From Natronomonas halophila (GTDB taxonomy: Archaea > Halobacteriota > Halobacteria > Halobacteriales > Haloarculaceae), in the NCBI RefSeq assembly GCF_013391085.1, contig NZ_CP058334.1, forward strand, positions 1,488,001 to 1,552,000: a stretch of 64,000 nucleotides of DNA, written 5' to 3'. Made by a program: the position numbers and the translations under genes. Below the pieces are notes generated by a model. It was not told the origin of the DNA. It saw only the letters and a list, made by a program, of their open reading frames with translations, and searched no databases. Of this stretch, positions 1-64,000 are shown piece after piece (position 1 is the first letter of the stretch; each line of letters starts with the position of its first letter).

Positions 1-649
1 CGTCGCCGCTGCCACCCGGCAGCGGGAGGTTGATATTCGTCCTGCGGGCGTCGGGACCGCCCGTCTCCAGAACCTCACCGGTCCCGGGGAAGAGGCCCCG
101 CTCGTGGATGGACATGTAGAAGACGTCCGAACGGTCGTAGAAGATGTCCTGTGTGCCGTTGCCGTGGTGGACGTCCCAGTCGAAGACCGCGACCCGGTCG
201 ATGCCGTCGCGTTCGAGGGCCTGCTGGCTCGCGACGCCGACGTTGTTGAAGAAGCAAAAGCCCATGGCCTCGTCGTATTCGGCGTGATGGCCCGGCGGCC
301 GGCCGATGGAGAAGGGCGTCTGCCGGCCGTCGGCGCCGTCCAGCGCCTCCTCGACGGCCCAGCACGCGAGGCCCGCGGAGGCGCGGGCGGCCTCCCACGT
401 CGCCTCGACGGCGACGGTGTCGGCGTCCCACGTGCCGCCGCCGTCGGCGCAGAACTCCTCGACCTCGGCGACGTAGTCGGCGTCGTGGACGGCCTCGATA
501 GCCGAGCGGTCCGCGAGGCTGCCCTCCCGGTAGGCGACCCCGTGGCGTTTCGACAGCGCGCGGCGAATCGCCCGCAGTCGGTCCGCTGTCTCGGGGTGGC
601 GGGCGCCGGTATCGTGGTCGAGACAAGCCTCGCGGTAGCCGAACCTCAT
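1..649 (-). CDS. Histone deacetylase family protein (3' end outside window)
   Basis: Class I/II histone-deacetylase fold (the arginase/deacetylase superfamily that includes acetoin-utilisation AcuC). It is a zinc hydrolase that removes acetyl or related acyl groups from lysine or small amines in the cytoplasm. The visible N-terminal 216 residues carry the family signatures: the tandem-histidine motif PGHHAEYDEAMGFCFFNN, and the zinc-binding block VFDWDVHHGNGTQDIFY. The C-terminal part lies before base 1. The start ATG (647-649) overlaps the TGA of the upstream histone gene as ATGA, so the two are translationally coupled. Family assignment is firm; the real substrate (histone, another protein or a polyamine) is unknown. 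Confidence 0.93.
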   Translation of the reverse strand, partial: MRFGYREACLDHDTGARHPETADRLRAIRRALSKRHGVAYREGSLADRSAIEAVHDADYVAEVEEFCADGGGTWDADTVAVEATWEAARASAGLACWAVEEALDGADGRQTPFSIGRPPGHHAEYDEAMGFCFFNNVGVASQQALERDGIDRVAVFDWDVHHGNGTQDIFYDRSDVFYMSIHERGLFPGTGEVLETGGPDARRTNINLPLPGGSGD

Positions 650-1083
650 TCGAAGTACGGTTCGAGTTCGTAGTATGCCTCGATATCTTCGGCTTTGATG
701 GTTCGCCGGTCGGCGTGGCGCGCGAGAATCGCCGCGGCCGCGGCCACGGTGTCCGCGTAGGATTCGAGTTCGCCCGCAAGCGCGATGCGGGCGTCCATCG
801 AAACCCGATAGCGGTCGTCGATATCGAGGCGAGCGATACGGTCGATAGGCGCGACCGGCAGTTCGAGGAGGTCCTTGTCGACGACCGGAGCGTCGAAATC
901 CTCGGCCATCAGGGTCTTACGGCCGTCTTCCGTTGCGCGTTCGGCCCCGTCGGTGGCCAGCTCGGCCCCTCGCTCTTGAATCCGACGAGCGAGTTCTTCG
1001 GCAGCCTCGGCACTAACGCGCAACTGCCCCGCATTCCGACGGATGATCGTGTCCACCGGGGCGAACGGTAACTCGACGCTCAT
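646..1083 (-). CDS. hpyA: Archaeal histone, fused two-fold (doublet) form
   Basis: A 145-residue protein with two consecutive histone folds. The first begins near residue 4 (ELPFAPVDTIIRRN) and the second near residue 73 (ELPVAPIDRIARLD); each ends in a conserved alpha-3 segment (TLMAEDFD and IKAEDIEAY). This head-to-tail doublet is the usual haloarchaeal histone and would behave like a tethered dimer that binds DNA or acts as a regulator. The protein is acidic and has only three lysines. The chosen ATG (1081-1083) starts the conserved MSVELPFAP; a longer in-frame extension to 1161 lacks homology-like sequence. A TATA-like element (minus-strand AAGATTAAGG, near 1107-1116) precedes it. It overlaps the deacetylase-family gene by 4 bp. 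Confidence 0.92.
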   Translation of the reverse strand: MSVELPFAPVDTIIRRNAGQLRVSAEAAEELARRIQERGAELATDGAERATEDGRKTLMAEDFDAPVVDKDLLELPVAPIDRIARLDIDDRYRVSMDARIALAGELESYADTVAAAAAILARHADRRTIKAEDIEAYYELEPYFE

Positions 1084-1278
1084 ACCCAACACCCGGGCCG
1101 AATTCGCCTTAATCTTTGCGAGGCTTCGGCATGCTTGCCGCCTGTTGAACACCGGTCGCACGCCCGACCCGGCAAAACGGGCGTCGATTCGCGCGTGTGT
1201 CGCCGGTCAGGGTGCCTTTTGCCTGTAGTGGGCGCCTAAAAGACCGGGCGGCCCCAAGCCACGACAACGAGGCTTCTC

Positions 1279-2268
1279 ATGCTCGGAATCGAACTCACGC
1301 CGGAACACCCGGTCGACCGCATCGGCAATCTGGGCGCGGCCGCCGAAGCCGCCGGCTTCGACACCGTCTTCGCGTCCTGCCATTACAACAATCGCGACCC
1401 CTTCCTCGCCTTGGACCGGGTTGCCCGCCGCACTGACGACGTCCGGGTCGGTCCCGGCGTCGCCAACCCCTACGAGACCCACCCCGTCACGCTCGCCTCC
1501 CGCGTCGCGACGCTGGACGAGGCCTCCGGGGGCCGGGCCATCTTCGGTATCGGCGCCGGCGACAAGTCCACGCTGAACAACCTCGGATTCGACCACGAGC
1601 GGCCGCTCCGGCGCGTTCTGGAGACGTTCAAGGTCACAAACGACCTCTTCGCGGGCGAGCGCGTCGACCACGACGGCACGTTCGTCGCCCGCGATGCCGG
1701 ACTCAACTACGACGAGGCGGTCGGCGAAATCCCGACCTATGTCGGCGCGCAGGGCCCACACATGATTCGGATGGCCGCCAAACACGCCGACGGCGTCCTC
1801 TTGAACGGTTCCCACCCCCGCGATTTCGAGTGGGCCGCCGAACAGGTCGAGAAGGGTCTCGCCGAGCGACTGGACAGTCGTGGCGACTTCGACTTCGCCG
1901 CCTACGCCTCGGTGTCGGTCGCCGAGGACGCAGAGGCCGCGCGCGCGGCCGCCAGACCGCCCGTCGCCTTCATCGCGGGCGGTGCCGCCCCACCCGTCCT
2001 CGACAGGCACGGCATCGACGGCGAGCGCGCGTCGGCAATCGGCGACCACATCTCCGCCGGCGAGTTCGACGAGGCCTTCGGCGCCGTCACTGAGGAGATG
2101 ATAGACGCCTTCTGTATCGCCGGAACGCCGGAAACGGTCGAGGAGAAAATTCGGGGCGTGCTGGAGTACGCGGACAGTTTCGTCGTCGGGTCGCCGCTGG
2201 GGCCCGACCTCGATGCGGCTATCGAGCTTGCTGGGGCGGCTGTTGGCTCGGCAGCAGACGGCCGATAG
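1279..2268 (+). CDS. mer: F420-dependent 5,10-methylenetetrahydromethanopterin reductase-like protein (LLM class)
   Basis: A 329-residue bacterial-luciferase-like (LLM) TIM-barrel flavin/F420 oxidoreductase closely resembling Mer of methanogens. Recognisable blocks are MLGIELTPEHPVDRIG at the N terminus, the conserved VGPGVANPYETHPV strand-turn (about residues 58-71), FGIGAGDKSTLN (residues 91-102) and PTYVGAQGPHMIRMAAKHADG (about 155-175). In methanogens the enzyme interconverts methylene- and methyl-H4MPT using F420. In a haloarchaeon, which is not methanogenic, a role in pterin/folate-linked C1 metabolism is likely but inferred. A TATA-like GCCTAAAAGA lies near 1238-1247, about 35 nt before the ATG. 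The 3' end overlaps a convergent small gene by 50 bp. Confidence 0.88.
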   Translation: MLGIELTPEHPVDRIGNLGAAAEAAGFDTVFASCHYNNRDPFLALDRVARRTDDVRVGPGVANPYETHPVTLASRVATLDEASGGRAIFGIGAGDKSTLNNLGFDHERPLRRVLETFKVTNDLFAGERVDHDGTFVARDAGLNYDEAVGEIPTYVGAQGPHMIRMAAKHADGVLLNGSHPRDFEWAAEQVEKGLAERLDSRGDFDFAAYASVSVAEDAEAARAAARPPVAFIAGGAAPPVLDRHGIDGERASAIGDHISAGEFDEAFGAVTEEMIDAFCIAGTPETVEEKIRGVLEYADSFVVGSPLGPDLDAAIELAGAAVGSAADGR

Positions 2269-2446
2269 CCGACAGTACGGCGCCGAGCGTCAACACGCCG
2301 AAACCGCCGGCGGAGATGGCGATGAGCACTGCACCGATGGCGATCAGAATCGCCGACAGGGGGTCGGCGGACGCGATCTCGATGAACTGCTCGACGATGC
2401 CAACCGTGTTCTCCCGGAGGCCGTCCTGAATCTCGACTTCTACCAT
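2219..2446 (-). CDS. Small haloarchaeal membrane protein
   Basis: A 75-residue protein: an acidic N-terminal amphipathic segment (about residues 1-28), then two hydrophobic stretches separated by a Gly-rich turn (SAILIAIGAVLIAISAGGFG then VLTLGAVLSAIGRLLP) and a short Gln/Pro tail. It has no catalytic motif and I do not recognise a named family. It is convergent with the Mer-like gene and overlaps its last 50 bp, so part of its C terminus is constrained by another reading frame. The hydrophobic pattern argues for a real gene. Confidence 0.6.
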   Translation of the reverse strand: MVEVEIQDGLRENTVGIVEQFIEIASADPLSAILIAIGAVLIAISAGGFGVLTLGAVLSAIGRLLPSQQPPQQAR

Positions 2447-2603
2447 ACACGATTCTTCGAGGCCTCCTACTTGTGTGTGTCCGTCTGTCGCGGGCCTTAT
2501 ACGGGCGGTTGTCGTCCTTTATCTATAATCGCCGTTCGAATGCGGATTACCGATAAATCGTTATAACCGCCCGTATTAAGCCGACGCGCCCCCACTATTG
2601 CCC

Positions 2604-2909
2604 ATGCGCGACCGCTCGCTCGACGAGTTCGCCAGCGGGGCCGAAACGGCGGCCGACGAGCGCGAGGACGACCCGGAAGCCGATGAATCGGCAGTCGACG
2701 ACGAAACCGATTCCGACGGCGACGCCGAGACCGAGCCGGATACTGCCGAAGGCTCGCCGACGGCGGGCGTCGAACCCGCGCTGTCGACCTACGACTGGAC
2801 GCCCGGCGGCGCCGACTGCGGCCGCTGTGGCGAGACCGTCGAGAAACGCTGGCGGGACGGCGACGGGACCGGCGAGGCGCTGGTCTGTGCCGAATGCAAG
2901 GAGTGGTGA
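2604..2909 (+). CDS. Small acidic zinc-ribbon protein (DUF7573-like)
   Basis: A 101-residue protein starting MRDRSLDEFASG, followed by a long Asp/Glu-rich disordered stretch (about residues 15-50). It ends in a compact C-terminal zinc ribbon with two CxxC pairs, CGRCGE and CAECKEW. The order 'RSLDEF, acidic linker, TY.W.P.G..C..C, C..CK.W' matches a conserved haloarchaeal small-protein family. The ATG at 2604 is preferred over an in-frame TTG at 2598. The function is unknown; such zinc ribbons usually bind nucleic acid or protein. It sits upstream of the first cold-shock gene but has its own spacing. Confidence 0.75.
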   Translation: MRDRSLDEFASGAETAADEREDDPEADESAVDDETDSDGDAETEPDTAEGSPTAGVEPALSTYDWTPGGADCGRCGETVEKRWRDGDGTGEALVCAECKEW

Positions 2910-2929
2910 CGCGTCAGTCGCGGTCGGAA

Positions 2930-2944
2930 GCCTTTTATGTATAA
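2930..2944 (+). promoter_or_regulatory. TATA-type promoter of the first cold-shock gene
   Basis: AT-rich CCTTTTATGTATAAC in a GC-rich background, centred about 27 nt upstream of the ATG at 2965. This is the spacing expected for a leaderless haloarchaeal transcript. Confidence 0.6.
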
Positions 2945-2964
2945 CTCGTCTCTCCAGATTCGCA

Positions 2965-3159
2965 ATGGCAACCGGTACTGTTGATTTCTTCAACGACACA
3001 GGCGGCTACGGATTTATCGAGACTGAGGACGCGGACGAGGACGTTTTCTTCCACATGGAGGACGTTGGCGGTCCGGATCTCGAAGAAGGACAGGAAGTCG
3101 AGTTCGACATCGAAGAGGCCGAGAAGGGCCCGCGCGCGACGAACGTCACGCGCCTTTAA
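2965..3159 (+). CDS. cspA1: Cold-shock domain protein, copy 1
   Basis: A 64-residue single cold-shock domain (OB fold). RNP1-like GYGFIETE (residues 14-21) and RNP2-like DVFFHMEDV (residues 27-35) are intact. It binds single-stranded RNA/DNA and probably acts as an RNA chaperone. The protein is identical to the one encoded at 3369-3563. The first 107 nt are also identical to that copy; the middle differs only at third codon positions; the 3' end and the following bases are nearly identical again. The ATG is placed at the conserved MATGTVDFFN, about 27 nt from a TATA box. An oligo-T run (TATTTTTAC, near 3207-3215) lies downstream and may end its transcript. Confidence 0.95.
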   Translation: MATGTVDFFNDTGGYGFIETEDADEDVFFHMEDVGGPDLEEGQEVEFDIEEAEKGPRATNVTRL

Positions 3160-3368
3160 TCCAGGTCACACTCGCCTCACGGCGACCGAACTATCCTAAT
3201 TTCACGTATTTTTACACGACGTAGCGGCAGCGCTCGTCGTGTCCGTCGAATCCCGACCCTTGCGTTCTGCAGCCCGAAATCGTGGGATGCTGTCTCTCGA
3301 TGCGGACATATCATGACAACGATACCCTCGGAACCCTTATCCGTACACACCACGTCAACCTAATTGCA

Positions 3369-3563
3369 ATGGCAACCGGTACTGTTGATTTCTTCAACGA
3401 CACAGGCGGCTACGGATTTATCGAGACTGAGGACGCGGACGAGGACGTTTTCTTCCACATGGAGGACGTTGGCGGCCCCGACCTCGAGGAAGGCCAAGAG
3501 GTCGAATTCGATATCGAAGAGGCTGAGAAAGGCCCGCGCGCGACGAACGTCACGCGCCTTTAA
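3369..3563 (+). CDS. cspA2: Cold-shock domain protein, copy 2
   Basis: A 64-residue cold-shock domain, identical in amino-acid sequence to the gene 404 bp upstream. RNP1-like GYGFIETE and RNP2-like DVFFHMEDV are present. Its promoter region differs from copy 1: the TATA-like ACCCTTATCC lies near 3333-3342, about 30 nt from the ATG. The two genes may therefore be expressed under different conditions while making the same protein. The ORF can be read further upstream, but only MATGTVDFFN onward matches the family, so the start at 3369 is preferred. Confidence 0.95.
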   Translation: MATGTVDFFNDTGGYGFIETEDADEDVFFHMEDVGGPDLEEGQEVEFDIEEAEKGPRATNVTRL

Positions 3564-3680
3564 ATCCAGGTCACACTCGCCCCACGGCGACTGAAACTTA
3601 CACTTCTTTCGACGAACTACGCCCGATAGCGGTGGCGCCGTGTAACGGGACCCGATAGCAAGCGACGGAGACAGTGTATC

Positions 3681-4010
3681 TCAGGCGTAGAGGATTTTAC
3701 CGTCGAGGTCTCGGTCGGCATTATCGTCTAATGTCGCGTCGATTCGACGGACGAGCTCCCCGATATCTTTCCCGTGCTGCGAGACGAAAATCACCCCACA
3801 GTGTTCGATTCCGGCGCTGTCGAGCAGCGACAGGAAGTCGTCGTCGAAGGTCAGAATCGTCCATCCGCGCTCGGCCGCATATTCGAGATGTTCCCTGTCG
3901 GTGTCGCCAAGGGTCTCCTCCTCTCGGGCAGAGGTCATGTCCCATCCACGCCGTCGCAAACCCTCGACGACCGGCATCCAGACGTTCTCGTCAGCATAAA
4001 CCGTCCTCAT
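3681..4010 (-). CDS. DUF5615 PIN-like protein, probable toxin
   Basis: A 109-residue protein of the DUF5615 (Mut7-C/PIN-like) family, a small Mg-dependent RNase fold. It begins MRTVYADENV, the usual first acidic site (YADENV), and has further acidic residues in TFDDDFLSLLD (about residues 53-64) and GVIFV (72-76). The ATG (4008-4010) overlaps the end of the DUF433 gene by 4 bp. DUF433-DUF5615 pairs are a recurrent toxin-antitoxin-like module, so RNase toxin activity is inferred from family and context. It lies next to the restriction genes and may be part of the same defence island. Confidence 0.82.
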   Translation of the reverse strand: MRTVYADENVWMPVVEGLRRRGWDMTSAREEETLGDTDREHLEYAAERGWTILTFDDDFLSLLDSAGIEHCGVIFVSQHGKDIGELVRRIDATLDDNADRDLDGKILYA

Positions 4011-4252
4011 GCAGGCGGTTCAGCGGTGCCGACATCGTCGTCACCCTCGCGGAACTCCTCGATATGGGCATAGTAGTACGCCAGCGCCGTATGAACGTCC
4101 TCCAGCGTCAGCGCCGGGTATAACTCGATGATTTCGTCCGGCGAGTAGCCGCTGTGCTCGTAGGCACTCGCAACGTTCTCGACCCGGATGCCCGTTCCCT
4201 TGATGGTAGGGGCGCCATCGCTGTGCTCGGGGTCGCGGACGATCTCGGTCAT
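4007..4252 (-). CDS. DUF433 antitoxin-like protein
   Basis: An 81-residue DUF433 protein (VapB-type antitoxin-like winged/helical DNA-binding fold). Diagnostic sequence is GAPTIKGTGIRVENV (about residues 13-27) and YSPDEIIELYPALTLEDVHTALAYYYAH, the helix-turn-helix-like core. It precedes and overlaps the DUF5615 gene by 4 bp (ATGA), the usual antitoxin-first arrangement. It probably neutralises the PIN-like partner and represses the pair's own promoter; that is inference from the family. Confidence 0.85.
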   Translation of the reverse strand: MTEIVRDPEHSDGAPTIKGTGIRVENVASAYEHSGYSPDEIIELYPALTLEDVHTALAYYYAHIEEFREGDDDVGTAEPPA

Positions 4253-4316
4253 ACTACTCGCTTGGTCGGCTTCCCGTTTAAATCACAGGTGGGGCAGTAG
4301 ACCAGCGTCTAAAATA

Positions 4317-5660
4317 TCACAACACACCCTCAAGCACGTCCTGAAGCCGTGCTTCGACCTCGGAGGCTTGCAGGATTCGAATCGAGCGTTGTTCGTCCAG
4401 CGAAGCAGTCTCCTTCCCGTCGATGTCCTGCACGACGAGAAGCCCGTTCCAGCCGGAGCCGAAATATTCGGAACTCTCCTCGAAGACGAACTCCTCATCT
4501 TGTCGGAGAAAGGCGAGGTATTCGAGCGTTTCCTTGATCCCCGTCCGAATCGTCTCCGGGCGGGTCGAATTTTTCACTTCGGTGATGAGGTACTCCCGTC
4601 GGTCCGTGCTGTTGATTTCGAGGACGATGACATCGGGACGACCAGTTACATGGCGGAATTCCTGATCCCTGAAATACGACGAGAGTACTTCATGCGTTTC
4701 GCGCTGGACCATCTCCGTTCGCGAGAGTTCATCGCGCGGCTTGCCGAGTTCCTCGGAACGGAACGACAAGCCATGGTCTTTGCCGGAGTTATCGTGGTAC
4801 AGGACGATTTCGGTATCGTCGTCAACCATCCGGGCGACTTCCTGCGAGTCGGTGGCGATGGTCGACAGGGTGAACGACTCCTGTGTGAGCGATTCGATGG
4901 CCGAGACGTACTGAAAGAGGACGTACAACTCCAACAGCGTCTCGTCATCGTCCGGCGTAATCGCTGTCTTCTCGAGTAGGTCCGCTATCGCGTCCGGGTC
5001 CGCATCGAGTGCCTCGTGATACGACCGGAGGAGGCCAGCAGCCTCGGTGTAAACGAGGCTTCGGGATTCTTCCGCGCGTTCGAGCATCCGTTCTGTCGGT
5101 TCGTAGCTCTCGGGGTCGCGAATGCGCTTGACGTGGACGTTCCGCTCGAAGACCCGCTGCATCGTCTCAACGAGTTCGAGGTTCTCCTTCCAGCGGTCGG
5201 TGACCCACTCGTAGTCGGCCCGGAGATACCGTTCACAATCCTCCAGCGTTCGGTAGATGACAGCGAGCAATCGCTTGAGGACGATATTCTCGGCGATATC
5301 GTAGTTTTCCGAACGGTTGTCGCAGACGAACAGCGAGCGGTCCTTCGGGTTCGTCGAGTATCGCTTTCGGACCGTCGCCGACCAGCTAATCCGGCCGCTG
5401 ACGTGGCCACGCGAGGTCTCGCGGACGCTTTCGGTCTGGGTTTTGACGCTCCGGAGTCGCTGTGGGAGCGATTCGACGAAATCGACGACTTCCGGCTTGA
5501 GGATGAAATGGAGGCGAACCAGTGCCTCGTAATCGTCGAACCGTTCGTCCAGCCCCGCCGGCTTCAGTTCGCTCGCGATGTGCTGTTCGGGGAACGTCCC
5601 ATGCATCACGTAGGTCAGGATATCCTCCGAAAGCCCGGCGACGAGTTCGTCCCTATTCAT
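4317..5660 (-). CDS. McrC-like protein with PD-(D/E)XK nuclease (DUF2357 type)
   Basis: A 447-residue protein. Residues about 88-145 (GRISWSATVRKRY, then ENYDIAENIVLKRLLAVIYR) resemble the DUF2357 / McrC-associated helical region. The C terminus carries a PD-(D/E)XK nuclease core: D343 in GRPDVIVLEI, then E361 and K363 in LITEVKNS. It probably supplies the cutting activity for the adjacent McrB-type AAA+ GTPase, forming a modification-dependent (type IV) restriction enzyme. The start at 5660 (MNRDELVAG) gives an 8-bp overlap with the upstream gene; the ORF extends to 5765, but that part lies inside mcrB. Family assignment is good, substrate unknown. Confidence 0.75.
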   Translation of the reverse strand: MNRDELVAGLSEDILTYVMHGTFPEQHIASELKPAGLDERFDDYEALVRLHFILKPEVVDFVESLPQRLRSVKTQTESVRETSRGHVSGRISWSATVRKRYSTNPKDRSLFVCDNRSENYDIAENIVLKRLLAVIYRTLEDCERYLRADYEWVTDRWKENLELVETMQRVFERNVHVKRIRDPESYEPTERMLERAEESRSLVYTEAAGLLRSYHEALDADPDAIADLLEKTAITPDDDETLLELYVLFQYVSAIESLTQESFTLSTIATDSQEVARMVDDDTEIVLYHDNSGKDHGLSFRSEELGKPRDELSRTEMVQRETHEVLSSYFRDQEFRHVTGRPDVIVLEINSTDRREYLITEVKNSTRPETIRTGIKETLEYLAFLRQDEEFVFEESSEYFGSGWNGLLVVQDIDGKETASLDEQRSIRILQASEVEARLQDVLEGVL

Positions 5661-7221
5661 GGATTCGAACGCCGAGGACATCGTCCGCGAGCCGACCGAG
5701 ACGCTCTCTATCGACCGCGTCCGAGTTCGCGATACGTGAGACGATATCTCTACGGTTCGGAACACCCTCCAACTGCGGGAAGACGTAGTTCGAGACGGCC
5801 TGTGTCAGCGCAATCCGTCGGTCAACGTCGTGTGCAGTCACGTGCGCGAGAATGTCTTTGATGATAGCGGGACCGATTTTGCGTCCGTCGTCGAAGGCGT
5901 TGACGGCAAACCAAAGGTCACCGACCTCCCGGAGCGTCTCTTCCGAGGGGTCGAGATTCCACGCCTCGGCGTACGACCGAACCAACGCGACCTGTTCATC
6001 GGTAGCTTCTGGGATATCCGGTGCCGCGACGTGGACGAACGCGAAACGCCGCATGAACGCGTAGGACAACTCGTAGAGGGAGGTTTTGTCGTAGCTGTTC
6101 ATCGTCGCCAGAATCCGCCACGACGAAGGGACGACGTACTGGTGTTTCTGCAGAGGGCCATCGAACTTCGAGGCCGGCAGGATTTCTATTTCCTCACCAC
6201 CGCGTTTGTAGGGAAGTTGAACTGGCTGGCCGGAAAGCAGCGTGAACAACTGGCCGAACGACTTGTCGATATCGGCCCGGTTGATTTCGTCGATAACGAG
6301 CAGTTCGTTCCGCTGGGTGTCCCTGTGTTTGAACCGCCGGAGGACCTGCCCCGGTTCGAACGAGAGGTTCTCGCCGTCCGATTCCTCGGGCATGTAGCCG
6401 CCGACGGTCTCGAACGTCGACCAGTCGGCCGTCGCCGTCGTAATCTGGTAGCCGGTGTAGGTATCCGGGTTCGTGCCGGTCAAGTACTCACAAAGTAATC
6501 GAGCGATTTCCGTTTTACCGGTGCCCGGCGGTCCGGTAAAGACGATGTGTTTGCCCGCGTTCAGCGCCGAGTTGACCTGTTCGAGGATTTCACGGCCCTG
6601 TTCGCCGGGGAAGTAGAGCCCTTCGAGGACGGATTCCGGCACGTCGACGTCTGGAGTTCGGGTCAAGTCTGCGGGTTCGTCCTCGGACTCGTCGAAGTCG
6701 TCGAGCGTGGGCATTTCATCCGGCTCGGTACCGTAAACGAAGTTCTCGACGGAACCATAGCGGCCTCGAATCCCGCCCAGACCCAACTCGTTCAGTGTGG
6801 AGAATCCCATCACGTAGGAGATATCGTGACCCGCGAGGTCGTGAACCTCTTCGGAGTCGATGTCCGTCTCGACCGGTGCTTCGAGATAGATGATACAGAC
6901 CCACGGAGAACCTTCCTCGTGGTTGGGCCAGAGTTCCTCTCCGAGCGATTCGTTCCGCTCGGTTCCGAGCACCCGTGCACCGTACTCGTAGCTCCCGTCC
7001 CGATAGAAGAGCAGGAAGTCTCCCTCTTCGATTTTGTTCCAGCTACCCGAAACGCTGTCCTTGGTACCCCAGACCCGAACGGGGTCGCCCTCCGGATAGC
7101 TGTCGGAGTGGTCGGCTACGAAATCCTCGTCGACGCCTTCGAGAACAGTCCGCTGGAAGTTCTCCTGCGCCGCATCGTTGCCGTAGGGAGCGAGAAAGAC
7201 CTTCGGCCCGTCGTATGCCAT
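5653..7221 (-). CDS. mcrB: McrB-like AAA+ GTPase with N-terminal EVE/PUA-like domain
   Basis: A 522-residue protein. Residues 5-120 look like an EVE/PUA-superfamily reader (VFLAPYGN, RVWGTKDSVSGSWNKI, EGDFLLFYRDG), a fold used to bind modified bases. After an acidic linker (165-195) comes a McrB-type AAA+ motor: Walker A GPPGTGKTE (230-238), Walker B LLVIDEINRAD (307-317), the McrB signature position MNSYDKTSL (374-382) and the arginine finger in FMRRFAF. It is likely the translocating/recognition subunit of a type IV restriction system with the downstream nuclease. The start at MAYDGPKVF (7221) is chosen because the reader domain begins there. Confidence 0.85.
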   Translation of the reverse strand: MAYDGPKVFLAPYGNDAAQENFQRTVLEGVDEDFVADHSDSYPEGDPVRVWGTKDSVSGSWNKIEEGDFLLFYRDGSYEYGARVLGTERNESLGEELWPNHEEGSPWVCIIYLEAPVETDIDSEEVHDLAGHDISYVMGFSTLNELGLGGIRGRYGSVENFVYGTEPDEMPTLDDFDESEDEPADLTRTPDVDVPESVLEGLYFPGEQGREILEQVNSALNAGKHIVFTGPPGTGKTEIARLLCEYLTGTNPDTYTGYQITTATADWSTFETVGGYMPEESDGENLSFEPGQVLRRFKHRDTQRNELLVIDEINRADIDKSFGQLFTLLSGQPVQLPYKRGGEEIEILPASKFDGPLQKHQYVVPSSWRILATMNSYDKTSLYELSYAFMRRFAFVHVAAPDIPEATDEQVALVRSYAEAWNLDPSEETLREVGDLWFAVNAFDDGRKIGPAIIKDILAHVTAHDVDRRIALTQAVSNYVFPQLEGVPNRRDIVSRIANSDAVDRERLGRLADDVLGVRIHE

Positions 7222-7305
7222 CGTTCGTCTGTGTCGGGTCGTCGAAATAAATCTAGGTGCCCGACGGCGACCGTTTATCAGACAGGCCGCGGCCAACTCG
7301 CAGCA

Positions 7306-7536
7306 ATGTTGGCTCGAAAACATCCCGAAGCTCGCTGTCCACGGTGTGCGTCGATACTCTGGTATAGCCTGAAGCGTGAGGGATGTGGCTGGAAAGTCCA
7401 GTACTGCTGTTCACCGCCGGAGGGCTGTGGACGGGAGTTCTCGGTTGGGCGAATCAATCAGGAATCGGTTTCCGACGAAGATGAAGCATACCAGCGCGCT
7501 GAAAGACTCGGAAGAAGGCTCTACAGTCCGGACTAG
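7306..7536 (+). CDS. Small cysteine-rich zinc-finger protein
   Basis: A 76-residue protein divergent from mcrB, with an 84-bp intergenic region between their starts. It has CPRC (residues 11-14) and a downstream cluster CGWKVQYCCSPPEGCGREF (about residues 27-45), consistent with one zinc ribbon, then an acidic/basic helical tail. I do not recognise a named family. Its position suggests a regulator or accessory factor of the restriction locus, but it may be unrelated. Confidence 0.62.
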   Translation: MLARKHPEARCPRCASILWYSLKREGCGWKVQYCCSPPEGCGREFSVGRINQESVSDEDEAYQRAERLGRRLYSPD

Positions 7537-7649
7537 CCTGCCGTTCCCCATAGCCCTTAGGTCCCTCCGCCCCTTGCGATAGGTAATGTCAGCCCTGTAC
7601 CGACCACAAAACGTATGCGATGCTCTGCCGCGTTTCCGATAAGCCCTCC

Positions 7650-8618
7650 ATGAACGACACGACAGACACGCAAGCGGCCGCCGCCATCGACCCGGCGGAC
7701 ATCGAGACGGCCGGTCGGACCGCCCGGCGCGTCATCGAGAACGTGCAGGACGTCATCGTCGGCAACGACGAGCCCATCGAACATCTCGTTACCGCCCTGC
7801 TCGGCGGTGGGCACGTCCTGCTGGAAGACGTTCCCGGCGTCGGGAAGACGATGCTCGCCCGTGCCGTCGCGGCCTCCTTCGACTGTTCGTTCAAGCGCGT
7901 GCAGTTCACCCCCGACCTCCTGCCGACCGATATCACCGGTGCGAACGTCTACAACCAGAAGGAAAACGAATTCGAGTTCCGGCCCGGCCCCGTCTTCGCC
8001 AACGTCGTCCTCGCGGACGAAATCAATCGCGCGCCGCCGAAAACGCAGGCCGCCCTGCTCGAGGCGATGGAAGAAGAGCAGGCGACCATCGACGGGACGA
8101 CCCATCCGATGCCGGACCCCTTCGTCGTCATCGCCACCCAGAACGCCGTCGAGCGGGAGCGCACCTACGAGTTGCCCGCTGCCGAACTCGACCGCTTCAT
8201 GCTGAAACTCCACCTCGGCTACCCCGACCACCACGAGGAGGCGGAGGTCATCGACCGCGCGGTCGGCAGCCACGCCATCGAGGACATCGACGCCGTCGCC
8301 GATATCGAGGCGCTGCTGACCGCCCGCGAAATCACGGGCGATATCGAGGTCCGCGAGCCGCTTCGGGAGTACGTCACCCGGCTTGCGGCCTACACTCGCG
8401 AACACGCCCGCCTGGGCGCGAGTCCCCGGGGCTCTATCGCCCTCGTCCGGGCCGCACAGGGCCGGGCCGTCCTCGACTCCCGCGGCTACGTCATCCCCGA
8501 CGACGTACAGGCCGCGGCGCCGGTCGTCTTCCCACATCGGATGCGCACCGAACCCGGCGCGGCCGATCCCGAGGCGGTCGTCGCGGAGGCGCTGGAGACG
8601 GTCCCCGTCGAGGAATAG
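7650..8618 (+). CDS. MoxR-family AAA+ ATPase
   Basis: A 322-residue MoxR ATPase. Walker A is EDVPGVGKTMLA (residues 59-70), Walker B VVLADEINRAPPKTQAALLEAM, sensor 1 FVVIATQNAVE, and the arginine-finger region LPAAELDRFMLKL. MoxR proteins are chaperone-like remodelers that act with DUF58/VWA partners to mature secreted or membrane complexes. The start MNDTTDTQ (7650) is preferred to an in-frame ATG at 7620 because the N-terminal extension looks non-native. It is followed after 4 bp by the DUF58 gene and then a transglutaminase gene, the standard three-gene cluster. Confidence 0.95.
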   Translation: MNDTTDTQAAAAIDPADIETAGRTARRVIENVQDVIVGNDEPIEHLVTALLGGGHVLLEDVPGVGKTMLARAVAASFDCSFKRVQFTPDLLPTDITGANVYNQKENEFEFRPGPVFANVVLADEINRAPPKTQAALLEAMEEEQATIDGTTHPMPDPFVVIATQNAVERERTYELPAAELDRFMLKLHLGYPDHHEEAEVIDRAVGSHAIEDIDAVADIEALLTAREITGDIEVREPLREYVTRLAAYTREHARLGASPRGSIALVRAAQGRAVLDSRGYVIPDDVQAAAPVVFPHRMRTEPGAADPEAVVAEALETVPVEE

Positions 8619-8622
8619 CGTG

Positions 8623-9618
8623 ATGCGTCCTTCGGTCCCCGCCATTCGACCGACCCGCCGCGGTCTCGGCGTCTTCGTCATCGCCGCCAGCGCCTTCGCC
8701 CTCGGTGCGACCGGCGGCGCCCGCTCGCTGAACGCCATCGTCGTGCCCGCCCTCGTCGCCCTAGCCGCCAGCGCCGTCCAACTGCATCGCGCCGAGCCGC
8801 CGACCGTCGAGCGGTCGGTCCCCGAACCCGGTTTCGCTGGCGAACGCCGCCGCGTGACCGCCCGCGTCGACAGCGACGTGCCGTGTACAGTCCGCGAACG
8901 CGTCGACCCCGACCTCGACGGTGAGACGGTCGTCGAAGCCGTCGGTCACGGCGGCCGCTTTACCTACGACATCGGCTATCGGCGCCGCGGCGAGTACACA
9001 CTCGGACCGGCCGACTGCACCCAGACCGACTCGCTCGGCCTCTTCTATCGCACCGTCGAGACTGCCGGCGACGAACCCATGACCGCGCTGGTGTATCCCG
9101 ATATCTACGACCTGGAAACCGACCTCGCGAAACTGGTCGGGACCTTTGTCGACGACGACCGCTCGTCGTTCGACCGCCTCCGCGAGTACGGTCCCGACGA
9201 CTCGATGCGGGACATCCACTGGCGCGCGAGCGCGAAGCGCCCCGACGACGAGTTCCTCGTCGCCGAATACGGTAGTCGGGGAGCCACCGACGAGATGACC
9301 ATCGTCGGCGAGGCCGCCACCGACCGCGACAGCGCCGACGCGATGGCCGCGACCATCGCCAGTATTGCGGCCCACCTCCACGATTTCGGCGTCACCGTCG
9401 CGGTGCGCGTGCCCGGCGGCGACCGGGTCGCCCCGCCCGGAAGCGTCGAAGGCCTCCTCGAACTGCTGGCCCGAACCGACGGCGGCCGCGTCGACACCGA
9501 CGGCCAACCCGAGGTCCACGTCCTCGCCGAAGGCGGTACCGCGACCGTCTCGCTTGCCGACCGCGACGTCTCCTTCGACGCCAGCGGCGAGGGGCGCGGC
9601 CGGGAGGTGGTCGCGTGA
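8623..9618 (+). CDS. DUF58 domain protein
   Basis: A 331-residue protein with two N-terminal hydrophobic segments (about residues 13-50) anchoring it to the membrane. A cytoplasmic region follows with the DUF58 signature (DSMRDIHWRASAKR, about residues 192-205, then DDEFLVAEYG). DUF58 proteins pair with MoxR ATPases in envelope-related maturation. It starts 4 bp after moxR stops and its end overlaps the next gene by 4 bp (GTGA). An in-frame GTG lies directly before the ATG and is an equally possible start. Confidence 0.93.
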   Translation: MRPSVPAIRPTRRGLGVFVIAASAFALGATGGARSLNAIVVPALVALAASAVQLHRAEPPTVERSVPEPGFAGERRRVTARVDSDVPCTVRERVDPDLDGETVVEAVGHGGRFTYDIGYRRRGEYTLGPADCTQTDSLGLFYRTVETAGDEPMTALVYPDIYDLETDLAKLVGTFVDDDRSSFDRLREYGPDDSMRDIHWRASAKRPDDEFLVAEYGSRGATDEMTIVGEAATDRDSADAMAATIASIAAHLHDFGVTVAVRVPGGDRVAPPGSVEGLLELLARTDGGRVDTDGQPEVHVLAEGGTATVSLADRDVSFDASGEGRGREVVA

Positions 9619-11801
9619 GCACCACATCGGCGACCCGGACGGCCATCGGCTCTGTACTCCGACCGCTGACCGACTGGGTGTCGGTTCCACGACTGGTCGC
9701 CCTCGGCGGCGTCGCCGCCACGCTGTGGGCGTTCCTCTCGGTGCTCCACGAACTCCTCGTCATCACCGGCCAACCGGGCCAACTCTACTACGTCGTCGCG
9801 GGCGCGGGCCTCGTCGGGACCGTCCTCGCACGCGTCATTCGCCCCCGGACCGCGCTCGGCCTCGGTGCCGCGGCGGTCATCGGCGGGACCTACCTCTACG
9901 TCCAGTCGCTGCCCGGCGGCGTCCGCTTTCTCGCGCTGGCAGCGCCGATGCTCACCGACGCCTGGGAACTGCTGGCCGGCCTCTCGGTGCTCCGCATCGT
10001 CAACGCGGACGTCTGGGCGCTGACGGCCGCACCCGGCCCCGTCTTCCTCGCGTGGTATCTCGGCTTGCGCCGCCACTACGCCGCCGCCTCGGCGGTTGCC
10101 GGCCTTTCGCTCGGCGTCATGGTGCTGACCGGCGACGCGACGACGATGGCGACGCTCGTCGGCGTCCTCGGCGTCACCATCGCGGTCGCCTTCGGTGACT
10201 GCGACCGGCGAAACGAGCCCCTGCGGAACGCCGACGGCGTCGTCGTCCTGCTGGCAACGATGGTCGTGCTGACCCTCTTCGTCGGCGTCGTCCCCGGCGC
10301 CGCCGACTCGCTGATTTCGACCGAGGGATTCGGCAACGAGGAGACGACGATGGAATCGAGCCTCGTCTACGCGGGCGAGGAAGTCTCGGTGACCGGCCCC
10401 GTCGAACTCTCGCCGGAGGTGCGATACACCGTCGAAGCCGACCGCGAAGCCTACTGGCGGGCCGGCACCTACGACCGCTATACGGGCGGCGGCTGGGTCC
10501 GAAGCGGCGGCCTCCGCGCCTATCAGGGCACGCTACCGGGCCCGCCGGGCAACAGCCGAGTCCTCGAACAGCGATACACCGCCGAGACGGAAATCGCCAC
10601 GTTACCGGCAGCCAACAAGCCGGTCAACCTCGGCGGGTCGCCCGTCCCCGTGCAGGTGACCGACGCGGGCGCCTTCCAGCCAGCCAGCCCGCTGCAGGCC
10701 GGCGAATCCTACCGCGTCACCAGCGAGGTGCCGACCGCCGACGCCCGACAACTCCGGGCCGCGAGCACGGACTACCCCGACGGTATCGACGGGCGATACA
10801 CCGAACTACCCGACAGCACGCCCGCCCGCGTCGGCGAACGCACCGACCGCCTGACTGCCAACGCCGACAACCCCTACGACACCGCCCGCGTCATCGAGCA
10901 GTGGCTGGAGAACAACCGCGAGTATTCGCTAGACGTCGAGCGGCCGCGCGGCGATATCGCCGACTCGTTCCTCTTCGAGATGGACGCCGGCTACTGCACG
11001 TACTTCGCGACGACGATGGTGACGATGCTGCGGACGCAGGACATCCCGGCCCGGTTCGTCGTCGGCTACACGCCCGGCCAGCAGGTCACCGACGACGAAT
11101 GGGTCGTCCGCGGCTACAACTCCCACGCCTGGGTCGAGGTCTACTTCCCCGAACACGGCTGGATTACGTTCGACCCCACGCCCGCCAGCCCCCGACAGGC
11201 CGCCGAACTGGAGACCCTCGAAGACGCCCGAACCGACGGCACCGACAATATCGACACCAACGACAGCCAAGACGAAACCGTCGCCCCCACGACGCCGACC
11301 ACGCCGACCGGCCCGACCGACGGCCCGAACGGGACCGAGACGCCACCCGGTAGCGCACCCGGCGGCGATGACGGCGGCTTTTCGCTACCCACGATTCCGC
11401 TGCCGACTCCCGAACAGGTCGGCGTCACCCTGCTGGTTCTCGCCGGCCTCGCCGCCGCCGGCCGTCGGACCGGCCTGAACCGGCGGCTCTACCGCGCGGT
11501 GTGGCTCCGCCGTGAACCCAGCGGCGACCCCGAGGACGTGGTGGCCGGCGCCTACCACCGGGTCGTCTACCTCCTTGAGCAGGCCGGCCACGAGAAGGCC
11601 CCCGGCGAGACGCCACGGGAGTTCCTCGCCGATGCCGACGACCGGGCCAGACGGGTCGGTGACCTCTACGAGCGGGCGAAATACGGCCCCGGTGTCGACG
11701 AGACGGGAGCCGCCGAGGCCACGCAACTGCTCGGCGAACTGCTCGACGAGCGGTCGCGACTCCCGACTCGGACCGAAAAGCGTGATACGAAGTCCGTGTA
11801 A
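9615..11801 (+). CDS. Membrane transglutaminase-like protein (TgpA type: DUF3488, transglutaminase core, DUF4129)
   Basis: A 728-residue protein. The N-terminal about 220 residues contain several membrane helices (DUF3488/TgpA-like). An extracytoplasmic transglutaminase/protease fold follows with a complete catalytic triad: C461 in DAGYCTYFAT, H504 in YNSHAWVEVY and D520 in ITFDPTP. Then come a Thr/Pro-rich linker (about 550-585), one membrane helix (about 600-620) and a C-terminal DUF4129-like cytoplasmic domain (about 640-715). It starts with GTG overlapping the DUF58 stop. Together with MoxR and DUF58 it forms a conserved operon probably modifying surface proteins; the substrate is unknown. 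Confidence 0.93.
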   Translation: MSTTSATRTAIGSVLRPLTDWVSVPRLVALGGVAATLWAFLSVLHELLVITGQPGQLYYVVAGAGLVGTVLARVIRPRTALGLGAAAVIGGTYLYVQSLPGGVRFLALAAPMLTDAWELLAGLSVLRIVNADVWALTAAPGPVFLAWYLGLRRHYAAASAVAGLSLGVMVLTGDATTMATLVGVLGVTIAVAFGDCDRRNEPLRNADGVVVLLATMVVLTLFVGVVPGAADSLISTEGFGNEETTMESSLVYAGEEVSVTGPVELSPEVRYTVEADREAYWRAGTYDRYTGGGWVRSGGLRAYQGTLPGPPGNSRVLEQRYTAETEIATLPAANKPVNLGGSPVPVQVTDAGAFQPASPLQAGESYRVTSEVPTADARQLRAASTDYPDGIDGRYTELPDSTPARVGERTDRLTANADNPYDTARVIEQWLENNREYSLDVERPRGDIADSFLFEMDAGYCTYFATTMVTMLRTQDIPARFVVGYTPGQQVTDDEWVVRGYNSHAWVEVYFPEHGWITFDPTPASPRQAAELETLEDARTDGTDNIDTNDSQDETVAPTTPTTPTGPTDGPNGTETPPGSAPGGDDGGFSLPTIPLPTPEQVGVTLLVLAGLAAAGRRTGLNRRLYRAVWLRREPSGDPEDVVAGAYHRVVYLLEQAGHEKAPGETPREFLADADDRARRVGDLYERAKYGPGVDETGAAEATQLLGELLDERSRLPTRTEKRDTKSV

Positions 11802-12536
<735 letters not shown>

Positions 12537-12558
12537 CGCTCTCTGACCGCACGTCGAG

Positions 12559-13212
12559 TTACCACGTTCTTTCGGGCGTAAGCGCGCGTCTCGCCAGCGC
12601 GGCTTCCGCTTTCCTGAGATGCGCTGACACCGTCGATTCCGCGAGGTCCAGCGACGCCGCCACCGCCGACAGCGAGTTGGCACGCGGCACCTCGAAATAC
12701 CCCAGTTCGAGCGCCGCCGCCAGCACCTCCCGCTGGCGGTCCGTCAGAACAACGCCGGGGTCGCCACGGTAGGTTCCGTACCGCTCGATATCCGTCGAAA
12801 CCGACGACGGCAACGCATCCAGCATCGACCGCAACCGTTCGGGGTCGCCGAGCACCGTCGCGCCCATCGTCCGGTCGGGGCGGAACTCCACCGGTGGCAC
12901 GACGACGAGGCCCTCCAGCGAGAGGGCTGCATAGAGCGCCTCGTCTGGGCTACGCGGTTCCTCCGTGAGATACGCATAAAAGCCGTTATCGAGGTCAACG
13001 AGTTCGTACTCGACGATTGCGTCGGTGCGGTCGAGGACAGCGGCGTAGACCGCCGGGTCGCCACGGACGTGAAACAGGAGCGTGTTTCGGTCGCCCTCCG
13101 TGTTCCCCTGCAACAGCCGTTCGTACGCCAGCGCCTCGCGGTCACAGACCGCCCGATGGACCGGATGAATCGTCTCCGCCGAATGATGGACCGTCAGGCG
13201 AAGCGAGTGCAT
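12559..13212 (-). CDS. Bacterioopsin-activator-type HTH regulator
   Basis: A 217-residue protein with an N-terminal ligand/sensing half (BAT-type, about residues 1-150). The C-terminal HTH_10 domain begins with LTDRQREVLAAALELGYFEVPR (about 155-176) and continues SLSAVAASLDLAESTVSAHLRKAE (about 179-202), the recognition helix. Such proteins control many haloarchaeal genes. ATG at 13212 is chosen; a GTG 6 bp upstream would add two residues. It is divergent from the P450 gene with only 83 bp between starts, so the P450 is the obvious candidate target. Confidence 0.85.
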   Translation of the reverse strand: MHSLRLTVHHSAETIHPVHRAVCDREALAYERLLQGNTEGDRNTLLFHVRGDPAVYAAVLDRTDAIVEYELVDLDNGFYAYLTEEPRSPDEALYAALSLEGLVVVPPVEFRPDRTMGATVLGDPERLRSMLDALPSSVSTDIERYGTYRGDPGVVLTDRQREVLAAALELGYFEVPRANSLSAVAASLDLAESTVSAHLRKAEAALARRALTPERTW

Positions 13213-13295
13213 ATCCACAGGGGCCGCCCCAAGCTTATAAAGACACGAAATTTATCGTGTTAATCCGCTTCCCGCTGCCGACCCAATCGACGCGT
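13213..13295. promoter_or_regulatory. Shared divergent promoter region (HTH regulator / P450)
   Basis: An 83-bp interval with an AT-rich core AAGCTTATAAAGACACG and AAATTTATCGTGTTAAT (about 13231-13264). TATA-like sequences can be read on both strands at suitable distances from the two start codons. The compactness suggests coordinated or mutually exclusive transcription; no operator was identified. Confidence 0.5.
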
Positions 13296-14582
13296 ATGTC
13301 GGTACCCGAACCAGACGGCCTCCCGGTACTCGGCCACACGGTATCGTATTTCCGCGACCCGTTCGGCTTCTACGAGCAGGCCGAGGCGCTCGGCGACCTC
13401 GTTCGCGCCGAAGTCATGGGTGAGACCTTCTACTACGTCCACCACCCGGAGGACGTCAAGCGCGTCCTCGTCGACCGTTCCGACGACGTGGAAAAGCCCG
13501 ACTTCTTCGACCGGACGAGTCGCGAGGTGGCACCGACTGGCGTCTTCTTCACCGACGGCGAGCAGTGGCGTCGTCAGCGGACCGCCCTCCAGCCGGCGTT
13601 CTACCGCGAACACATCGACCGATACGCGCCGACGATGGCCGACTGCACGCGGAATGCCGTCGAGGACTGGCAGGACGGTGGGCGTATCGACGGCGACGAC
13701 TTTCGGTCGCTGACCCTCCGAGTGCTCACTCGGACGATGTTCGGCATCGACGACCCGGACGGCCGTCGAATCGTCGCCGAAGCGACCGACGCCGTCAACG
13801 AGAAGTTCGAAACCGGTCTCGACGGCTTCATCCCCACGTGGGTGCCGACGCCGACGAACCGCCGCTACCGGCGTCGCATGGACGCCCTCGACGACGTGGT
13901 CGATTCGCTTCTGGCGCGGGGCGGCGGCATCGAGGGCGACGACGCGATGCCCGACCTCCTGTCGGTGCTTCAGGCGACGGACGCGCTTTCGGAGACCGAG
14001 ATTCGTGACCAACTCGTGACGTTCCTCTTTGCGGGCCACGAAACCACCTCGCTGGCGTTGCTGTACGCGTGGGTCATGCTGGACCGCCATCCCGAGGTCC
14101 GCGAGCGACTGCACCGGGAAGTCGACGCGCTCGACGGGGACCCGACCGCCGAGGACCTCGATTCGCTCCCCGTTACCGACCGTGTCATCCGAGAGACGCT
14201 GCGGCTCTACCCGCCGGTCTACGTCACCTTCCGACAGGCGACCGAGCCGCTCCAACTGCGTGATGGGACGGTTCCGGCCGGCGCGACGCTACTGTTGCCA
14301 CAGTACTTCGTCCACCGCGACGAGCGGTTCTGGGACGACCCCGAGACGTTCGACCCCGACCGCTGGCCCGAAGGGCCGGACCACGAACACGCGTACTTCC
14401 CGTTCGGGGCTGGCCCCCGCCATTGCATCGGGATGCGGTTTGCACGGGCCGAACTGAAACTCGCGATTCCGACGATTGCGCGCCGCTGGCGGCTTCGGTC
14501 ACGCACCGACGAACTCGACTTCCGGATGGCGACGACGCTTCGGCCCGCCGAACCGGTCGCCTTCGACCTCGAACGTCGTTAG
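13296..14582 (+). CDS. Cytochrome P450
   Basis: A 428-residue soluble P450 with no membrane anchor. I-helix AGHETTS (246-252), K-helix ETLR (E300-R303), the PERF-like FDPDRW (352-357) and the heme-ligand loop FPFGAGPRHCIG (F368-G379) with the thiolate Cys377. It is a heme monooxygenase that needs ferredoxin or another donor, none of which is adjacent. The substrate is unknown; carotenoid/lipid hydroxylation is only a guess. The ATG at MSVPEPDGLPVLGH matches P450 N termini, and the longer ORF upstream is antisense to the regulator. It overlaps the convergent rhodanese stop by 4 bp. Confidence 0.93.
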   Translation: MSVPEPDGLPVLGHTVSYFRDPFGFYEQAEALGDLVRAEVMGETFYYVHHPEDVKRVLVDRSDDVEKPDFFDRTSREVAPTGVFFTDGEQWRRQRTALQPAFYREHIDRYAPTMADCTRNAVEDWQDGGRIDGDDFRSLTLRVLTRTMFGIDDPDGRRIVAEATDAVNEKFETGLDGFIPTWVPTPTNRRYRRRMDALDDVVDSLLARGGGIEGDDAMPDLLSVLQATDALSETEIRDQLVTFLFAGHETTSLALLYAWVMLDRHPEVRERLHREVDALDGDPTAEDLDSLPVTDRVIRETLRLYPPVYVTFRQATEPLQLRDGTVPAGATLLLPQYFVHRDERFWDDPETFDPDRWPEGPDHEHAYFPFGAGPRHCIGMRFARAELKLAIPTIARRWRLRSRTDELDFRMATTLRPAEPVAFDLERR

Positions 14583-14962
14583 AAGGGAGCTTCAGGGCCT
14601 TCGTCGGCCGCTTCGCCCTCGCCGGAACCGCCATCCGAAGCCGTCTCCGCGTCCGTTTCCAGTTCGTAAGACCACCCCTCGATGCCGGGTTCGAGCGAAT
14701 CGACGCGGCCGGAAAAGCCCTCGTAACTGCCGATGAGGCGTGCGGCCTGCTGGCTCGCCTTGCCGTGCGGACAGACCGTCACGACCCGCTCGGCATCGGT
14801 GAAGTCCTCGATGCGGTCAGTCAGTTCGCCGAACGGGACGTTCTCGCTTTTCGGGATGTGTCCCCGGCGGAACGCCGCCCGTGACCGGATATCGACGATG
14901 CGAACGTCGCCGTTCGTCTCCAGCAACTCCTGTAGTTCCTCGGCCGAAATCTCGCCGTCCAT
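14579..14962 (-). CDS. Single-domain rhodanese (sulfurtransferase)
   Basis: A 127-residue protein: rhodanese domain in residues 4-100, with VRIVDIRSRAAFRRGHIP (about 20-37) and the active-site loop VCPHGKASQQAA (C at about residue 64). A poorly ordered acidic Ala/Gly tail follows. Single-domain rhodaneses move sulfane sulfur from thiosulfate or persulfides to acceptors. It converges with the P450, overlapping by 4 bp at the stop codons. Confidence 0.93.
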   Translation of the reverse strand: MDGEISAEELQELLETNGDVRIVDIRSRAAFRRGHIPKSENVPFGELTDRIEDFTDAERVVTVCPHGKASQQAARLIGSYEGFSGRVDSLEPGIEGWSYELETDAETASDGGSGEGEAADEGPEAPF

Positions 14963-15018
14963 ACACGCCGCTAGGTGAGCAGGCGCTTAAACAGCAGGGC
15001 TGCGGTGCGACGCCCGCG

Positions 15019-15636
15019 CTACAGCAGGCCGTCGGCATCGGCCAGCAACAGCCCCTCGATGGTGGCGTCGTTGGCCGAGTCGCTCCGGGCGACGCCCAGT
15101 GCGTCCTCGACGGGGACCGTCCGGACGTCGAGGAACTCGCTGCCGTCGAGTTTCCGCTCGCCGGGCTCGAAGCCCTCGGCCCAGACGATGCCACGTCGGT
15201 GGCGCAACACGCCCGTCGAACACCAGAAATCCTCCAGTAGTTCGACCGAATCGGCGACGATGCCGACCTCCTCTTCGAGTTCGCGGGCGCCCGCCGCGGC
15301 GTACGTCTCGCCGTCCTCGACGATACCCGCCGGCAGTTCGTAGCAGAGTTCTCGAATCGTCGGTCGGAACTGCTCGACCATCACGACCGACCGGGTGTCC
15401 TCGGGAGGTGAGTCGCCCCCGCCCGGCGATCCGGGGGCCGGCAAGCCGAGGGACGGCGGGTCGTCGACGACGGCGACGATGACGACAGCCGCCGGGAGTG
15501 CCGCCCAGTAGTACTGCTTTTCGCGGCCGTCCGGCAACTCGACGAGGTCATAGCCGCCGGTGTACCAGCCGGTTTCGTACTCCGTGTTCGATTCGATGAC
15601 GGTCCAGTCGTGGTCGGTTGGACTCCGGTCGGTCAT
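15019..15636 (-). CDS. NUDIX hydrolase (ADP-ribose pyrophosphatase-like)
   Basis: A 205-residue protein. The NUDIX box lies at about residues 104-126 (GIVEDGETYAAAGARELEEEVGI), with the REXXEE metal ligands intact, preceded by VVMVEQFRPTIRELCYELPAG typical of ADP-sugar pyrophosphatases. A low-complexity Pro/Gly/Asp insertion (about 65-82) is present before the catalytic strand. It probably cleaves ADP-ribose or related nucleoside diphosphate derivatives. It is the last gene of a four-gene overlapping cluster and its ATG overlaps the previous stop by 4 bp. Confidence 0.92.
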   Translation of the reverse strand: MTDRSPTDHDWTVIESNTEYETGWYTGGYDLVELPDGREKQYYWAALPAAVVIVAVVDDPPSLGLPAPGSPGGGDSPPEDTRSVVMVEQFRPTIRELCYELPAGIVEDGETYAAAGARELEEEVGIVADSVELLEDFWCSTGVLRHRRGIVWAEGFEPGERKLDGSEFLDVRTVPVEDALGVARSDSANDATIEGLLLADADGLL

Positions 15637-16076
15637 GTATCGTCCTCCGGTACGCGTACGATTTCGAGCCGATAGCGCTGGCCCTCGTAGTCGACGAAGG
15701 CGACGTCACCGACCGGCGAGTCGGCCCCGCGCTGGACTGCCTCGCCGTTGCGGGCTTCGAACTCGTCGAATTCCTCGAAGGGCGTGTGGGTAAAGGCTTC
15801 CTTGAAGCCGCCGACACCGCCCGGTCCCGTGTAGTAGGCCTCCGAGCGGGCCGGGTCCGCGCCCGTCGCGGCGGCGGCCAGCGCGTCGAATGCGTAGGGG
15901 AACCGCTGTTCGGAGAAGTTGTCGGCCGTTATCGCCGGCCCCGACTCGTCGACGGGCGTCGCCTCCACGTAGTAGGGGTCGCCCGTCTCGATGAGGCCCG
16001 GAACCGCACCGAGGGCGAGCAGGACGACGACGACCCCGAGGATGGCCAAAATCAGGTTCCGCGCTACGGGTCGCAT
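15633..16076 (-). CDS. Membrane-anchored haloarchaeal protein of unknown function
   Basis: A 147-residue protein with an N-terminal membrane anchor (residues about 6-27, ILAILGVVVVLLALGAVPGL), so the rest is probably extracytoplasmic. The soluble part has aromatic/acidic motifs (GDPYYVEATPVD, EQRFPYAFDALA) and no recognised catalytic residues. ATG at 16076 is chosen because the hydrophobic anchor begins directly after it. It overlaps DUF5809 upstream by 13 bp and the NUDIX gene by 4 bp. Confidence 0.75.
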   Translation of the reverse strand: MRPVARNLILAILGVVVVLLALGAVPGLIETGDPYYVEATPVDESGPAITADNFSEQRFPYAFDALAAAATGADPARSEAYYTGPGGVGGFKEAFTHTPFEEFDEFEARNGEAVQRGADSPVGDVAFVDYEGQRYRLEIVRVPEDDT

Positions 16077-16507
16077 AATTCCTCGCGGTAGATGCGATTG
16101 AACGCCATCCGGCGGAGCGTCGCGACGGCCGCCTCGGGTTCGTTCTGGAAGGTCGCCGCGACCGCCCTGTCGGCGAAGGGCACGGCGTGCCACGCGACCC
16201 GGTCGACGTTGTCACTGCCGGCAACGCGTACGTCCCCGTCGAAGCTCTCGCGCCACGCTTCGAACTCCTCGTTCGTGCCGACCGAGACGGCCAGTTGCTC
16301 GGCGAACAGTGTCTGGCGTGCGGTTTCGACCACCTCGCCCGTCACGCGCTCGCCGTATTCCTCGCGGCCGAACTCCATGGCCTTCGCGACCTCGCGGACG
16401 ACGGTCTGTGCGACCGATCCCAGCGAGTCGTAGCGCTGTTCGGCTTCGTCCCACGATTCGGGCGAAAGGGTCCCCTCCGTGCGCATATCCGTCGACTCGT
16501 CGGTCAC
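16064..16507 (-). CDS. DUF5809 family protein
   Basis: A 147-residue soluble acidic protein of the haloarchaeal DUF5809 family: TEGTLSPESWDEAEQRYDSL at the start, FGREEYGERVTGEVVETARQT in the middle, ATLRRMAFNRIYRE at the end. No catalytic residues are apparent and the function is unknown. It sits between DUF5810 and the membrane-anchored protein with overlaps at both ends, indicating one transcript. Confidence 0.85.
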   Translation of the reverse strand: MTDESTDMRTEGTLSPESWDEAEQRYDSLGSVAQTVVREVAKAMEFGREEYGERVTGEVVETARQTLFAEQLAVSVGTNEEFEAWRESFDGDVRVAGSDNVDRVAWHAVPFADRAVAATFQNEPEAAVATLRRMAFNRIYREELCDP

Positions 16508-16992
16508 TCGCTTTCGTCTTCCGCTTTCTCCTCGTCTTCGTCCTCGTCGGCCAGCATCTCCTGGGTCATCTCCCTGGCCTCTTCGAGGACGGCTTCGGTT
16601 TCGGCGTCCATCGCGCCCGAGGTATCGACGATACCACCGGTGTCGTGGCTCTCGTCGCTTCCGTGGTCGTGGCTGTGGTCGTGTCCATGCCCGTGACCGG
16701 CGTGTTCCTGACCCTCGTCGAACAGTGCACCCGAGCGTTCTTCGAGGGGGTCGCCGGCCGAATCCGGCTTCCCGGTCGTGTCCTCGAAGACCTGCGGGAA
16801 CTCCGTTTCCTCGACGTCGTCAGCGACGATGTCGGCGAGGTCCGACTCGCCCATCCCCTCCCACTCCGGTGCGTGGTCGTCGAGCCACGCCTCGTGGTCG
16901 GCGTCACCGAGCATCGCCGAGAAGGCGAGATGGTTGGCGAGATGGCCCGCGTCGGCTTGCGGGTCCTCACAGACGGGGCAGGCGTATCCCAT
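16504..16992 (-). CDS. DUF5810 family zinc-finger protein with His-rich segment
   Basis: A 162-residue protein. The N terminus MGYACPVCEDPQADAGHLANHLAF is a C2H2-like zinc-finger arrangement (C5, C8, H17, H21). The middle is acidic. A histidine-rich stretch HGHGHDHSHDHG (about residues 105-118) could bind metal. The C terminus is a Glu/Asp coiled-coil-like helix. DUF5810 is a known haloarchaeal neighbour of DUF5809. Start at 16992 (MGYACPVC). It is the first gene of the cluster running to the NUDIX gene. Confidence 0.85.
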   Translation of the reverse strand: MGYACPVCEDPQADAGHLANHLAFSAMLGDADHEAWLDDHAPEWEGMGESDLADIVADDVEETEFPQVFEDTTGKPDSAGDPLEERSGALFDEGQEHAGHGHGHDHSHDHGSDESHDTGGIVDTSGAMDAETEAVLEEAREMTQEMLADEDEDEEKAEDESE

Positions 16993-17059
16993 ACCCGTAC
17001 GTGGGCACGCCAGCGGCAAAACGCCTGCGTCTGCCGACCCGCCGACGGACGCCGCCAGC

Positions 17060-17524
17060 CTACGCCTCCCGGACCATCACCAGCGCGTCCTCGCCGTCGT
17101 CGTAATAGCTCGGCGAGACGTGGTGGAGTTCGAAGCCGAATTCCTCGTAGAGCGACCGAGCGGGTCGGTTCCCCCGCCGGACTTCGAGTTTGACGCGACC
17201 GGCGCCCTCGATGAACAGGCGGGTGAGCGTCTGTGAGAGCAACAGTCGACCGATTCCCTCACCGCGGTGTTCGGGGTCGACCGCGAGGTCCTTGAGGTGG
17301 CCGAGAGGCGTCCCGTGGTTGGCCACGCTGTCGGCGACCGCATAGCCGATGACCTCGCCGTCGCGTTCGGCGACGGTAAACCCGTGTTCGCCGAGGAACC
17401 GCTCAAAGGCGGCGTAGGGCCACGGCTGGTCGAAGGACCGCTTCTCGATGCGGAAGATCGATAGCAGATCCGCTCGCGTCGCTTGGCGAACGGTTACCTC
17501 CCCCCGTGGCGAGGTCGTAGTCAC
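17060..17524 (-). CDS. rimI: Ribosomal-protein/N-terminal acetyltransferase RimI-like (GNAT)
   Basis: A 154-residue GNAT acetyltransferase. Motif A is LAVDPEHRGEGIGRLLLSQT (about residues 81-100) with the acetyl-CoA pyrophosphate loop; motif B is LEVRRGNRPARSLYEEFGFE (about 114-133). This pattern is typical of archaeal RimI/Ard1, which acetylates protein N termini. ATG at 17524 begins just before the fold. It lies downstream of a long non-coding region. Confidence 0.9.
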   Translation of the reverse strand: MTTTSPRGEVTVRQATRADLLSIFRIEKRSFDQPWPYAAFERFLGEHGFTVAERDGEVIGYAVADSVANHGTPLGHLKDLAVDPEHRGEGIGRLLLSQTLTRLFIEGAGRVKLEVRRGNRPARSLYEEFGFELHHVSPSYYDDGEDALVMVREA

Positions 17525-17919
17525 AGTATTGCTTGCGGAGTCCGATTCATAGAACTATCGGCCGGGCGAGAGCACCCGCTCAGCAGCCGAAAACCGCAGT
17601 GTTGCGGCTTGACACACCAACGTGGCCAGAAGGTTCATGTACCTACAGCATAAAGAACCGGATGCACCCGTTTGGGTGCATCCCCACCCCCCACCCCGCT
17701 TTCACACGCCAGATAGCGACCGCCATACTCCCCCACCATCTCCCGACGGTCGAATCTGGCAACACTACCATCCGCTCCCCGTCCCCCCATCGCTTTTCCA
17801 CACCATCCAGCGGCGGCGCTGTGCAGAAGCACATCGCACGAGCAGAACAGCCGTCGCTACACGCGATTTAAAAGAAAACGAAAGTTGGCATCCGCGAGCG
17901 CCCGCAGGGCGCGAGCGGT
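17525..17919. other. Non-coding interval between rimI and aconitase, with a perfect hairpin
   Basis: 395 bp without a supported gene, between the 3' end of aconitase and the 5' end of rimI (both minus strand). It contains the perfect 24-nt hairpin at 17660-17683, a C-rich run (17682-17698), and an A-rich patch next to the aconitase end (17868-17884). The composition is lower in GC than the flanking genes. Short ORFs here lack homology-like features. Confidence 0.6.
17660..17683. promoter_or_regulatory. Perfect 10-bp stem with a four-base loop
   Basis: GGATGCACCC at 17660-17669, loop GTTT, and GGGTGCATCC at 17674-17683. On the minus strand it lies about 140 nt upstream of the rimI start and is directly followed by GGTTCTTTATG. 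It could be the aconitase terminator, a protein-binding palindrome for rimI or a small RNA element. Confidence 0.6.
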
Positions 17920-19908
17920 TTAGTCGTCAGCCGGCGCCGCGCCGCTGCCTTCTTCCTCGTGCTGCTTCTTGACGTGGGAGAGCTTCCCACCGTCGGCGAG
18001 GATACGGCGTTCGCGCTCGGAGGCGTCCAGCGTGGCGGTGAGTTCCCACTCGTCGTTGACGCGGACGGTGAACTCTTCCTGACCTTCGCGGACGGCCTCG
18101 GCGACGTCGTCGACGACTTCGATGTCGTCGCCCTGCTCGATCTTCTCGTAGTCCTCCTCGTCGATCTCCAGCGGGAGGAGACCGAAGTTGAAGAGGTTCG
18201 CCTTGTGGATGCGGGCGAAGCTCTGTGCGAGGACGCCCTCGACGCCGAGGTACATCGGACAGAGGGCCGCGTGCTCACGCGAGGAGCCCTGTCCGTAGTT
18301 CTCGCCGGCAACGAGGAAGCCACCGTCGCTGTCGAGTGCGCGCTGTGCGAAGGAGTCGTCGACACGCGAGAGAGTGAACTCCGAGAGCTTCGGGATGTTC
18401 GACCGGTACATCAGGATGTCCTGCGTCGCAGGGATGATGTGGTCGGTCGTGATGTTGTCCTCCATCTTGAGGAGGGCGGGACCTTCGAGCTCGTCATCGA
18501 GTTCGTCCTTCAGCGGGACGTCGCCGATGTTCGGGCCCTTGATGAGTTCGTCGTCGACGGCCTCGTCGGGCGCGATGAGGTCCGGGTCGTCCTGCGCCAT
18601 GCCGTCGCCGTACTTGTCGCCCATCTCGAATTCGGGCGCCTCGAGGTCGCCGAGTTCGTCGGCGAGGTCTCGGGGGTCGACGATTTCGCCTTTGATGGCC
18701 GCCGCGGTGGCGACCTCGGGCGAACAGAGGTAGACGTTGTCGTCCTCGATACCGGATCGACCCTCGAAGTTGCGGTTGAAGGTCCGCAGGGAGACGGAGT
18801 CGGAGGCGGGGACGTGACCGATGCCGATACAGGCACCACACGTCGCCTCGGAGAAGTTGACGCCGGCCGCCATCATCTCGGCGGTCCAGCCCTCACGGGC
18901 GAGCATCTCGGAGGCCTGCTTCGAACCGGGGGCGACGATCATCTCGGTCTTCCGGTCGGTGGTGCGGCCTTCGAGCATCTTCGCGCCGGGGAGGATGTCC
19001 TCGTAGGCGCCGTTCGTACAGGAACCGATGATGACCTGCTCGACGTCCTCGCCAGCGACCTCGCTGACGGGCACGACTTTGTCGGGCATCGACGGGCAGG
19101 CGATGAGCGGTTCGAGGTCCGAGAGGTCGACGACGATCTGGTCGTCGTAGTCGGCGTCCTCGTCGGGGCCGATGTCGACGTACTCGTCCTCGCGGCCGAT
19201 CCGGGAGAGCCAGTCCTTGGTCTTCTCGTCGGTCGGGAAGATGGAGGACGTGGCGCCCAGTTCCGTACCCATGTTGGTGATGGTCGTCCGCTCGGGGACG
19301 GTCAGCGTCTCGACACCGGGGCCGGTGTATTCGAGGATTTTGCCGACGCCGCCCTTGACGGACAGTTCGTCGAGCAGGTGCAGGATGACGTCCTTGGCGG
19401 TCGCCCACTCGGGGAGTTCGCCTTCGAGGCGGACGTTCACGACTTCCGGCATCTCGATGTAGTAGGCGCCGCCACCCATGGCGACGGCCACGTCGAGGCC
19501 ACCGGAACCGATAGCGAGCTGGCCGAGGCCACCGGGGGTCGGCGTGTGGCTGTCCGAACCGAGGAGCGTCTTGCCGGGCGCGGCGAAGTTCTCCTTGTGG
19601 ACGTTGTGGCAGATGCCGTTGCCGGGTCGGCTGTAGTAGGCGCCGAACTTGCCGGCCGCCGAGCGCAGGAAGCGGTGGTCGTCCGTGTTCTTGAAGTCGA
19701 ACTGATACGTCTGGTGGTCGCAGTACTGCGCGGCGAGTTCCGTCTGCACTTCGTCGAGGCCGAGGGCCTCGAACTGCAGCCAAACGAGCGTCCCCGTCGT
19801 GTCCTGTGTAAGTACCTGGTCGATCTCGATACCGATTTCTTCACCGGTCTCGAGTTCGCCCTCGACAAGGTGGTCGCCGAGGATTTTTTCCGTAAGCGTC
19901 TGTCCCAT
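17920..19908 (-). CDS. acn: Aconitate hydratase
   Basis: A 662-residue [4Fe-4S] hydro-lyase that isomerises citrate to isocitrate in the TCA cycle. Cluster-binding cysteines are in IGSCTNGAYED and EATCGACIGIGH. The swivel-domain substrate motif ENYGQGSSREHAAL (about residues 540-553) is intact, as is GSDSHTPTPGGLGQLA near residues 117-132. The size fits the shorter archaeal/mitochondrial-type enzyme. Start MGQTLTEKILGDH at 19908 is supported by a TATA box about 27 nt upstream; the longer ORF to 20001 crosses that promoter. Confidence 0.95.
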   Translation of the reverse strand: MGQTLTEKILGDHLVEGELETGEEIGIEIDQVLTQDTTGTLVWLQFEALGLDEVQTELAAQYCDHQTYQFDFKNTDDHRFLRSAAGKFGAYYSRPGNGICHNVHKENFAAPGKTLLGSDSHTPTPGGLGQLAIGSGGLDVAVAMGGGAYYIEMPEVVNVRLEGELPEWATAKDVILHLLDELSVKGGVGKILEYTGPGVETLTVPERTTITNMGTELGATSSIFPTDEKTKDWLSRIGREDEYVDIGPDEDADYDDQIVVDLSDLEPLIACPSMPDKVVPVSEVAGEDVEQVIIGSCTNGAYEDILPGAKMLEGRTTDRKTEMIVAPGSKQASEMLAREGWTAEMMAAGVNFSEATCGACIGIGHVPASDSVSLRTFNRNFEGRSGIEDDNVYLCSPEVATAAAIKGEIVDPRDLADELGDLEAPEFEMGDKYGDGMAQDDPDLIAPDEAVDDELIKGPNIGDVPLKDELDDELEGPALLKMEDNITTDHIIPATQDILMYRSNIPKLSEFTLSRVDDSFAQRALDSDGGFLVAGENYGQGSSREHAALCPMYLGVEGVLAQSFARIHKANLFNFGLLPLEIDEEDYEKIEQGDDIEVVDDVAEAVREGQEEFTVRVNDEWELTATLDASERERRILADGGKLSHVKKQHEEEGSGAAPADD

Positions 19909-19932
19909 AACGTCCGTCAATCTACTGTCCAC

Positions 19933-19945
19933 GGATATAAATCCG
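19933..19945 (-). promoter_or_regulatory. TATA box of aconitase
   Basis: Minus-strand CGGATTTATATCC about 27-35 nt upstream of the aconitase ATG, fitting a leaderless or nearly leaderless transcript. Confidence 0.65.
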
Positions 19946-20093
19946 GCGTGTTTGCCACGTATTGCGGTCCCCTCCGCCGGTTTTGGCAATATTCGCACCA
20001 AACAGTTGTAGGACTAGTATATAAAGAAAGATAACATCATGAACGAACATCCAATTCTTACCGAGGAGTTTCGAAATCCCGGTCGGCGCGCGC

Positions 20094-20705
20094 TTAGGCG
20101 AGACGCGAGAACGCGAGGTTCCCGCTGATGTTCTTGATGTAGATGTCGACCACGTCGCCCTCGCTTGCGCCGGGGACGAAGATGGTGTAATCACCGCGGT
20201 GGGCGACGCCGTCGCCCTTCCGGCCTGTGTCGGTCACCTTGACCGTGTAGGTCTCGCCGGTTTCGACGTCGTCCTTCTGGGTCGATGTCGTCGTCTTCGA
20301 GCGACTCTTCTCGACCGGGCGGAACGCACCACAGGCGTCACAGCGCAGCATCATCGTCCCGGATTCCTGAACGAGTCGCGTGTCGGGAAGGCCACATTCC
20401 GAACAGCGGACGTACTCGGCGGTGTACTCCTCGATGGCCGCGTCGAAATCCCGCTCCTGGAAGTTCCCGTTGTAGCGGCCGACGCCGGCTTCGAGTTTGC
20501 CGGAGGTCGCAAGCGACTGCTGGAGGAACCGGTGGACGTGGTCGGTCGCCCGGTTGAGGGCGTCCGCGACGTCGTCGAGGTTGTTGAACCGCGTGAACGC
20601 GCCGTCCTCCTGGGCGGCAGAATCGGGGACCGAAAGCCGGTCGCCGCCCGACCCGATGTCGGGGACGGCCTCCAGCGCTCGGTCGAGGCTGGCTTCGTAT
20701 TCCAT
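20094..20705 (-). CDS. Translation initiation factor aIF2 beta with C-terminal TRAM domain
   Basis: A 203-residue protein. Residues 1-135 are aIF2-beta: RFNNLDDVADALNR, the core LEAGVGRYNGNFQERDFDAA, and a C4 zinc ribbon CSECGLPDT to CDACGAFRPVE. Residues about 145-203 form a TRAM RNA-binding domain (ETYTVKVTDTGRKGDGVAHRGDYTIFVPG). aIF2-beta is part of the aIF2 trimer delivering initiator tRNA. The fused TRAM seems common in haloarchaea but is absent from other archaeal aIF2-beta; it probably adds RNA affinity in high salt. Start at 20705. Confidence 0.94.
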   Translation of the reverse strand: MEYEASLDRALEAVPDIGSGGDRLSVPDSAAQEDGAFTRFNNLDDVADALNRATDHVHRFLQQSLATSGKLEAGVGRYNGNFQERDFDAAIEEYTAEYVRCSECGLPDTRLVQESGTMMLRCDACGAFRPVEKSRSKTTTSTQKDDVETGETYTVKVTDTGRKGDGVAHRGDYTIFVPGASEGDVVDIYIKNISGNLAFSRLA

Positions 20706-20783
20706 ACGTACTGGAGGCTATGGGCACGTAAAGCGGTTCCGAGACAGGGGAACCCACATGGGGACGGCCCACGCACGTCCGGT

Positions 20784-21134
20784 ATGGACCCCACGACGCC
20801 ACAGGAGGCCTGCTTCGAGGCCGGCATCAAGTTCGGCACGCTCTACCACCAGTTCGCCGGCACGCCCGTCTCACCCGAGAGCAGCGACAGCCTCGCACGC
20901 GCGATGGAGGAAGCAATCGAGAACCAGCCGTTCTGCGAGACCGTCACCGTCGAGATACTCGACGAGGAACTCGCCGACGAACTGGCCGACCAGTCGGCCG
21001 ACTACACCGAACTCACGGGCCGGTTCATGGAGGTCGAAATCGTCATCGACTACGAGGACACTCGCGTCGTCGCTGCGATGGAGATGGAGGGCGATTACCC
21101 CCGGATGCGGGTCGACTCCGTTCGAAGCCCGTAA
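20784..21134 (+). CDS. mptD: Archaeal dihydroneopterin aldolase (MptD family)
   Basis: A 116-residue protein of the archaeal MptD family (formerly DUF381). It converts 7,8-dihydroneopterin to 6-hydroxymethyl-dihydropterin and glycolaldehyde in pterin cofactor synthesis. Diagnostic segments are EACFEAGIKFGTLYHQFAGTP (residues 8-28) with the conserved Glu/Lys/Tyr, EEAIENQPFCETVTVEI, and YTELTGRFMEVEI. The start ATG is 78 bp from the divergent aIF2-beta gene. The Mer-like gene elsewhere in the window may use the pterin whose synthesis this enzyme serves. Confidence 0.88.
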   Translation: MDPTTPQEACFEAGIKFGTLYHQFAGTPVSPESSDSLARAMEEAIENQPFCETVTVEILDEELADELADQSADYTELTGRFMEVEIVIDYEDTRVVAAMEMEGDYPRMRVDSVRSP

Positions 21135-21196
21135 TCGGGTCCTCTCCGGGTGGGTTCGACCACATTTTATACCCTGTGCCGCCGGAATCAGCGTAC

Positions 21197-22210
21197 ATGG
21201 CCCTCCACCCGGTAGACGTAATCAGCGACGCAATCACTGCAACGAGACGGTATCGACCACGCGGTGCGTTCGAGTGGCTCTGGGTAATCTTCGTCACGGT
21301 TTTCGCCGGGAGCCCCATGCTCGGCCTACCGACTGGCGGGCAGGGAAGTGGTGGCACCCAGCAGCTATCGCCGGAGGCCCGCGCCCAACTGCAGGAGGCA
21401 CTCCCCGCCGGCATCGCCGAGGTCCTTCTCGCACTCGCCATCGCATTCGCGACCCTGTGGGCGCTGGTACTCATCCTCGGAGCAGTGCTGGAGTTTCCGT
21501 TCCTGCGCTGGCTCAGAACCGGCGAGACGGCGATTCGAGACGAAATCAGGGAACACTGGAGGCAGGCCCTCGGCCTCGCGGCCTTTCGGCTCGTCATCGG
21601 AAGCCTCAGTTTCCTGCTGCTCGGCGGCCTCGTCGTCTCGCAGGCCGGCACCGATGGGACCGTCTTCGACTACCTGATGGCCCTGAACGACACCGCCGTC
21701 ATCGTTGGCCTCCTCGGGTTCCCGACTAGCCTGGTCCTCGCGTTTACCACCGGCTTCGTCGTCCCGACGATGCTGCTCGAAGACAGCGGCGTCATCGGCG
21801 GATGGCGGCGCTTCTGGAGAAGCCTCGTGGACGCCCCGAAGCAGTTCGCTGCCTACACCGTCGCCGCCCTCGTCATCGGCACCGTCGGCGGGATTCTCGT
21901 CTTCCTCGCCACACTGCTGGTCACACTCCCCGCGCTCATCGTTGGCGGCGTACTCGCCTTCCTCGTGAGCCTCGTGCTGTCGTCGACGGCCGCCGTCGCC
22001 GTCGTCGCCACTATCAGCGGCATCGCGACCACGGCCGCGCTGCTGGCGGCTCTGGCCATCTTCCAGGTCTTCGCCCGGTTTTACGCGCTGTTGGTTCTGG
22101 GTGCCGTCGACGACGACCTCGATTTCATTCCGGAGCGACGCCGGGAACTTCGCAGCGGCGAGGACGCCACCACCGGTGAGGACGGCCCCGACTCGCAGTT
22201 TTCCGCCTGA
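21197..22210 (+). CDS. Polytopic membrane protein (DUF7544-like)
   Basis: A 337-residue integral membrane protein with about six helices: near residues 26-42, 72-102, 125-147, 165-195, 215-250 and 255-295. Soluble arginine-rich loops (TGETAIRDEIREHWRQ, EDSGVIGGWRRFWRSLVDAPKQ) and an acidic C-terminal tail are present. The pattern GVIGGWRRFWR followed by helices is typical of a haloarchaeal family related to glycerophosphoryl-diester phosphodiesterase membrane domains. The function is unknown. Start at MALHPVDVISDA (21197). Confidence 0.8.
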   Translation: MALHPVDVISDAITATRRYRPRGAFEWLWVIFVTVFAGSPMLGLPTGGQGSGGTQQLSPEARAQLQEALPAGIAEVLLALAIAFATLWALVLILGAVLEFPFLRWLRTGETAIRDEIREHWRQALGLAAFRLVIGSLSFLLLGGLVVSQAGTDGTVFDYLMALNDTAVIVGLLGFPTSLVLAFTTGFVVPTMLLEDSGVIGGWRRFWRSLVDAPKQFAAYTVAALVIGTVGGILVFLATLLVTLPALIVGGVLAFLVSLVLSSTAAVAVVATISGIATTAALLAALAIFQVFARFYALLVLGAVDDDLDFIPERRRELRSGEDATTGEDGPDSQFSA

Positions 22211-22292
22211 CCGAGCGCGCCGCCGCGTTTCCGTCGGATTTCACTTTCGCTTTGCGGCGTGTTTTTAACCCACACGGCCCGAAAGTAGGGAT

Positions 22293-22715
22293 ATGAGTCA
22301 GGCGACGCTCGACGACGACGAACTGTTCGACGAGGCCGCAAGCGAGATGCGCGAGGACGTGGAGGCCAGCCTCGCCGAGGCGAAAGCCGCCCTTCCCGAT
22401 GCCGACGCCGTCTGGGACGTCGACGCCGACAACACCCTCGGCGTGCTCAACGCCCTGAAGGGCGCGCTGGACACCGGCGACGCCGAAGACCACCTCCGGG
22501 ACGCCAAGAAGTGGTTCGCGATGGGCAAGAAGGCCGATGCCTTCGAGGACGCCGACGACCTCGAAGCCGAAATCGCCGAACTGGAGGAGCTGTTCGACGA
22601 CATCGTCGAGGCCCACGAACAGGTGGGCGAACTCACCGCGACGATTCCGGAACTCCGCGGCGCGCTCGAAGACGCCGCCGAGGAAAGCGAAGACGCCGAC
22701 GAAGACGACGAGTAA
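22293..22715 (+). CDS. DUF5790 family protein
   Basis: A 140-residue, very acidic helical protein of haloarchaeal family DUF5790: MSQATLDDDELFDEAASEMR, LGVLNALKGALDTGDAEDHLRDAKKWFAMGKKADAF in the core, then a Glu-rich helix likely to form a coiled coil. No enzymatic motif is seen. A TATA-like TGTTTTTAACC lies near 22260-22270, about 28 nt from the ATG. It ends one base before the convergent creatininase gene. Confidence 0.88.
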   Translation: MSQATLDDDELFDEAASEMREDVEASLAEAKAALPDADAVWDVDADNTLGVLNALKGALDTGDAEDHLRDAKKWFAMGKKADAFEDADDLEAEIAELEELFDDIVEAHEQVGELTATIPELRGALEDAAEESEDADEDDE

Positions 22716-23447
22716 TCAGTTCGGCCGCGCTCGCGTTTCGACCGCATCCAGCAGGTCCGCCAGCGCGTCGGCCGATTCCTCGAACAGTTCCTCGCCGAGT
22801 TCCGCGTCCCCGTTCCGCGGGTCCCCGACCGCGCCGCTGTCGGTGAACTCCGCGGAGTCGTAGGTCAGGTTCGTCCCGTGGAGCCACTCGCCCCACGAGT
22901 CGGCACCGTCCTCAGCAGCCGCTTCGGTTCGGTCCTCGTGGACCAGTTCGGGACGGAGATACCGCATGAAGGAGGTTTCGGCGGGGCCGCCGTGGCCCAT
23001 CTCCTCGGTCGCGACCGCGTCGAACCACGTGAAAGGTACCGCGTAGGCGGTTTCGTCGCGGGTCACCCGCCCACAGAGTTCACGGAGGGCATCGACGTTG
23101 CCACCGTGGCCGTTGACGACGACGACCCGGTCGAGGCCGTGATGGGCGAGGCTCTCGATCGTCTCCCGGACGTACGAGCGGAAAGTGTCCTCGGAGACCC
23201 ACAGCGTCCCCTCGAAGTCGCGGTGTTCCTCGGCGATACCGACCGGAATCGTCGGGGCGACGACCGCCTCGTTCGGGGCCTCCTCGGAGTAGCGTTTCGC
23301 ACCCTCCTCGGCGATGGCTTCGGCGGTCATGAAATCGACGCCGAGCGGTGCGTGGGGGCCGTGCTGTTCGGTGCTGCCGACAGGGAGGACCGCGAGGTCG
23401 GCATCGGCATCGCGGATATCCGTCCACGAGGATTCGGCGAGGTGCAT
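22716..23447 (-). CDS. Creatininase family amidohydrolase (possibly ArfB-like formamide hydrolase)
   Basis: A 243-residue creatininase-fold metal hydrolase. Metal ligands lie in LPVGSTEQHGPHAPLGVDF (residues 21-39), VVVVNGHGGNVDALRE and MGHGGPAETSFMRYL. Archaeal members include ArfB, which deformylates FAPy in F420/riboflavin biosynthesis; that role is plausible here given other pterin/F420-linked genes, but a general amidase is equally possible. It is convergent with DUF5790. Confidence 0.85.
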   Translation of the reverse strand: MHLAESSWTDIRDADADLAVLPVGSTEQHGPHAPLGVDFMTAEAIAEEGAKRYSEEAPNEAVVAPTIPVGIAEEHRDFEGTLWVSEDTFRSYVRETIESLAHHGLDRVVVVNGHGGNVDALRELCGRVTRDETAYAVPFTWFDAVATEEMGHGGPAETSFMRYLRPELVHEDRTEAAAEDGADSWGEWLHGTNLTYDSAEFTDSGAVGDPRNGDAELGEELFEESADALADLLDAVETRARPN

Positions 23448-23532
23448 GCCGAAGGAAGGCGGCCCTCCCGCTTGTAAGCGATGGTCGAAAGCCCGCGGCT
23501 ACGCGGTCGAAAAGGTGTACGAAGCGCCCGCC

Positions 23533-24066
23533 TTACGCGATCAGCAGTTCCTCGCCGCGTTCGACCTTGATGGTACACGGCGGGGTGATCTTGTTGTACG
23601 CACGGCGGAAGGCGTCCTTCGCGACGTCGGCGTCCTCGGGGTTACACCAGACGGTGAAGAGACGCTCGCCCTTCTGAATCCGGGCGGCGGTGCCGACGAT
23701 TTTCCCGAAGGCCTGTCGCATCCCGTCGGAAACACGGTCCGCACCCGCACCGGTTGCCTGCTTGTTCTCACGGAGGACCTGGTGGGGGAACTTCCGGAGA
23801 ATCATCTTGTAGTCGCCCTCTTCGCCGAGTTCCTTGAGCATACGGCGGTTCGCCGAGAGGCGCGAAGCCTCGAGCGAGCCGTGGCGAATCTGGACCTCCT
23901 CGTCAACGATGAGGCTGATCTGCACCTGATAATCCTCGGGGTCGGCGTCGATGCGGCCCATCTTGTACTGGGCGACCTTCGAGCCGGGAATCCCCGTGAT
24001 GTACTCCCGTCGCGTGTACGAGGGCTTGTCCAGCTCCCGATACATAGAGGCGGGCTTGTCACTCAT
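23533..24066 (-). CDS. rpl10e: 50S ribosomal protein L10e (uL16)
   Basis: A 177-residue uL16/L10e ribosomal protein. It contains the expected [25 protein letters not shown], the internal loop [24 protein letters not shown] near the peptidyl-transferase centre, and the C-terminal [11 protein letters not shown]. The length is normal. A TATA box (minus-strand GGCTTTATCCGG, 24091-24102) stands about 30 nt upstream of the start. Confidence 0.97.
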
Positions 24067-24090
24067 AGTACCTCAGATGTGGTTGAGTCG

Positions 24091-24102
24091 CCGGATAAAG
24101 CC
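24091..24102 (-). promoter_or_regulatory. TATA box of rpl10e
   Basis: GGCTTTATCCGG on the minus strand, about 30 nt upstream of the L10e start codon; the standard position for haloarchaea. Confidence 0.6.
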
Positions 24103-24201
24103 TTCGAAGCGCACCGTTGGTGTCGGGGAGTAACACACGCTCGCGTGGGATACGGAACACAGAACGAAACCGGGCGGCGTGGAGCCGAAAAGGAGCGACG
24201 G

Positions 24202-25002
24202 TTACTCGCGGCGCGGCATCAACGCCATCGCTGCCAAGAGGAACCCGGCGCCGACGCTGAAGATGACGACGTACATGAGCCCCGAGGTCCGTTCTTGGAA
24301 GTACTCGCGGTCCTCGCTGACCTGTTCGTAGCCCTCGACGTCCGTCGAGAGCAGGACGGTGCTGTTGTCGGGGAACGTCGCGACGTACTCGGTGCCGCCG
24401 ACGGTTACGACCCCACCTTCTTCGAGGCCGATGGATTCGGCGGTCGTCTCCTCCCAGGTCAGAACGGCCTCGCTGGAGGAAACCGACTGGACCGTTTTCG
24501 TGGTGCCGCCGTGTTCGATGCTGTCGCCGACCGAGAACTGCTCTTGGTCGGGGTCGGGGAGGTACTCATCGAGCGGCTGGGTCGTGCCGTTCTCATAGCG
24601 GACGAACTCGGTGCCGTCCTCGCGCTGGTAGGTCTGGTTGTCGACCCGCGAGTCGTTCTGGAGGATGGCCCCGACGTCGAACTCCTGAGTCAGGGTAAAG
24701 GAGTTCGGTTCCTCCCCCGACTCGACGGTGACGTTGTACTGGTCGCCGCCGTACTCGACCACCGAGTTGTTGGCGAACGTGGTCTCCTGTTCGACCGTCG
24801 TGTTGTACGCCAGACTCGCCTCGCCCTCGCCGAGTTCGGCGACGGTGTACGTCGTACCGTTGGCTTCGAGCGTGTCCCCTTGCTGGTAGGTATCACCCTC
24901 GATATCCATCGCCGGTTCTTCCGCGACTGCCATCACCGAATAGGCGCTGCCAGCCATGACGAGGAAGAAGGCGAGATAGATCGCCGCCCATCGTCGTTGC
25001 AT
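24202..25002 (-). CDS. Surface-exposed membrane protein with repeated beta units
   Basis: A 266-residue protein with an N-terminal signal/anchor (residues about 5-26), a large extracytoplasmic domain and a C-terminal membrane helix (about residues 240-262), with cytoplasmic MPRRE at the end. The ectodomain has repeating units of type 'GD-x-E-x-GG/NGTTY-x-V' (QQGDTLEANGTTYTV, FANNSVVEYGGDQYNV, SVGDSIEHGGTTKTV, LEEGGVVTVGGTEYVA), suggesting stacked beta domains. Several N-glycosylation sequons occur. ATG at 25002 sits directly before the signal helix. The function is unknown. Confidence 0.82.
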   Translation of the reverse strand: MQRRWAAIYLAFFLVMAGSAYSVMAVAEEPAMDIEGDTYQQGDTLEANGTTYTVAELGEGEASLAYNTTVEQETTFANNSVVEYGGDQYNVTVESGEEPNSFTLTQEFDVGAILQNDSRVDNQTYQREDGTEFVRYENGTTQPLDEYLPDPDQEQFSVGDSIEHGGTTKTVQSVSSSEAVLTWEETTAESIGLEEGGVVTVGGTEYVATFPDNSTVLLSTDVEGYEQVSEDREYFQERTSGLMYVVIFSVGAGFLLAAMALMPRRE

Positions 25003-25221
25003 ACGCGTTGAAATGAAAGGCCGGCGTATAGTCGTTACTAACTCACGCGAACGCGGCACACACTGCTTGCGTACGCGTGAATGGTAATGGAGTTAAAAGC
25101 CAATATAGACCAACACATCCCAGTGTTTGGAACTGAAGGGCACGGAAATGGCGCTGCGTTATGAAGGGTCCGTATATGACCTGCACCGGTGTTAGGGGAA
25201 CTGCTTCCGTAGATAGGGGAA

Positions 25222-26253
25222 ATGCGACGACCACATCTAACCGGCGCCGCAACGGTAGCGCTCCTGCTGCTCGTCGGCATCGTGGCCTTCGGCGCGGTGA
25301 CGCCCGCCGCCGCGAGCCACGTCGAGGACGGCGCCAACTACACCGTTATCCTGCCCGAAAAGTCCGACCACCTCCCCGGTGACCAAAACCAGGGGAACGC
25401 CAGCATCATCCACAGCGCCGCCGGTGGTGACGCCTTTAGCGACACCGCTCCGAACGGCTTCGAGACGTTCGACCGCCTGGAAATCCGAAGCGAGGCGGTC
25501 GATTTCTCCGGCTGTGACAGCCCGAACACGGCCGTCTTCGGAATCGACCGCGGGAACAACAACTCCGGTACCCAAACGGACACCGACCTCCTCAATCACA
25601 TGAAACAATCGAACTTCCGGGAAAACAGCCTCGAAGTCGTCTTCTACAGCGAAAGCGACTTCGGCGGCAATCCCACCTATCTCAACCCCGAGGACGCCAT
25701 CCTCGCGGTTCAGGGTGCCGGCTCCTCCGGCGGCCCCTGCTATACGATGCCCAGCGACCCCGGCTGGTATCAGATTACCGGCACCCTCGAAGGCACCACC
25801 GAGGACGGCGAATCGGTAACCATCAACGCGGTATCTCACTACTTCGCCATCTGCGAGGGCTGCCACGACGAGGCGACCGCACGCGAAAAGCTCGGTCCCC
25901 GACCCTCCTCGGAGTCGAGCGCGGACCCGGCGACGGCAACGCCGACACCCACGCCGACAGCCACGGCGACTGCAACCCCGACGCCCGATGGTAACGAAGC
26001 GACCGAGACCGAAGCGGCGACGGCCACTGCGACCGCCGCGCCGACCGCGACCGCCGAACCGACCGAGGACAACTCCGACACTAACGACGGCGGGGGTCCG
26101 ACCGACGGCGGAACCAACGGCGGCGCCGACACACAGGACGACAACGACGACGGTATTCAGCGGACGCCCACGCCCGGCGAGGGTCCCGGATTCGGAGCAG
26201 TCGTCGGCCTGCTGGCCCTGCTGGCCAGTGGCCTGCTGGCCCGTCACCGATAG
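25222..26253 (+). CDS. Secreted four-cysteine family protein, PGF-CTERM anchored (paralogue A)
   Basis: 343 residues. Signal peptide (1-31, ending TPAAAS), a globular domain (about 38-228), a Thr/Pro/Ala-rich stalk (about 235-315) likely O-glycosylated, and a C-terminal PGF-CTERM signal (GPGFGAVVGLLALLASG then RHR) for archaeosortase processing and lipid anchoring. The globular domain has four cysteines (C98, C173, C211, C214) and motifs SDHLPGDQN, FGIDRGNNNSGT and DPGWYQITG, with the CxxC in HYFAICEGCH. I do not recognise the domain. It is the first of five tandem paralogues, closest to B. Confidence 0.88.
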   Translation: MRRPHLTGAATVALLLLVGIVAFGAVTPAAASHVEDGANYTVILPEKSDHLPGDQNQGNASIIHSAAGGDAFSDTAPNGFETFDRLEIRSEAVDFSGCDSPNTAVFGIDRGNNNSGTQTDTDLLNHMKQSNFRENSLEVVFYSESDFGGNPTYLNPEDAILAVQGAGSSGGPCYTMPSDPGWYQITGTLEGTTEDGESVTINAVSHYFAICEGCHDEATAREKLGPRPSSESSADPATATPTPTPTATATATPTPDGNEATETEAATATATAAPTATAEPTEDNSDTNDGGGPTDGGTNGGADTQDDNDDGIQRTPTPGEGPGFGAVVGLLALLASGLLARHR

Positions 26254-26407
26254 CCGCTGACGCCGCTTTTCTCGAAGTTCGCGACGTAATCGCCACGAAA
26301 ACTGCCTCCTTACTGCGGCGAGTTGTATAACCCGTTAACCACCGGTATAAACCCCGGCATATATCCTGCAAAGTCGTTTTGGTTGGGGTTAACATTGCAA
26401 AGAGCGT

Positions 26408-27499
26408 ATGAGAACGGACCACTCGATTACCGGTTGGCCGCGGGCCGCCACCGCCGGTCTCGTGATAGCGGTCGTCGCGGTCGCCTTGCTTGCGGCGGTG
26501 GCAGCCACGCCCGCCGCGGCGAATCACGGGACCGACTCCGGAAACTACACCGTCGTGCTCCCGCACGACAGCGACCACCTGCCGGGCAACCAGAACGAAG
26601 CGAACGCCAGCATTCGGAACTTCTCGACTGCCGGCGACCGCTTCGACGAGGAAGGCGCCCCGGAAGGCTTCGAGACGTTCGATTACCTCGAAGTCAGAAA
26701 CGAGGCGATAGACTGGTCGAACTGTGGTAGCGCGAACACGGCCGTCTTCGGCCTCGACCGCGGCAACAACAACAGCGGCACCAAGACCGATACCGACCTC
26801 CTCGAACACATGAAGAACTCCAACTTCCACGAGGACGGTATCGACGTCACCTTCTACAACGAAAGCGACTTCGGTGGCAACCCGACCTACCTCAACCCCG
26901 ACGACCAGATAATCTCGGTTCAGGGTGCCGGCTCCTCCGGCGGCCCCTGCTTTACGATGCCCAGCGACCCCGGCTGGTATCAGATCAAGGGGATGGTCAG
27001 GGGAACGACCGCGGACGGCGAAACCCTCAAGGTGCAGGCGAACTCCCACTACTTCCCCATCTGCGAGGGCTGTCACGACAACGAGACCGCCTACGAAAAA
27101 CTCGGCCCGCCGCCGAGCCAGCGAAGCGGGAGCCAGGAGACGCCGACGCCAACGCCGACCCCGACACCGACCGCGACCGCAACCGCGACACCGACGCCGA
27201 CACCCGATGACGGCGGCAGCGGCGGCGAGGGAGCCAACGATGACACGCCGACATCGACGCCAACCCCGACGCCAACGCTAACACCCGCGGACGGCGATAC
27301 CGGGAGTTCCGGCGGAAATGACGGAGGAAGCAACGACGGTGGAAGCGATAGCGATAGCGACGATGGTGTTACCGGTGACGATGCCGGTTCCGACAAGATT
27401 CAGGGCACGCCGACACCCGGTGCCGGCCCCGGGTTCGGGGCGGCACTCGCACTCGTCACACTCCTCGGGAGCGCGCTGCTCGTCCGTCGACGAGGCTAA
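26408..27499 (+). CDS. Secreted four-cysteine family protein, PGF-CTERM anchored (paralogue B)
   Basis: 363 residues. Signal peptide (about 1-38), domain with SDHLPGNQN, FGLDRGNNNSGTKTDTD, GGNPTYLNPDDQI, DPGWYQIKG and HYFPICEGCHDN, then a TPTPTPT stalk, a Gly/Ser/Asp-rich spacer and a PGF-CTERM end (GPGFGAALALVTLLGSALLV then RRRG). It is very similar to A (same four cysteines and CEGCH box). A TATA-like GGTATAAACC (26343-26352) and GCATATATCC lie in the 154-bp gap, so it probably has its own promoter. Confidence 0.88.
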   Translation: MRTDHSITGWPRAATAGLVIAVVAVALLAAVAATPAAANHGTDSGNYTVVLPHDSDHLPGNQNEANASIRNFSTAGDRFDEEGAPEGFETFDYLEVRNEAIDWSNCGSANTAVFGLDRGNNNSGTKTDTDLLEHMKNSNFHEDGIDVTFYNESDFGGNPTYLNPDDQIISVQGAGSSGGPCFTMPSDPGWYQIKGMVRGTTADGETLKVQANSHYFPICEGCHDNETAYEKLGPPPSQRSGSQETPTPTPTPTPTATATATPTPTPDDGGSGGEGANDDTPTSTPTPTPTLTPADGDTGSSGGNDGGSNDGGSDSDSDDGVTGDDAGSDKIQGTPTPGAGPGFGAALALVTLLGSALLVRRRG

Positions 27500-27605
27500 C
27501 CCTGTCGGCGGTCACGTTTGACCGAGTGCCCTGCCAACAGTAAACATAAACACCCCCACATATCCAGCAATAGCCTTAGCCCCTCTGTTTTCCTTTGTGC
27601 CGCAT

Positions 27606-28697
27606 ATGCGTAGAGCCAAGCAACTGAGCGTAACCCTGCTGACGACCCTATTGGCGACATCGCTTGTCGCCGGCGGCGTCGCTTTCGGCGTGTCGCCGGT
27701 CGCGGCCTACCATCCGAGCGACGCCGAGGACTTCACCGACGAGTCCAACTTCACGGTCGTACTGCCCCACCAGTCCGACCACTATCCGGGGAATCAGAAC
27801 AAGCAGAACGCAAGCATCCGGTACAACGTCGTCGGTGCGGAGGCATTCCAAGAGCAGGGCGCCCAGGACGGCCTCTACCTCGACTGGGTCATCGTCCACG
27901 CCGAGTACGAGGGCGTCGAATGGATCGACTACTCCGCCTGTAGCACGGACAACACCGCGGCGTTCGGCTTCGACCGCGGGAACAACAAATCGGGCTACAA
28001 GTACGACGAGGACCTCGTCTCGAAGCAAAAGAAGGTCGAGTTCAAGAAGGGCGGCATCGTCATCAACTTCTACAACTGGGGCGACTTCGCCGGCGATCCG
28101 CCGATAATGCTCCCTCAAGACGCCATCGTGGCCCAGCAGGGTGCCGGTTCCGCCGCAGGCCCCTGTCTGACGATGACCGAAAAGCCCGGCTGGTATCAGG
28201 TCACCGGCTTCGCGAACGGGACGGTCAACGACAACGCTCGCGACGAACAGCCCTCCGATAGCGCCGAATACATCGATCTTCAGTTGCGTTCGACCTACGT
28301 CTACGTCTGTGAGTGCGACAGCGAACAGGAGGCCCGCGAACAACTCGGCCCGCCGCCGAATGAGGGCGGACCGACGACGCCGACCTCGACCCCGACGCCC
28401 GCACCGACGACGGAGACCCCTGCTCAGACCGCGACGCCGGAAGAGAACACCCCCCAGCAGACGGCCACGCCAGCGAGCACCGAGCCGCCACAGACCGAGA
28501 CACCGGCGAGTACGGAACCACCGCAAACCCAGGCACCGGTTAACACCGAACCGCCACAGACGGAGCCGTCGGGGGCATCCGGCAGCGGAGGTCCCAATCA
28601 GCTGACCCCGACGCCGGGTGAGGGCCCCGGCTTCGGTGCCGTCGCCGCGCTGGCCGCGCTGCTCGCGAGCGGCCTCATCGCGCTCCGCCGCCGGTAG
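27606..28697 (+). CDS. Secreted four-cysteine family protein, PGF-CTERM anchored (paralogue C, second subfamily)
   Basis: 363 residues. Signal peptide (about 1-34), domain with SDHYPGNQNKQNAS, FGFDRGNNKSG, KPGWYQVTG, and YVYVCECDSEQEAREQLG, where CxC replaces the CxxC of A/B/D. Cysteines at 112, 187, 235 and 237 keep the same 75-residue spacing between the first two as in A. The stalk repeats the unit ASTEPPQT. It ends GPGFGAVAALAALLASG then RRR (PGF-CTERM). It groups with E. ATG 27606 is preferred; a GTG 9 bp upstream is possible. Confidence 0.88.
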   Translation: MRRAKQLSVTLLTTLLATSLVAGGVAFGVSPVAAYHPSDAEDFTDESNFTVVLPHQSDHYPGNQNKQNASIRYNVVGAEAFQEQGAQDGLYLDWVIVHAEYEGVEWIDYSACSTDNTAAFGFDRGNNKSGYKYDEDLVSKQKKVEFKKGGIVINFYNWGDFAGDPPIMLPQDAIVAQQGAGSAAGPCLTMTEKPGWYQVTGFANGTVNDNARDEQPSDSAEYIDLQLRSTYVYVCECDSEQEAREQLGPPPNEGGPTTPTSTPTPAPTTETPAQTATPEENTPQQTATPASTEPPQTETPASTEPPQTQAPVNTEPPQTEPSGASGSGGPNQLTPTPGEGPGFGAVAALAALLASGLIALRRR

Positions 28698-28835
28698 ACC
28701 AGCCACCCCGTTTTCCGCTTTTCTCGCACGTATCTCGTTGTATAGTGTGAACTCGGACCGTGGTGAGCGTTACCGTCTATTTCCAGTGATTGATAAAGGA
28801 CTTTAGCGGTGGAGTGGTTCGGGACGGGTACTGAG

Positions 28836-29828
28836 ATGGACGAACGAAGACGCATATCGGCGACGAGGGTCGTGACGCTGGCTTTCTTTTCGCTGGCGGC
28901 GACCGCCGTCCTGTTCGGCGCGCTGGCTGGCCCGGCCGCCGCAGCACACGATAGCCCCGGCAACTACAGCGTCGTGCTCCCGGAGGAATCCGACCACCTG
29001 CCCGGTGACCAAAACCCCGCGAACGCGAGCATCCAGCACTTCGCGGAGACGGGGTCCAGTTTCGACGGCAAGCCCGCCGACCGCCTCGAAGTGATGAAAT
29101 GGCTCGTCATTTCGAGCGACGAAGTCGACTTCAGCGGGTGTACCTCCAGCGACACCAACGCTCTCGGTATCGACCGCGGGAGCAACAACTCCGGAACCCA
29201 AAACGACGACAGCATCCTACAGAACATGCTGGATTCCGGCTTCCAGGAGGACAAGATCTGGGTCGAGTTCAACGGCGAGGACGACTTCGGCGAGACCGTC
29301 TCCATCTCGCGTGAGGACTCCATCATCGCCGTCCAGAGCGACTGTTATACGATGCCCAGCGACCCCGGTTGGTACCAAATCAGCGGGAAAATCAACGGGA
29401 CCGGCCCCGACGGAAACTTCTTCGAGGTGACGCTGGATTCCCACTACTTCGCCGTCTGTGAGGGCTGCCACGACGAGGCGACCGCCCAGGAGAAACTCGG
29501 CCCCCGTCCCGGCGAAGGCTCGACGAACGACGAGACGCCGACGGCGACCGCAACGGCGACCGCAACCCCGACGCCGACCGCAACGGCGACCGAAGCCGTC
29601 GCGACCGAAACACCGTCATCCACCGAAGCGGCGACCGAAACCGCGACCGCGGCGCCCGAGGCCACCGAAACCCCCACTCGGACTGCGACGGCGACCGAGG
29701 CCGCAGATGGGAACGGCGATGATGGCCTCGCAGCCACGCCAACCCCGGGTGAAGGACCTGGATTCGGCGCCGTGGCCGCACTCGTTGCGCTGCTCTCCGG
29801 CGCAGCGCTCGTTCGACGTCGTCGATAG
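28836..29828 (+). CDS. Secreted four-cysteine family protein, PGF-CTERM anchored (paralogue D)
   Basis: 330 residues. Signal peptide (about 1-36, ending GPAAAA), domain with SDHLPGDQNPANAS, LGIDRGSNNSGTQ, DPGWYQISG and HYFAVCEGCHDEATA. It lacks the GAGSSGG segment before the second cysteine (QSDCYTMPSD instead). Stalk of TATATPT/TEAATET; PGF-CTERM at the end. It belongs to the A/B subfamily. An in-frame GTG at 28809 would lengthen it, but the charged region before the signal helix favours ATG 28836. Confidence 0.88.
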   Translation: MDERRRISATRVVTLAFFSLAATAVLFGALAGPAAAAHDSPGNYSVVLPEESDHLPGDQNPANASIQHFAETGSSFDGKPADRLEVMKWLVISSDEVDFSGCTSSDTNALGIDRGSNNSGTQNDDSILQNMLDSGFQEDKIWVEFNGEDDFGETVSISREDSIIAVQSDCYTMPSDPGWYQISGKINGTGPDGNFFEVTLDSHYFAVCEGCHDEATAQEKLGPRPGEGSTNDETPTATATATATPTPTATATEAVATETPSSTEAATETATAAPEATETPTRTATATEAADGNGDDGLAATPTPGEGPGFGAVAALVALLSGAALVRRRR

Positions 29829-29964
29829 ACAAAGAAATCCTGTTTTCGGCCCGGAGAAACCCTCTCAGAGACGGATTATATTTCCCCCAGACGGTCTGGC
29901 ATTCATAAATCCCCTCGTATGCGGAGCGACAAGGTTAGACGAGTCGTCCGCACCGATACACGCT

Positions 29965-31044
29965 ATGAGGGACCAATACCCGTGCGGACGGTTCGGAGCA
30001 CTGCTGTTGGTGGGGATGCTCGTGGCGGTCGTCTGTCTCGCTGCCGCCCCTGTCAGTGCGAACGAACACACGAAGGAGAACGCGGTGAACGTCACGGAGG
30101 AGGCCAACTTCACCGTCGCGTTCCCGTTCCAGACCGACCATTATCCCGGTGACCAAAATCAAGAGAACGGCAGTATCCAGTATTTCTTCTCGCCGGAGGA
30201 CTCCTTCGAGAAACTCGGCCTCGACGGTCAGGGGGCGTTCGGTGATTACCTCATCATCGATGCGAACTGGATAGATTACTCCGCCTGCGACGTCGACAAC
30301 ACCGCGGTCTTCGGCATCGACCGTGGGAACAACAACTCCGGCACCAAAATCGACCAGGACCTCGTCTCGAAACAGAAGAACGCCGACTTCCGCGACGACG
30401 GCATCACCATCGAGTTCTACGACTGGGGCGATTTCGCCAACGACCCGCCGTACATGCGCGCACAGGACGCCATCATCGCCGAACAGGGTGCCCGCTCCGG
30501 TGACGGCGCGTGCCTGACCGTCACCAACGAACCCGGTTGGTACCGGATTCAGGGGTTCCTCAACGGGACCGCCGCCGACAACGGACCCGACCAACAGCCC
30601 TCCGATGACGCCAAACAGGTCGCGGGCATGGCATTATCGAACTACATCTACGTCTGCGCGTGTGACAGCGAGCAGGAGGCCCGCGAGCAACTCGGCGCGC
30701 CGCCGAACGAGCGAACCACGGCCGACTCGACACCGACGCCAACGCCGACATCGACGGCAACCGCGACGCCGACACCTGAACCCGAAACCGAGACAGCGAC
30801 ACCCGTCCCATCGACCGCAACGGCCGCGCCGACCGAGGCGGCAACCCCGACCGCGACGCCCGCCGAACCCGACAACGAATCCCCGACGCCGACCGCCACG
30901 GCGGCCGGCGGGGCCGACGGGACCACCGGCGGTAGTAACGCCAACAGCGTCGGAACGCCGACACCTGCCGAAGGACCCGGCTTCGGCACCCTCCTCGCCC
31001 TGCTTGCGTTGCTCACGAGCGGCCTGCTCGTTCGTCTCCCCTAA
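29965..31044 (+). CDS. Secreted four-cysteine family protein, PGF-CTERM anchored (paralogue E, second subfamily)
   Basis: 359 residues. Signal peptide (about 1-32), domain with TDHYPGDQNQENGS, FGIDRGNNNSGTKIDQD, EPGWYRIQG and YIYVCACDSEQEAREQLG (CxC type, like C). Stalk of TPTPTPT/TATATPT and a PGF-CTERM end (GPGFGTLLALLALLTSG then RLP), which is less basic than usual. The true start is ATG 29965 just before the signal helix; the open frame continues upstream only as an overlap with D. It is the last of the tandem set before the ABC operon. Confidence 0.87.
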   Translation: MRDQYPCGRFGALLLVGMLVAVVCLAAAPVSANEHTKENAVNVTEEANFTVAFPFQTDHYPGDQNQENGSIQYFFSPEDSFEKLGLDGQGAFGDYLIIDANWIDYSACDVDNTAVFGIDRGNNNSGTKIDQDLVSKQKNADFRDDGITIEFYDWGDFANDPPYMRAQDAIIAEQGARSGDGACLTVTNEPGWYRIQGFLNGTAADNGPDQQPSDDAKQVAGMALSNYIYVCACDSEQEAREQLGAPPNERTTADSTPTPTPTSTATATPTPEPETETATPVPSTATAAPTEAATPTATPAEPDNESPTPTATAAGGADGTTGGSNANSVGTPTPAEGPGFGTLLALLALLTSGLLVRLP

Positions 31045-31183
31045 CGCTCCGAGGACCACGCATTCGGTCGGTTCTATCGGGCCGTAGCGGCACCAGCGGC
31101 GGAAAACCGGCAGTATGCTCTTAAATAGCCGGACAACACCAGCGAAACACACATTTGTTGAAGTCCGAAAGGGAGGCACACAC

Positions 31184-32620
31184 ATGGCTGACGTGCCAGA
31201 GAACGAACAGCAAGACGAAAACGAGGGGCGGCTAGACCGGCGCTCAGTCCTGAAATACGGCGGAACGGGAGCGCTGACGGCCGGCCTGGCGGGGTGTCAA
31301 ACCGCTGAGAATCCGGTCCCCGGGTCCAACCTTCGCGTCGAAGAGGAACCGGAGAACACGTCCAACGGTGGCGGCGGTGACGGGATTCTCTCCGATGAAA
31401 CGATTACAATCGGCGTCTTGGCGCCGATGAACCTCCCGCTTGGGGTCTCGATGTGGAAAGCCGCCCAGATGCGGCGGGACATCATAAACGACAACGGCGG
31501 CATCCTCGGCGCGAACGTCGAGGTCAAACTCGGCAACACCGAAGTGTCGCCGGGGACCGCCCAGAGCGAACACCAGCGGCTCACCGTCCAGGAGGGCTGT
31601 GATTTCACGACCGGTATCTTCCTCGGGTCGGCGCTCCTGCAGACGATGCCGTCGATCGCCAACCAGGAGACCATCCACCTGACGACCGGGTCCGCGGACC
31701 CGCGCGTCGGGCAGCTCGTCTCCAAAACCGACGACTTCGGGTCCACCGAAGAGAAAAGCAGCTACGAGCGCTTCAAATACCACTTCCGCGTCGGCCCGAT
31801 TCACCTGCTGGACCTCGCCGACGCGATGCTGGAGTTCATCGAGAACAGAAAGGAGGAGTACGGCTGGGAGAAGGCCGCACTGCTCACCGAGAACCTCGGC
31901 GAGTTCACACCGTACGCCGAGCGTCTCTCGGAGCGCCTCTCCAGCGTCATCGACGTGCCCATCAAGCAGCGCCCCGGCGGCGTCAGCGACTGGTCGCCGC
32001 TCTACAACGAAATCGAGAACGCCGGCTGCGACATCGCTATCATCGGGATGGCGCTGGGCGGCACGACGGCCGTCAACCAGTGGGCCCAACAGCAGCGGAA
32101 CTTCGAGTTCGGCGGCATCCACGTGCCCGCACAGGCCTACAGCTACTGGGAGAGCACCGGCGGCAACGTCGAACACCTCTTCACGATGAACGCGATGACG
32201 CCGCAGACGGAGAACACGCCGAAGACCCAGCCCTTCGTTCAGGATTACATCGAACGCTTCGACGAGGTGCCCATCTACACCGGCCCGCTGACCTACGACG
32301 CGATCAGCGTCATCAAGCAGGGCATCGAGGACACCGTCGAAGGCGAGGACATGGAGACCCTGCCCGACGCCGACACCATCATCCCCTATCTGGAGGATGG
32401 CACCTTCTCCGGCGGGACGGTAATCGCTGAAGCGCAGTTCACGCCGCCGGATGCCAAGTACGCCCACGAACCCCAGTGGACCTCGATGGCCGAAACCGGC
32501 GTCCCCGTCTTCCAGCAGTGGCAGATGGACCCCGAGATTCGCGAGGACTACGGGACCATGCACTCCATCGCACCGCAACAGAACAAGACCTCGGACAAGA
32601 CCATCCCGGAGTGGCTATAA
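31184..32620 (+). CDS. LIV-type ABC transporter substrate-binding lipoprotein (Tat)
   Basis: A 478-residue periplasmic-binding-fold type I protein (Leu/Ile/Val, amide or urea type). Twin-arginine motif DRRSVLKYGG (residues 18-27) with lipobox LAGC (C38), so it is exported folded and lipid-anchored. A disordered Glu/Asn/Gly linker (about 45-72) precedes the ligand-binding fold ITIGVLAPMNLPLGVSMWKAAQM. GGAGG-like GGGAGGC lies about 8 nt before the ATG, an unusual Shine-Dalgarno for this organism. It is the first gene of a five-gene uptake operon. The ligand is not predictable from sequence. Confidence 0.92.
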   Translation: MADVPENEQQDENEGRLDRRSVLKYGGTGALTAGLAGCQTAENPVPGSNLRVEEEPENTSNGGGGDGILSDETITIGVLAPMNLPLGVSMWKAAQMRRDIINDNGGILGANVEVKLGNTEVSPGTAQSEHQRLTVQEGCDFTTGIFLGSALLQTMPSIANQETIHLTTGSADPRVGQLVSKTDDFGSTEEKSSYERFKYHFRVGPIHLLDLADAMLEFIENRKEEYGWEKAALLTENLGEFTPYAERLSERLSSVIDVPIKQRPGGVSDWSPLYNEIENAGCDIAIIGMALGGTTAVNQWAQQQRNFEFGGIHVPAQAYSYWESTGGNVEHLFTMNAMTPQTENTPKTQPFVQDYIERFDEVPIYTGPLTYDAISVIKQGIEDTVEGEDMETLPDADTIIPYLEDGTFSGGTVIAEAQFTPPDAKYAHEPQWTSMAETGVPVFQQWQMDPEIREDYGTMHSIAPQQNKTSDKTIPEWL

Positions 32621-32623
32621 CCC

Positions 32624-33538
32624 ATGTCACAGATAATAACCGCACTTCTGGCTGCGACGTTCATCAGTGCGCTGTACGCCATCATCGCCATCGGCTTCAC
32701 GCTGATTTTCGGCGTCGGTGGCATTCTGAACTTCGCTCACGGCGCCTTCATCACCGTCGGTGCCTTCGCCGCCTTCATCGTCTCCAGCGGTTCCGGCTTG
32801 GGGTTGCCGATTATCCTCGGCCTGCTGGCCGCAACCCTCGCCGGTGCTGCCGTCGGCGGCGCGACGTATCTCGGCGTCATCAGATACGTCAGAACGCGGC
32901 CGGTGACCGTCCTGATTCTCACGCTGGTCATCGGCTTCTTCATCATGTACGCCCTCAACATCTTCACCGACGAAATCATGGGCGTCGACCCCCTGCAGAT
33001 TCCCGTCCCACCGGTCATCGGGACGGAAAGTGCCATCAACGGCGCAATCTCCTTTATCGGCCCCTCGACACTCAACTCGCTTTTCATCTTCACGACTTCG
33101 TGGGTTCTCATCGGCGCACTCTACTACTTCGTTAACTCCACGCGCACTGGCCGTGCCATTCTCGCAGTCAGTATGAGCGACAAGGGCGCGGCACTCGTCG
33201 GCATCAACGCCGAGAAAATCAACCTCATTACCTGGGTCCTCGCGGGCGCCTTCGCCGGCTACGCCGGCGTCCTGCTTGCGGGTGACCTCGGCGGCGGCAG
33301 TTGGCTGATGGCCATCGAGCCGCCCGCACCGCTGGTTCTGTCCTTCGCCATCGTCATTCTCGGTGGCCTCGGTTCCATCAAGGGCAGCGTCGTCGGTGCC
33401 TACATTATCGGCTTCTTCGAGACGTTCACCGTGACGTTCATCAGCTCGCAGCTGGCGGGGATTTCCTCGCTCGTCCTGCTGTTGGTGTTCCTGCTCGTGA
33501 AGCCTGAAGGACTCTACGGACGGGAGGCAGCAGAATAA
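32624..33538 (+). CDS. LIV-type ABC permease, LivH family
   Basis: A 304-residue membrane permease with about eight helices. Family markers: GFTLIFGVGGILNFAHGAF (residues about 24-42) and, in the C-terminal third, VILGGLGSIKGSVVGAYIIG. It pairs with the LivM-type protein downstream to form the pore. The gene begins 3 bp after the binding-protein stop. Confidence 0.93.
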   Translation: MSQIITALLAATFISALYAIIAIGFTLIFGVGGILNFAHGAFITVGAFAAFIVSSGSGLGLPIILGLLAATLAGAAVGGATYLGVIRYVRTRPVTVLILTLVIGFFIMYALNIFTDEIMGVDPLQIPVPPVIGTESAINGAISFIGPSTLNSLFIFTTSWVLIGALYYFVNSTRTGRAILAVSMSDKGAALVGINAEKINLITWVLAGAFAGYAGVLLAGDLGGGSWLMAIEPPAPLVLSFAIVILGGLGSIKGSVVGAYIIGFFETFTVTFISSQLAGISSLVLLLVFLLVKPEGLYGREAAE

Positions 33539-33540
33539 CA

Positions 33541-34764
33541 ATGGCAACGAAAACACCCTTCGAAGGCGACGTCGAACAGCGTCGTCGCGAGGCAGTCAAA
33601 GAAAAGCTCCAGTTCAGCGAGATGGCGCTCCGGCACAAGCTCGGCGTGTTCGGCCTCGTCGCACTCGCACTACTGCCGACGGTCCTCAAGCCGCTGGAGC
33701 TGAGCGAGTTCACGTACGTCCTGTTCCTGATGATGTTCGCGATGAGCTGGGACGTCGTCTCCGGCTACACCGGCCAACTCAGTTTCGGCCACGCGTTCTT
33801 CTTCGCCATCGGCGGCTACGGAACCTCTGTGCTCAGTTCACAACACGGCGTCCCCGTGTTTCTCAGTATCATCCTGGCGACGATACTCGCCGCCATCGGC
33901 GGCGTCCTCATCGGCGTTCCGGCCCTTCGACTCTCCGGGCCGTACCTCTCACTGGTGACGCTCATCGCACCGCTGCTGCTCTATCAGTCCTTCATCCTCT
34001 TCAGCGAAGGGACGTTCTTCGCGCCGGACGGGCTGGGCGGGACCAGCGGCCTGACCGAACAGCCGCCACAGCTCGTCGGCCTCGGTAGCGGCGCGGTCAT
34101 CCAGGTCGGCGAGTTCTGGATACGCGAGGTCGGGAAGTACTACGTGGCCTTCATCGCCCTGCTCATCGTGCTTGCGGTCTGCTATGCGGTTACCCGTTCG
34201 TCGGCCGGCAGCGTCTTCACCGCGATTCGCGAGGACGAAGACGCCGTCCGCTCGTCGGGGCTCAACCCCGCGAAGTTCAAGATGTTCGCTTTCGTCCTGT
34301 CGGCGGCCGTCGGCGGTTTCGCCGGCGCCGTCTGGATGCACGCCGGCGGCTTCCCGAACACGGAGAACCTCTTCGGCCCCGGTCGTATCGACCTGAGCGT
34401 CAACGTCATCGTGATGGCGATTATCGGCGGCATGGGCACCATCGTCGGTGCCGTCGTGGGCGCGACCCTGTTCGCGTTCGCGCAGGTCGTCGTCAGTTCG
34501 CTTACCTTCCAGGTGCCGGGAATCGGCATCCAGTTCGCCGACCTCGCGCCGCTGCCGACGTTCTTCTTCGCGATGCTGATCCTCGTGTTCATGCCTCGCG
34601 GGGTCGTCCCCGAAGGCATCGACCGCGCACGCTACCTCCTCGCGCGCTACCGGGGCGAGGAACCGCCCGAACGCGTCGGCGGCGAGGGGAACTCCGCCGG
34701 CGACAGCGTCATCAAGAAGTATCGTCGCGAAATCGAGGAGATTCTCGGACGTGATAACAAATGA
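33541..34764 (+). CDS. LIV-type ABC permease, LivM family
   Basis: A 407-residue permease with a cytoplasmic N-terminal extension (about residues 1-38), about ten helices, and a polar basic C-terminal tail. Signatures are SGYTGQLSFGHAFFFAIGGY (about residues 75-94) and MAIIGGMGTIVGAVVGATLF (about 292-311), which contains the EAA-like loop contacting the ATPases. The start is 2 bp after livH; the stop overlaps the next gene by 4 bp. Confidence 0.93.
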   Translation: MATKTPFEGDVEQRRREAVKEKLQFSEMALRHKLGVFGLVALALLPTVLKPLELSEFTYVLFLMMFAMSWDVVSGYTGQLSFGHAFFFAIGGYGTSVLSSQHGVPVFLSIILATILAAIGGVLIGVPALRLSGPYLSLVTLIAPLLLYQSFILFSEGTFFAPDGLGGTSGLTEQPPQLVGLGSGAVIQVGEFWIREVGKYYVAFIALLIVLAVCYAVTRSSAGSVFTAIREDEDAVRSSGLNPAKFKMFAFVLSAAVGGFAGAVWMHAGGFPNTENLFGPGRIDLSVNVIVMAIIGGMGTIVGAVVGATLFAFAQVVVSSLTFQVPGIGIQFADLAPLPTFFFAMLILVFMPRGVVPEGIDRARYLLARYRGEEPPERVGGEGNSAGDSVIKKYRREIEEILGRDNK

Positions 34765-35552
34765 GCACCGACCAAGACCACCCATCCGACTTCGAAGAAC
34801 AGCAGTACGGCCCCGATGACGGCATCCTCGTCGCCCAAGACCTCCGCAAGGAGTTCGGGGGCCTCGTCGCCGTCGACGACCTCTCCTTTGCGGTTCAGGA
34901 GGGGGAAATCCTCGGCTTCATCGGCCCCAACGGCGCCGGGAAGTCGACGACGTTCAACTGCGTCACCGGCACCTACCAGCCGACGGGCGGCAACGTCTAC
35001 TTCAAAGGCCGCGACGTCACCGGCATCCCCGCCCACGACATGGTCAAAGAGGGGATGGCCCGGACCTTTCAGGACTTCGCGCCGCTGGAAGACCGGACCG
35101 TCGTCAAGAACGTCGAGCTTGCGCTCGCGCCGGACGAACTGTTCACCCTCTCCGGCGTCGGCGGCGAAACGGAGGCACTGGCCGAAGAGATCTGTCGCCG
35201 GGTCGGACTCGGCCAGGAACTCGGCCAGACGCCCTCCGAGTTGCCCCACGCCGGCATGCTGAAACTGGAAATCGCACGCGCCATCGCGACCCAGCCGGAC
35301 GTGATGCTCGTCGACGAACCCTTCGCCGGCCTCTCGGGCCAAGAGGTCGAGGAACTCTCCGAAGTCCTCGAATCCCTCCGACAACACGGGATGACCCTCA
35401 TCGTCGTCGACCACAACATGCACGGCCTGCTCAACCTCATCGACCGCGCCTTCGTCATCCAGTTCGGCGCGAAAATCGCCGAGGGAGAACCCGACGAAAT
35501 CAAGAACGATCCGAAGGTACAGGAGGCCTACCTCGGAGGTGACGAGATATGA
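34761..35552 (+). CDS. LIV-type ABC ATPase, LivG family
   Basis: A 263-residue ATPase. Walker A GPNGAGKSTT (about residues 55-64), Q-loop TFQDF, Walker B VMLVDEPFAGLS, H-loop VVDHN. The ABC signature is atypical: the region before Walker B reads ELPHAGMLKLEIARAI, where LSGGQ would be expected. It may therefore function asymmetrically with the LivF-like partner, which has a normal SGGEQ. The C terminus resembles LivG. ATG overlaps livM (ATGA). Confidence 0.9.
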   Translation: MSTDQDHPSDFEEQQYGPDDGILVAQDLRKEFGGLVAVDDLSFAVQEGEILGFIGPNGAGKSTTFNCVTGTYQPTGGNVYFKGRDVTGIPAHDMVKEGMARTFQDFAPLEDRTVVKNVELALAPDELFTLSGVGGETEALAEEICRRVGLGQELGQTPSELPHAGMLKLEIARAIATQPDVMLVDEPFAGLSGQEVEELSEVLESLRQHGMTLIVVDHNMHGLLNLIDRAFVIQFGAKIAEGEPDEIKNDPKVQEAYLGGDEI

Positions 35553-36328
35553 GCGCCGACGACTTCGAGTTCGAAACCACCAGCGACACGACCGACGCTG
35601 GCAGCACGAGCACGAAACAGGCCCAGACCGTCCTCGAAACCGAGGGCCTGAAAGTCTCCTACGGGAAGGTTCGAGCGCTCCGCGGCATCGACGTCACGGT
35701 CCGGGAGGGCGAAATCGTCTCGCTTATCGGCCCCAACGGCGCCGGCAAGACCACCTTCGCGAACACCGTCTCCGGGTTCCTCGATTACGACGGGAGCGTC
35801 CGCTACCGCGACCAGGAGGTCGCCAGAGTCGGGCAGAAAAACCTCGTCAATCAAGGCATGATTCACTGCACCGAAGAGCGAGACCTCTTCGGCTACATGG
35901 ACGTCGAGGACAACCTCGAGTTGGGCGGGTACCTCCAGGACGACCACATCATCGAGGAGCGCAAGGAGTTCGTCTACGACCTCTTCCCGCGCCTCGACGA
36001 GCGGCGCGAACAGAACGCCCGCTCGATGTCTGGCGGCGAACAGCAGATGCTCGCCATCGGCCGTGCGCTGATGGGCGACCCCGACCTGCTCATCCTCGAC
36101 GAACCGACCATCGGGCTGGCGCCGGTCATCCTGCAGGACATCGCGGACGCGCTGGACCCGATTCAGGAACGGGGCGTCACCATCCTGCTGACCGAGCAGA
36201 ACGTCACCTTCGCGCTGAAACATGCCGACCGGATGTACCTGCTCGAAAACGGCGAAGCCGTCAAGGAAGGCACGCCCGAGGAACTGCGGGGCGACGACTA
36301 CATCCGCGAGTCCTACCTCGGCGGCTAA
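35549..36328 (+). CDS. LIV-type ABC ATPase, LivF family
   Basis: A 259-residue ATPase. Walker A GPNGAGKTTF, signature RSMSGGEQQMLAIGRAL, Walker B LLILDEPTIGLAP, and H-loop-position residue in LLTEQN (Q/N instead of H, usual for LivF). A disordered N-terminal 25 residues precede the fold. ATG overlaps livG. It completes the operon; transcription likely stops before the sixth secreted-family gene, which has its own TATA box. Confidence 0.93.
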   Translation: MSADDFEFETTSDTTDAGSTSTKQAQTVLETEGLKVSYGKVRALRGIDVTVREGEIVSLIGPNGAGKTTFANTVSGFLDYDGSVRYRDQEVARVGQKNLVNQGMIHCTEERDLFGYMDVEDNLELGGYLQDDHIIEERKEFVYDLFPRLDERREQNARSMSGGEQQMLAIGRALMGDPDLLILDEPTIGLAPVILQDIADALDPIQERGVTILLTEQNVTFALKHADRMYLLENGEAVKEGTPEELRGDDYIRESYLGG

Positions 36329-36457
36329 CGCCGCCCCCTGCTTGGGGTCCGAGCGAGAGCACGACCCCATCCACGTTCAGCCATGTACGACCACGACCGA
36401 CGCCGACTGCCCGTATTCCGCGAAACCGCCGGAGAGACGCGTCATCGGGCCGTCGAA

Positions 36458-36468
36458 AGCTTTTATCA
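36458..36468 (+). promoter_or_regulatory. TATA box of the sixth secreted-family gene
   Basis: AGCTTTTATCA about 25-33 nt before the ATG at 36491. This suggests the gene is transcribed separately from the ABC operon, as a leaderless mRNA. Confidence 0.6.
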
Positions 36469-36490
36469 CATCCACAGGTAGACCAATACG

Positions 36491-37432
36491 ATGCGACTCA
36501 AAACGGCCGCCCTCCTCCTCACCCTCTGCTGTCTCTCGCTTGCCGTCTTCACCGGCGGCGCGACCGCTGCCCACGGCAGCGACAACACCAACTTCACGGT
36601 GACCCCGGAGGACCGAACCCCCGGCGCTAGCAACGTTAGCTACACGTTCAACGTCGAGTTGACCGACAACATGGGCCGCTATCCAGCCATCGCACGCCCC
36701 GAACGGTTCGTCTTCGCCCTCCCGGGAGGAACGCTCGAAACCTGCCGCGGCGAAAGCGGGATGTTCACCTCGACGACGAACTACGAATTATACCTCAAGC
36801 AGTACAACGGCAGCGGTTACGAGCGAGCGGATTACACGGTCGATGCCGTCGGCTGGGACGGCGACGCCGTCGAGTTCCGATTCGACTACGGCGAGAGCGA
36901 CGATCCACCCGAATACGCCGTCGACGATATCCTCGTTCTCGAACTCGACAGCTGTGTCGGCAATCCCGATTCCGAGGACTGGTATCAGGGCGCCGTCTAC
37001 GGCGAAGGGAAATCCCGACTCGGCGACAACGTCACGTTCGGCCCCACGGCCTCACACTACTTCGCCATCTGTGAGGGCTGTGAAAGCGACGCCGATGGGG
37101 AAAGCCAACTCGGACGGCCCCCTTCGGCGACGCCGACACCGACCGCGACGCCAACGCCGACGCCGACTGCAACACCCACTCCGATACCGACCGAGACGGC
37201 CACGCCCGAACCGGAGCCGACACCGACCGCGACGCCAACAGCGACCCAGACGCCGACCGCAACGCCGGACGACGGTGCCGAACAGGGCAGCGCGACCGCA
37301 ACCGAACCCGGAGGTGGAGCCGGAGAGCCGCCTATCGACCCCGACGTGTTCGGGATGGACCCGTTCGTCGTCGTCGGGTTCGTCGCCGGCCTCTCCATCG
37401 CAATCGCCGCACTCGGCGCGAGACGACTCTAA
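36491..37432 (+). CDS. Divergent member of the secreted four-cysteine family (F)
   Basis: 313 residues: signal peptide (about 1-27), domain (28-200), Thr/Pro stalk (about 207-265) and a C-terminal hydrophobic helix with RRL end that lacks the exact PGF motif (FGMDPFVVVGFVAGLSIAI instead). Overall similarity to A-E is low, but the pattern is retained: cysteines at 85, 155, 194 and 197 (spacing 70, 39, 3 versus 75, 38, 3 in A), EDWYQGAVYGEG matching PGWYQITGTLEG, and HYFAICEGC identical to A. Anchoring may use a different or degenerate sorting signal. Confidence 0.85.
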   Translation: MRLKTAALLLTLCCLSLAVFTGGATAAHGSDNTNFTVTPEDRTPGASNVSYTFNVELTDNMGRYPAIARPERFVFALPGGTLETCRGESGMFTSTTNYELYLKQYNGSGYERADYTVDAVGWDGDAVEFRFDYGESDDPPEYAVDDILVLELDSCVGNPDSEDWYQGAVYGEGKSRLGDNVTFGPTASHYFAICEGCESDADGESQLGRPPSATPTPTATPTPTPTATPTPIPTETATPEPEPTPTATPTATQTPTATPDDGAEQGSATATEPGGGAGEPPIDPDVFGMDPFVVVGFVAGLSIAIAALGARRL

Positions 37433-37610
37433 GCCGTCCAATACCGATTTTTCCGCGTAATCTCTTCCTTACCCGGTAGTGATGCCTCTCGACACTCACG
37501 AGAGAGACGGCATCATGCAGTCTTCAAAAAAGAGGACCAGCGGGAGACAACTCGTATACAGTCTCCGTTCGTCGATGAATCGAGGGGTCGAAGTCGGGAA
37601 GACCCCGGTA

Positions 37611-37686
37611 AGCCAAGGGCCGGATTTGAACCGGCGTATAGTTGCTCTGCAGGCAACCGCGTAAGGCCAGACTCTGCCACCTTGGC
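37611..37686 (-). tRNA. tRNA-Cys (GCA)
   Basis: Complete cloverleaf on the minus strand: acceptor GCCAAGG paired with CCTTGGC, anticodon stem GTTGC/GCAAC around loop CTGCAGA (anticodon GCA), T-arm GCCGG-TTCAAAT-CCGGC, discriminator U. No intron and no encoded CCA. In haloarchaea this tRNA commonly directly follows 5S; here an acyl-CoA dehydrogenase gene lies between. Confidence 0.93.
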
Positions 37687-37737
37687 GCAATTCAGAATAG
37701 CGGAGTGGGGCGTTTAAGCGTAGCGGTCCCGCCGCAG

Positions 37738-38922
37738 TCAGTAACTGCGCGGCAGACCGAGCGTGTGTTCGGCGACGTGGTTCCGCATCATCTCGGTCGA
37801 CCCCGGCGCGACCTTACCCAGACGCGAGCCCTTCCACATCTCGATGACCGTATACTCGCGGGAGAAGCCGTTCCCGCCGTGGGTCTGGACCGCAACATCG
37901 GTCGCGTCGTGGCCGACCTCCGTCGCCCGAAGCTTCGCCATGTTCGAGACCTCGGCCGTCCGCTTCGGGTCCGCCTCGTTGTCGACCATCCACGCGGCCT
38001 TCCGGACGAGGAGGCCCGCCGACTGCAGTTTCGCCCACGAATCCGCGATGGGATGCTGGATACCCTGATGGGCGCCGATGGGCTGGTCGAAGACTTCCCG
38101 CTCGTTGGCGTAATCGACCGCGCGGTCGATGGCGCACTTGCCGACACCGATAGCACCGGAGGCACCGAGCAGCCGCTCGGGATTGACCGTATCGAACAAC
38201 TGGTACAGACCCATCCCCTTCGTCCCGATGATGTCGTCCTCGTGGGCGCGATAGCCGTCGATGGAGAGTTCGAACTGCTTTTCGGGTGTCGGGATGCCGA
38301 CGTCGAGTTCGCGGCGCTCGATGTTCGGATCGTCAGGGTCGACGAGGAACAGCGTCACACCCTGCATCTTCGCGGACTCGTCTTTCGGCGACGTCCGGGC
38401 GACCAGCAACATCTGGTCGGCCACGTCGACGCCCGATATCCACTGCTTCGTCCCGTCGATAACGTATTCGTCGCCGTCCTGTTCGGCGAACGTCTCCATG
38501 TTCGGCGCGTTGTGGCCCGCATCGGGTTCGGTCAGTGCCATCGCGAAGTTCACGTCGCCGTTGCAGATGCCCGGGAGCCATGCCTCTTTCTGCTCCTCGC
38601 TGCCGTTCTCCGTCAGCGTGATGCCACCGAAACAGACGTTGACCACGAACAGCATCTCGGCGCCGAGACAGCCGTTCGCACACAACTCCTCGACGATCGC
38701 CGATAGTTCCCAGAACCCCATCCCCTCGCCGCCGTACTCCTGGGGGATAGCCGCACCGAGAAAGCCCGCATCCGCACAGTCGTTCCAAAACTCCGTCGGC
38801 TCCTTGCCCTCCGAGACCTCGAGGAAGTACTCATCGTCGTAATCCGAGGCGATATTCCGGGCCGTTTCCCGAATCATCTCCAGTTCCTGGCTCTCTTCGA
38901 ACCCTGGTGGGGTATCCGTCAT
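37738..38922 (-). CDS. acd: Acyl-CoA dehydrogenase
   Basis: A 394-residue FAD-dependent acyl-CoA dehydrogenase. Diagnostic segments are GFLGAAIPQEYGGEGMGFW (near residues 53-71), FAMALTEPDAGHNAP (FAD/substrate-binding region), VIDGTKQWISGVDVADQML, FDQPIGAHQGIQHPIADSWAKLQSA, and a C-terminal QTHGGNGFSREYTVIEMWKGSRLGKVAPGSTE. It introduces a trans-2,3 double bond into acyl-CoA in fatty-acid or branched-chain amino-acid breakdown. It lies between 5S and tRNA-Cys on the same strand, beyond the rRNA terminator. Confidence 0.94.
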   Translation of the reverse strand: MTDTPPGFEESQELEMIRETARNIASDYDDEYFLEVSEGKEPTEFWNDCADAGFLGAAIPQEYGGEGMGFWELSAIVEELCANGCLGAEMLFVVNVCFGGITLTENGSEEQKEAWLPGICNGDVNFAMALTEPDAGHNAPNMETFAEQDGDEYVIDGTKQWISGVDVADQMLLVARTSPKDESAKMQGVTLFLVDPDDPNIERRELDVGIPTPEKQFELSIDGYRAHEDDIIGTKGMGLYQLFDTVNPERLLGASGAIGVGKCAIDRAVDYANEREVFDQPIGAHQGIQHPIADSWAKLQSAGLLVRKAAWMVDNEADPKRTAEVSNMAKLRATEVGHDATDVAVQTHGGNGFSREYTVIEMWKGSRLGKVAPGSTEMMRNHVAEHTLGLPRSY

Positions 38923-39052
38923 AGGCGTTCTCTAGCCCCGCATTTACTTAAACTGTGCAACTAACCACGCTTGGATAGTTTATTCGGGTGGACGGCAGAT
39001 GACGACGGAGCGATAGCTGTCGGAACAGCGCTACCGCTGCTCAATAAATGAC

Positions 39053-39087
39053 AAAAACCCACACCCAGCGGATGCTGAGTGTGGGTT
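39053..39087 (-). terminator. Strong stem-loop plus oligo-T terminator of the rRNA operon
   Basis: 14-bp stem with one mismatch (39056-39069 with 39074-39087) and a 4-nt loop; on the minus strand it ends in TTTTT followed by G. It lies just beyond the 5S 3' end. Confidence 0.85.
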
Positions 39088-39096
39088 AAATGAATG

Positions 39097-39218
39097 GTAG
39101 GCGGCGAACCGGTTTTCCCAGAGGCTCGCGCACTCCAGTACTCGTCGGAACGCTGGCGGGCTTATCTTCCGTGTTCGGGATGGGTACGGGAGTCGCCCCG
39201 CCGCTATGGCCGCCTTAA
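39097..39218 (-). rRNA. rrf: 5S rRNA
   Basis: About 122 nt. Conserved haloarchaeal 5S: 5' TTAAGGCGGCCATAGCG, central CCCGTACCCATCCCGAACAC, and 3' GGTTCGCCGCCTACC pairing with the 5' end. End coordinates are approximate by a few bases. Confidence 0.93.
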
Positions 39219-39276
39219 CGCCGGCTCGTGGAATCGAACCACGATATATGTCCAACACCGGTGGTCAATACCGTAT

Positions 39277-42298
<3,022 letters not shown>

Positions 42299-42445
42299 AC
42301 ACGGTCTCATACACAAGCCAGTCGACTGCTGGCTGTGTCCACCCTTCCCACTCACGCTTGCGCGGAGTGGTGCATCGGTTCTTCGTACCCAAACGAACCA
42401 CCGTTTCCCACTTAAGGGACACGGTTCGAAGTCGGGTACGTGAGA

Positions 42446-42517
42446 TGGACCCACTGGGATTCGAACCCAGGGCATCCTCCTTGCAAAGGAGGCACTCTAC
42501 CACTGAGCTATGGGCCC
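42446..42517 (-). tRNA. tRNA-Ala (TGC)
   Basis: 72-nt cloverleaf in the 16S-23S spacer: acceptor GGGCCCA/TGGGTCC, anticodon loop TTTGCAA (TGC), T-arm CTGGG-TTCGAAT-CCCAG, discriminator A. This is the standard spacer tRNA of euryarchaeal rRNA operons. Confidence 0.96.
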
Positions 42518-42522
42518 GGCCA

Positions 42523-44221
<1,699 letters not shown>

Positions 44222-44384
44222 CATCAGATCCCATCTATACGGCGGACCGCAGGGGTGGAATCCTCATTTCCTTCGGACCTAATTGTCTTCCGCGATGGGT
44301 CATAAACCCACCGGATTTCAATTGGCCCGTGAGTGAGTTCGGGTTCGAACCGAACTCAACCACGTCGTGTCTTTTCCAACCACC

Positions 44385-44738
44385 CTCATACACATAAGGG
44401 CGTCGGAACGGAAGCCAATCCGGGGCGACCCCGGACCGGCCTTCACACTTCAACTCGAATGCCCTGTTACACTTAAGGGCATCGGAGTTAGGTCGTCGCC
44501 GGAATGCGATTCCGCGCCGACCTTCGTATTTCAATCCAAGTGCCCTATTACACTTAAGGGCGTCGGATTGAATCCGACCCGACTCGTTTCCGAGTCGAGC
44601 TTCGTGCTCCGTTCCGAACGCCCCTCGCAGATGCGGGCGATCGGAAACGAGACGACCCAGAGGGCCATCCCGTCCGGGGCATCGCGCCCCGCGTTGATTG
44701 CATTCGTTCAGATGGGAGTGTTACCCTTAAGCCCGTCG
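44385..44738 (-). promoter_or_regulatory. Tandem rRNA promoter array (four intact units, one decayed)
   Basis: Read on the minus strand, the consensus CCGACGCCCTTAAGTGTAA(T/C)AGGGC occurs at 44542-44566 and 44461-44485, with variants at 44385-44406 (CTTATGTGTA) and 44718-44738 (CGACGGGCTTAAGGGTAAC). A further copy at about 44600-44644 keeps the flanks (CCGATCGCCC and GGGGCG) but has lost the TTAAGTGTAA core. The first four in order are 78-81 bp apart. These look like the multiple P promoters known for haloarchaeal rrn operons. Confidence 0.85.
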
Positions 44739-45038
44739 AAGTGAACCGCCTGCGTCACGCGATTTCACGCCGTTCGGACCGTGTGAGTACGAAACGCGGG
44801 TTGCTGTACCGTGCTTGGTAGATGGAGTCTAGCGCGATAGCGCGCGGGTGTCATTAAAACGATAGGAAAACCTATCAGAATCCGTATAGAAATGTCGCGC
44901 GGCTGGAAAACGACTCCTCATCCGTGCGCGCGTACGCGATGTCGGAGTCGGGTGAGGGCCGCGCAGGTACGACTAGCTACCGGGTACTCAAAGCCGTTCG
45001 GAAAAACGAAGCAGTGTTGGGCCGCAGCGTGGACGGCC
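44739..45038. other. Intergenic region upstream of the rRNA promoters
   Basis: 300 bp between the promoter array and MC1. It contains the probable MC1 terminator and a GC-rich palindromic run (AGCGCGATAGCGCGCG, near 44831-44846). No gene is supported. Confidence 0.6.
44853..44876 (-). terminator. Probable terminator of MC1
   Basis: Minus strand: GATAGG-TTTT-CCTATC hairpin (44861-44876) followed by GTTTTAAT. It is 163 nt beyond the MC1 stop. Confidence 0.55.
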
Positions 45039-45359
45039 TCAGATTTCGTCGAGATGTTCGATACCTTTCTTGGAGACGTTCGCCTCCGTGATGGTATCCT
45101 GCTCTTCGAGCCACTCGGGGGCATCCTCGGGGGCGTCTTCCTCCCACGACCACCCGTCATAGATGTGGACCTTCTTCGTGCCCTTCTCACGGAGCCGCAG
45201 TTCTTTGTGTTCGGCGTGCTGTTCGGTGTCGGCGGGCTCGAGTCGGCGCGCTGCTTTCAGCGCTGCCTGCCGCGGAGTCCGTCCCGAAAAGACGCTCGTT
45301 TCGTTGCCGGTCTGGTCGCGGAGCGCGAAGTTCCGCGTGTCATCGTCGTCACGTGCCAT
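45039..45359 (-). CDS. Non-histone chromosomal protein MC1 family
   Basis: 106 residues matching the MC1 DNA-bending fold: RNFALRDQTGNETSVFSGRTPRQAALKAARR (residues 9-39), ELRLREKGTKKVHIYDGW (about 52-69) and ANVSKKGIEHLDEI at the C terminus. The C-terminal half is strongly acidic (WEEDAPEDAPEWLEEQD) where methanogen MC1 is basic. MC1 bends and compacts DNA. Start MARDDDDT; the longer frame upstream is not supported. The promoter region is AT-rich (GATATAAATATATC, 45397-45410). Confidence 0.92.
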   Translation of the reverse strand: MARDDDDTRNFALRDQTGNETSVFSGRTPRQAALKAARRLEPADTEQHAEHKELRLREKGTKKVHIYDGWSWEEDAPEDAPEWLEEQDTITEANVSKKGIEHLDEI

Positions 45360-45596
45360 GGTTTGTACTCCTCCGTGTGACGTCTGCACACACTCTGATA
45401 TAAATATATCCCCCGTTCCGGCGGTTTCGGCCGTTTCTTTTATAAGTGAAGAGAGCGCCGTCGGCGAAAAACCGGGGGCGAACCCGCCTTCTGGCGCCCG
45501 ATATCCCCCGTTTGGCGCCTCGCGCGCACCCGAATCCCCCGACCCGCGCACGGTACACTTATGTATCTCGTGTGGCGAACGACCCAACACAACGCG

Positions 45597-45794
45597 ATGG
45601 TGCGAAAGAAGAAGCTCAGCCCGAGTGGCGCCAAGGACGAGGACGGCGAGTACCACAACGTGCACGTCAACCTCCACGAGGACGAACTCGCCGTCGCCGG
45701 CATGGAGATCGGCGACGAAGTGTTCGTCCGCGTTCGCGACGGGAAGATCATCATCCAGAAAGCCGACCCGGAGGACGTCGAACACGAGTTCTGA
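45597..45794 (+). CDS. Small AbrB/SpoVT-like DNA-binding protein
   Basis: 65 residues: MVRKKKLSPSG with a basic start, then NVHVNLHEDELAVAGMEIGDEVFVRVRDGKIIIQKAD, the swapped-hairpin AbrB pattern (G-D-E-V-x-V near residues 36-45, then G-K-I-I-I). Probably a transcriptional regulator or antitoxin-like protein; no toxin gene is adjacent. ATG 45597 is chosen; the ORF is open further upstream to 45561. pyrD follows 43 bp later and may be co-transcribed. Confidence 0.75.
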   Translation: MVRKKKLSPSGAKDEDGEYHNVHVNLHEDELAVAGMEIGDEVFVRVRDGKIIIQKADPEDVEHEF

Positions 45795-45837
45795 ACACGA
45801 CCGCGGCGCTTAAGCGCGTTCGCCAGCCCCCTACGGT

Positions 45838-46890
45838 ATGAGCCTCTACGACCTCGCGAAGCCGCTTTTGTTCCAACTCGACGCCGAAACCGCCCACCGG
45901 ACGGTCCACGAACTCCTCGGTGCCGTTCAGGAAACGCCCCTCGAACGCATCCTCGCGGACTACTACACCGTCGTCGACGCCCGCCTCCGCGTGGAGGCTT
46001 TCGGCCAGACCTTCCCGAACCCCGTCGGCGTCGCCGCAGGCTTCGACAAGAACGCCGAGATTCCCAACGCCCTCGCAGCGCTCGGCTTCGGCCACGTCGA
46101 AATCGGCGGCGTCACTGCGGAACCGCAGGCCGGCAATCCCCGCCCGCGGATGTTCCGCCTCCCCGAGAACCGCGCGCTCATCAACCGGATGGGCTTCAAC
46201 AACGACGGCGCCGACGTCATCGGCGAACGCCTCGCGGACACCGACTGCAAGGTCCCCCTCGGCGTCAACATCGGCAAGTCGAAATCCGCCCCCAACGACG
46301 AGGCCGAGGACGACTATCTCTATACGTTCGAACGCGTGCGCGAGGGCGGCGATTACTTCGTCGTCAACGTCTCCTCGCCGAACACCCCCGGCCTCCGGGA
46401 ACTCCAGCAGCGGGACCGCCTCGAATCCATCCTCGAAACGCTGCAGGACGCCGGTGCCTCGCCCCTCCTCGTCAAACTCTCGCCGAACCTCACCGACACG
46501 GCCATCGAGGACGCCCTCGACGTGGTCGACGAACTGGACCTCGACGGCGTCATCGCCACGAATACCTCCACCGACCGCCCGGCGAACCTTCACGGCGAGG
46601 CCGCCGACGAAGAGGGTGGCCTCTCGGGCAAGCCCATCGAGCAGGAAGCCACCGACATGGTCCGTTTCGTCGCCGAACGAACCGACAAACCCGTCGTCGG
46701 TGTCGGCGGCATCTCCGACGCGGAAGGCGCCTACGAGAAGATTCGCAACGGCGCCAGCGTCGTCCAACTCTACACGGGCCTCGTCTACGAGGGACCGTCG
46801 CTGGCCCGCGACATCAACGAGGGGCTGCTGGAGTTGCTCGAACGCGACGGCTTCGACTCCATCGAGGACGCCATCGGCGCGGACCTGTAG
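45838..46890 (+). CDS. pyrD: Dihydroorotate dehydrogenase, quinone type (class 2)
   Basis: A 350-residue FMN enzyme oxidising dihydroorotate to orotate in pyrimidine synthesis, passing electrons to menaquinone at the membrane. Class 2 features: N-terminal helical extension (MSLYDLAKPLLFQLDAETAHR), FPNPVGVAAGFDKNAE, the catalytic-serine loop NVSSPNTPGLRELQ, TNTSTDRP, and FMN phosphate site GVGGISDAEGA. Many archaea use class 1; class 2 is normal for haloarchaea. A TATA-like GCTTAAGCGC is about 30 nt upstream. Confidence 0.95.
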   Translation: MSLYDLAKPLLFQLDAETAHRTVHELLGAVQETPLERILADYYTVVDARLRVEAFGQTFPNPVGVAAGFDKNAEIPNALAALGFGHVEIGGVTAEPQAGNPRPRMFRLPENRALINRMGFNNDGADVIGERLADTDCKVPLGVNIGKSKSAPNDEAEDDYLYTFERVREGGDYFVVNVSSPNTPGLRELQQRDRLESILETLQDAGASPLLVKLSPNLTDTAIEDALDVVDELDLDGVIATNTSTDRPANLHGEAADEEGGLSGKPIEQEATDMVRFVAERTDKPVVGVGGISDAEGAYEKIRNGASVVQLYTGLVYEGPSLARDINEGLLELLERDGFDSIEDAIGADL

Positions 46891-46996
46891 AACGGTCGTT
46901 CGAGTCGAAACGAAGGGCGAACGGCGGTATAAACGAACCGGCGATAGGAAAGCGGAAGTAAACGGTTGTCGACGGCGCTGTGGGACGAGTCGTCTT

Positions 46997-47893
46997 CTAA
47001 CGGCGCTTTACTTCGTGTCGACCGAAGCCGTACCGGAGCCGGTTGGCCAGTCGACGGGAAAACTTGCCGTCCTCGACGCGGGAGTCGAACCGTTCACCCA
47101 GCGCCTCGTAGATGAGCGGCACCGAGACCTCCTGTTCGAGGGCTTCCTGAACGGTCCAGGTGCCCGTCGACCCGCCGGCGATGTGGTCGTCGACGTCCCC
47201 GAGGTCGTTGCCCTCCTCGCGGAAGGCCTCCTCGCAGAGTTCGAGCAGCCACGACCGGATGACGGCGCCGTTGTTCCACGTGCGCGCGATGGATTCCATA
47301 TCGAGGTCGTAACGGCCCTCGCTGAGTAGTTCGAAGCCCTCGCCGTAGGCCTGCATCAGCGCGTACTCGACGCCGTTGTGGACCATCTTCACGTAGTGAC
47401 CCGACCCGGAGGCACCCATGTGGTCGTGGCCCTGCGGCCCGGTCGCGACGGCATCGAAGACCGGCACCATCGCCTCGTAGGCCCATTCGGGGCCGCCAAT
47501 CATCAGCGAGAAGCCGAGTTCGGCGCCGGCAGGGCCGCCCGAGGTCCCACAGTCGAGGTAGGCCGCATCGAGGGCTTCGGCCCGCTCGACCGACCGCTCG
47601 AAGTGGGAGTTACCGCCGTCGACGACGACGTCCTCGGCGTCGAGCAGCGGGTCGAGGTCGTCCAGCGTCGCGTCGACGGCGTCGCCGGCCGGCACCATCA
47701 GCCAGATGCGCTTTTCCTCGGGCAGTCGTTCGACGAGGTCCTCGATGGAGTCAGCAGGGGTCGCGCCCGCTTCCGCCGCGTCCGCGACGGCCTCCTCGTC
47801 GAGGTCGAAGGCGACGACGTCGTGGCCGTGTTCGAGCACGCGGTCGACGACGATACGCCCCATACGGCCGAGTCCGATAACGCCGAGTTGCAT
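46997..47893 (-). CDS. gnd: 6-phosphogluconate dehydrogenase (decarboxylating, short form)
   Basis: 298 residues. Rossmann motif GLGRMGRIVVDRV (residues 7-19), VVDGGNSHFERS, substrate motif CGTSGGPAGAELGFSLMIGG (about 120-139), and KMVHNGVEYALMQAYGEGF containing the catalytic Lys. It produces ribulose 5-phosphate in the oxidative pentose phosphate branch known in haloarchaea. The short form lacks the extra C-terminal domain of the bacterial/eukaryotic enzyme. D-rich loop after the second strand (FDLDEE) suggests NAD preference. Divergent from the secreted hydrolase. Confidence 0.93.
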   Translation of the reverse strand: MQLGVIGLGRMGRIVVDRVLEHGHDVVAFDLDEEAVADAAEAGATPADSIEDLVERLPEEKRIWLMVPAGDAVDATLDDLDPLLDAEDVVVDGGNSHFERSVERAEALDAAYLDCGTSGGPAGAELGFSLMIGGPEWAYEAMVPVFDAVATGPQGHDHMGASGSGHYVKMVHNGVEYALMQAYGEGFELLSEGRYDLDMESIARTWNNGAVIRSWLLELCEEAFREEGNDLGDVDDHIAGGSTGTWTVQEALEQEVSVPLIYEALGERFDSRVEDGKFSRRLANRLRYGFGRHEVKRR

Positions 47894-48017
47894 GGTCGGA
47901 CATCTCGGCCCCGGCAAGTGAGGGTTGTGATTCGCCCGGCACCCGTATCGATACATAAAGGCCCGGCTAGAGGCGCCGATAACCCTTTGCAAGTCGTTCC
48001 GGAATCTCGGGTCAAGG

Positions 48018-49457
48018 ATGCGTGGCCAGTTCACACGGCGAGCACTCCTCCGGCTTGCCGCCACGACGGGAGCGGTTTCCGTCGCCGCAGGCGCCCCTTC
48101 CGCAGCGACCGCTGGCCCGGTCGACATCGCCGACGAGTGGCTCGAACGGGAGTTCCGCAACTACACGAAGACACAGGAAGCCCCCGCCGAGCAGGCTTCC
48201 GACCCCGAGTTCATGCGCCGCTGGCAGCGCCGGAGTTCCGCCAACGGAGCCGACTATGCCGAACGCGTCGCCGACGAACCCGGCTGGCGAAGCCACGCCA
48301 ACCTCTGTGCGACGTGGGGCGAACAATGCACCGGCGACCCCGACCTCTACCGGGACATCGACGCGCGTGGCTTCTACGGCACCGTCGGCGAGCGCCGGCG
48401 CGTCGCCTTCTACGACCGTGAGGGCGCGCGCCTCTCCGGTCACCTCTGGACGCCGACCGAGACGCGTGATTCCGGCCGGGGGCTCCCCGGCGTCGTCATC
48501 ACCAACGGCTCCGTCGAGGCGCCGGAACCCCTCTACTGGTGGGCCGCACAGGCGCTGGTCGAGGCCGGCTACATCGTCCTCACCTACGACCCGCGCGGAC
48601 AGGGCCGCTCGGATAGCGTCACGCCCGACGGCGACCCCGGCGGCAACGCCGACGGCGAGGTGTTCGTCACGAACCAGATCGACGCCATCGACTTCTTCCG
48701 GTCGACGCCCGCCGACCCCTACGAGCCGAACGCCGCCTTCGACCGGGGCGACGACGCCCCCGTCGAACCGCACAACCCGGTTTTCGAGGCGCTGGACCGC
48801 GACCGACTCGGCATCGCCGGCCACTCGGCGGGCGCCATCGGCGCCAGTATCGTTCAGGGCCTCCAGCCGTGGCCGACCGGCGGCGACAACCCCGTCGATG
48901 CCGTCGTCGCGTGGGACAACCTCGGCGACGCCGACGACGTGACCGGCGAGGACGCGAGGGGCGAGCTCTACGACGGCGGCCAGTTCCTCGAGACGGTCCC
49001 CGAGGGCGGCGTCGAACCTCGCGTGCCCGCGATGGGCCAGTCCGGCGACTACTTCCTGACACCCACCCCGCACGCGCGCCCGCCCGACCCCGACGGCAAG
49101 GCCGGCGGTTTCGGGACGTGGCGCGAGGCCGACGTGCCCATCTACCAACTCGTGGTCCGCGGCGGCACCCACTACGAGTGGTCGCGGCTGCCCACATTCC
49201 CGACGACCTCCTGGGAGTTCGGCAACGCGCTGGCGGAACACTACACCGTCGCGTGGTTCGACCGCTGGCTCAAGCGGCCCGAGGAGGACGGCTACCACAC
49301 CGCCGACGGCCGACTGTTGGCGGACGACGAATGGGGAAACCACCTGAGTTTCCACTACCGCTCGAAGCGAGCCTTCCCGGGACGGGACGGGCGGTTCTAC
49401 GACTGTGCGGACATCCGGGCGGGCTGTGAGACGGTGCCGACGACCCGCCAGCGGTGA
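48018..49457 (+). CDS. Tat-exported alpha/beta hydrolase
   Basis: 479 residues. Twin-arginine signal TRRALLRLAATTGAVSVAAG (residues 6-25) ending SAATAG, without lipobox. Hydrolase core: LSGHLWTPTE, the strand-turn GVVITNGSVEAPEPLYWWAAQALVEAGYIVLTYDPRGQGRSD, nucleophile elbow GHSAGAIG (Ser about residue 275) and a probable catalytic His in GGTHYEWSR. It is probably a secreted esterase or peptidase; substrate unknown. Confidence 0.88.
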   Translation: MRGQFTRRALLRLAATTGAVSVAAGAPSAATAGPVDIADEWLEREFRNYTKTQEAPAEQASDPEFMRRWQRRSSANGADYAERVADEPGWRSHANLCATWGEQCTGDPDLYRDIDARGFYGTVGERRRVAFYDREGARLSGHLWTPTETRDSGRGLPGVVITNGSVEAPEPLYWWAAQALVEAGYIVLTYDPRGQGRSDSVTPDGDPGGNADGEVFVTNQIDAIDFFRSTPADPYEPNAAFDRGDDAPVEPHNPVFEALDRDRLGIAGHSAGAIGASIVQGLQPWPTGGDNPVDAVVAWDNLGDADDVTGEDARGELYDGGQFLETVPEGGVEPRVPAMGQSGDYFLTPTPHARPPDPDGKAGGFGTWREADVPIYQLVVRGGTHYEWSRLPTFPTTSWEFGNALAEHYTVAWFDRWLKRPEEDGYHTADGRLLADDEWGNHLSFHYRSKRAFPGRDGRFYDCADIRAGCETVPTTRQR

Positions 49458-49495
49458 GGTCGGCGGTGGATTTGGCGCGAACGCCCCGTAAGCGA

Positions 49496-49507
49496 ACTTT
49501 TATACCG
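49496..49507 (+). promoter_or_regulatory. TATA box of the valS leader
   Basis: ACTTTTATACCG. Transcription is expected to start about 25 nt downstream, at or just before the ATG of the 11-codon leader ORF (49529). Confidence 0.65.
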
Positions 49508-49528
49508 GCAACAGCCAACTCAACAGGT

Positions 49529-49564
49529 ATGCGCGCGACTCAGTCGGTAGTACGTGGGCTGTAA
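49529..49564 (+). CDS. Candidate 11-residue valS leader peptide with tandem valine codons
   Basis: ATG CGC GCG ACT CAG TCG then GTA GTA CGT GGG CTG TAA, encoding MRATQSVVRGL. Starts about 28 nt after a TATA box, so it would be read as a leaderless ORF at the very 5' end of the valS mRNA. The two adjacent Val codons (49547-49552) fall in the left arm of the 10-bp stem that pairs with bases just before valS. Too short for ordinary gene calling; whether it is translated is inferred. Confidence 0.55.
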   Translation: MRATQSVVRGL

Positions 49565-49608
49565 CCGCGCCTCCCTTTTAGGCGCACGAGCGAATCGCCT
49601 ACCGACTG
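49541..49608 (+). promoter_or_regulatory. Structured valS 5' leader (possible attenuator)
   Basis: A perfect 10-bp stem, CAGTCGGTAG (49541-49550) with CTACCGACTG (49599-49608), encloses a 6-bp hairpin GCGCCT/AGGCGC (49567-49572 with 49580-49585). The right arm ends 19 nt before the valS ATG. The left arm overlaps the valine codons of the leader ORF. Confidence 0.7.
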
Positions 49609-49627
49609 GTATACGCGACACCAAACT

Positions 49628-52246
49628 ATGAGCGAGGTTCCAGACGACTACGACCCCGACGAAGCCGAACAGAAGTGGCAAAACCAGTGGCAGGAGGCCG
49701 ACGTCTACAGCTACGACGACGACCCCGAACGCCCCGATTACATCATCGACACGCCGCCGCCGTACCCGACCGGGAACCTGCATATCGGGAACGCGCTCGG
49801 CTGGTGTTACATGGACTTCGCGGCCCGGTATCACCGTCTACAGGGCGACGACGTGCTCTTCCCGCAGGGCTGGGACTGTCACGGCCTCCCGACCGAAGTG
49901 AAAGTCGAGGAGAACCGCGACATCCACCGGACCGACGTCTCCCGCGAGCAGTTCCGCGAGTGGTGTATCGAGCACACCCACGACCAGATCGACGCGATGA
50001 AGGAGACGATGCACACGCTGGGCTTCTCCCAGGACTGGGACCACGAATACCGGACGATGGACCCCGAATACTGGGGCGAGACCCAGCGCTCCTTCCTGGA
50101 GATGGCCGAGGACGGCTACGTCTACCAGGACGAACACCCCGTCAACTGGTGCCCCCGCTGTGAGACCGCCATCGCCGACGCCGAGGTCGAAAACGAGGAC
50201 CGCGAGGGAACCCTCTACTACGTCACCTTCGACGGCGTCGACAACGACGACATCGAAATCGCGACTACCCGCCCGGAACTGCTCTCGGCTTGTGTCGCGA
50301 TGGCCGTCGACCCCGACGACGACCGCTACGCCGACCGGGTCGGCGACACCTTCGAGGTCCCGCTGTTCGGCCAGGAGGTCGAACTCATCGCCGACGACGA
50401 CGTCGACTCCGACTTCGGGACCGGCGCCGTCATGATCTGTACCTTCGGGGACAAACAGGACGTCGACTGGTGGGCCGAACACGACCTCGACCTCCGGCCG
50501 GTCTTCACCGAGGACGGCAAACTCAACGAGCTCGCCGGCGACTTCGAGGGCCTGACCATCGACGAGGCGAAAGACGAAATCGCCACCGCCCTCCAGAAAT
50601 CCGGCCACCTCAACGACGAACAGCCGACCGAGCAGTCGGTCGGCCAGTGTTGGCGGTGTGACACCCCCATCGAAATCCTCTCGAAGGAACAGTGGTTCGT
50701 CGAGGTCAACCAGGAGGAAATCCTCGAGACCGCGCGGGACATCGAGTGGTTCCCGGAGCACATGTACGACCGTCTCAAGGACTGGACGGAGGGCATGGAG
50801 TGGGACTGGGTCATCTCCCGCCAGCGCGTCTTCGCGACGCCCATCCCCGCCTGGGAATGTACCGACTGTGGCCACGTCGAGACGGCCAGCCCCGAGGAGG
50901 TGCCGGTCGACCCGACGACCGACGACCCCGCGACGGGCACCTGTATCGAGTGCGGTTCCGAGTCCTGGACGGGCGAAACCGACGTGATGGACACGTGGAT
51001 GGACTCCTCGATCTCCCCGATGTTCGTCGCCGGTTGGCCCGAAGAGAGCTTCGAGCCGGTCCAACTGCGCGAGCAGGGCCACGACATCATCCGAACGTGG
51101 GCCTTCTACACCATCCTCCGGACCGCCGCCGTCACCGACGAAATCCCGTGGGAGGACGCTCTCATCAACGGGATGGTCTTCGGCGAGGACGGCAACAAGA
51201 TGTCCAAATCCCGCGGCAACTTCGTCCAGCCCGAGGAAGTCGTCGAGGAACACTCCGCGGACGCCTTCCGACAGGCGATTGCGCTGGGCGGCCAGCCCGG
51301 CACGGACATCCAGTTCCAGTGGAAGGAGGTCACCTCCGCCTCGCGGTTCCAGACCAAACTCTGGAACATCACGAAGTTCGCGAGCGAGCATGTCGACGAG
51401 TCGACCGCGGACGTCGAGAACCCCGGCTACCGCGACGCCGACGCGTGGATTCTCGACAAGTGCGCTCGCGTCGCCGAGCGTGCCGCCGAGGACATGGACG
51501 AATACCGCTTCGACAGCGCGCTCCGCGAGGTCCGGGACTTCGTCTGGCACGACCTCGCCGACGACTACCTCGAACTCGTCAAGGGGCGCCTCTACGAGGG
51601 CCGACCCGGCGAGAAACACGCCGCACAGCACGCCCTCTACACCGCACTGACCGCCTCCCTGCGGATGCTCTCGCCGTTCGCGCCGTTCATCACCGAGGAG
51701 GCCTGGGACCACCTGCCGACCGACGGCAGCGTCCACAACGCCGAGTGGCCGGACCCGCCGGAAGTCGACCCCGAGGACGCCGAGCGCGGCGAACTCGTCG
51801 CCGACATCGCCGCAACCGTCCGCGGCTGGAAGTCCGACGAGGGCAAGCCGCTGAACGCCGAACTCGACCGCGTCGAGGTCTATCTCGACGAGGCGGTGCC
51901 GCTGGACACCTACGACCTCTCGGATACCGTCAACGGCCCCGTCTACGTCGAGGAGGGTGCCCCGAGCGTCGAACTGGTCCCCGTCGGCGTCGACATCGAG
52001 CACAGCGAACTCGGCCCGGTCTTCCGTGACCAGGCCGGCGACGTGGTCGCGGCACTCGAAGCCGCCGACCCGGCCGAACTGCAGGCCGAACTCGAAACCG
52101 AGGGTCACATCGAGTTCGAAATCGATGGTGAGACGGTGACCGTCGAAGCGGAGATGTTCGATATCGTCGAAGAACAGCGCGCGGAAAGCGGCGAAGAAGT
52201 CGTCGTCCTCGAAGCCGGCGACGCGACGGTGCTGGTCTTCGAGTAA
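49628..52246 (+). CDS. valS: Valyl-tRNA synthetase
   Basis: 872-residue class I synthetase charging tRNA-Val. HIGH motif as HIGN in [13 protein letters not shown] (52-55), KMSKS at 524-528 ([10 protein letters not shown]), editing CP1 domain with TTRPELL and a Zn-binding knuckle (CWRCDTPIE and [16 protein letters not shown]). The C-terminal anticodon-binding domain lacks the long coiled coil of bacterial ValRS, as in archaea. Start ATG has no Shine-Dalgarno sequence (GACACCAAACT precedes it) and follows the structured leader. Confidence 0.97.
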
Positions 52247-52251
52247 GCCGT

Positions 52252-53286
52252 CTATTCGGGCTTCAGACCGTCGTTTTCGACGCGCATGACCGCTTCCCCG
52301 TCGGGGAGGTTCGGCGCGTCGACCAGTTTGACGATACGCTTGTTCTGCTTGGACTTCTTGAGGTACATCCGGAAGGTGGACTTGTGGCCGAGGATGTTAC
52401 CACCGATGGGCTTGGTCGGGTCACCGAAGAAGGCGTCGGGGTTCGACTGGACCTGGTTGGTGACGACGACGGCGCTGTTGTAGAGGTTGCCGACCCGGTC
52501 GATGTCGTGGAGGTGTTTGTTGAGTTTCTGCTGTCGGTCGGCGAGTTCGCCACGGCCGACGTACTCCGCACGGAAGTGGGCCGTCAGCGAGTCGACACAG
52601 AGCAGGCGGACGGGGTAGTCGTCCTCCTCGTGTTCCGCGGCGATTTCCTGGGCCTTCTCGGCCAGCAGGATCTGGTGGTTGGAGTTGAACGCCTTGGCGA
52701 CGTGAATCTTGTCGAGGAACGACTGGACGAGTTCCTCCATCGCCTCTTCGTCGTCGAGGCCACCTTCGATTTCGCGGTCCTCCATGGTCGCTTCGAGTAC
52801 CTCGTCGGGGAGGCCGCGAACCATCTCGTCGATACGCTCGGGCCGGAACGTGTCCTCGCTGTCGACGAAGATACAGCGGCCGTGGAGGCCGCCCTCGTCC
52901 TGGGGGAGTTGGACGTTGATCGCCAGTTGGTGGGTAATCTGGGACTTACCGGCACCGAACTCGCCGTAGACCTCGGTGATGGACTGAGTCTCGACGCCGC
53001 CGCCGAGCATCTCGTCGATTTCCGGGATGAGGAATTTGAGTTTGCCAATCTGCTCGCGACGCTGGAGGACGTCAGAGCCGGTCTCGAAGCCGCCGATGTC
53101 GGCGGCCTCTCGGGCGGCCTGAATGATGTCGTTGGCGTTCGATTCGCCGACGTCGGCCGTGTTGGAGAGTTCCGCGGGGCTGGCTACGGCGATGCTCTGA
53201 TAGGAGTCGTAGCCGTTGTCGCGGAGTTTGTCTGCAGTCGCGGGACCGACGCCGGGGAGTTCTTCCAGGTCTGCGGTTGCTGCCAT
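52252..53286 (-). CDS. radA: DNA repair and recombination protein RadA
   Basis: 344 residues. N-terminal helix-hairpin-helix domain ([20 protein letters not shown], 9-28), polymerisation motif region, Walker [10 protein letters not shown] (108-116), Walker [14 protein letters not shown]1/L2 loops near [29 protein letters not shown]. It is the archaeal Rad51/RecA recombinase. An acidic insertion lies between Walker A and B ([14 protein letters not shown]), usual in haloarchaea. No intein. TATA-like CTACATAAACCC (53305-53316) precedes the start. Confidence 0.97.
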
Positions 53287-53402
53287 GGACGTATCTGTGG
53301 CCGCCCACTACATAAACCCTCGTTAACACCTGAGTGAAAGTGAAACCGGGAGAGGGGACGCAGGCGAACCTGACGGTCGGCCGAAGGTTTAGGAACGAAC
53401 GG

Positions 53403-54005
53403 TCAGCCCCAGGGGTGGGTGTCGCCCTCGGGCCACATCGGATACCAGTAGGCGGTGTCGTCCTCGACATCGAGTTCCCCGTCGAGGACGCTCTGGAGTT
53501 TGAACTCGATTTTCTGGTCCCGCTCGCGGCCGCCCGTCGGCACGAAGGGATAGTACGCCCCTCGACGGAACGAGTAAATCCAGTAGGCCGTCGTCTCGTC
53601 CCGTTCGAAGGCGAACAGCGCCGCCAGCAGGCGGGAGCCGAACCCCGACTCCATGAGCGTGTCGGCCGCAAAATGAACGCTCGTCACGAGATTCTCGAAG
53701 TCAGAATCGTGGAGGACGACCCACTGGTAGCCGTGAGCGTCCTCGATGAAATCCGCCGTCGTTCCCGTCTCCTCCTCGCCCAGTTCCAGTACCGCCTCGA
53801 CTTCCGCGCGCGCGTCACGGAACGCGGTACTGTCGACGTCACCGAAACACAGCGCCGCGTCGCCCGATGGCACGAAATCGAGGTCCGCCTCCATCGTGAC
53901 GTAGGCCGTCGACATCCCGAAGAGGTCCTCGGGGTCCGCATCGCGGGTGGCGTCGGCCTCCGCACCCCAACCCAGCACCTGCCGAATCGTATCGAAGACA
54001 CCCAT
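53403..54005 (-). CDS. PspA-associated protein PspAB-like
   Basis: 200 residues resembling PspAB, a haloarchaeal/actinobacterial partner of HtpX/PspA envelope-stress systems. Start MGVFDTIRQVLGWG; conserved DPEDLFGMSTAYVTMEADLDFVP and the C-terminal YWIYSFRRGAYYPFVPTGGRERDQKIEFKLQSVL. No membrane helix. Neither htpX nor pspA is adjacent here. Start chosen at 54005; upstream extension to 54038 lacks family sequence. A minus-strand TATA-like GTATAAGTC (54031-54039) is present. Confidence 0.8.
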   Translation of the reverse strand: MGVFDTIRQVLGWGAEADATRDADPEDLFGMSTAYVTMEADLDFVPSGDAALCFGDVDSTAFRDARAEVEAVLELGEEETGTTADFIEDAHGYQWVVLHDSDFENLVTSVHFAADTLMESGFGSRLLAALFAFERDETTAYWIYSFRRGAYYPFVPTGGRERDQKIEFKLQSVLDGELDVEDDTAYWYPMWPEGDTHPWG

Positions 54006-54186
54006 TATCGACACCCCGGGCGGACGGGACTTATACACGGCGCCTGACCCCCTAACCGCCTGACCCTGCCGACCATTTATATACCATCACGCGGCCAGCC
54101 GGCCCATGCGCTAAGCCCTCGCCGACAGTCCGCCGAGGCCGGAGTGCGGGCCGCGGCTGTCGAATCAGAAGTCGCCTGCCTGCTCG

Positions 54187-56298
<2,112 letters not shown>

Positions 56299-56326
56299 TC
56301 AAAAACGGGGGTGCTGGCCGACCGGA

Positions 56327-57436
56327 TTAGAGGTCCGCGACGTCCTCGATAGCGTCGGTGAGTTCTTTGATGCTCTCGAGGTCGTGTTCGCCCATGTGGC
56401 CGATACGGAAGCTCTCCTCGCCGATGTCGCCATAGCCGCTGGAGAAGACCATGTCGTATTCCTCGGAAACCTGCTCCACGGTTTCGGCAACGTTGATGCC
56501 GCGGGTGTTCTCGACGCAGGTGACCGTCTGGGACTCGTAGCCTTCCTCGGGGTAGAGGCCGAAATGCTCGCGGGCCCACTCGCGAGTGTACTCGGCCATC
56601 TCCTTGTGGCGCTGGTCGCGGGCCTCGTGGGTCTCGTCGAGCATGTGCTTCATCTGCTTGCGGTAGGCCAGCATGAGCGGGATAGCGGGCGTTGAATGGG
56701 TCTGGCCCTTCCGGTCGTAGTAGTCCAGACAGCGCTGGAATCCGCCGTACCAGGAGGCCGAATCCTTCTCGACTTCCCGGTCGTAGGCGGCGTCGCTGAC
56801 GACACAGACCGCGAGGCCGGGCGGCATCGCGAAGGCCTTCTGGGTCGAGGTGAAGATGGCGTCGATGTTGTGACCCTCGATGTCGATGAAGTCGCCGCCG
56901 AGACAGGAGATGGCGTCGACGATGAAGAAGGTATCCGGGTAGTCGCCGAGCAGGTCGCCGATTTCCTCGACGGGGTTGCGGACGCCCGTCGACGTCTCGT
57001 TCATGACGACGCCGACGGCGTCGTAGCCCTCGGTGCTTTCTTCGAGCGCTTCCCGGATGTCGTCGGGCTTGACCGCCTCACCCCAGTCGTATTCGATGCG
57101 GTCGACGTTCTTGCCGAGTCGCTCGGCGACATTGGCCTGCCGCTCGCTGAAGGCGCCGCTCGTGGGGACGAGGATGTCGTCCTCGACGAGGTTGAGCGTC
57201 GTCGCCTCCCAGAACTCGGTGCCCGACGCCGAGAGGACGATGACGTCGTTGTCGGTATCGAGGAACTCCTTGGTGTCTTCGACGATGGTCGTATAGAGGT
57301 CGGTCATCCGGTCCATCCGGTGGCCGAACATCGGTTCGGCCATCGCCTCGATGACGTCCTCGCGGACCTCGGTCGGGCCGGGCAGATACAGCGTCTTGTC
57401 GGGGTAATCCCCGGTGTATTCGCTTTTCTCGGTCAT
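56327..57436 (-). CDS. Class V aminotransferase (alanine-glyoxylate / serine-pyruvate type)
   Basis: 369 residues, PLP-dependent. LYLPGPTEVREDVIEAMA at the N terminus, VLSASGTEFWEA (PLP phosphate region), MNETSTGVRNPV, IVDAISCLGG and the Schiff-base lysine in FTSTQKAFAMPPGLA. It transfers amino groups between alanine/serine and glyoxylate/pyruvate; alternatives include phosphoserine-like aminotransferase. Start MTEKSEY at 57436. Confidence 0.88.
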   Translation of the reverse strand: MTEKSEYTGDYPDKTLYLPGPTEVREDVIEAMAEPMFGHRMDRMTDLYTTIVEDTKEFLDTDNDVIVLSASGTEFWEATTLNLVEDDILVPTSGAFSERQANVAERLGKNVDRIEYDWGEAVKPDDIREALEESTEGYDAVGVVMNETSTGVRNPVEEIGDLLGDYPDTFFIVDAISCLGGDFIDIEGHNIDAIFTSTQKAFAMPPGLAVCVVSDAAYDREVEKDSASWYGGFQRCLDYYDRKGQTHSTPAIPLMLAYRKQMKHMLDETHEARDQRHKEMAEYTREWAREHFGLYPEEGYESQTVTCVENTRGINVAETVEQVSEEYDMVFSSGYGDIGEESFRIGHMGEHDLESIKELTDAIEDVADL

Positions 57437-57519
57437 AGGAACCACTGAATACCTGTACCCTCGACGCGGGACGGCATGGTAGTTTTGATACCGTCAGTGC
57501 TACCGCGGGCATCGGCCGC

Positions 57520-58710
57520 TCACTCGGGCGTCCCGAAGGTCGACGTCGGGTCGGGCACCACCCGAACCAACACCGGCAGCGCGACGAGGACGATACCGAT
57601 TTCGAGTGCGGCGGCGACGGCGAACGCTTCGAAGAAGCCGAACCGCGAGGCGATGCCGCCGCCGACGAGAATACCGCCGAGGAAGCCGAGGCTCCCAAAG
57701 ATGTTGAACCCGCCCATCGCGGCGCCGCGCTCGCCGGGGCCGGCCATGTCGGTGACCAGTGCCATCGTCGCAGGGGCGATAAGTGCGCCGAGAACGCCCG
57801 CGATGACGAGAACGACCGCCGCCGAGAGGAAGGTCGGGGCCAGAGCGACGCCGATGATGGCCAGCCCGTAACCGACCGACCCGGCGACGATGGGGACGAC
57901 CCGGCCGATGCGGTCCGAGAGGCTGCCGAAGGGGTACTGCAGGAGCGCGAAGGGCGCGAAAAAGCAGGCCAGCGCCAGCCCAGTCTCGCCGGGCGAGAGG
58001 CCGAAGGAATCCCGGAAGTAGAAGGTACCGACGATGCCGAAGAAGCCGCCGGTAAAGCGGTCGGCGAACCCGAAGCCGAAGGGGAGGAGGAGTTCGGGGC
58101 GGTGGCGGAGGCCATCGAGGATTCGGCGGAGGTCGTCAGTATCCGTCGGTGTCCGGTCCGGCAGCGTCGCGACGAGGACGGCAACCAGTGCCAGCAGGGA
58201 TGCCGAGGCAACGAGCGGCGCCAACGCGCTTATTTCGTAGAGTTGGCCGCCGATGGGTGCGCCGAGGGCCGCCCCGAGGCCGATAGCGATGCCCGCCGCG
58301 CCCATGTTCTTGCCGTGGCCGCCATCGAGGTCCATCAGCATCGTAATCGCGAGCGAGAAGGCGCCGATGGTAAAGGCACCCTCGACGAACCGGAGGACCA
58401 AGGCGAGGCGGAAGTCGCCGACGCCGAGGACGACGGCGGCAATCAGCGCGAGATAAGACGCGGTTCCGCCGATGGCGCCGAGGACGATGAACGGCACGCG
58501 GCGGCCCGCGCGGTCGGAGACGGCGCCCCAGACCGCCGAAAAGAGGACGAACGCGAGGAGTTGCACGCCGAGGAACGCGGTTCCGGCGTCGATGGTCGGC
58601 GCGCCGCCCAGCGTCTCGACGAGTCTGTCGACGCCGGGATACACCAGCAACTGCGTGAAGAGGACGACGAAGACGACGGCGGCCAGACGGGCGCGCTCGG
58701 TACGACTCAC
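57520..58710 (-). CDS. Major facilitator superfamily transporter
   Basis: 396 residues with twelve predicted helices and the MFS loop motif WGAVSDRAGRRVPF (about residues 60-73), repeated in the second half as PFGSLSDRIGRVVP. The topology and motifs suggest a drug/metabolite H+-antiporter. Substrate unknown. It sits between the aminotransferase and the divergent metallo-hydrolase. Confidence 0.9.
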   Translation of the reverse strand: MSRTERARLAAVVFVVLFTQLLVYPGVDRLVETLGGAPTIDAGTAFLGVQLLAFVLFSAVWGAVSDRAGRRVPFIVLGAIGGTASYLALIAAVVLGVGDFRLALVLRFVEGAFTIGAFSLAITMLMDLDGGHGKNMGAAGIAIGLGAALGAPIGGQLYEISALAPLVASASLLALVAVLVATLPDRTPTDTDDLRRILDGLRHRPELLLPFGFGFADRFTGGFFGIVGTFYFRDSFGLSPGETGLALACFFAPFALLQYPFGSLSDRIGRVVPIVAGSVGYGLAIIGVALAPTFLSAAVVLVIAGVLGALIAPATMALVTDMAGPGERGAAMGGFNIFGSLGFLGGILVGGGIASRFGFFEAFAVAAALEIGIVLVALPVLVRVVPDPTSTFGTPE

Positions 58711-58805
58711 GGTCGGGCGTAGGGCGCCCTCGTACTTGTGCCGTGCGACCGACGGGCGACAGGGTCGGGGGCGTCTTTTTGAGGATGCCGGCCCCAGCGG
58801 GTGCC

Positions 58806-59690
58806 ATGGGACTGACGATTACGGTGCTCGGCAGCGGCGGGAACTCGCCCATCCCGACGCCGACCTGCCGGTGCCGCATCTGCGAGCGCGCCCGCGAGGA
58901 GGGGATTCCCGAGGCGCGACACGGCAATTCGCTGTACCTCGAAGAACTGTCGGCGATGGTCGACGCGCCGGAGTACGTCTACGAGAACCTCGAACGCGAG
59001 GACATCGACGAACTGGGGTACCTCTTTTTGACCCACTGGCATCCCGACCACTCCGCAGGCCTTCGGGTCGTCCAGTCCCGCTCGATGGAGCGGATGTTCA
59101 CCGACCCCGGCTACGGCCTCATCGACGCTGCCCGCGAGAACCGCCCCACCCTCGTCACCACCCGCCGCGTCTACGAGCGCACCTGCGAGGTCTACGACGG
59201 CCTCCGGCACTTCGTCGAGGACGTCGGCTTCGCCGAGACGCATTTCCTCGACGAGGAACCGCTGACGATCGACGGAACGACGGTCGAGGCCGTCCCCTAC
59301 ACGCTGTCGGGCAACGACGACATGGACGCGACGGCTTTCCTCCTCGAGGACGACCACACGACCGTCCTGCTGGCGACCGACGACGCCCGATATCTGGACG
59401 AATCCGACCTCCCCGAGCACATCGATTTCGCGGTCTTCGAGTGCGGCTACTTCCACGAGACGCCCGACGGCACGCCCATCCTCACGGAGGGCGACGAGAC
59501 ACTCCTCGCCGACGAACTCACCCACGCGGAGGTGATGGAACGCGTCCGCCGCCTCGACCCAGACCGGACGCTCTTGACCGAAATCGAGCACCTCTACGGC
59601 CGCACCCACGCCGACTACCGCGAACTGGAGCGGACCTACGAGGACGTCCAGTTCGCCCACGACGGCCTGACGATTTCGGTGTCCCGCTGA
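58806..59690 (+). CDS. PhnP-like MBL-fold metallo-hydrolase
   Basis: 294 residues. Metallo-beta-lactamase fold with THWHPDHSAGLR (about residues 76-87), downstream metal ligands in DDAR and a C-terminal EIEHLYGRTH. Near the N terminus LGSGGNSPIPTPTCRCRICERAREE contains the CxCxxC zinc knuckle characteristic of PhnP phosphodiesterases. Probably cleaves cyclic phosphodiesters; no phn genes nearby. ATG 58806 places LTITVLGSGG at the start as expected. Confidence 0.87.
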   Translation: MGLTITVLGSGGNSPIPTPTCRCRICERAREEGIPEARHGNSLYLEELSAMVDAPEYVYENLEREDIDELGYLFLTHWHPDHSAGLRVVQSRSMERMFTDPGYGLIDAARENRPTLVTTRRVYERTCEVYDGLRHFVEDVGFAETHFLDEEPLTIDGTTVEAVPYTLSGNDDMDATAFLLEDDHTTVLLATDDARYLDESDLPEHIDFAVFECGYFHETPDGTPILTEGDETLLADELTHAEVMERVRRLDPDRTLLTEIEHLYGRTHADYRELERTYEDVQFAHDGLTISVSR

Positions 59691-59754
59691 GCGCTCCCGG
59701 GTATCCGGCAGCCGTCACGTCCTTTTAAGCCGGCGGCCCGCCACCCCGCTGTGT

Positions 59755-60456
59755 ATGGCGAACGCTATCATCGTCGGCGCTTCTTCCGGTATCGGCCGTG
59801 CGCTTGCCCGGGAGCTATCGGGCGAATACGACCTCGGATTGGCCGCCCGACGCACCGACCGGCTCAAGGCGGTCGGCGAGGACATCGGCGGCGCCCACGT
59901 CGCGAGCATCGACGTCACCCAATCCGACGCCCGCGAGCGGTTCGACGACCTCGTCGACTCGCTGGGCGGCGTCGACCTCGTGGTTCTTTCCTCCGGCATC
60001 GGCCGCTACAACCCCGACCTCGAATGGGACGACGAACGCGACACCATCGACGTCAACACCCGCGGGTTTACCGCCCTCACGACCGCGGCGATGGACCACT
60101 TCGAGAAATCCGGGGGCGGCCATCTCGTCGGCATCTCCTCGGTCGCCGCCGAAATCGGCAGTCAGACGATGCCCGCCTACAGCGCCACCAAAGCCTACGT
60201 TTCGCGATACCTCGAAGGTCTCCGCTATCGGGCCGACGACGATATCTCGGTCACCGACGTTCGACCCGGCTTCGTCGATACGCCGATGTCACCCGACACC
60301 GACCGCTTCTGGGAGTGCTCGCCGGAGACCGCCGCCGGCCAGATTGCCCGCGCGATTCGAAAGGACAAGGACGTCGCGTATATCACCCGCCGGTGGTGGC
60401 TCGTCTCGAAAGTCCTCGGCCTGCTGCCGGACCGCTACCGTGCCGGCGTGATGTGA
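59755..60456 (+). CDS. Short-chain dehydrogenase/reductase
   Basis: 233 residues. Cofactor motif GASSGIGRAL (8-17), LSSGIG (NNAG equivalent), catalytic Ser in GISSVAAEIGSQ, and YSATKAYVSRY (Tyr/Lys). AARRTDRL after beta-2 suggests NADP preference. Substrate unknown. TATA-like CCTTTTAAGCC (59720-59730), about 28 nt before the ATG. Confidence 0.93.
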   Translation: MANAIIVGASSGIGRALARELSGEYDLGLAARRTDRLKAVGEDIGGAHVASIDVTQSDARERFDDLVDSLGGVDLVVLSSGIGRYNPDLEWDDERDTIDVNTRGFTALTTAAMDHFEKSGGGHLVGISSVAAEIGSQTMPAYSATKAYVSRYLEGLRYRADDDISVTDVRPGFVDTPMSPDTDRFWECSPETAAGQIARAIRKDKDVAYITRRWWLVSKVLGLLPDRYRAGVM

Positions 60457-60567
60457 GACACCGGAGTGAATGTGGTCGGCAGTTCACACGACCCCTGAAA
60501 GAAACCCCGGACAGCGCTTGCGTCGACGGTATTCGTTCGATTCCACCCGAAGGCAGGGGGTTCGAGT

Positions 60568-60748
60568 CGAGAGGGATTTGAACCGAGTGGAGACGTTCCT
60601 GCTCACTTCGTTGCGCGGGCTGCGTCTCCCCGGGTTCAAATCCCACTGCCGTTTCGTGACTCACGGGAAGCCGAACAGCGCTTCGCTGTCGCTCAGCGCT
60701 GTTCGGCGTATTGCTCCTCACAAAAGCGGGCCGAGAGGGATTTGAACC
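60568..60748. repeat. Direct repeat of the tRNA-Lys 3' region and two inverted repeats
   Basis: The 17-mer CGAGAGGGATTTGAACC at 60568-60584 repeats the T-arm part of tRNA-Lys at 60732-60748. A long inverted repeat (60573-60594 with 60623-60644) carries the T-arm-like GGTTCAAATCCC in the other orientation. A second, perfect 12-bp inverted repeat, GCCGAACAGCGC/GCGCTGTTCGGC, is at 60670-60681 and 60696-60707. Confidence 0.75.
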
Positions 60749-60800
60749 CCCGGCCATCTGGTTAAAAGCCAGATGCTCTGCCAGACTGAGCTATCGGCCC
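60727..60800 (-). tRNA. tRNA-Lys (TTT)
   Basis: 74-nt cloverleaf: acceptor GGGCCGA/TCGGCCC, anticodon stem TCTGG/CCAGA around CTTTTAA (TTT), T-arm GGGGG-TTCAAAT-CCCTC, discriminator G. No intron. Confidence 0.95.
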
Positions 60801-60861
60801 GCACGCATTCATAACCGTGGTTGTGGGTAAATCCTTTCGATTGCCCCTAAACAGACCCGCT

Positions 60862-61242
60862 CTATTCGCCGGGGAAGTCGTCGATTTTCTCGTGGACGTA
60901 GGCGGCCCACTCGTCGAGCGTCTCGTGCATCAGTTCGCGGGCCTCCTCGGGCGGCGTCGCACGGTACTGGTAGACGTGGCCGCCGGAATCGAGCAGGCGC
61001 CGCCGCCGCGAGGCGAGTTCCTTGTCCAGAAGCGTCGAGAGCGCCCGGTTGACGTTGCTCCGGTCGCGGTCGACCTCGTCGGCGAGTTCCGCGACGGTGC
61101 TATCCGGCGCGTCGAGCAGTTCCAGATAGAGGCGCGCCTCGTGGTCCTGAATGCCGAACACACAGCGAAGGACTTCCTCGAAACCCGGTTCCGAATCCAA
61201 CATCAGATTGCGGAACCGCGAGGGGTCCGGGTCGGGGTCCAT
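60862..61242 (-). CDS. TrmB-like HTH transcriptional regulator
   Basis: 126 residues with a winged helix near residues 35-85: ARLYLELLDAPDSTVAELADEVDRDRSNVNRALSTLL, then the wing SRRRRLLDSGGHVYQYRA. C-terminal amphipathic helix may dimerise. No sugar-binding domain, so it belongs to the short TrmB/MarR-like group. It lies 87 bp beyond argF on the same strand; regulation of arginine genes is possible but unproven. Confidence 0.83.
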   Translation of the reverse strand: MDPDPDPSRFRNLMLDSEPGFEEVLRCVFGIQDHEARLYLELLDAPDSTVAELADEVDRDRSNVNRALSTLLDKELASRRRRLLDSGGHVYQYRATPPEEARELMHETLDEWAAYVHEKIDDFPGE

Positions 61243-61329
61243 AGCCAGGTTTGGCCCCCGATGAGGATAAATGCCGGGTGTGACATCCGCCGCTGCCGGT
61301 AATCAGCAGCCGAAAAGCGAGAAGCGAGG

Positions 61330-62223
61330 TTACTCCAGCAGGTAGGTCAGCAGGCCCTTCTGGGCGTGCAGGCGGTTTTCGGCCTGGTCCCAGACGATGG
61401 CGTTGTCGCTTTCCATCACCGAGTCCGTGACCTCCTCGCCGCGGTGGGCGGGCAGACAGTGCATCAGCAGGCGGTCGTCGAGCCACTCGTCCTGTATCTG
61501 GAAGCCGGCCTCCGAGAAGTCGATGAGTTTCTCGGCGCGCTCGGATTCCTCGCCCATACTGACCCAGACGTCGGTGTAGATGACGTCGGCGCCCTCGATG
61601 GCTTCCTCGGGGTCGTGCGTCGTTTCGGGGGCCTCGCCGAGTTCCTCGGCGCGGGCCATGATGTCGTCGTCGACGCCGTAGCCGTCCGGCGTCGCCACGG
61701 TCAAATCGAGGCCGACAAGCGCCGCCCCGAGGACGAACGATTGACAGACGTTGTTGCCGTCGCCGACCCACGCCACGTCGGCGTCGAAGCCGTCGAAGCG
61801 CTCCCGGATAGTCATCAGGTCAGCCAGCGTCTGGCAGGGGTGGGCGTCGTCGGTCAGGCCGTTGACGACCGGCACCTCGGAGTATTCGGCCAACTCGACG
61901 GCGTCCTCGTGGTCGAAGACCCGCGCCATGATGACGTCGACGTACCGGCTGAGCGCGCGAGCGGTGTCCTTGACGGGTTCGCCGTGGCCCAGATGGATGT
62001 CGTCGGGGCCGAGGAAGATGGCGTGGCCGCCCAGTTGGGTCGCGCCCGTCTCGAAGGACACCCGGGTTCGGGTCGAGGGTTTCTCGAATATCATGCCCAG
62101 CGTCTTGCCCGCCATGGCGTCGCCGGTCTTGCCCCGAGCGGTCCGTTCCTTCTGGTCGGCCGCACGGGTGAGCACTTCGTCGAGCTGTTCGCGCGTCAGG
62201 TCGTCGATGTTCAGGAAGTTCAT
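61330..62223 (-). CDS. argF: Ornithine carbamoyltransferase
   Basis: 297 residues. Carbamoyl-phosphate motif FEKPSTRTRVSFETG (about 51-65), ornithine-binding region VNGLTDDAHPCQTLADLMT, and HCLPAHRGEEV near residue 253. It forms citrulline from ornithine and carbamoyl phosphate. Size is normal. ATG overlaps the upstream gene by 4 bp. Confidence 0.96.
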   Translation of the reverse strand: MNFLNIDDLTREQLDEVLTRAADQKERTARGKTGDAMAGKTLGMIFEKPSTRTRVSFETGATQLGGHAIFLGPDDIHLGHGEPVKDTARALSRYVDVIMARVFDHEDAVELAEYSEVPVVNGLTDDAHPCQTLADLMTIRERFDGFDADVAWVGDGNNVCQSFVLGAALVGLDLTVATPDGYGVDDDIMARAEELGEAPETTHDPEEAIEGADVIYTDVWVSMGEESERAEKLIDFSEAGFQIQDEWLDDRLLMHCLPAHRGEEVTDSVMESDNAIVWDQAENRLHAQKGLLTYLLE

Positions 62224-63272
62224 TGCAGTTCCTCCGCGACGCGTTCCAGAACCGCGACGGCGCGGTCCAGTTCACGCAGTTCGAGGTGTTCGTTCGGTGC
62301 GTGGTCCAAATCAGAGTCGCCGGGGCCGTAGGTCGCCATCGGGCAGTCCCATGCGCCGGCGAAGATGTTCATGTCGGCGGTGCCCGTCTTCCGGAGCAGG
62401 CGCGGGTCCCCGCCCTGCCCGCGGATGGCCATCCGGAAGGCCCGGCCCACGTCGGTCCGGGGGCTCTGCATCGTCGGTTCGACCGCGTCCTTCCAGTTGA
62501 CCGTCCCCGCGCCCGACAGTTCGGCGTCGGCCATCTCCCGGACCTCGTCGGTCGAGTATTCGGGCGGGACGCGCAGTTGGGCGTCCAGCGTCGCCTCGAC
62601 GGCCAGTCCGTCCTCGCTGACGCCGCCCTCGATGCTGACGGGCTTGGGCGTCACGCGCTCGAAGACGGCGTCGTAGCCGTCGCCGCCGAACTTCTCCTCG
62701 ACGGCCGACCACCACGCGATGGCGTCCTGAATCGCGTTGTTCTCCGGCCGGGAGGTGTGGCCGGACTCGGAGGTGGCGACGTAGGTGCCCTGCAGGATGC
62801 CGCGGTAGCCCAGCGTAATCCCGTCCCACCCGGAGGGTTCGCCGTTGACGACGGCCTCCGGGGCTTCGCGGTCCTCGATGAGGTGGCGGGCGCCGCGGGA
62901 GTTGACCTCCTCGCCGACGACGCCGACGAAGGAGACGCCCGTTCTGACGGCCGCGACCGCAAGCGCCGTCAGCGGCCCCTTCGCGTCGACGGAGCCACGG
63001 CCCCACAGTTCGGGGCCGTTCTCGCCCTCTTCGACGCGGACCGGAATATCGCCCGGCACGGTGTCGATGTGGGACGTGTACAGCGCAGAGTCGTCTGCCG
63101 GCGCCCGGACGTTGCCGACGTCGTCGATGAAGACCTCGCGGTCGTGGTCGCGGAAGAACTCGGCGAGCGCCTCCGCGCACTCCTCCTCTTCGGGCGTCGG
63201 CGAGGGGATGGAGACGAGGGTCTCCAGCAACTCGCGTGCTTCCTCGTCGGCTTCGGGCGCCGTCTCACTCAT
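62220..63272 (-). CDS. lysK: M20 peptidase-family hydrolase, LysK/ArgE type ([LysW]-ornithine/lysine hydrolase)
   Basis: 350 residues. Metal-binding motifs TSHIDTVPG (near residue 66), GRGSVDAKGPLTAL and GEEVNSRGARHLIE (catalytic Glu). In the LysW carrier pathway it releases free ornithine (or lysine) from the carrier; classic ArgE deacetylation is the alternative. Position between argD and argF points to arginine synthesis. ATGA overlaps at both ends. Confidence 0.92.
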   Translation of the reverse strand: MSETAPEADEEARELLETLVSIPSPTPEEEECAEALAEFFRDHDREVFIDDVGNVRAPADDSALYTSHIDTVPGDIPVRVEEGENGPELWGRGSVDAKGPLTALAVAAVRTGVSFVGVVGEEVNSRGARHLIEDREAPEAVVNGEPSGWDGITLGYRGILQGTYVATSESGHTSRPENNAIQDAIAWWSAVEEKFGGDGYDAVFERVTPKPVSIEGGVSEDGLAVEATLDAQLRVPPEYSTDEVREMADAELSGAGTVNWKDAVEPTMQSPRTDVGRAFRMAIRGQGGDPRLLRKTGTADMNIFAGAWDCPMATYGPGDSDLDHAPNEHLELRELDRAVAVLERVAEELQ

Positions 63273-64000
63273 GCGATGATGGCCTCCAGTGCGTCGACGA
63301 CCTCGTCGGCGTGTTCGCGCTCGATGGTCAGCGGCGGGAGCAGGCGCACGACGCTGCGACCTGCGGGGAGCGCGAGAATCTGATGGTCGATGGCGAGGTC
63401 ACGGAGGATGGGATTGGCCCCCCGTTTCACCTCGACGCCGACCATCAGGCCCTCGCCGCGGACCTCGCGGACCTCGTCGCCGATGGCGTCCTCGAGTTGG
63501 TCGACAAGATAGTCGCCAACCTCGGCGGCGTGTGCCGGCACGTTCTCGCGTTCGATGACGTCGAGTGTCGCGCCCGCGGCGGCGGTGACGACGGGGCCAC
63601 CCGAGAAGGTCGACCCGTGGTTGCCGCAGTCCTCGGCAATCCAGTCTTTGACGAGCGTCGCGCCGATGGGTAGGCCGCTGCCGAGGCCCTTCGCCGTCGT
63701 CAGCACGTCCGGGACGACGTCGTGGGCGTCGGCGGCCCACAGCGTTCCCGTCCGGCCGAGGCCGGTCTGAATCTCGTCCAGAACCATCGCGGCGCCGGCC
63801 GCCTCGGTCGTCTCGCGGACCGCCTGCAGGTAGTCGGTCGAGGCGGGGTTGATACCGCCCTCGCCCTGCAGGGGTTCGACGATGACCGCGGCGGTTTCCT
63901 CGTCGACGGCCTCGGCCATCGCCTCGCTGTCGCCGTAGGGGACGAACTCGACGTCGCCCGCCAGCGGGCCGAAGCCCTCCTTGTACTCGTCCTTCCAGGT
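63269..64000 (-). CDS. argD: Acetylornithine / [LysW]-aminoadipate semialdehyde aminotransferase (N-terminus outside window)
   Basis: C-terminal about 243 residues of a class III PLP aminotransferase. PLP site Asp in MVLDEIQTGLGRTG, Schiff-base lysine in LTTAKGLGSGLPIGA, and GSTFSGGPVVTAAA. The sequence runs in frame to the window edge (TWKDEYKEGFGPLAGDVEFVP). Converts the protected glutamate/aminoadipate semialdehyde to the amino form. First visible gene of the arginine operon. Confidence 0.93.
   Translation of the reverse strand, partial: TWKDEYKEGFGPLAGDVEFVPYGDSEAMAEAVDEETAAVIVEPLQGEGGINPASTDYLQAVRETTEAAGAAMVLDEIQTGLGRTGTLWAADAHDVVPDVLTTAKGLGSGLPIGATLVKDWIAEDCGNHGSTFSGGPVVTAAAGATLDVIERENVPAHAAEVGDYLVDQLEDAIGDEVREVRGEGLMVGVEVKRGANPILRDLAIDHQILALPAGRSVVRLLPPLTIEREHADEVVDALEAIIA

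Follow-up and report, generated by a model that had tools for sequence, protein, structure and literature searches.

The question raised by this locus is what a head-to-tail run of five related secreted proteins does at the surface of the haloarchaeon Natronomonas halophila. The window, meaning the whole 64,000-nt stretch of DNA analyzed here, covers positions 1488001-1552000 of the 3.21 Mb single-contig genome. The original prediction described five genes, each encoding a signal peptide, a domain of about 190 residues with four cysteines, a Thr/Pro stalk and a PGF-CTERM anchor. Five intact open reading frames with this architecture are present:

25222-26253, plus strand: gene A, 343 aa; signal peptide, four-cysteine beta-sandwich domain (25336-25905), Thr/Pro stalk, PGF-CTERM; CxxCH subtype
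26408-27499, plus strand: gene B, 363 aa; architecture as A; domain 26543-27115; CxxCH subtype
27606-28697, plus strand: gene C, 363 aa; architecture as A; domain 27747-28358; CxC subtype; GTG alternative start at 27597
28836-29828, plus strand: gene D, 330 aa; architecture as A; domain 28962-29510; CxxCH subtype, most divergent; GTG alternative start at 28809
29965-31044, plus strand: gene E, 359 aa; architecture as A; domain 30106-30705; CxC subtype

Array proteins and their anchor

The domains of A to E are 183 to 204 residues long, keep all four cysteines and share 38 to 70% pairwise identity (A/B closest at 70%, C/E 59%). A profile built from these five scores them at E 1e-91 to 1e-105, far outside what chance would give. 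The 75-residue spacing between the first two cysteines, predicted for A and C, is also found in B and E, and D has 68. All five proteins carry the motifs PG(D/N)QN and GWYQ/GWYR. A third predicted motif, FGxDRGNNxSG, does not extend to D, which reads LGIDRGSNNSG. The domain ends in CEGCH in A, B and D and in C(E/A)CDSEQEAREQLG in C and E, exactly as described. The two subtypes were thus correctly recognized, but they do not strictly alternate: their order along A to E is I-I-II-I-II. In the genome with the nearest array (G122), tree placement gives I-II-I-II, and by this order the alternation is partly real. A tRNA-Ser call on the minus strand inside gene E (30879-30974) was judged to be a false ARAGORN match.

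Display of A to E at the cell surface is supported by the signal peptides (judged from sequence), the stalk, the PGF-CTERM and two archaeosortase A genes (TIGR04125; 317 and 315 bits) in the genome. With hmmscan at the Pfam cut-off, the PGF-CTERM of A to D scored above and that of E just under the threshold (17.8 vs 18.8 bits); in the genome search E was above it (22.7 bits). Seven of the nine PGF-CTERM matches in the genome belong to the four-cysteine family (the five array genes and members at 747801 and 3195877). A to E resemble known archaeosortase A substrates (TIGR04126, PF18204) in their signal peptide, Thr/Pro stalk, PGF motif, hydrophobic helix and basic tail, and in the presence of archaeosortase A in the genome. 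The likeness is limited to the anchor, as the A-E ectodomain falls in no described family. TIGR04281, a PGF-CTERM-anchored ABC transporter substrate-binding protein, is likewise a surface protein tied to ABC import. A to E, however, match it only over the stalk and anchor (15-20 bits vs a cut-off of 325), their domains match no substrate-binding-protein family, and the importer next to the array has a substrate-binding protein of its own.

Relatives and evolution of the family

The prediction of an unrecognized family was upheld. Outside the PGF-CTERM end, A to E reach the cut-off of no Pfam or NCBIfam model. Two array domains searched against PHROG had no match, the family profiles found nothing among PDB sequences, a scan of viral contigs gave no relative, and no description of the family was found in the literature. 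The ectodomains do not match the HAAT/Liv substrate-binding-protein models PF13458 and PF13433, and DUF2808 (PF10989) has no match above its gathering score in A to E and none anywhere in the genome. Lipocalin_4, Mucin and SslE were rejected as relatives, the matches being weak, under cut-off or composition-driven. The ectodomain family is undescribed; the anchoring kind, archaeosortase-anchored surface proteins, is already known.

A copy-number survey, proposed earlier as a check, found ten family loci in this genome: the five array genes, a sixth paralogue within the window (36491-37432) and four elsewhere. The sixth paralogue, the four further copies and the adjoining importer had been overlooked in the original prediction. 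The sixth paralogue is weak with the five-sequence profile and reaches 1.3e-32 with a broad profile (A4), which includes this paralogue. Within the GTDB family, members occur in 19 of 146 genomes and 5 of 22 genera, with up to 20 matches per genome. Among the named relatives are Natronomonas gomsonensis, Natronomonas sp. CBA1123, Haloglomus halophilum and Haloglomus irregulare. Several genomes of Natronomonas, the window's own genus, are without members. Across Halobacteria, the broad profile has matches, strong ones included, in 37 of 391 genomes and 20 of 86 genera.

Weak matches to this profile (E 1e-11 to 1e-3) are spread over many Halobacteria. Those inspected are surface proteins with a cysteine-free domain of about 140 residues carrying (V/I)GIDRG(D/N)(D/N)xSG, which aligns with FGIDRGNNNSG of the window proteins. 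Profile-profile comparison of the four-cysteine family with this domain gave 97% probability (E 9.5e-11, 95 columns), a result that is supportive and not independent, since the cysteine-free sequences were found with the same profile. The cysteine-free domains have no Pfam match except L041, a distant double-domain relative that matches DUF2808 at 3e-7. The two kinds share the core motif (IGIDRGDDxSG in the cysteine-free domain), and several cysteine-free proteins have a PGF-like C-terminus; they differ in that the latter lack cysteines and the CxC end and match weakly. Judged by sequence, the four-cysteine family is best seen as a cysteine-stabilized, expanded branch of this haloarchaeal surface domain.

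Amplification by tandem duplication, as originally proposed, is supported; the suggestion that the array is diversifying is not. The four array genes of three closely related species correspond one to one as orthologues, and dN/dS of the domain between close orthologues (0.08-0.23) is close to, or a little higher than, the 0.10-0.14 of the importer's binding protein. Neither measure shows a sign of diversifying selection in the close orthologues. Window vs G122 pairs are more diverged and less sharp (dN 0.18-0.27, dS 0.66-0.78). The stalks are more variable. By these comparisons the array is of long standing and kept under purifying selection; it is not diversifying rapidly.

Predicted fold and cysteine pairing

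Structure prediction, also proposed as a check, gave an Ig-like beta-sandwich. AlphaFold models of A (pLDDT 80.5, pTM 0.77) and E (pLDDT 83.2, pTM 0.78), made with 23 sequences, agree in this fold. The best structural match of both is TTHA1873 (7wwo; Z 9.2 and 8.8), and BslA (4bhu), YcnI (7me6) and UafA are at about 8. TTHA1873, YcnI and BslA share the Ig-like sandwich and are among the best matches of both models (Z 8-9), but at 4-10% identity and with Z near the sandwich background. Many sandwiches score at Z 7-8.4, and the values for A and E are only a little higher than this background; they make the class of fold credible without establishing a relationship to the matched structures. A structure search of BFVD gave no match at E<=0.001.

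The original prediction had the domain stabilized by disulfides or a metal site. An even number of cysteines is present in 109 of 111 distinct ectodomains (four in 90, six in 14, two in three, eight in one with two domains, and none in one). Of the two odd cases, one (L021/L073) has an apparent frameshift in the stalk and, unlike its orthologues, no PGF end; in the other (L071) the extra cysteine is the last residue, beyond the membrane helix. The CxC pair has been lost as a unit and replaced by GDF at two separate tree positions (L054 with L060; L055), with the first two cysteines retained. From this parity and paired loss we infer that the disulfides probably join C1 to C2 and C3 to C4, which in A would be C98-C173 and C211-C214. 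The disulfide half of the earlier claim therefore stands; a metal site is disfavored, as even cysteine parity favors disulfides.

Two readings of the CxC/CxxC pair compete with a structural role. The pair is near-invariant and apparently self-pairing, and CxxC is used by thioredoxin-like enzymes, so it might serve at the cell surface as a dithiol for catalysis or redox sensing. We consider this very unlikely: no thioredoxin fold surrounds the pair in the models of A and E, which are beta-sandwiches instead, the pair sits just before the C-terminal helix of the sandwich, and in both cases of its loss the rest of the domain is kept. The exact CxxCH in A, B and D could also suggest c-type cytochromes for extracellular electron transfer. 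Yet CxxCH occurs in only five surveyed members, which form one young clade of two species, nearly all others having CxC. The cytochrome c assembly protein PF01578 was not found in the genome by a search that was positive in 11 of 14 controls. Haem attachment is thus unlikely on sequence grounds, and a cytochrome function is the least probable of all the readings considered, with hardly any weight left to it.

The adjoining importer and the proposed role

Directly downstream of the array lies a complete five-gene importer of the branched-chain-amino-acid type (HAAT/Liv), and an uncharacterized gene lies upstream:

24202-25059, minus strand: uncharacterized protein, a hydrophobic segment at each end; accompanies the array or the importer at almost every syntenic locus seen
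31115-32620, plus strand: substrate-binding protein of a HAAT-type ABC importer (Peripla_BP_6; PF13458, 5e-25, and synteny); signal with RR and a lipobox-like cysteine; possible alternative start at 31184
32624-33538, plus strand: LivH/UrtB-like permease
33541-34764, plus strand: LivM/UrtC-like permease
34761-35552, plus strand: LivG-like ATPase
35549-36328, plus strand: LivF-like ATPase
36491-37432, plus strand: sixth, divergent family member directly 3' of LivF; has CEGC but lacks GIDRG; C-terminal segment hydrophobic, with no PGF motif

This neighborhood is the main functional clue. The array adjoins a HAAT operon, co-directionally or divergently, in four genera (the window's genus, g6, which is probably Haloglomus, g9 and g21), and a gene of the 24202-25059 type is near the array or importer in the same four. 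The position of the sixth paralogue directly after LivF is kept in related genomes. The importer's substrate-binding protein was found at E<1e-120 in 16 of the 146 GTDB-family genomes, all 16 of which carry the four-cysteine family, a co-occurrence that is in part shared ancestry. Of the 57 family loci in 11 genomes, 19 have a Peripla_BP_6 gene no more than 7 kb away, where 2.1 were expected and the maximum in 20,000 random placements was 10. These are not 19 independent events, because eleven are the main array locus. The rest are further locus types in which different family members are paired with different HAAT importers (L077; L142; L148/L146; L078/L084/L089/L144/L147). L148, matched by L146, carries on one strand the genes for an IclR regulator, a family protein, a substrate-binding protein, LivH, LivM, LivG, a small protein and hydantoinases A and B. 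Another locus type sits among acyl-CoA dehydrogenase, enoyl-CoA hydratase and short-chain dehydrogenase genes.

The association is looser elsewhere. Around the remaining 38 of the 57 loci, most of them single copies, the 7 kb to either side contain no Peripla_BP_6 gene. Three draft genomes (G124, G125 and G127) have a syntenic locus in which the 24202-type gene and the substrate-binding gene have no array between them, with the sixth-paralogue type retained after the ATPases. A fourth draft (G133, short contig) keeps the importer and lacks the array at that place. Since the importer persists in these four genomes, it can do without the array, whose part is accessory at most. Array and importer may also be neighbors without a common function: the 70-155 bp gaps leave room for separate promoters, and the arrangement is divergent in other genera.

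Our preferred reading, held tentatively and at somewhat less than even odds, is that A to E are surface accessory proteins that capture substrate for HAAT importers or present it to them. The ectodomain, a putative disulfide-braced Ig-like sandwich, would stand on a Thr/Pro stalk that is probably O-glycosylated, and archaeosortase would fix the protein to the membrane through the PGF-CTERM. The surface domains, whose character as binding domains is likewise presumed, may capture or concentrate small organic solutes of one class, or present them. These would be handed over to the importer's own lipid-anchored substrate-binding protein, or the two would cooperate, before uptake; the paralogues may cover different ligands or conditions. 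ZepA of Anabaena, a secreted PEP-CTERM protein serving solute uptake (PMC10957091), offers an analogy, with no homology implied: it combines a sortase-type C-terminal signal with an uptake function, but it is bacterial and handles zinc through a histidine site.

An Ig-like sandwich fits adhesins and envelope proteins too, and A to E might bind cells, the S-layer or polymers, the paralogues varying surface properties and the importer being a bystander. The anchor and the Thr/Pro stalk suit such a role, the models resemble Gram-positive surface adhesins and pilins (Z 7-8), the family makes up most of the PGF-CTERM matches in the genome, and most solitary copies have no importer nearby. The adhesin Z-scores are, however, within the range reached by any beta-sandwich, the lack of any sign of diversifying selection counts against this role, and so does the repeated pairing of the family with different HAAT importers; we regard an adhesin or S-layer-associated function as unlikely, though a serious competitor. 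A surface sensor, in which the domain recognizes an extracellular compound and an adjoining transcription regulator switches on uptake and catabolism, is a good deal less probable. At 14 loci, family genes that are mostly solitary have a regulator gene of the HVO_0513/HTH_10 type nearby, in several cases directly adjacent and divergent, and in L148 the IclR regulator is directly upstream of the family gene. Against this, no such regulator was found directly beside the window's array, and such regulators are more simply local regulators of adjoining genes. The proteins have no transmembrane signaling domain, and a single C-terminal anchor, cleavable by archaeosortase, would hardly carry a signal inward.

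The accessory role may extend to an undescribed class of archaeal uptake component, in which sortase-anchored, disulfide-braced paralogous sets feed HAAT ABC importers, each importer with its own set; this broader proposal is doubtful. The family might also be connected with the metabolism of long-chain fatty acids or wax esters, as PMC11948995 and the acyl-CoA genes near some loci suggest. Against it, there are Natronomonas genomes without the family, and the genera may overlap through kinship.

Most of the PGF-CTERM matches in this genome thus belong to one family that is absent from the protein-family libraries used and recurs beside HAAT importers. From its cysteine parity, disulfides can be clearly predicted in a surface protein that faces hypersaline conditions. 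If the link to the importers is true, much of the archaeosortase cargo of these archaea would gain a function, and there would be a testable example of surface proteins aiding ABC import where cells lack an outer membrane.

Genes near the array

window 22716-23447, minus strand: creatininase-family amidohydrolase, near the array
window 24202-25059, minus strand: uncharacterised protein, hydrophobic segment at each end

The uncharacterised protein lies beside the array or the importer in nearly all syntenic loci, array-less ones included, and no above-cut-off family match was found for it. The amidohydrolase is retained in the genus's syntenic loci.

The repetitive stalk

window 30879-30974, minus strand: tRNA-Ser (anticodon act), ARAGORN call within gene E
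family loci L072:3107-4156 and L073:9141-10142: family genes without PGF end, Natronomonas sp. CBA1123

The position of the tRNA-Ser call in the repetitive stalk of gene E suggests a false hit. Both CBA1123 genes have lost the PGF end via apparent frameshifts in the repetitive stalk, which may be assembly error or genuine truncation.

Genes near solitary family genes

G000:C1:754165-757036 (the window's own genome): two adjacent archaeosortase A genes
L055:9974-10948 and eight other loci: aldo/keto reductase gene
L054:8086-8781, L069:13729-14409 and further loci: HVO_0513/HTH_10 regulators

A singleton of the family (748149-748709) and the archaeosortase A pair are approximately 5.5 kb apart; the pair is adjoined by another PGF-CTERM protein (757281). 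Solitary family genes are repeatedly adjoined by the aldo/keto reductase gene. HVO_0513/HTH_10 regulators also recur beside them, which suggests dedicated regulation.
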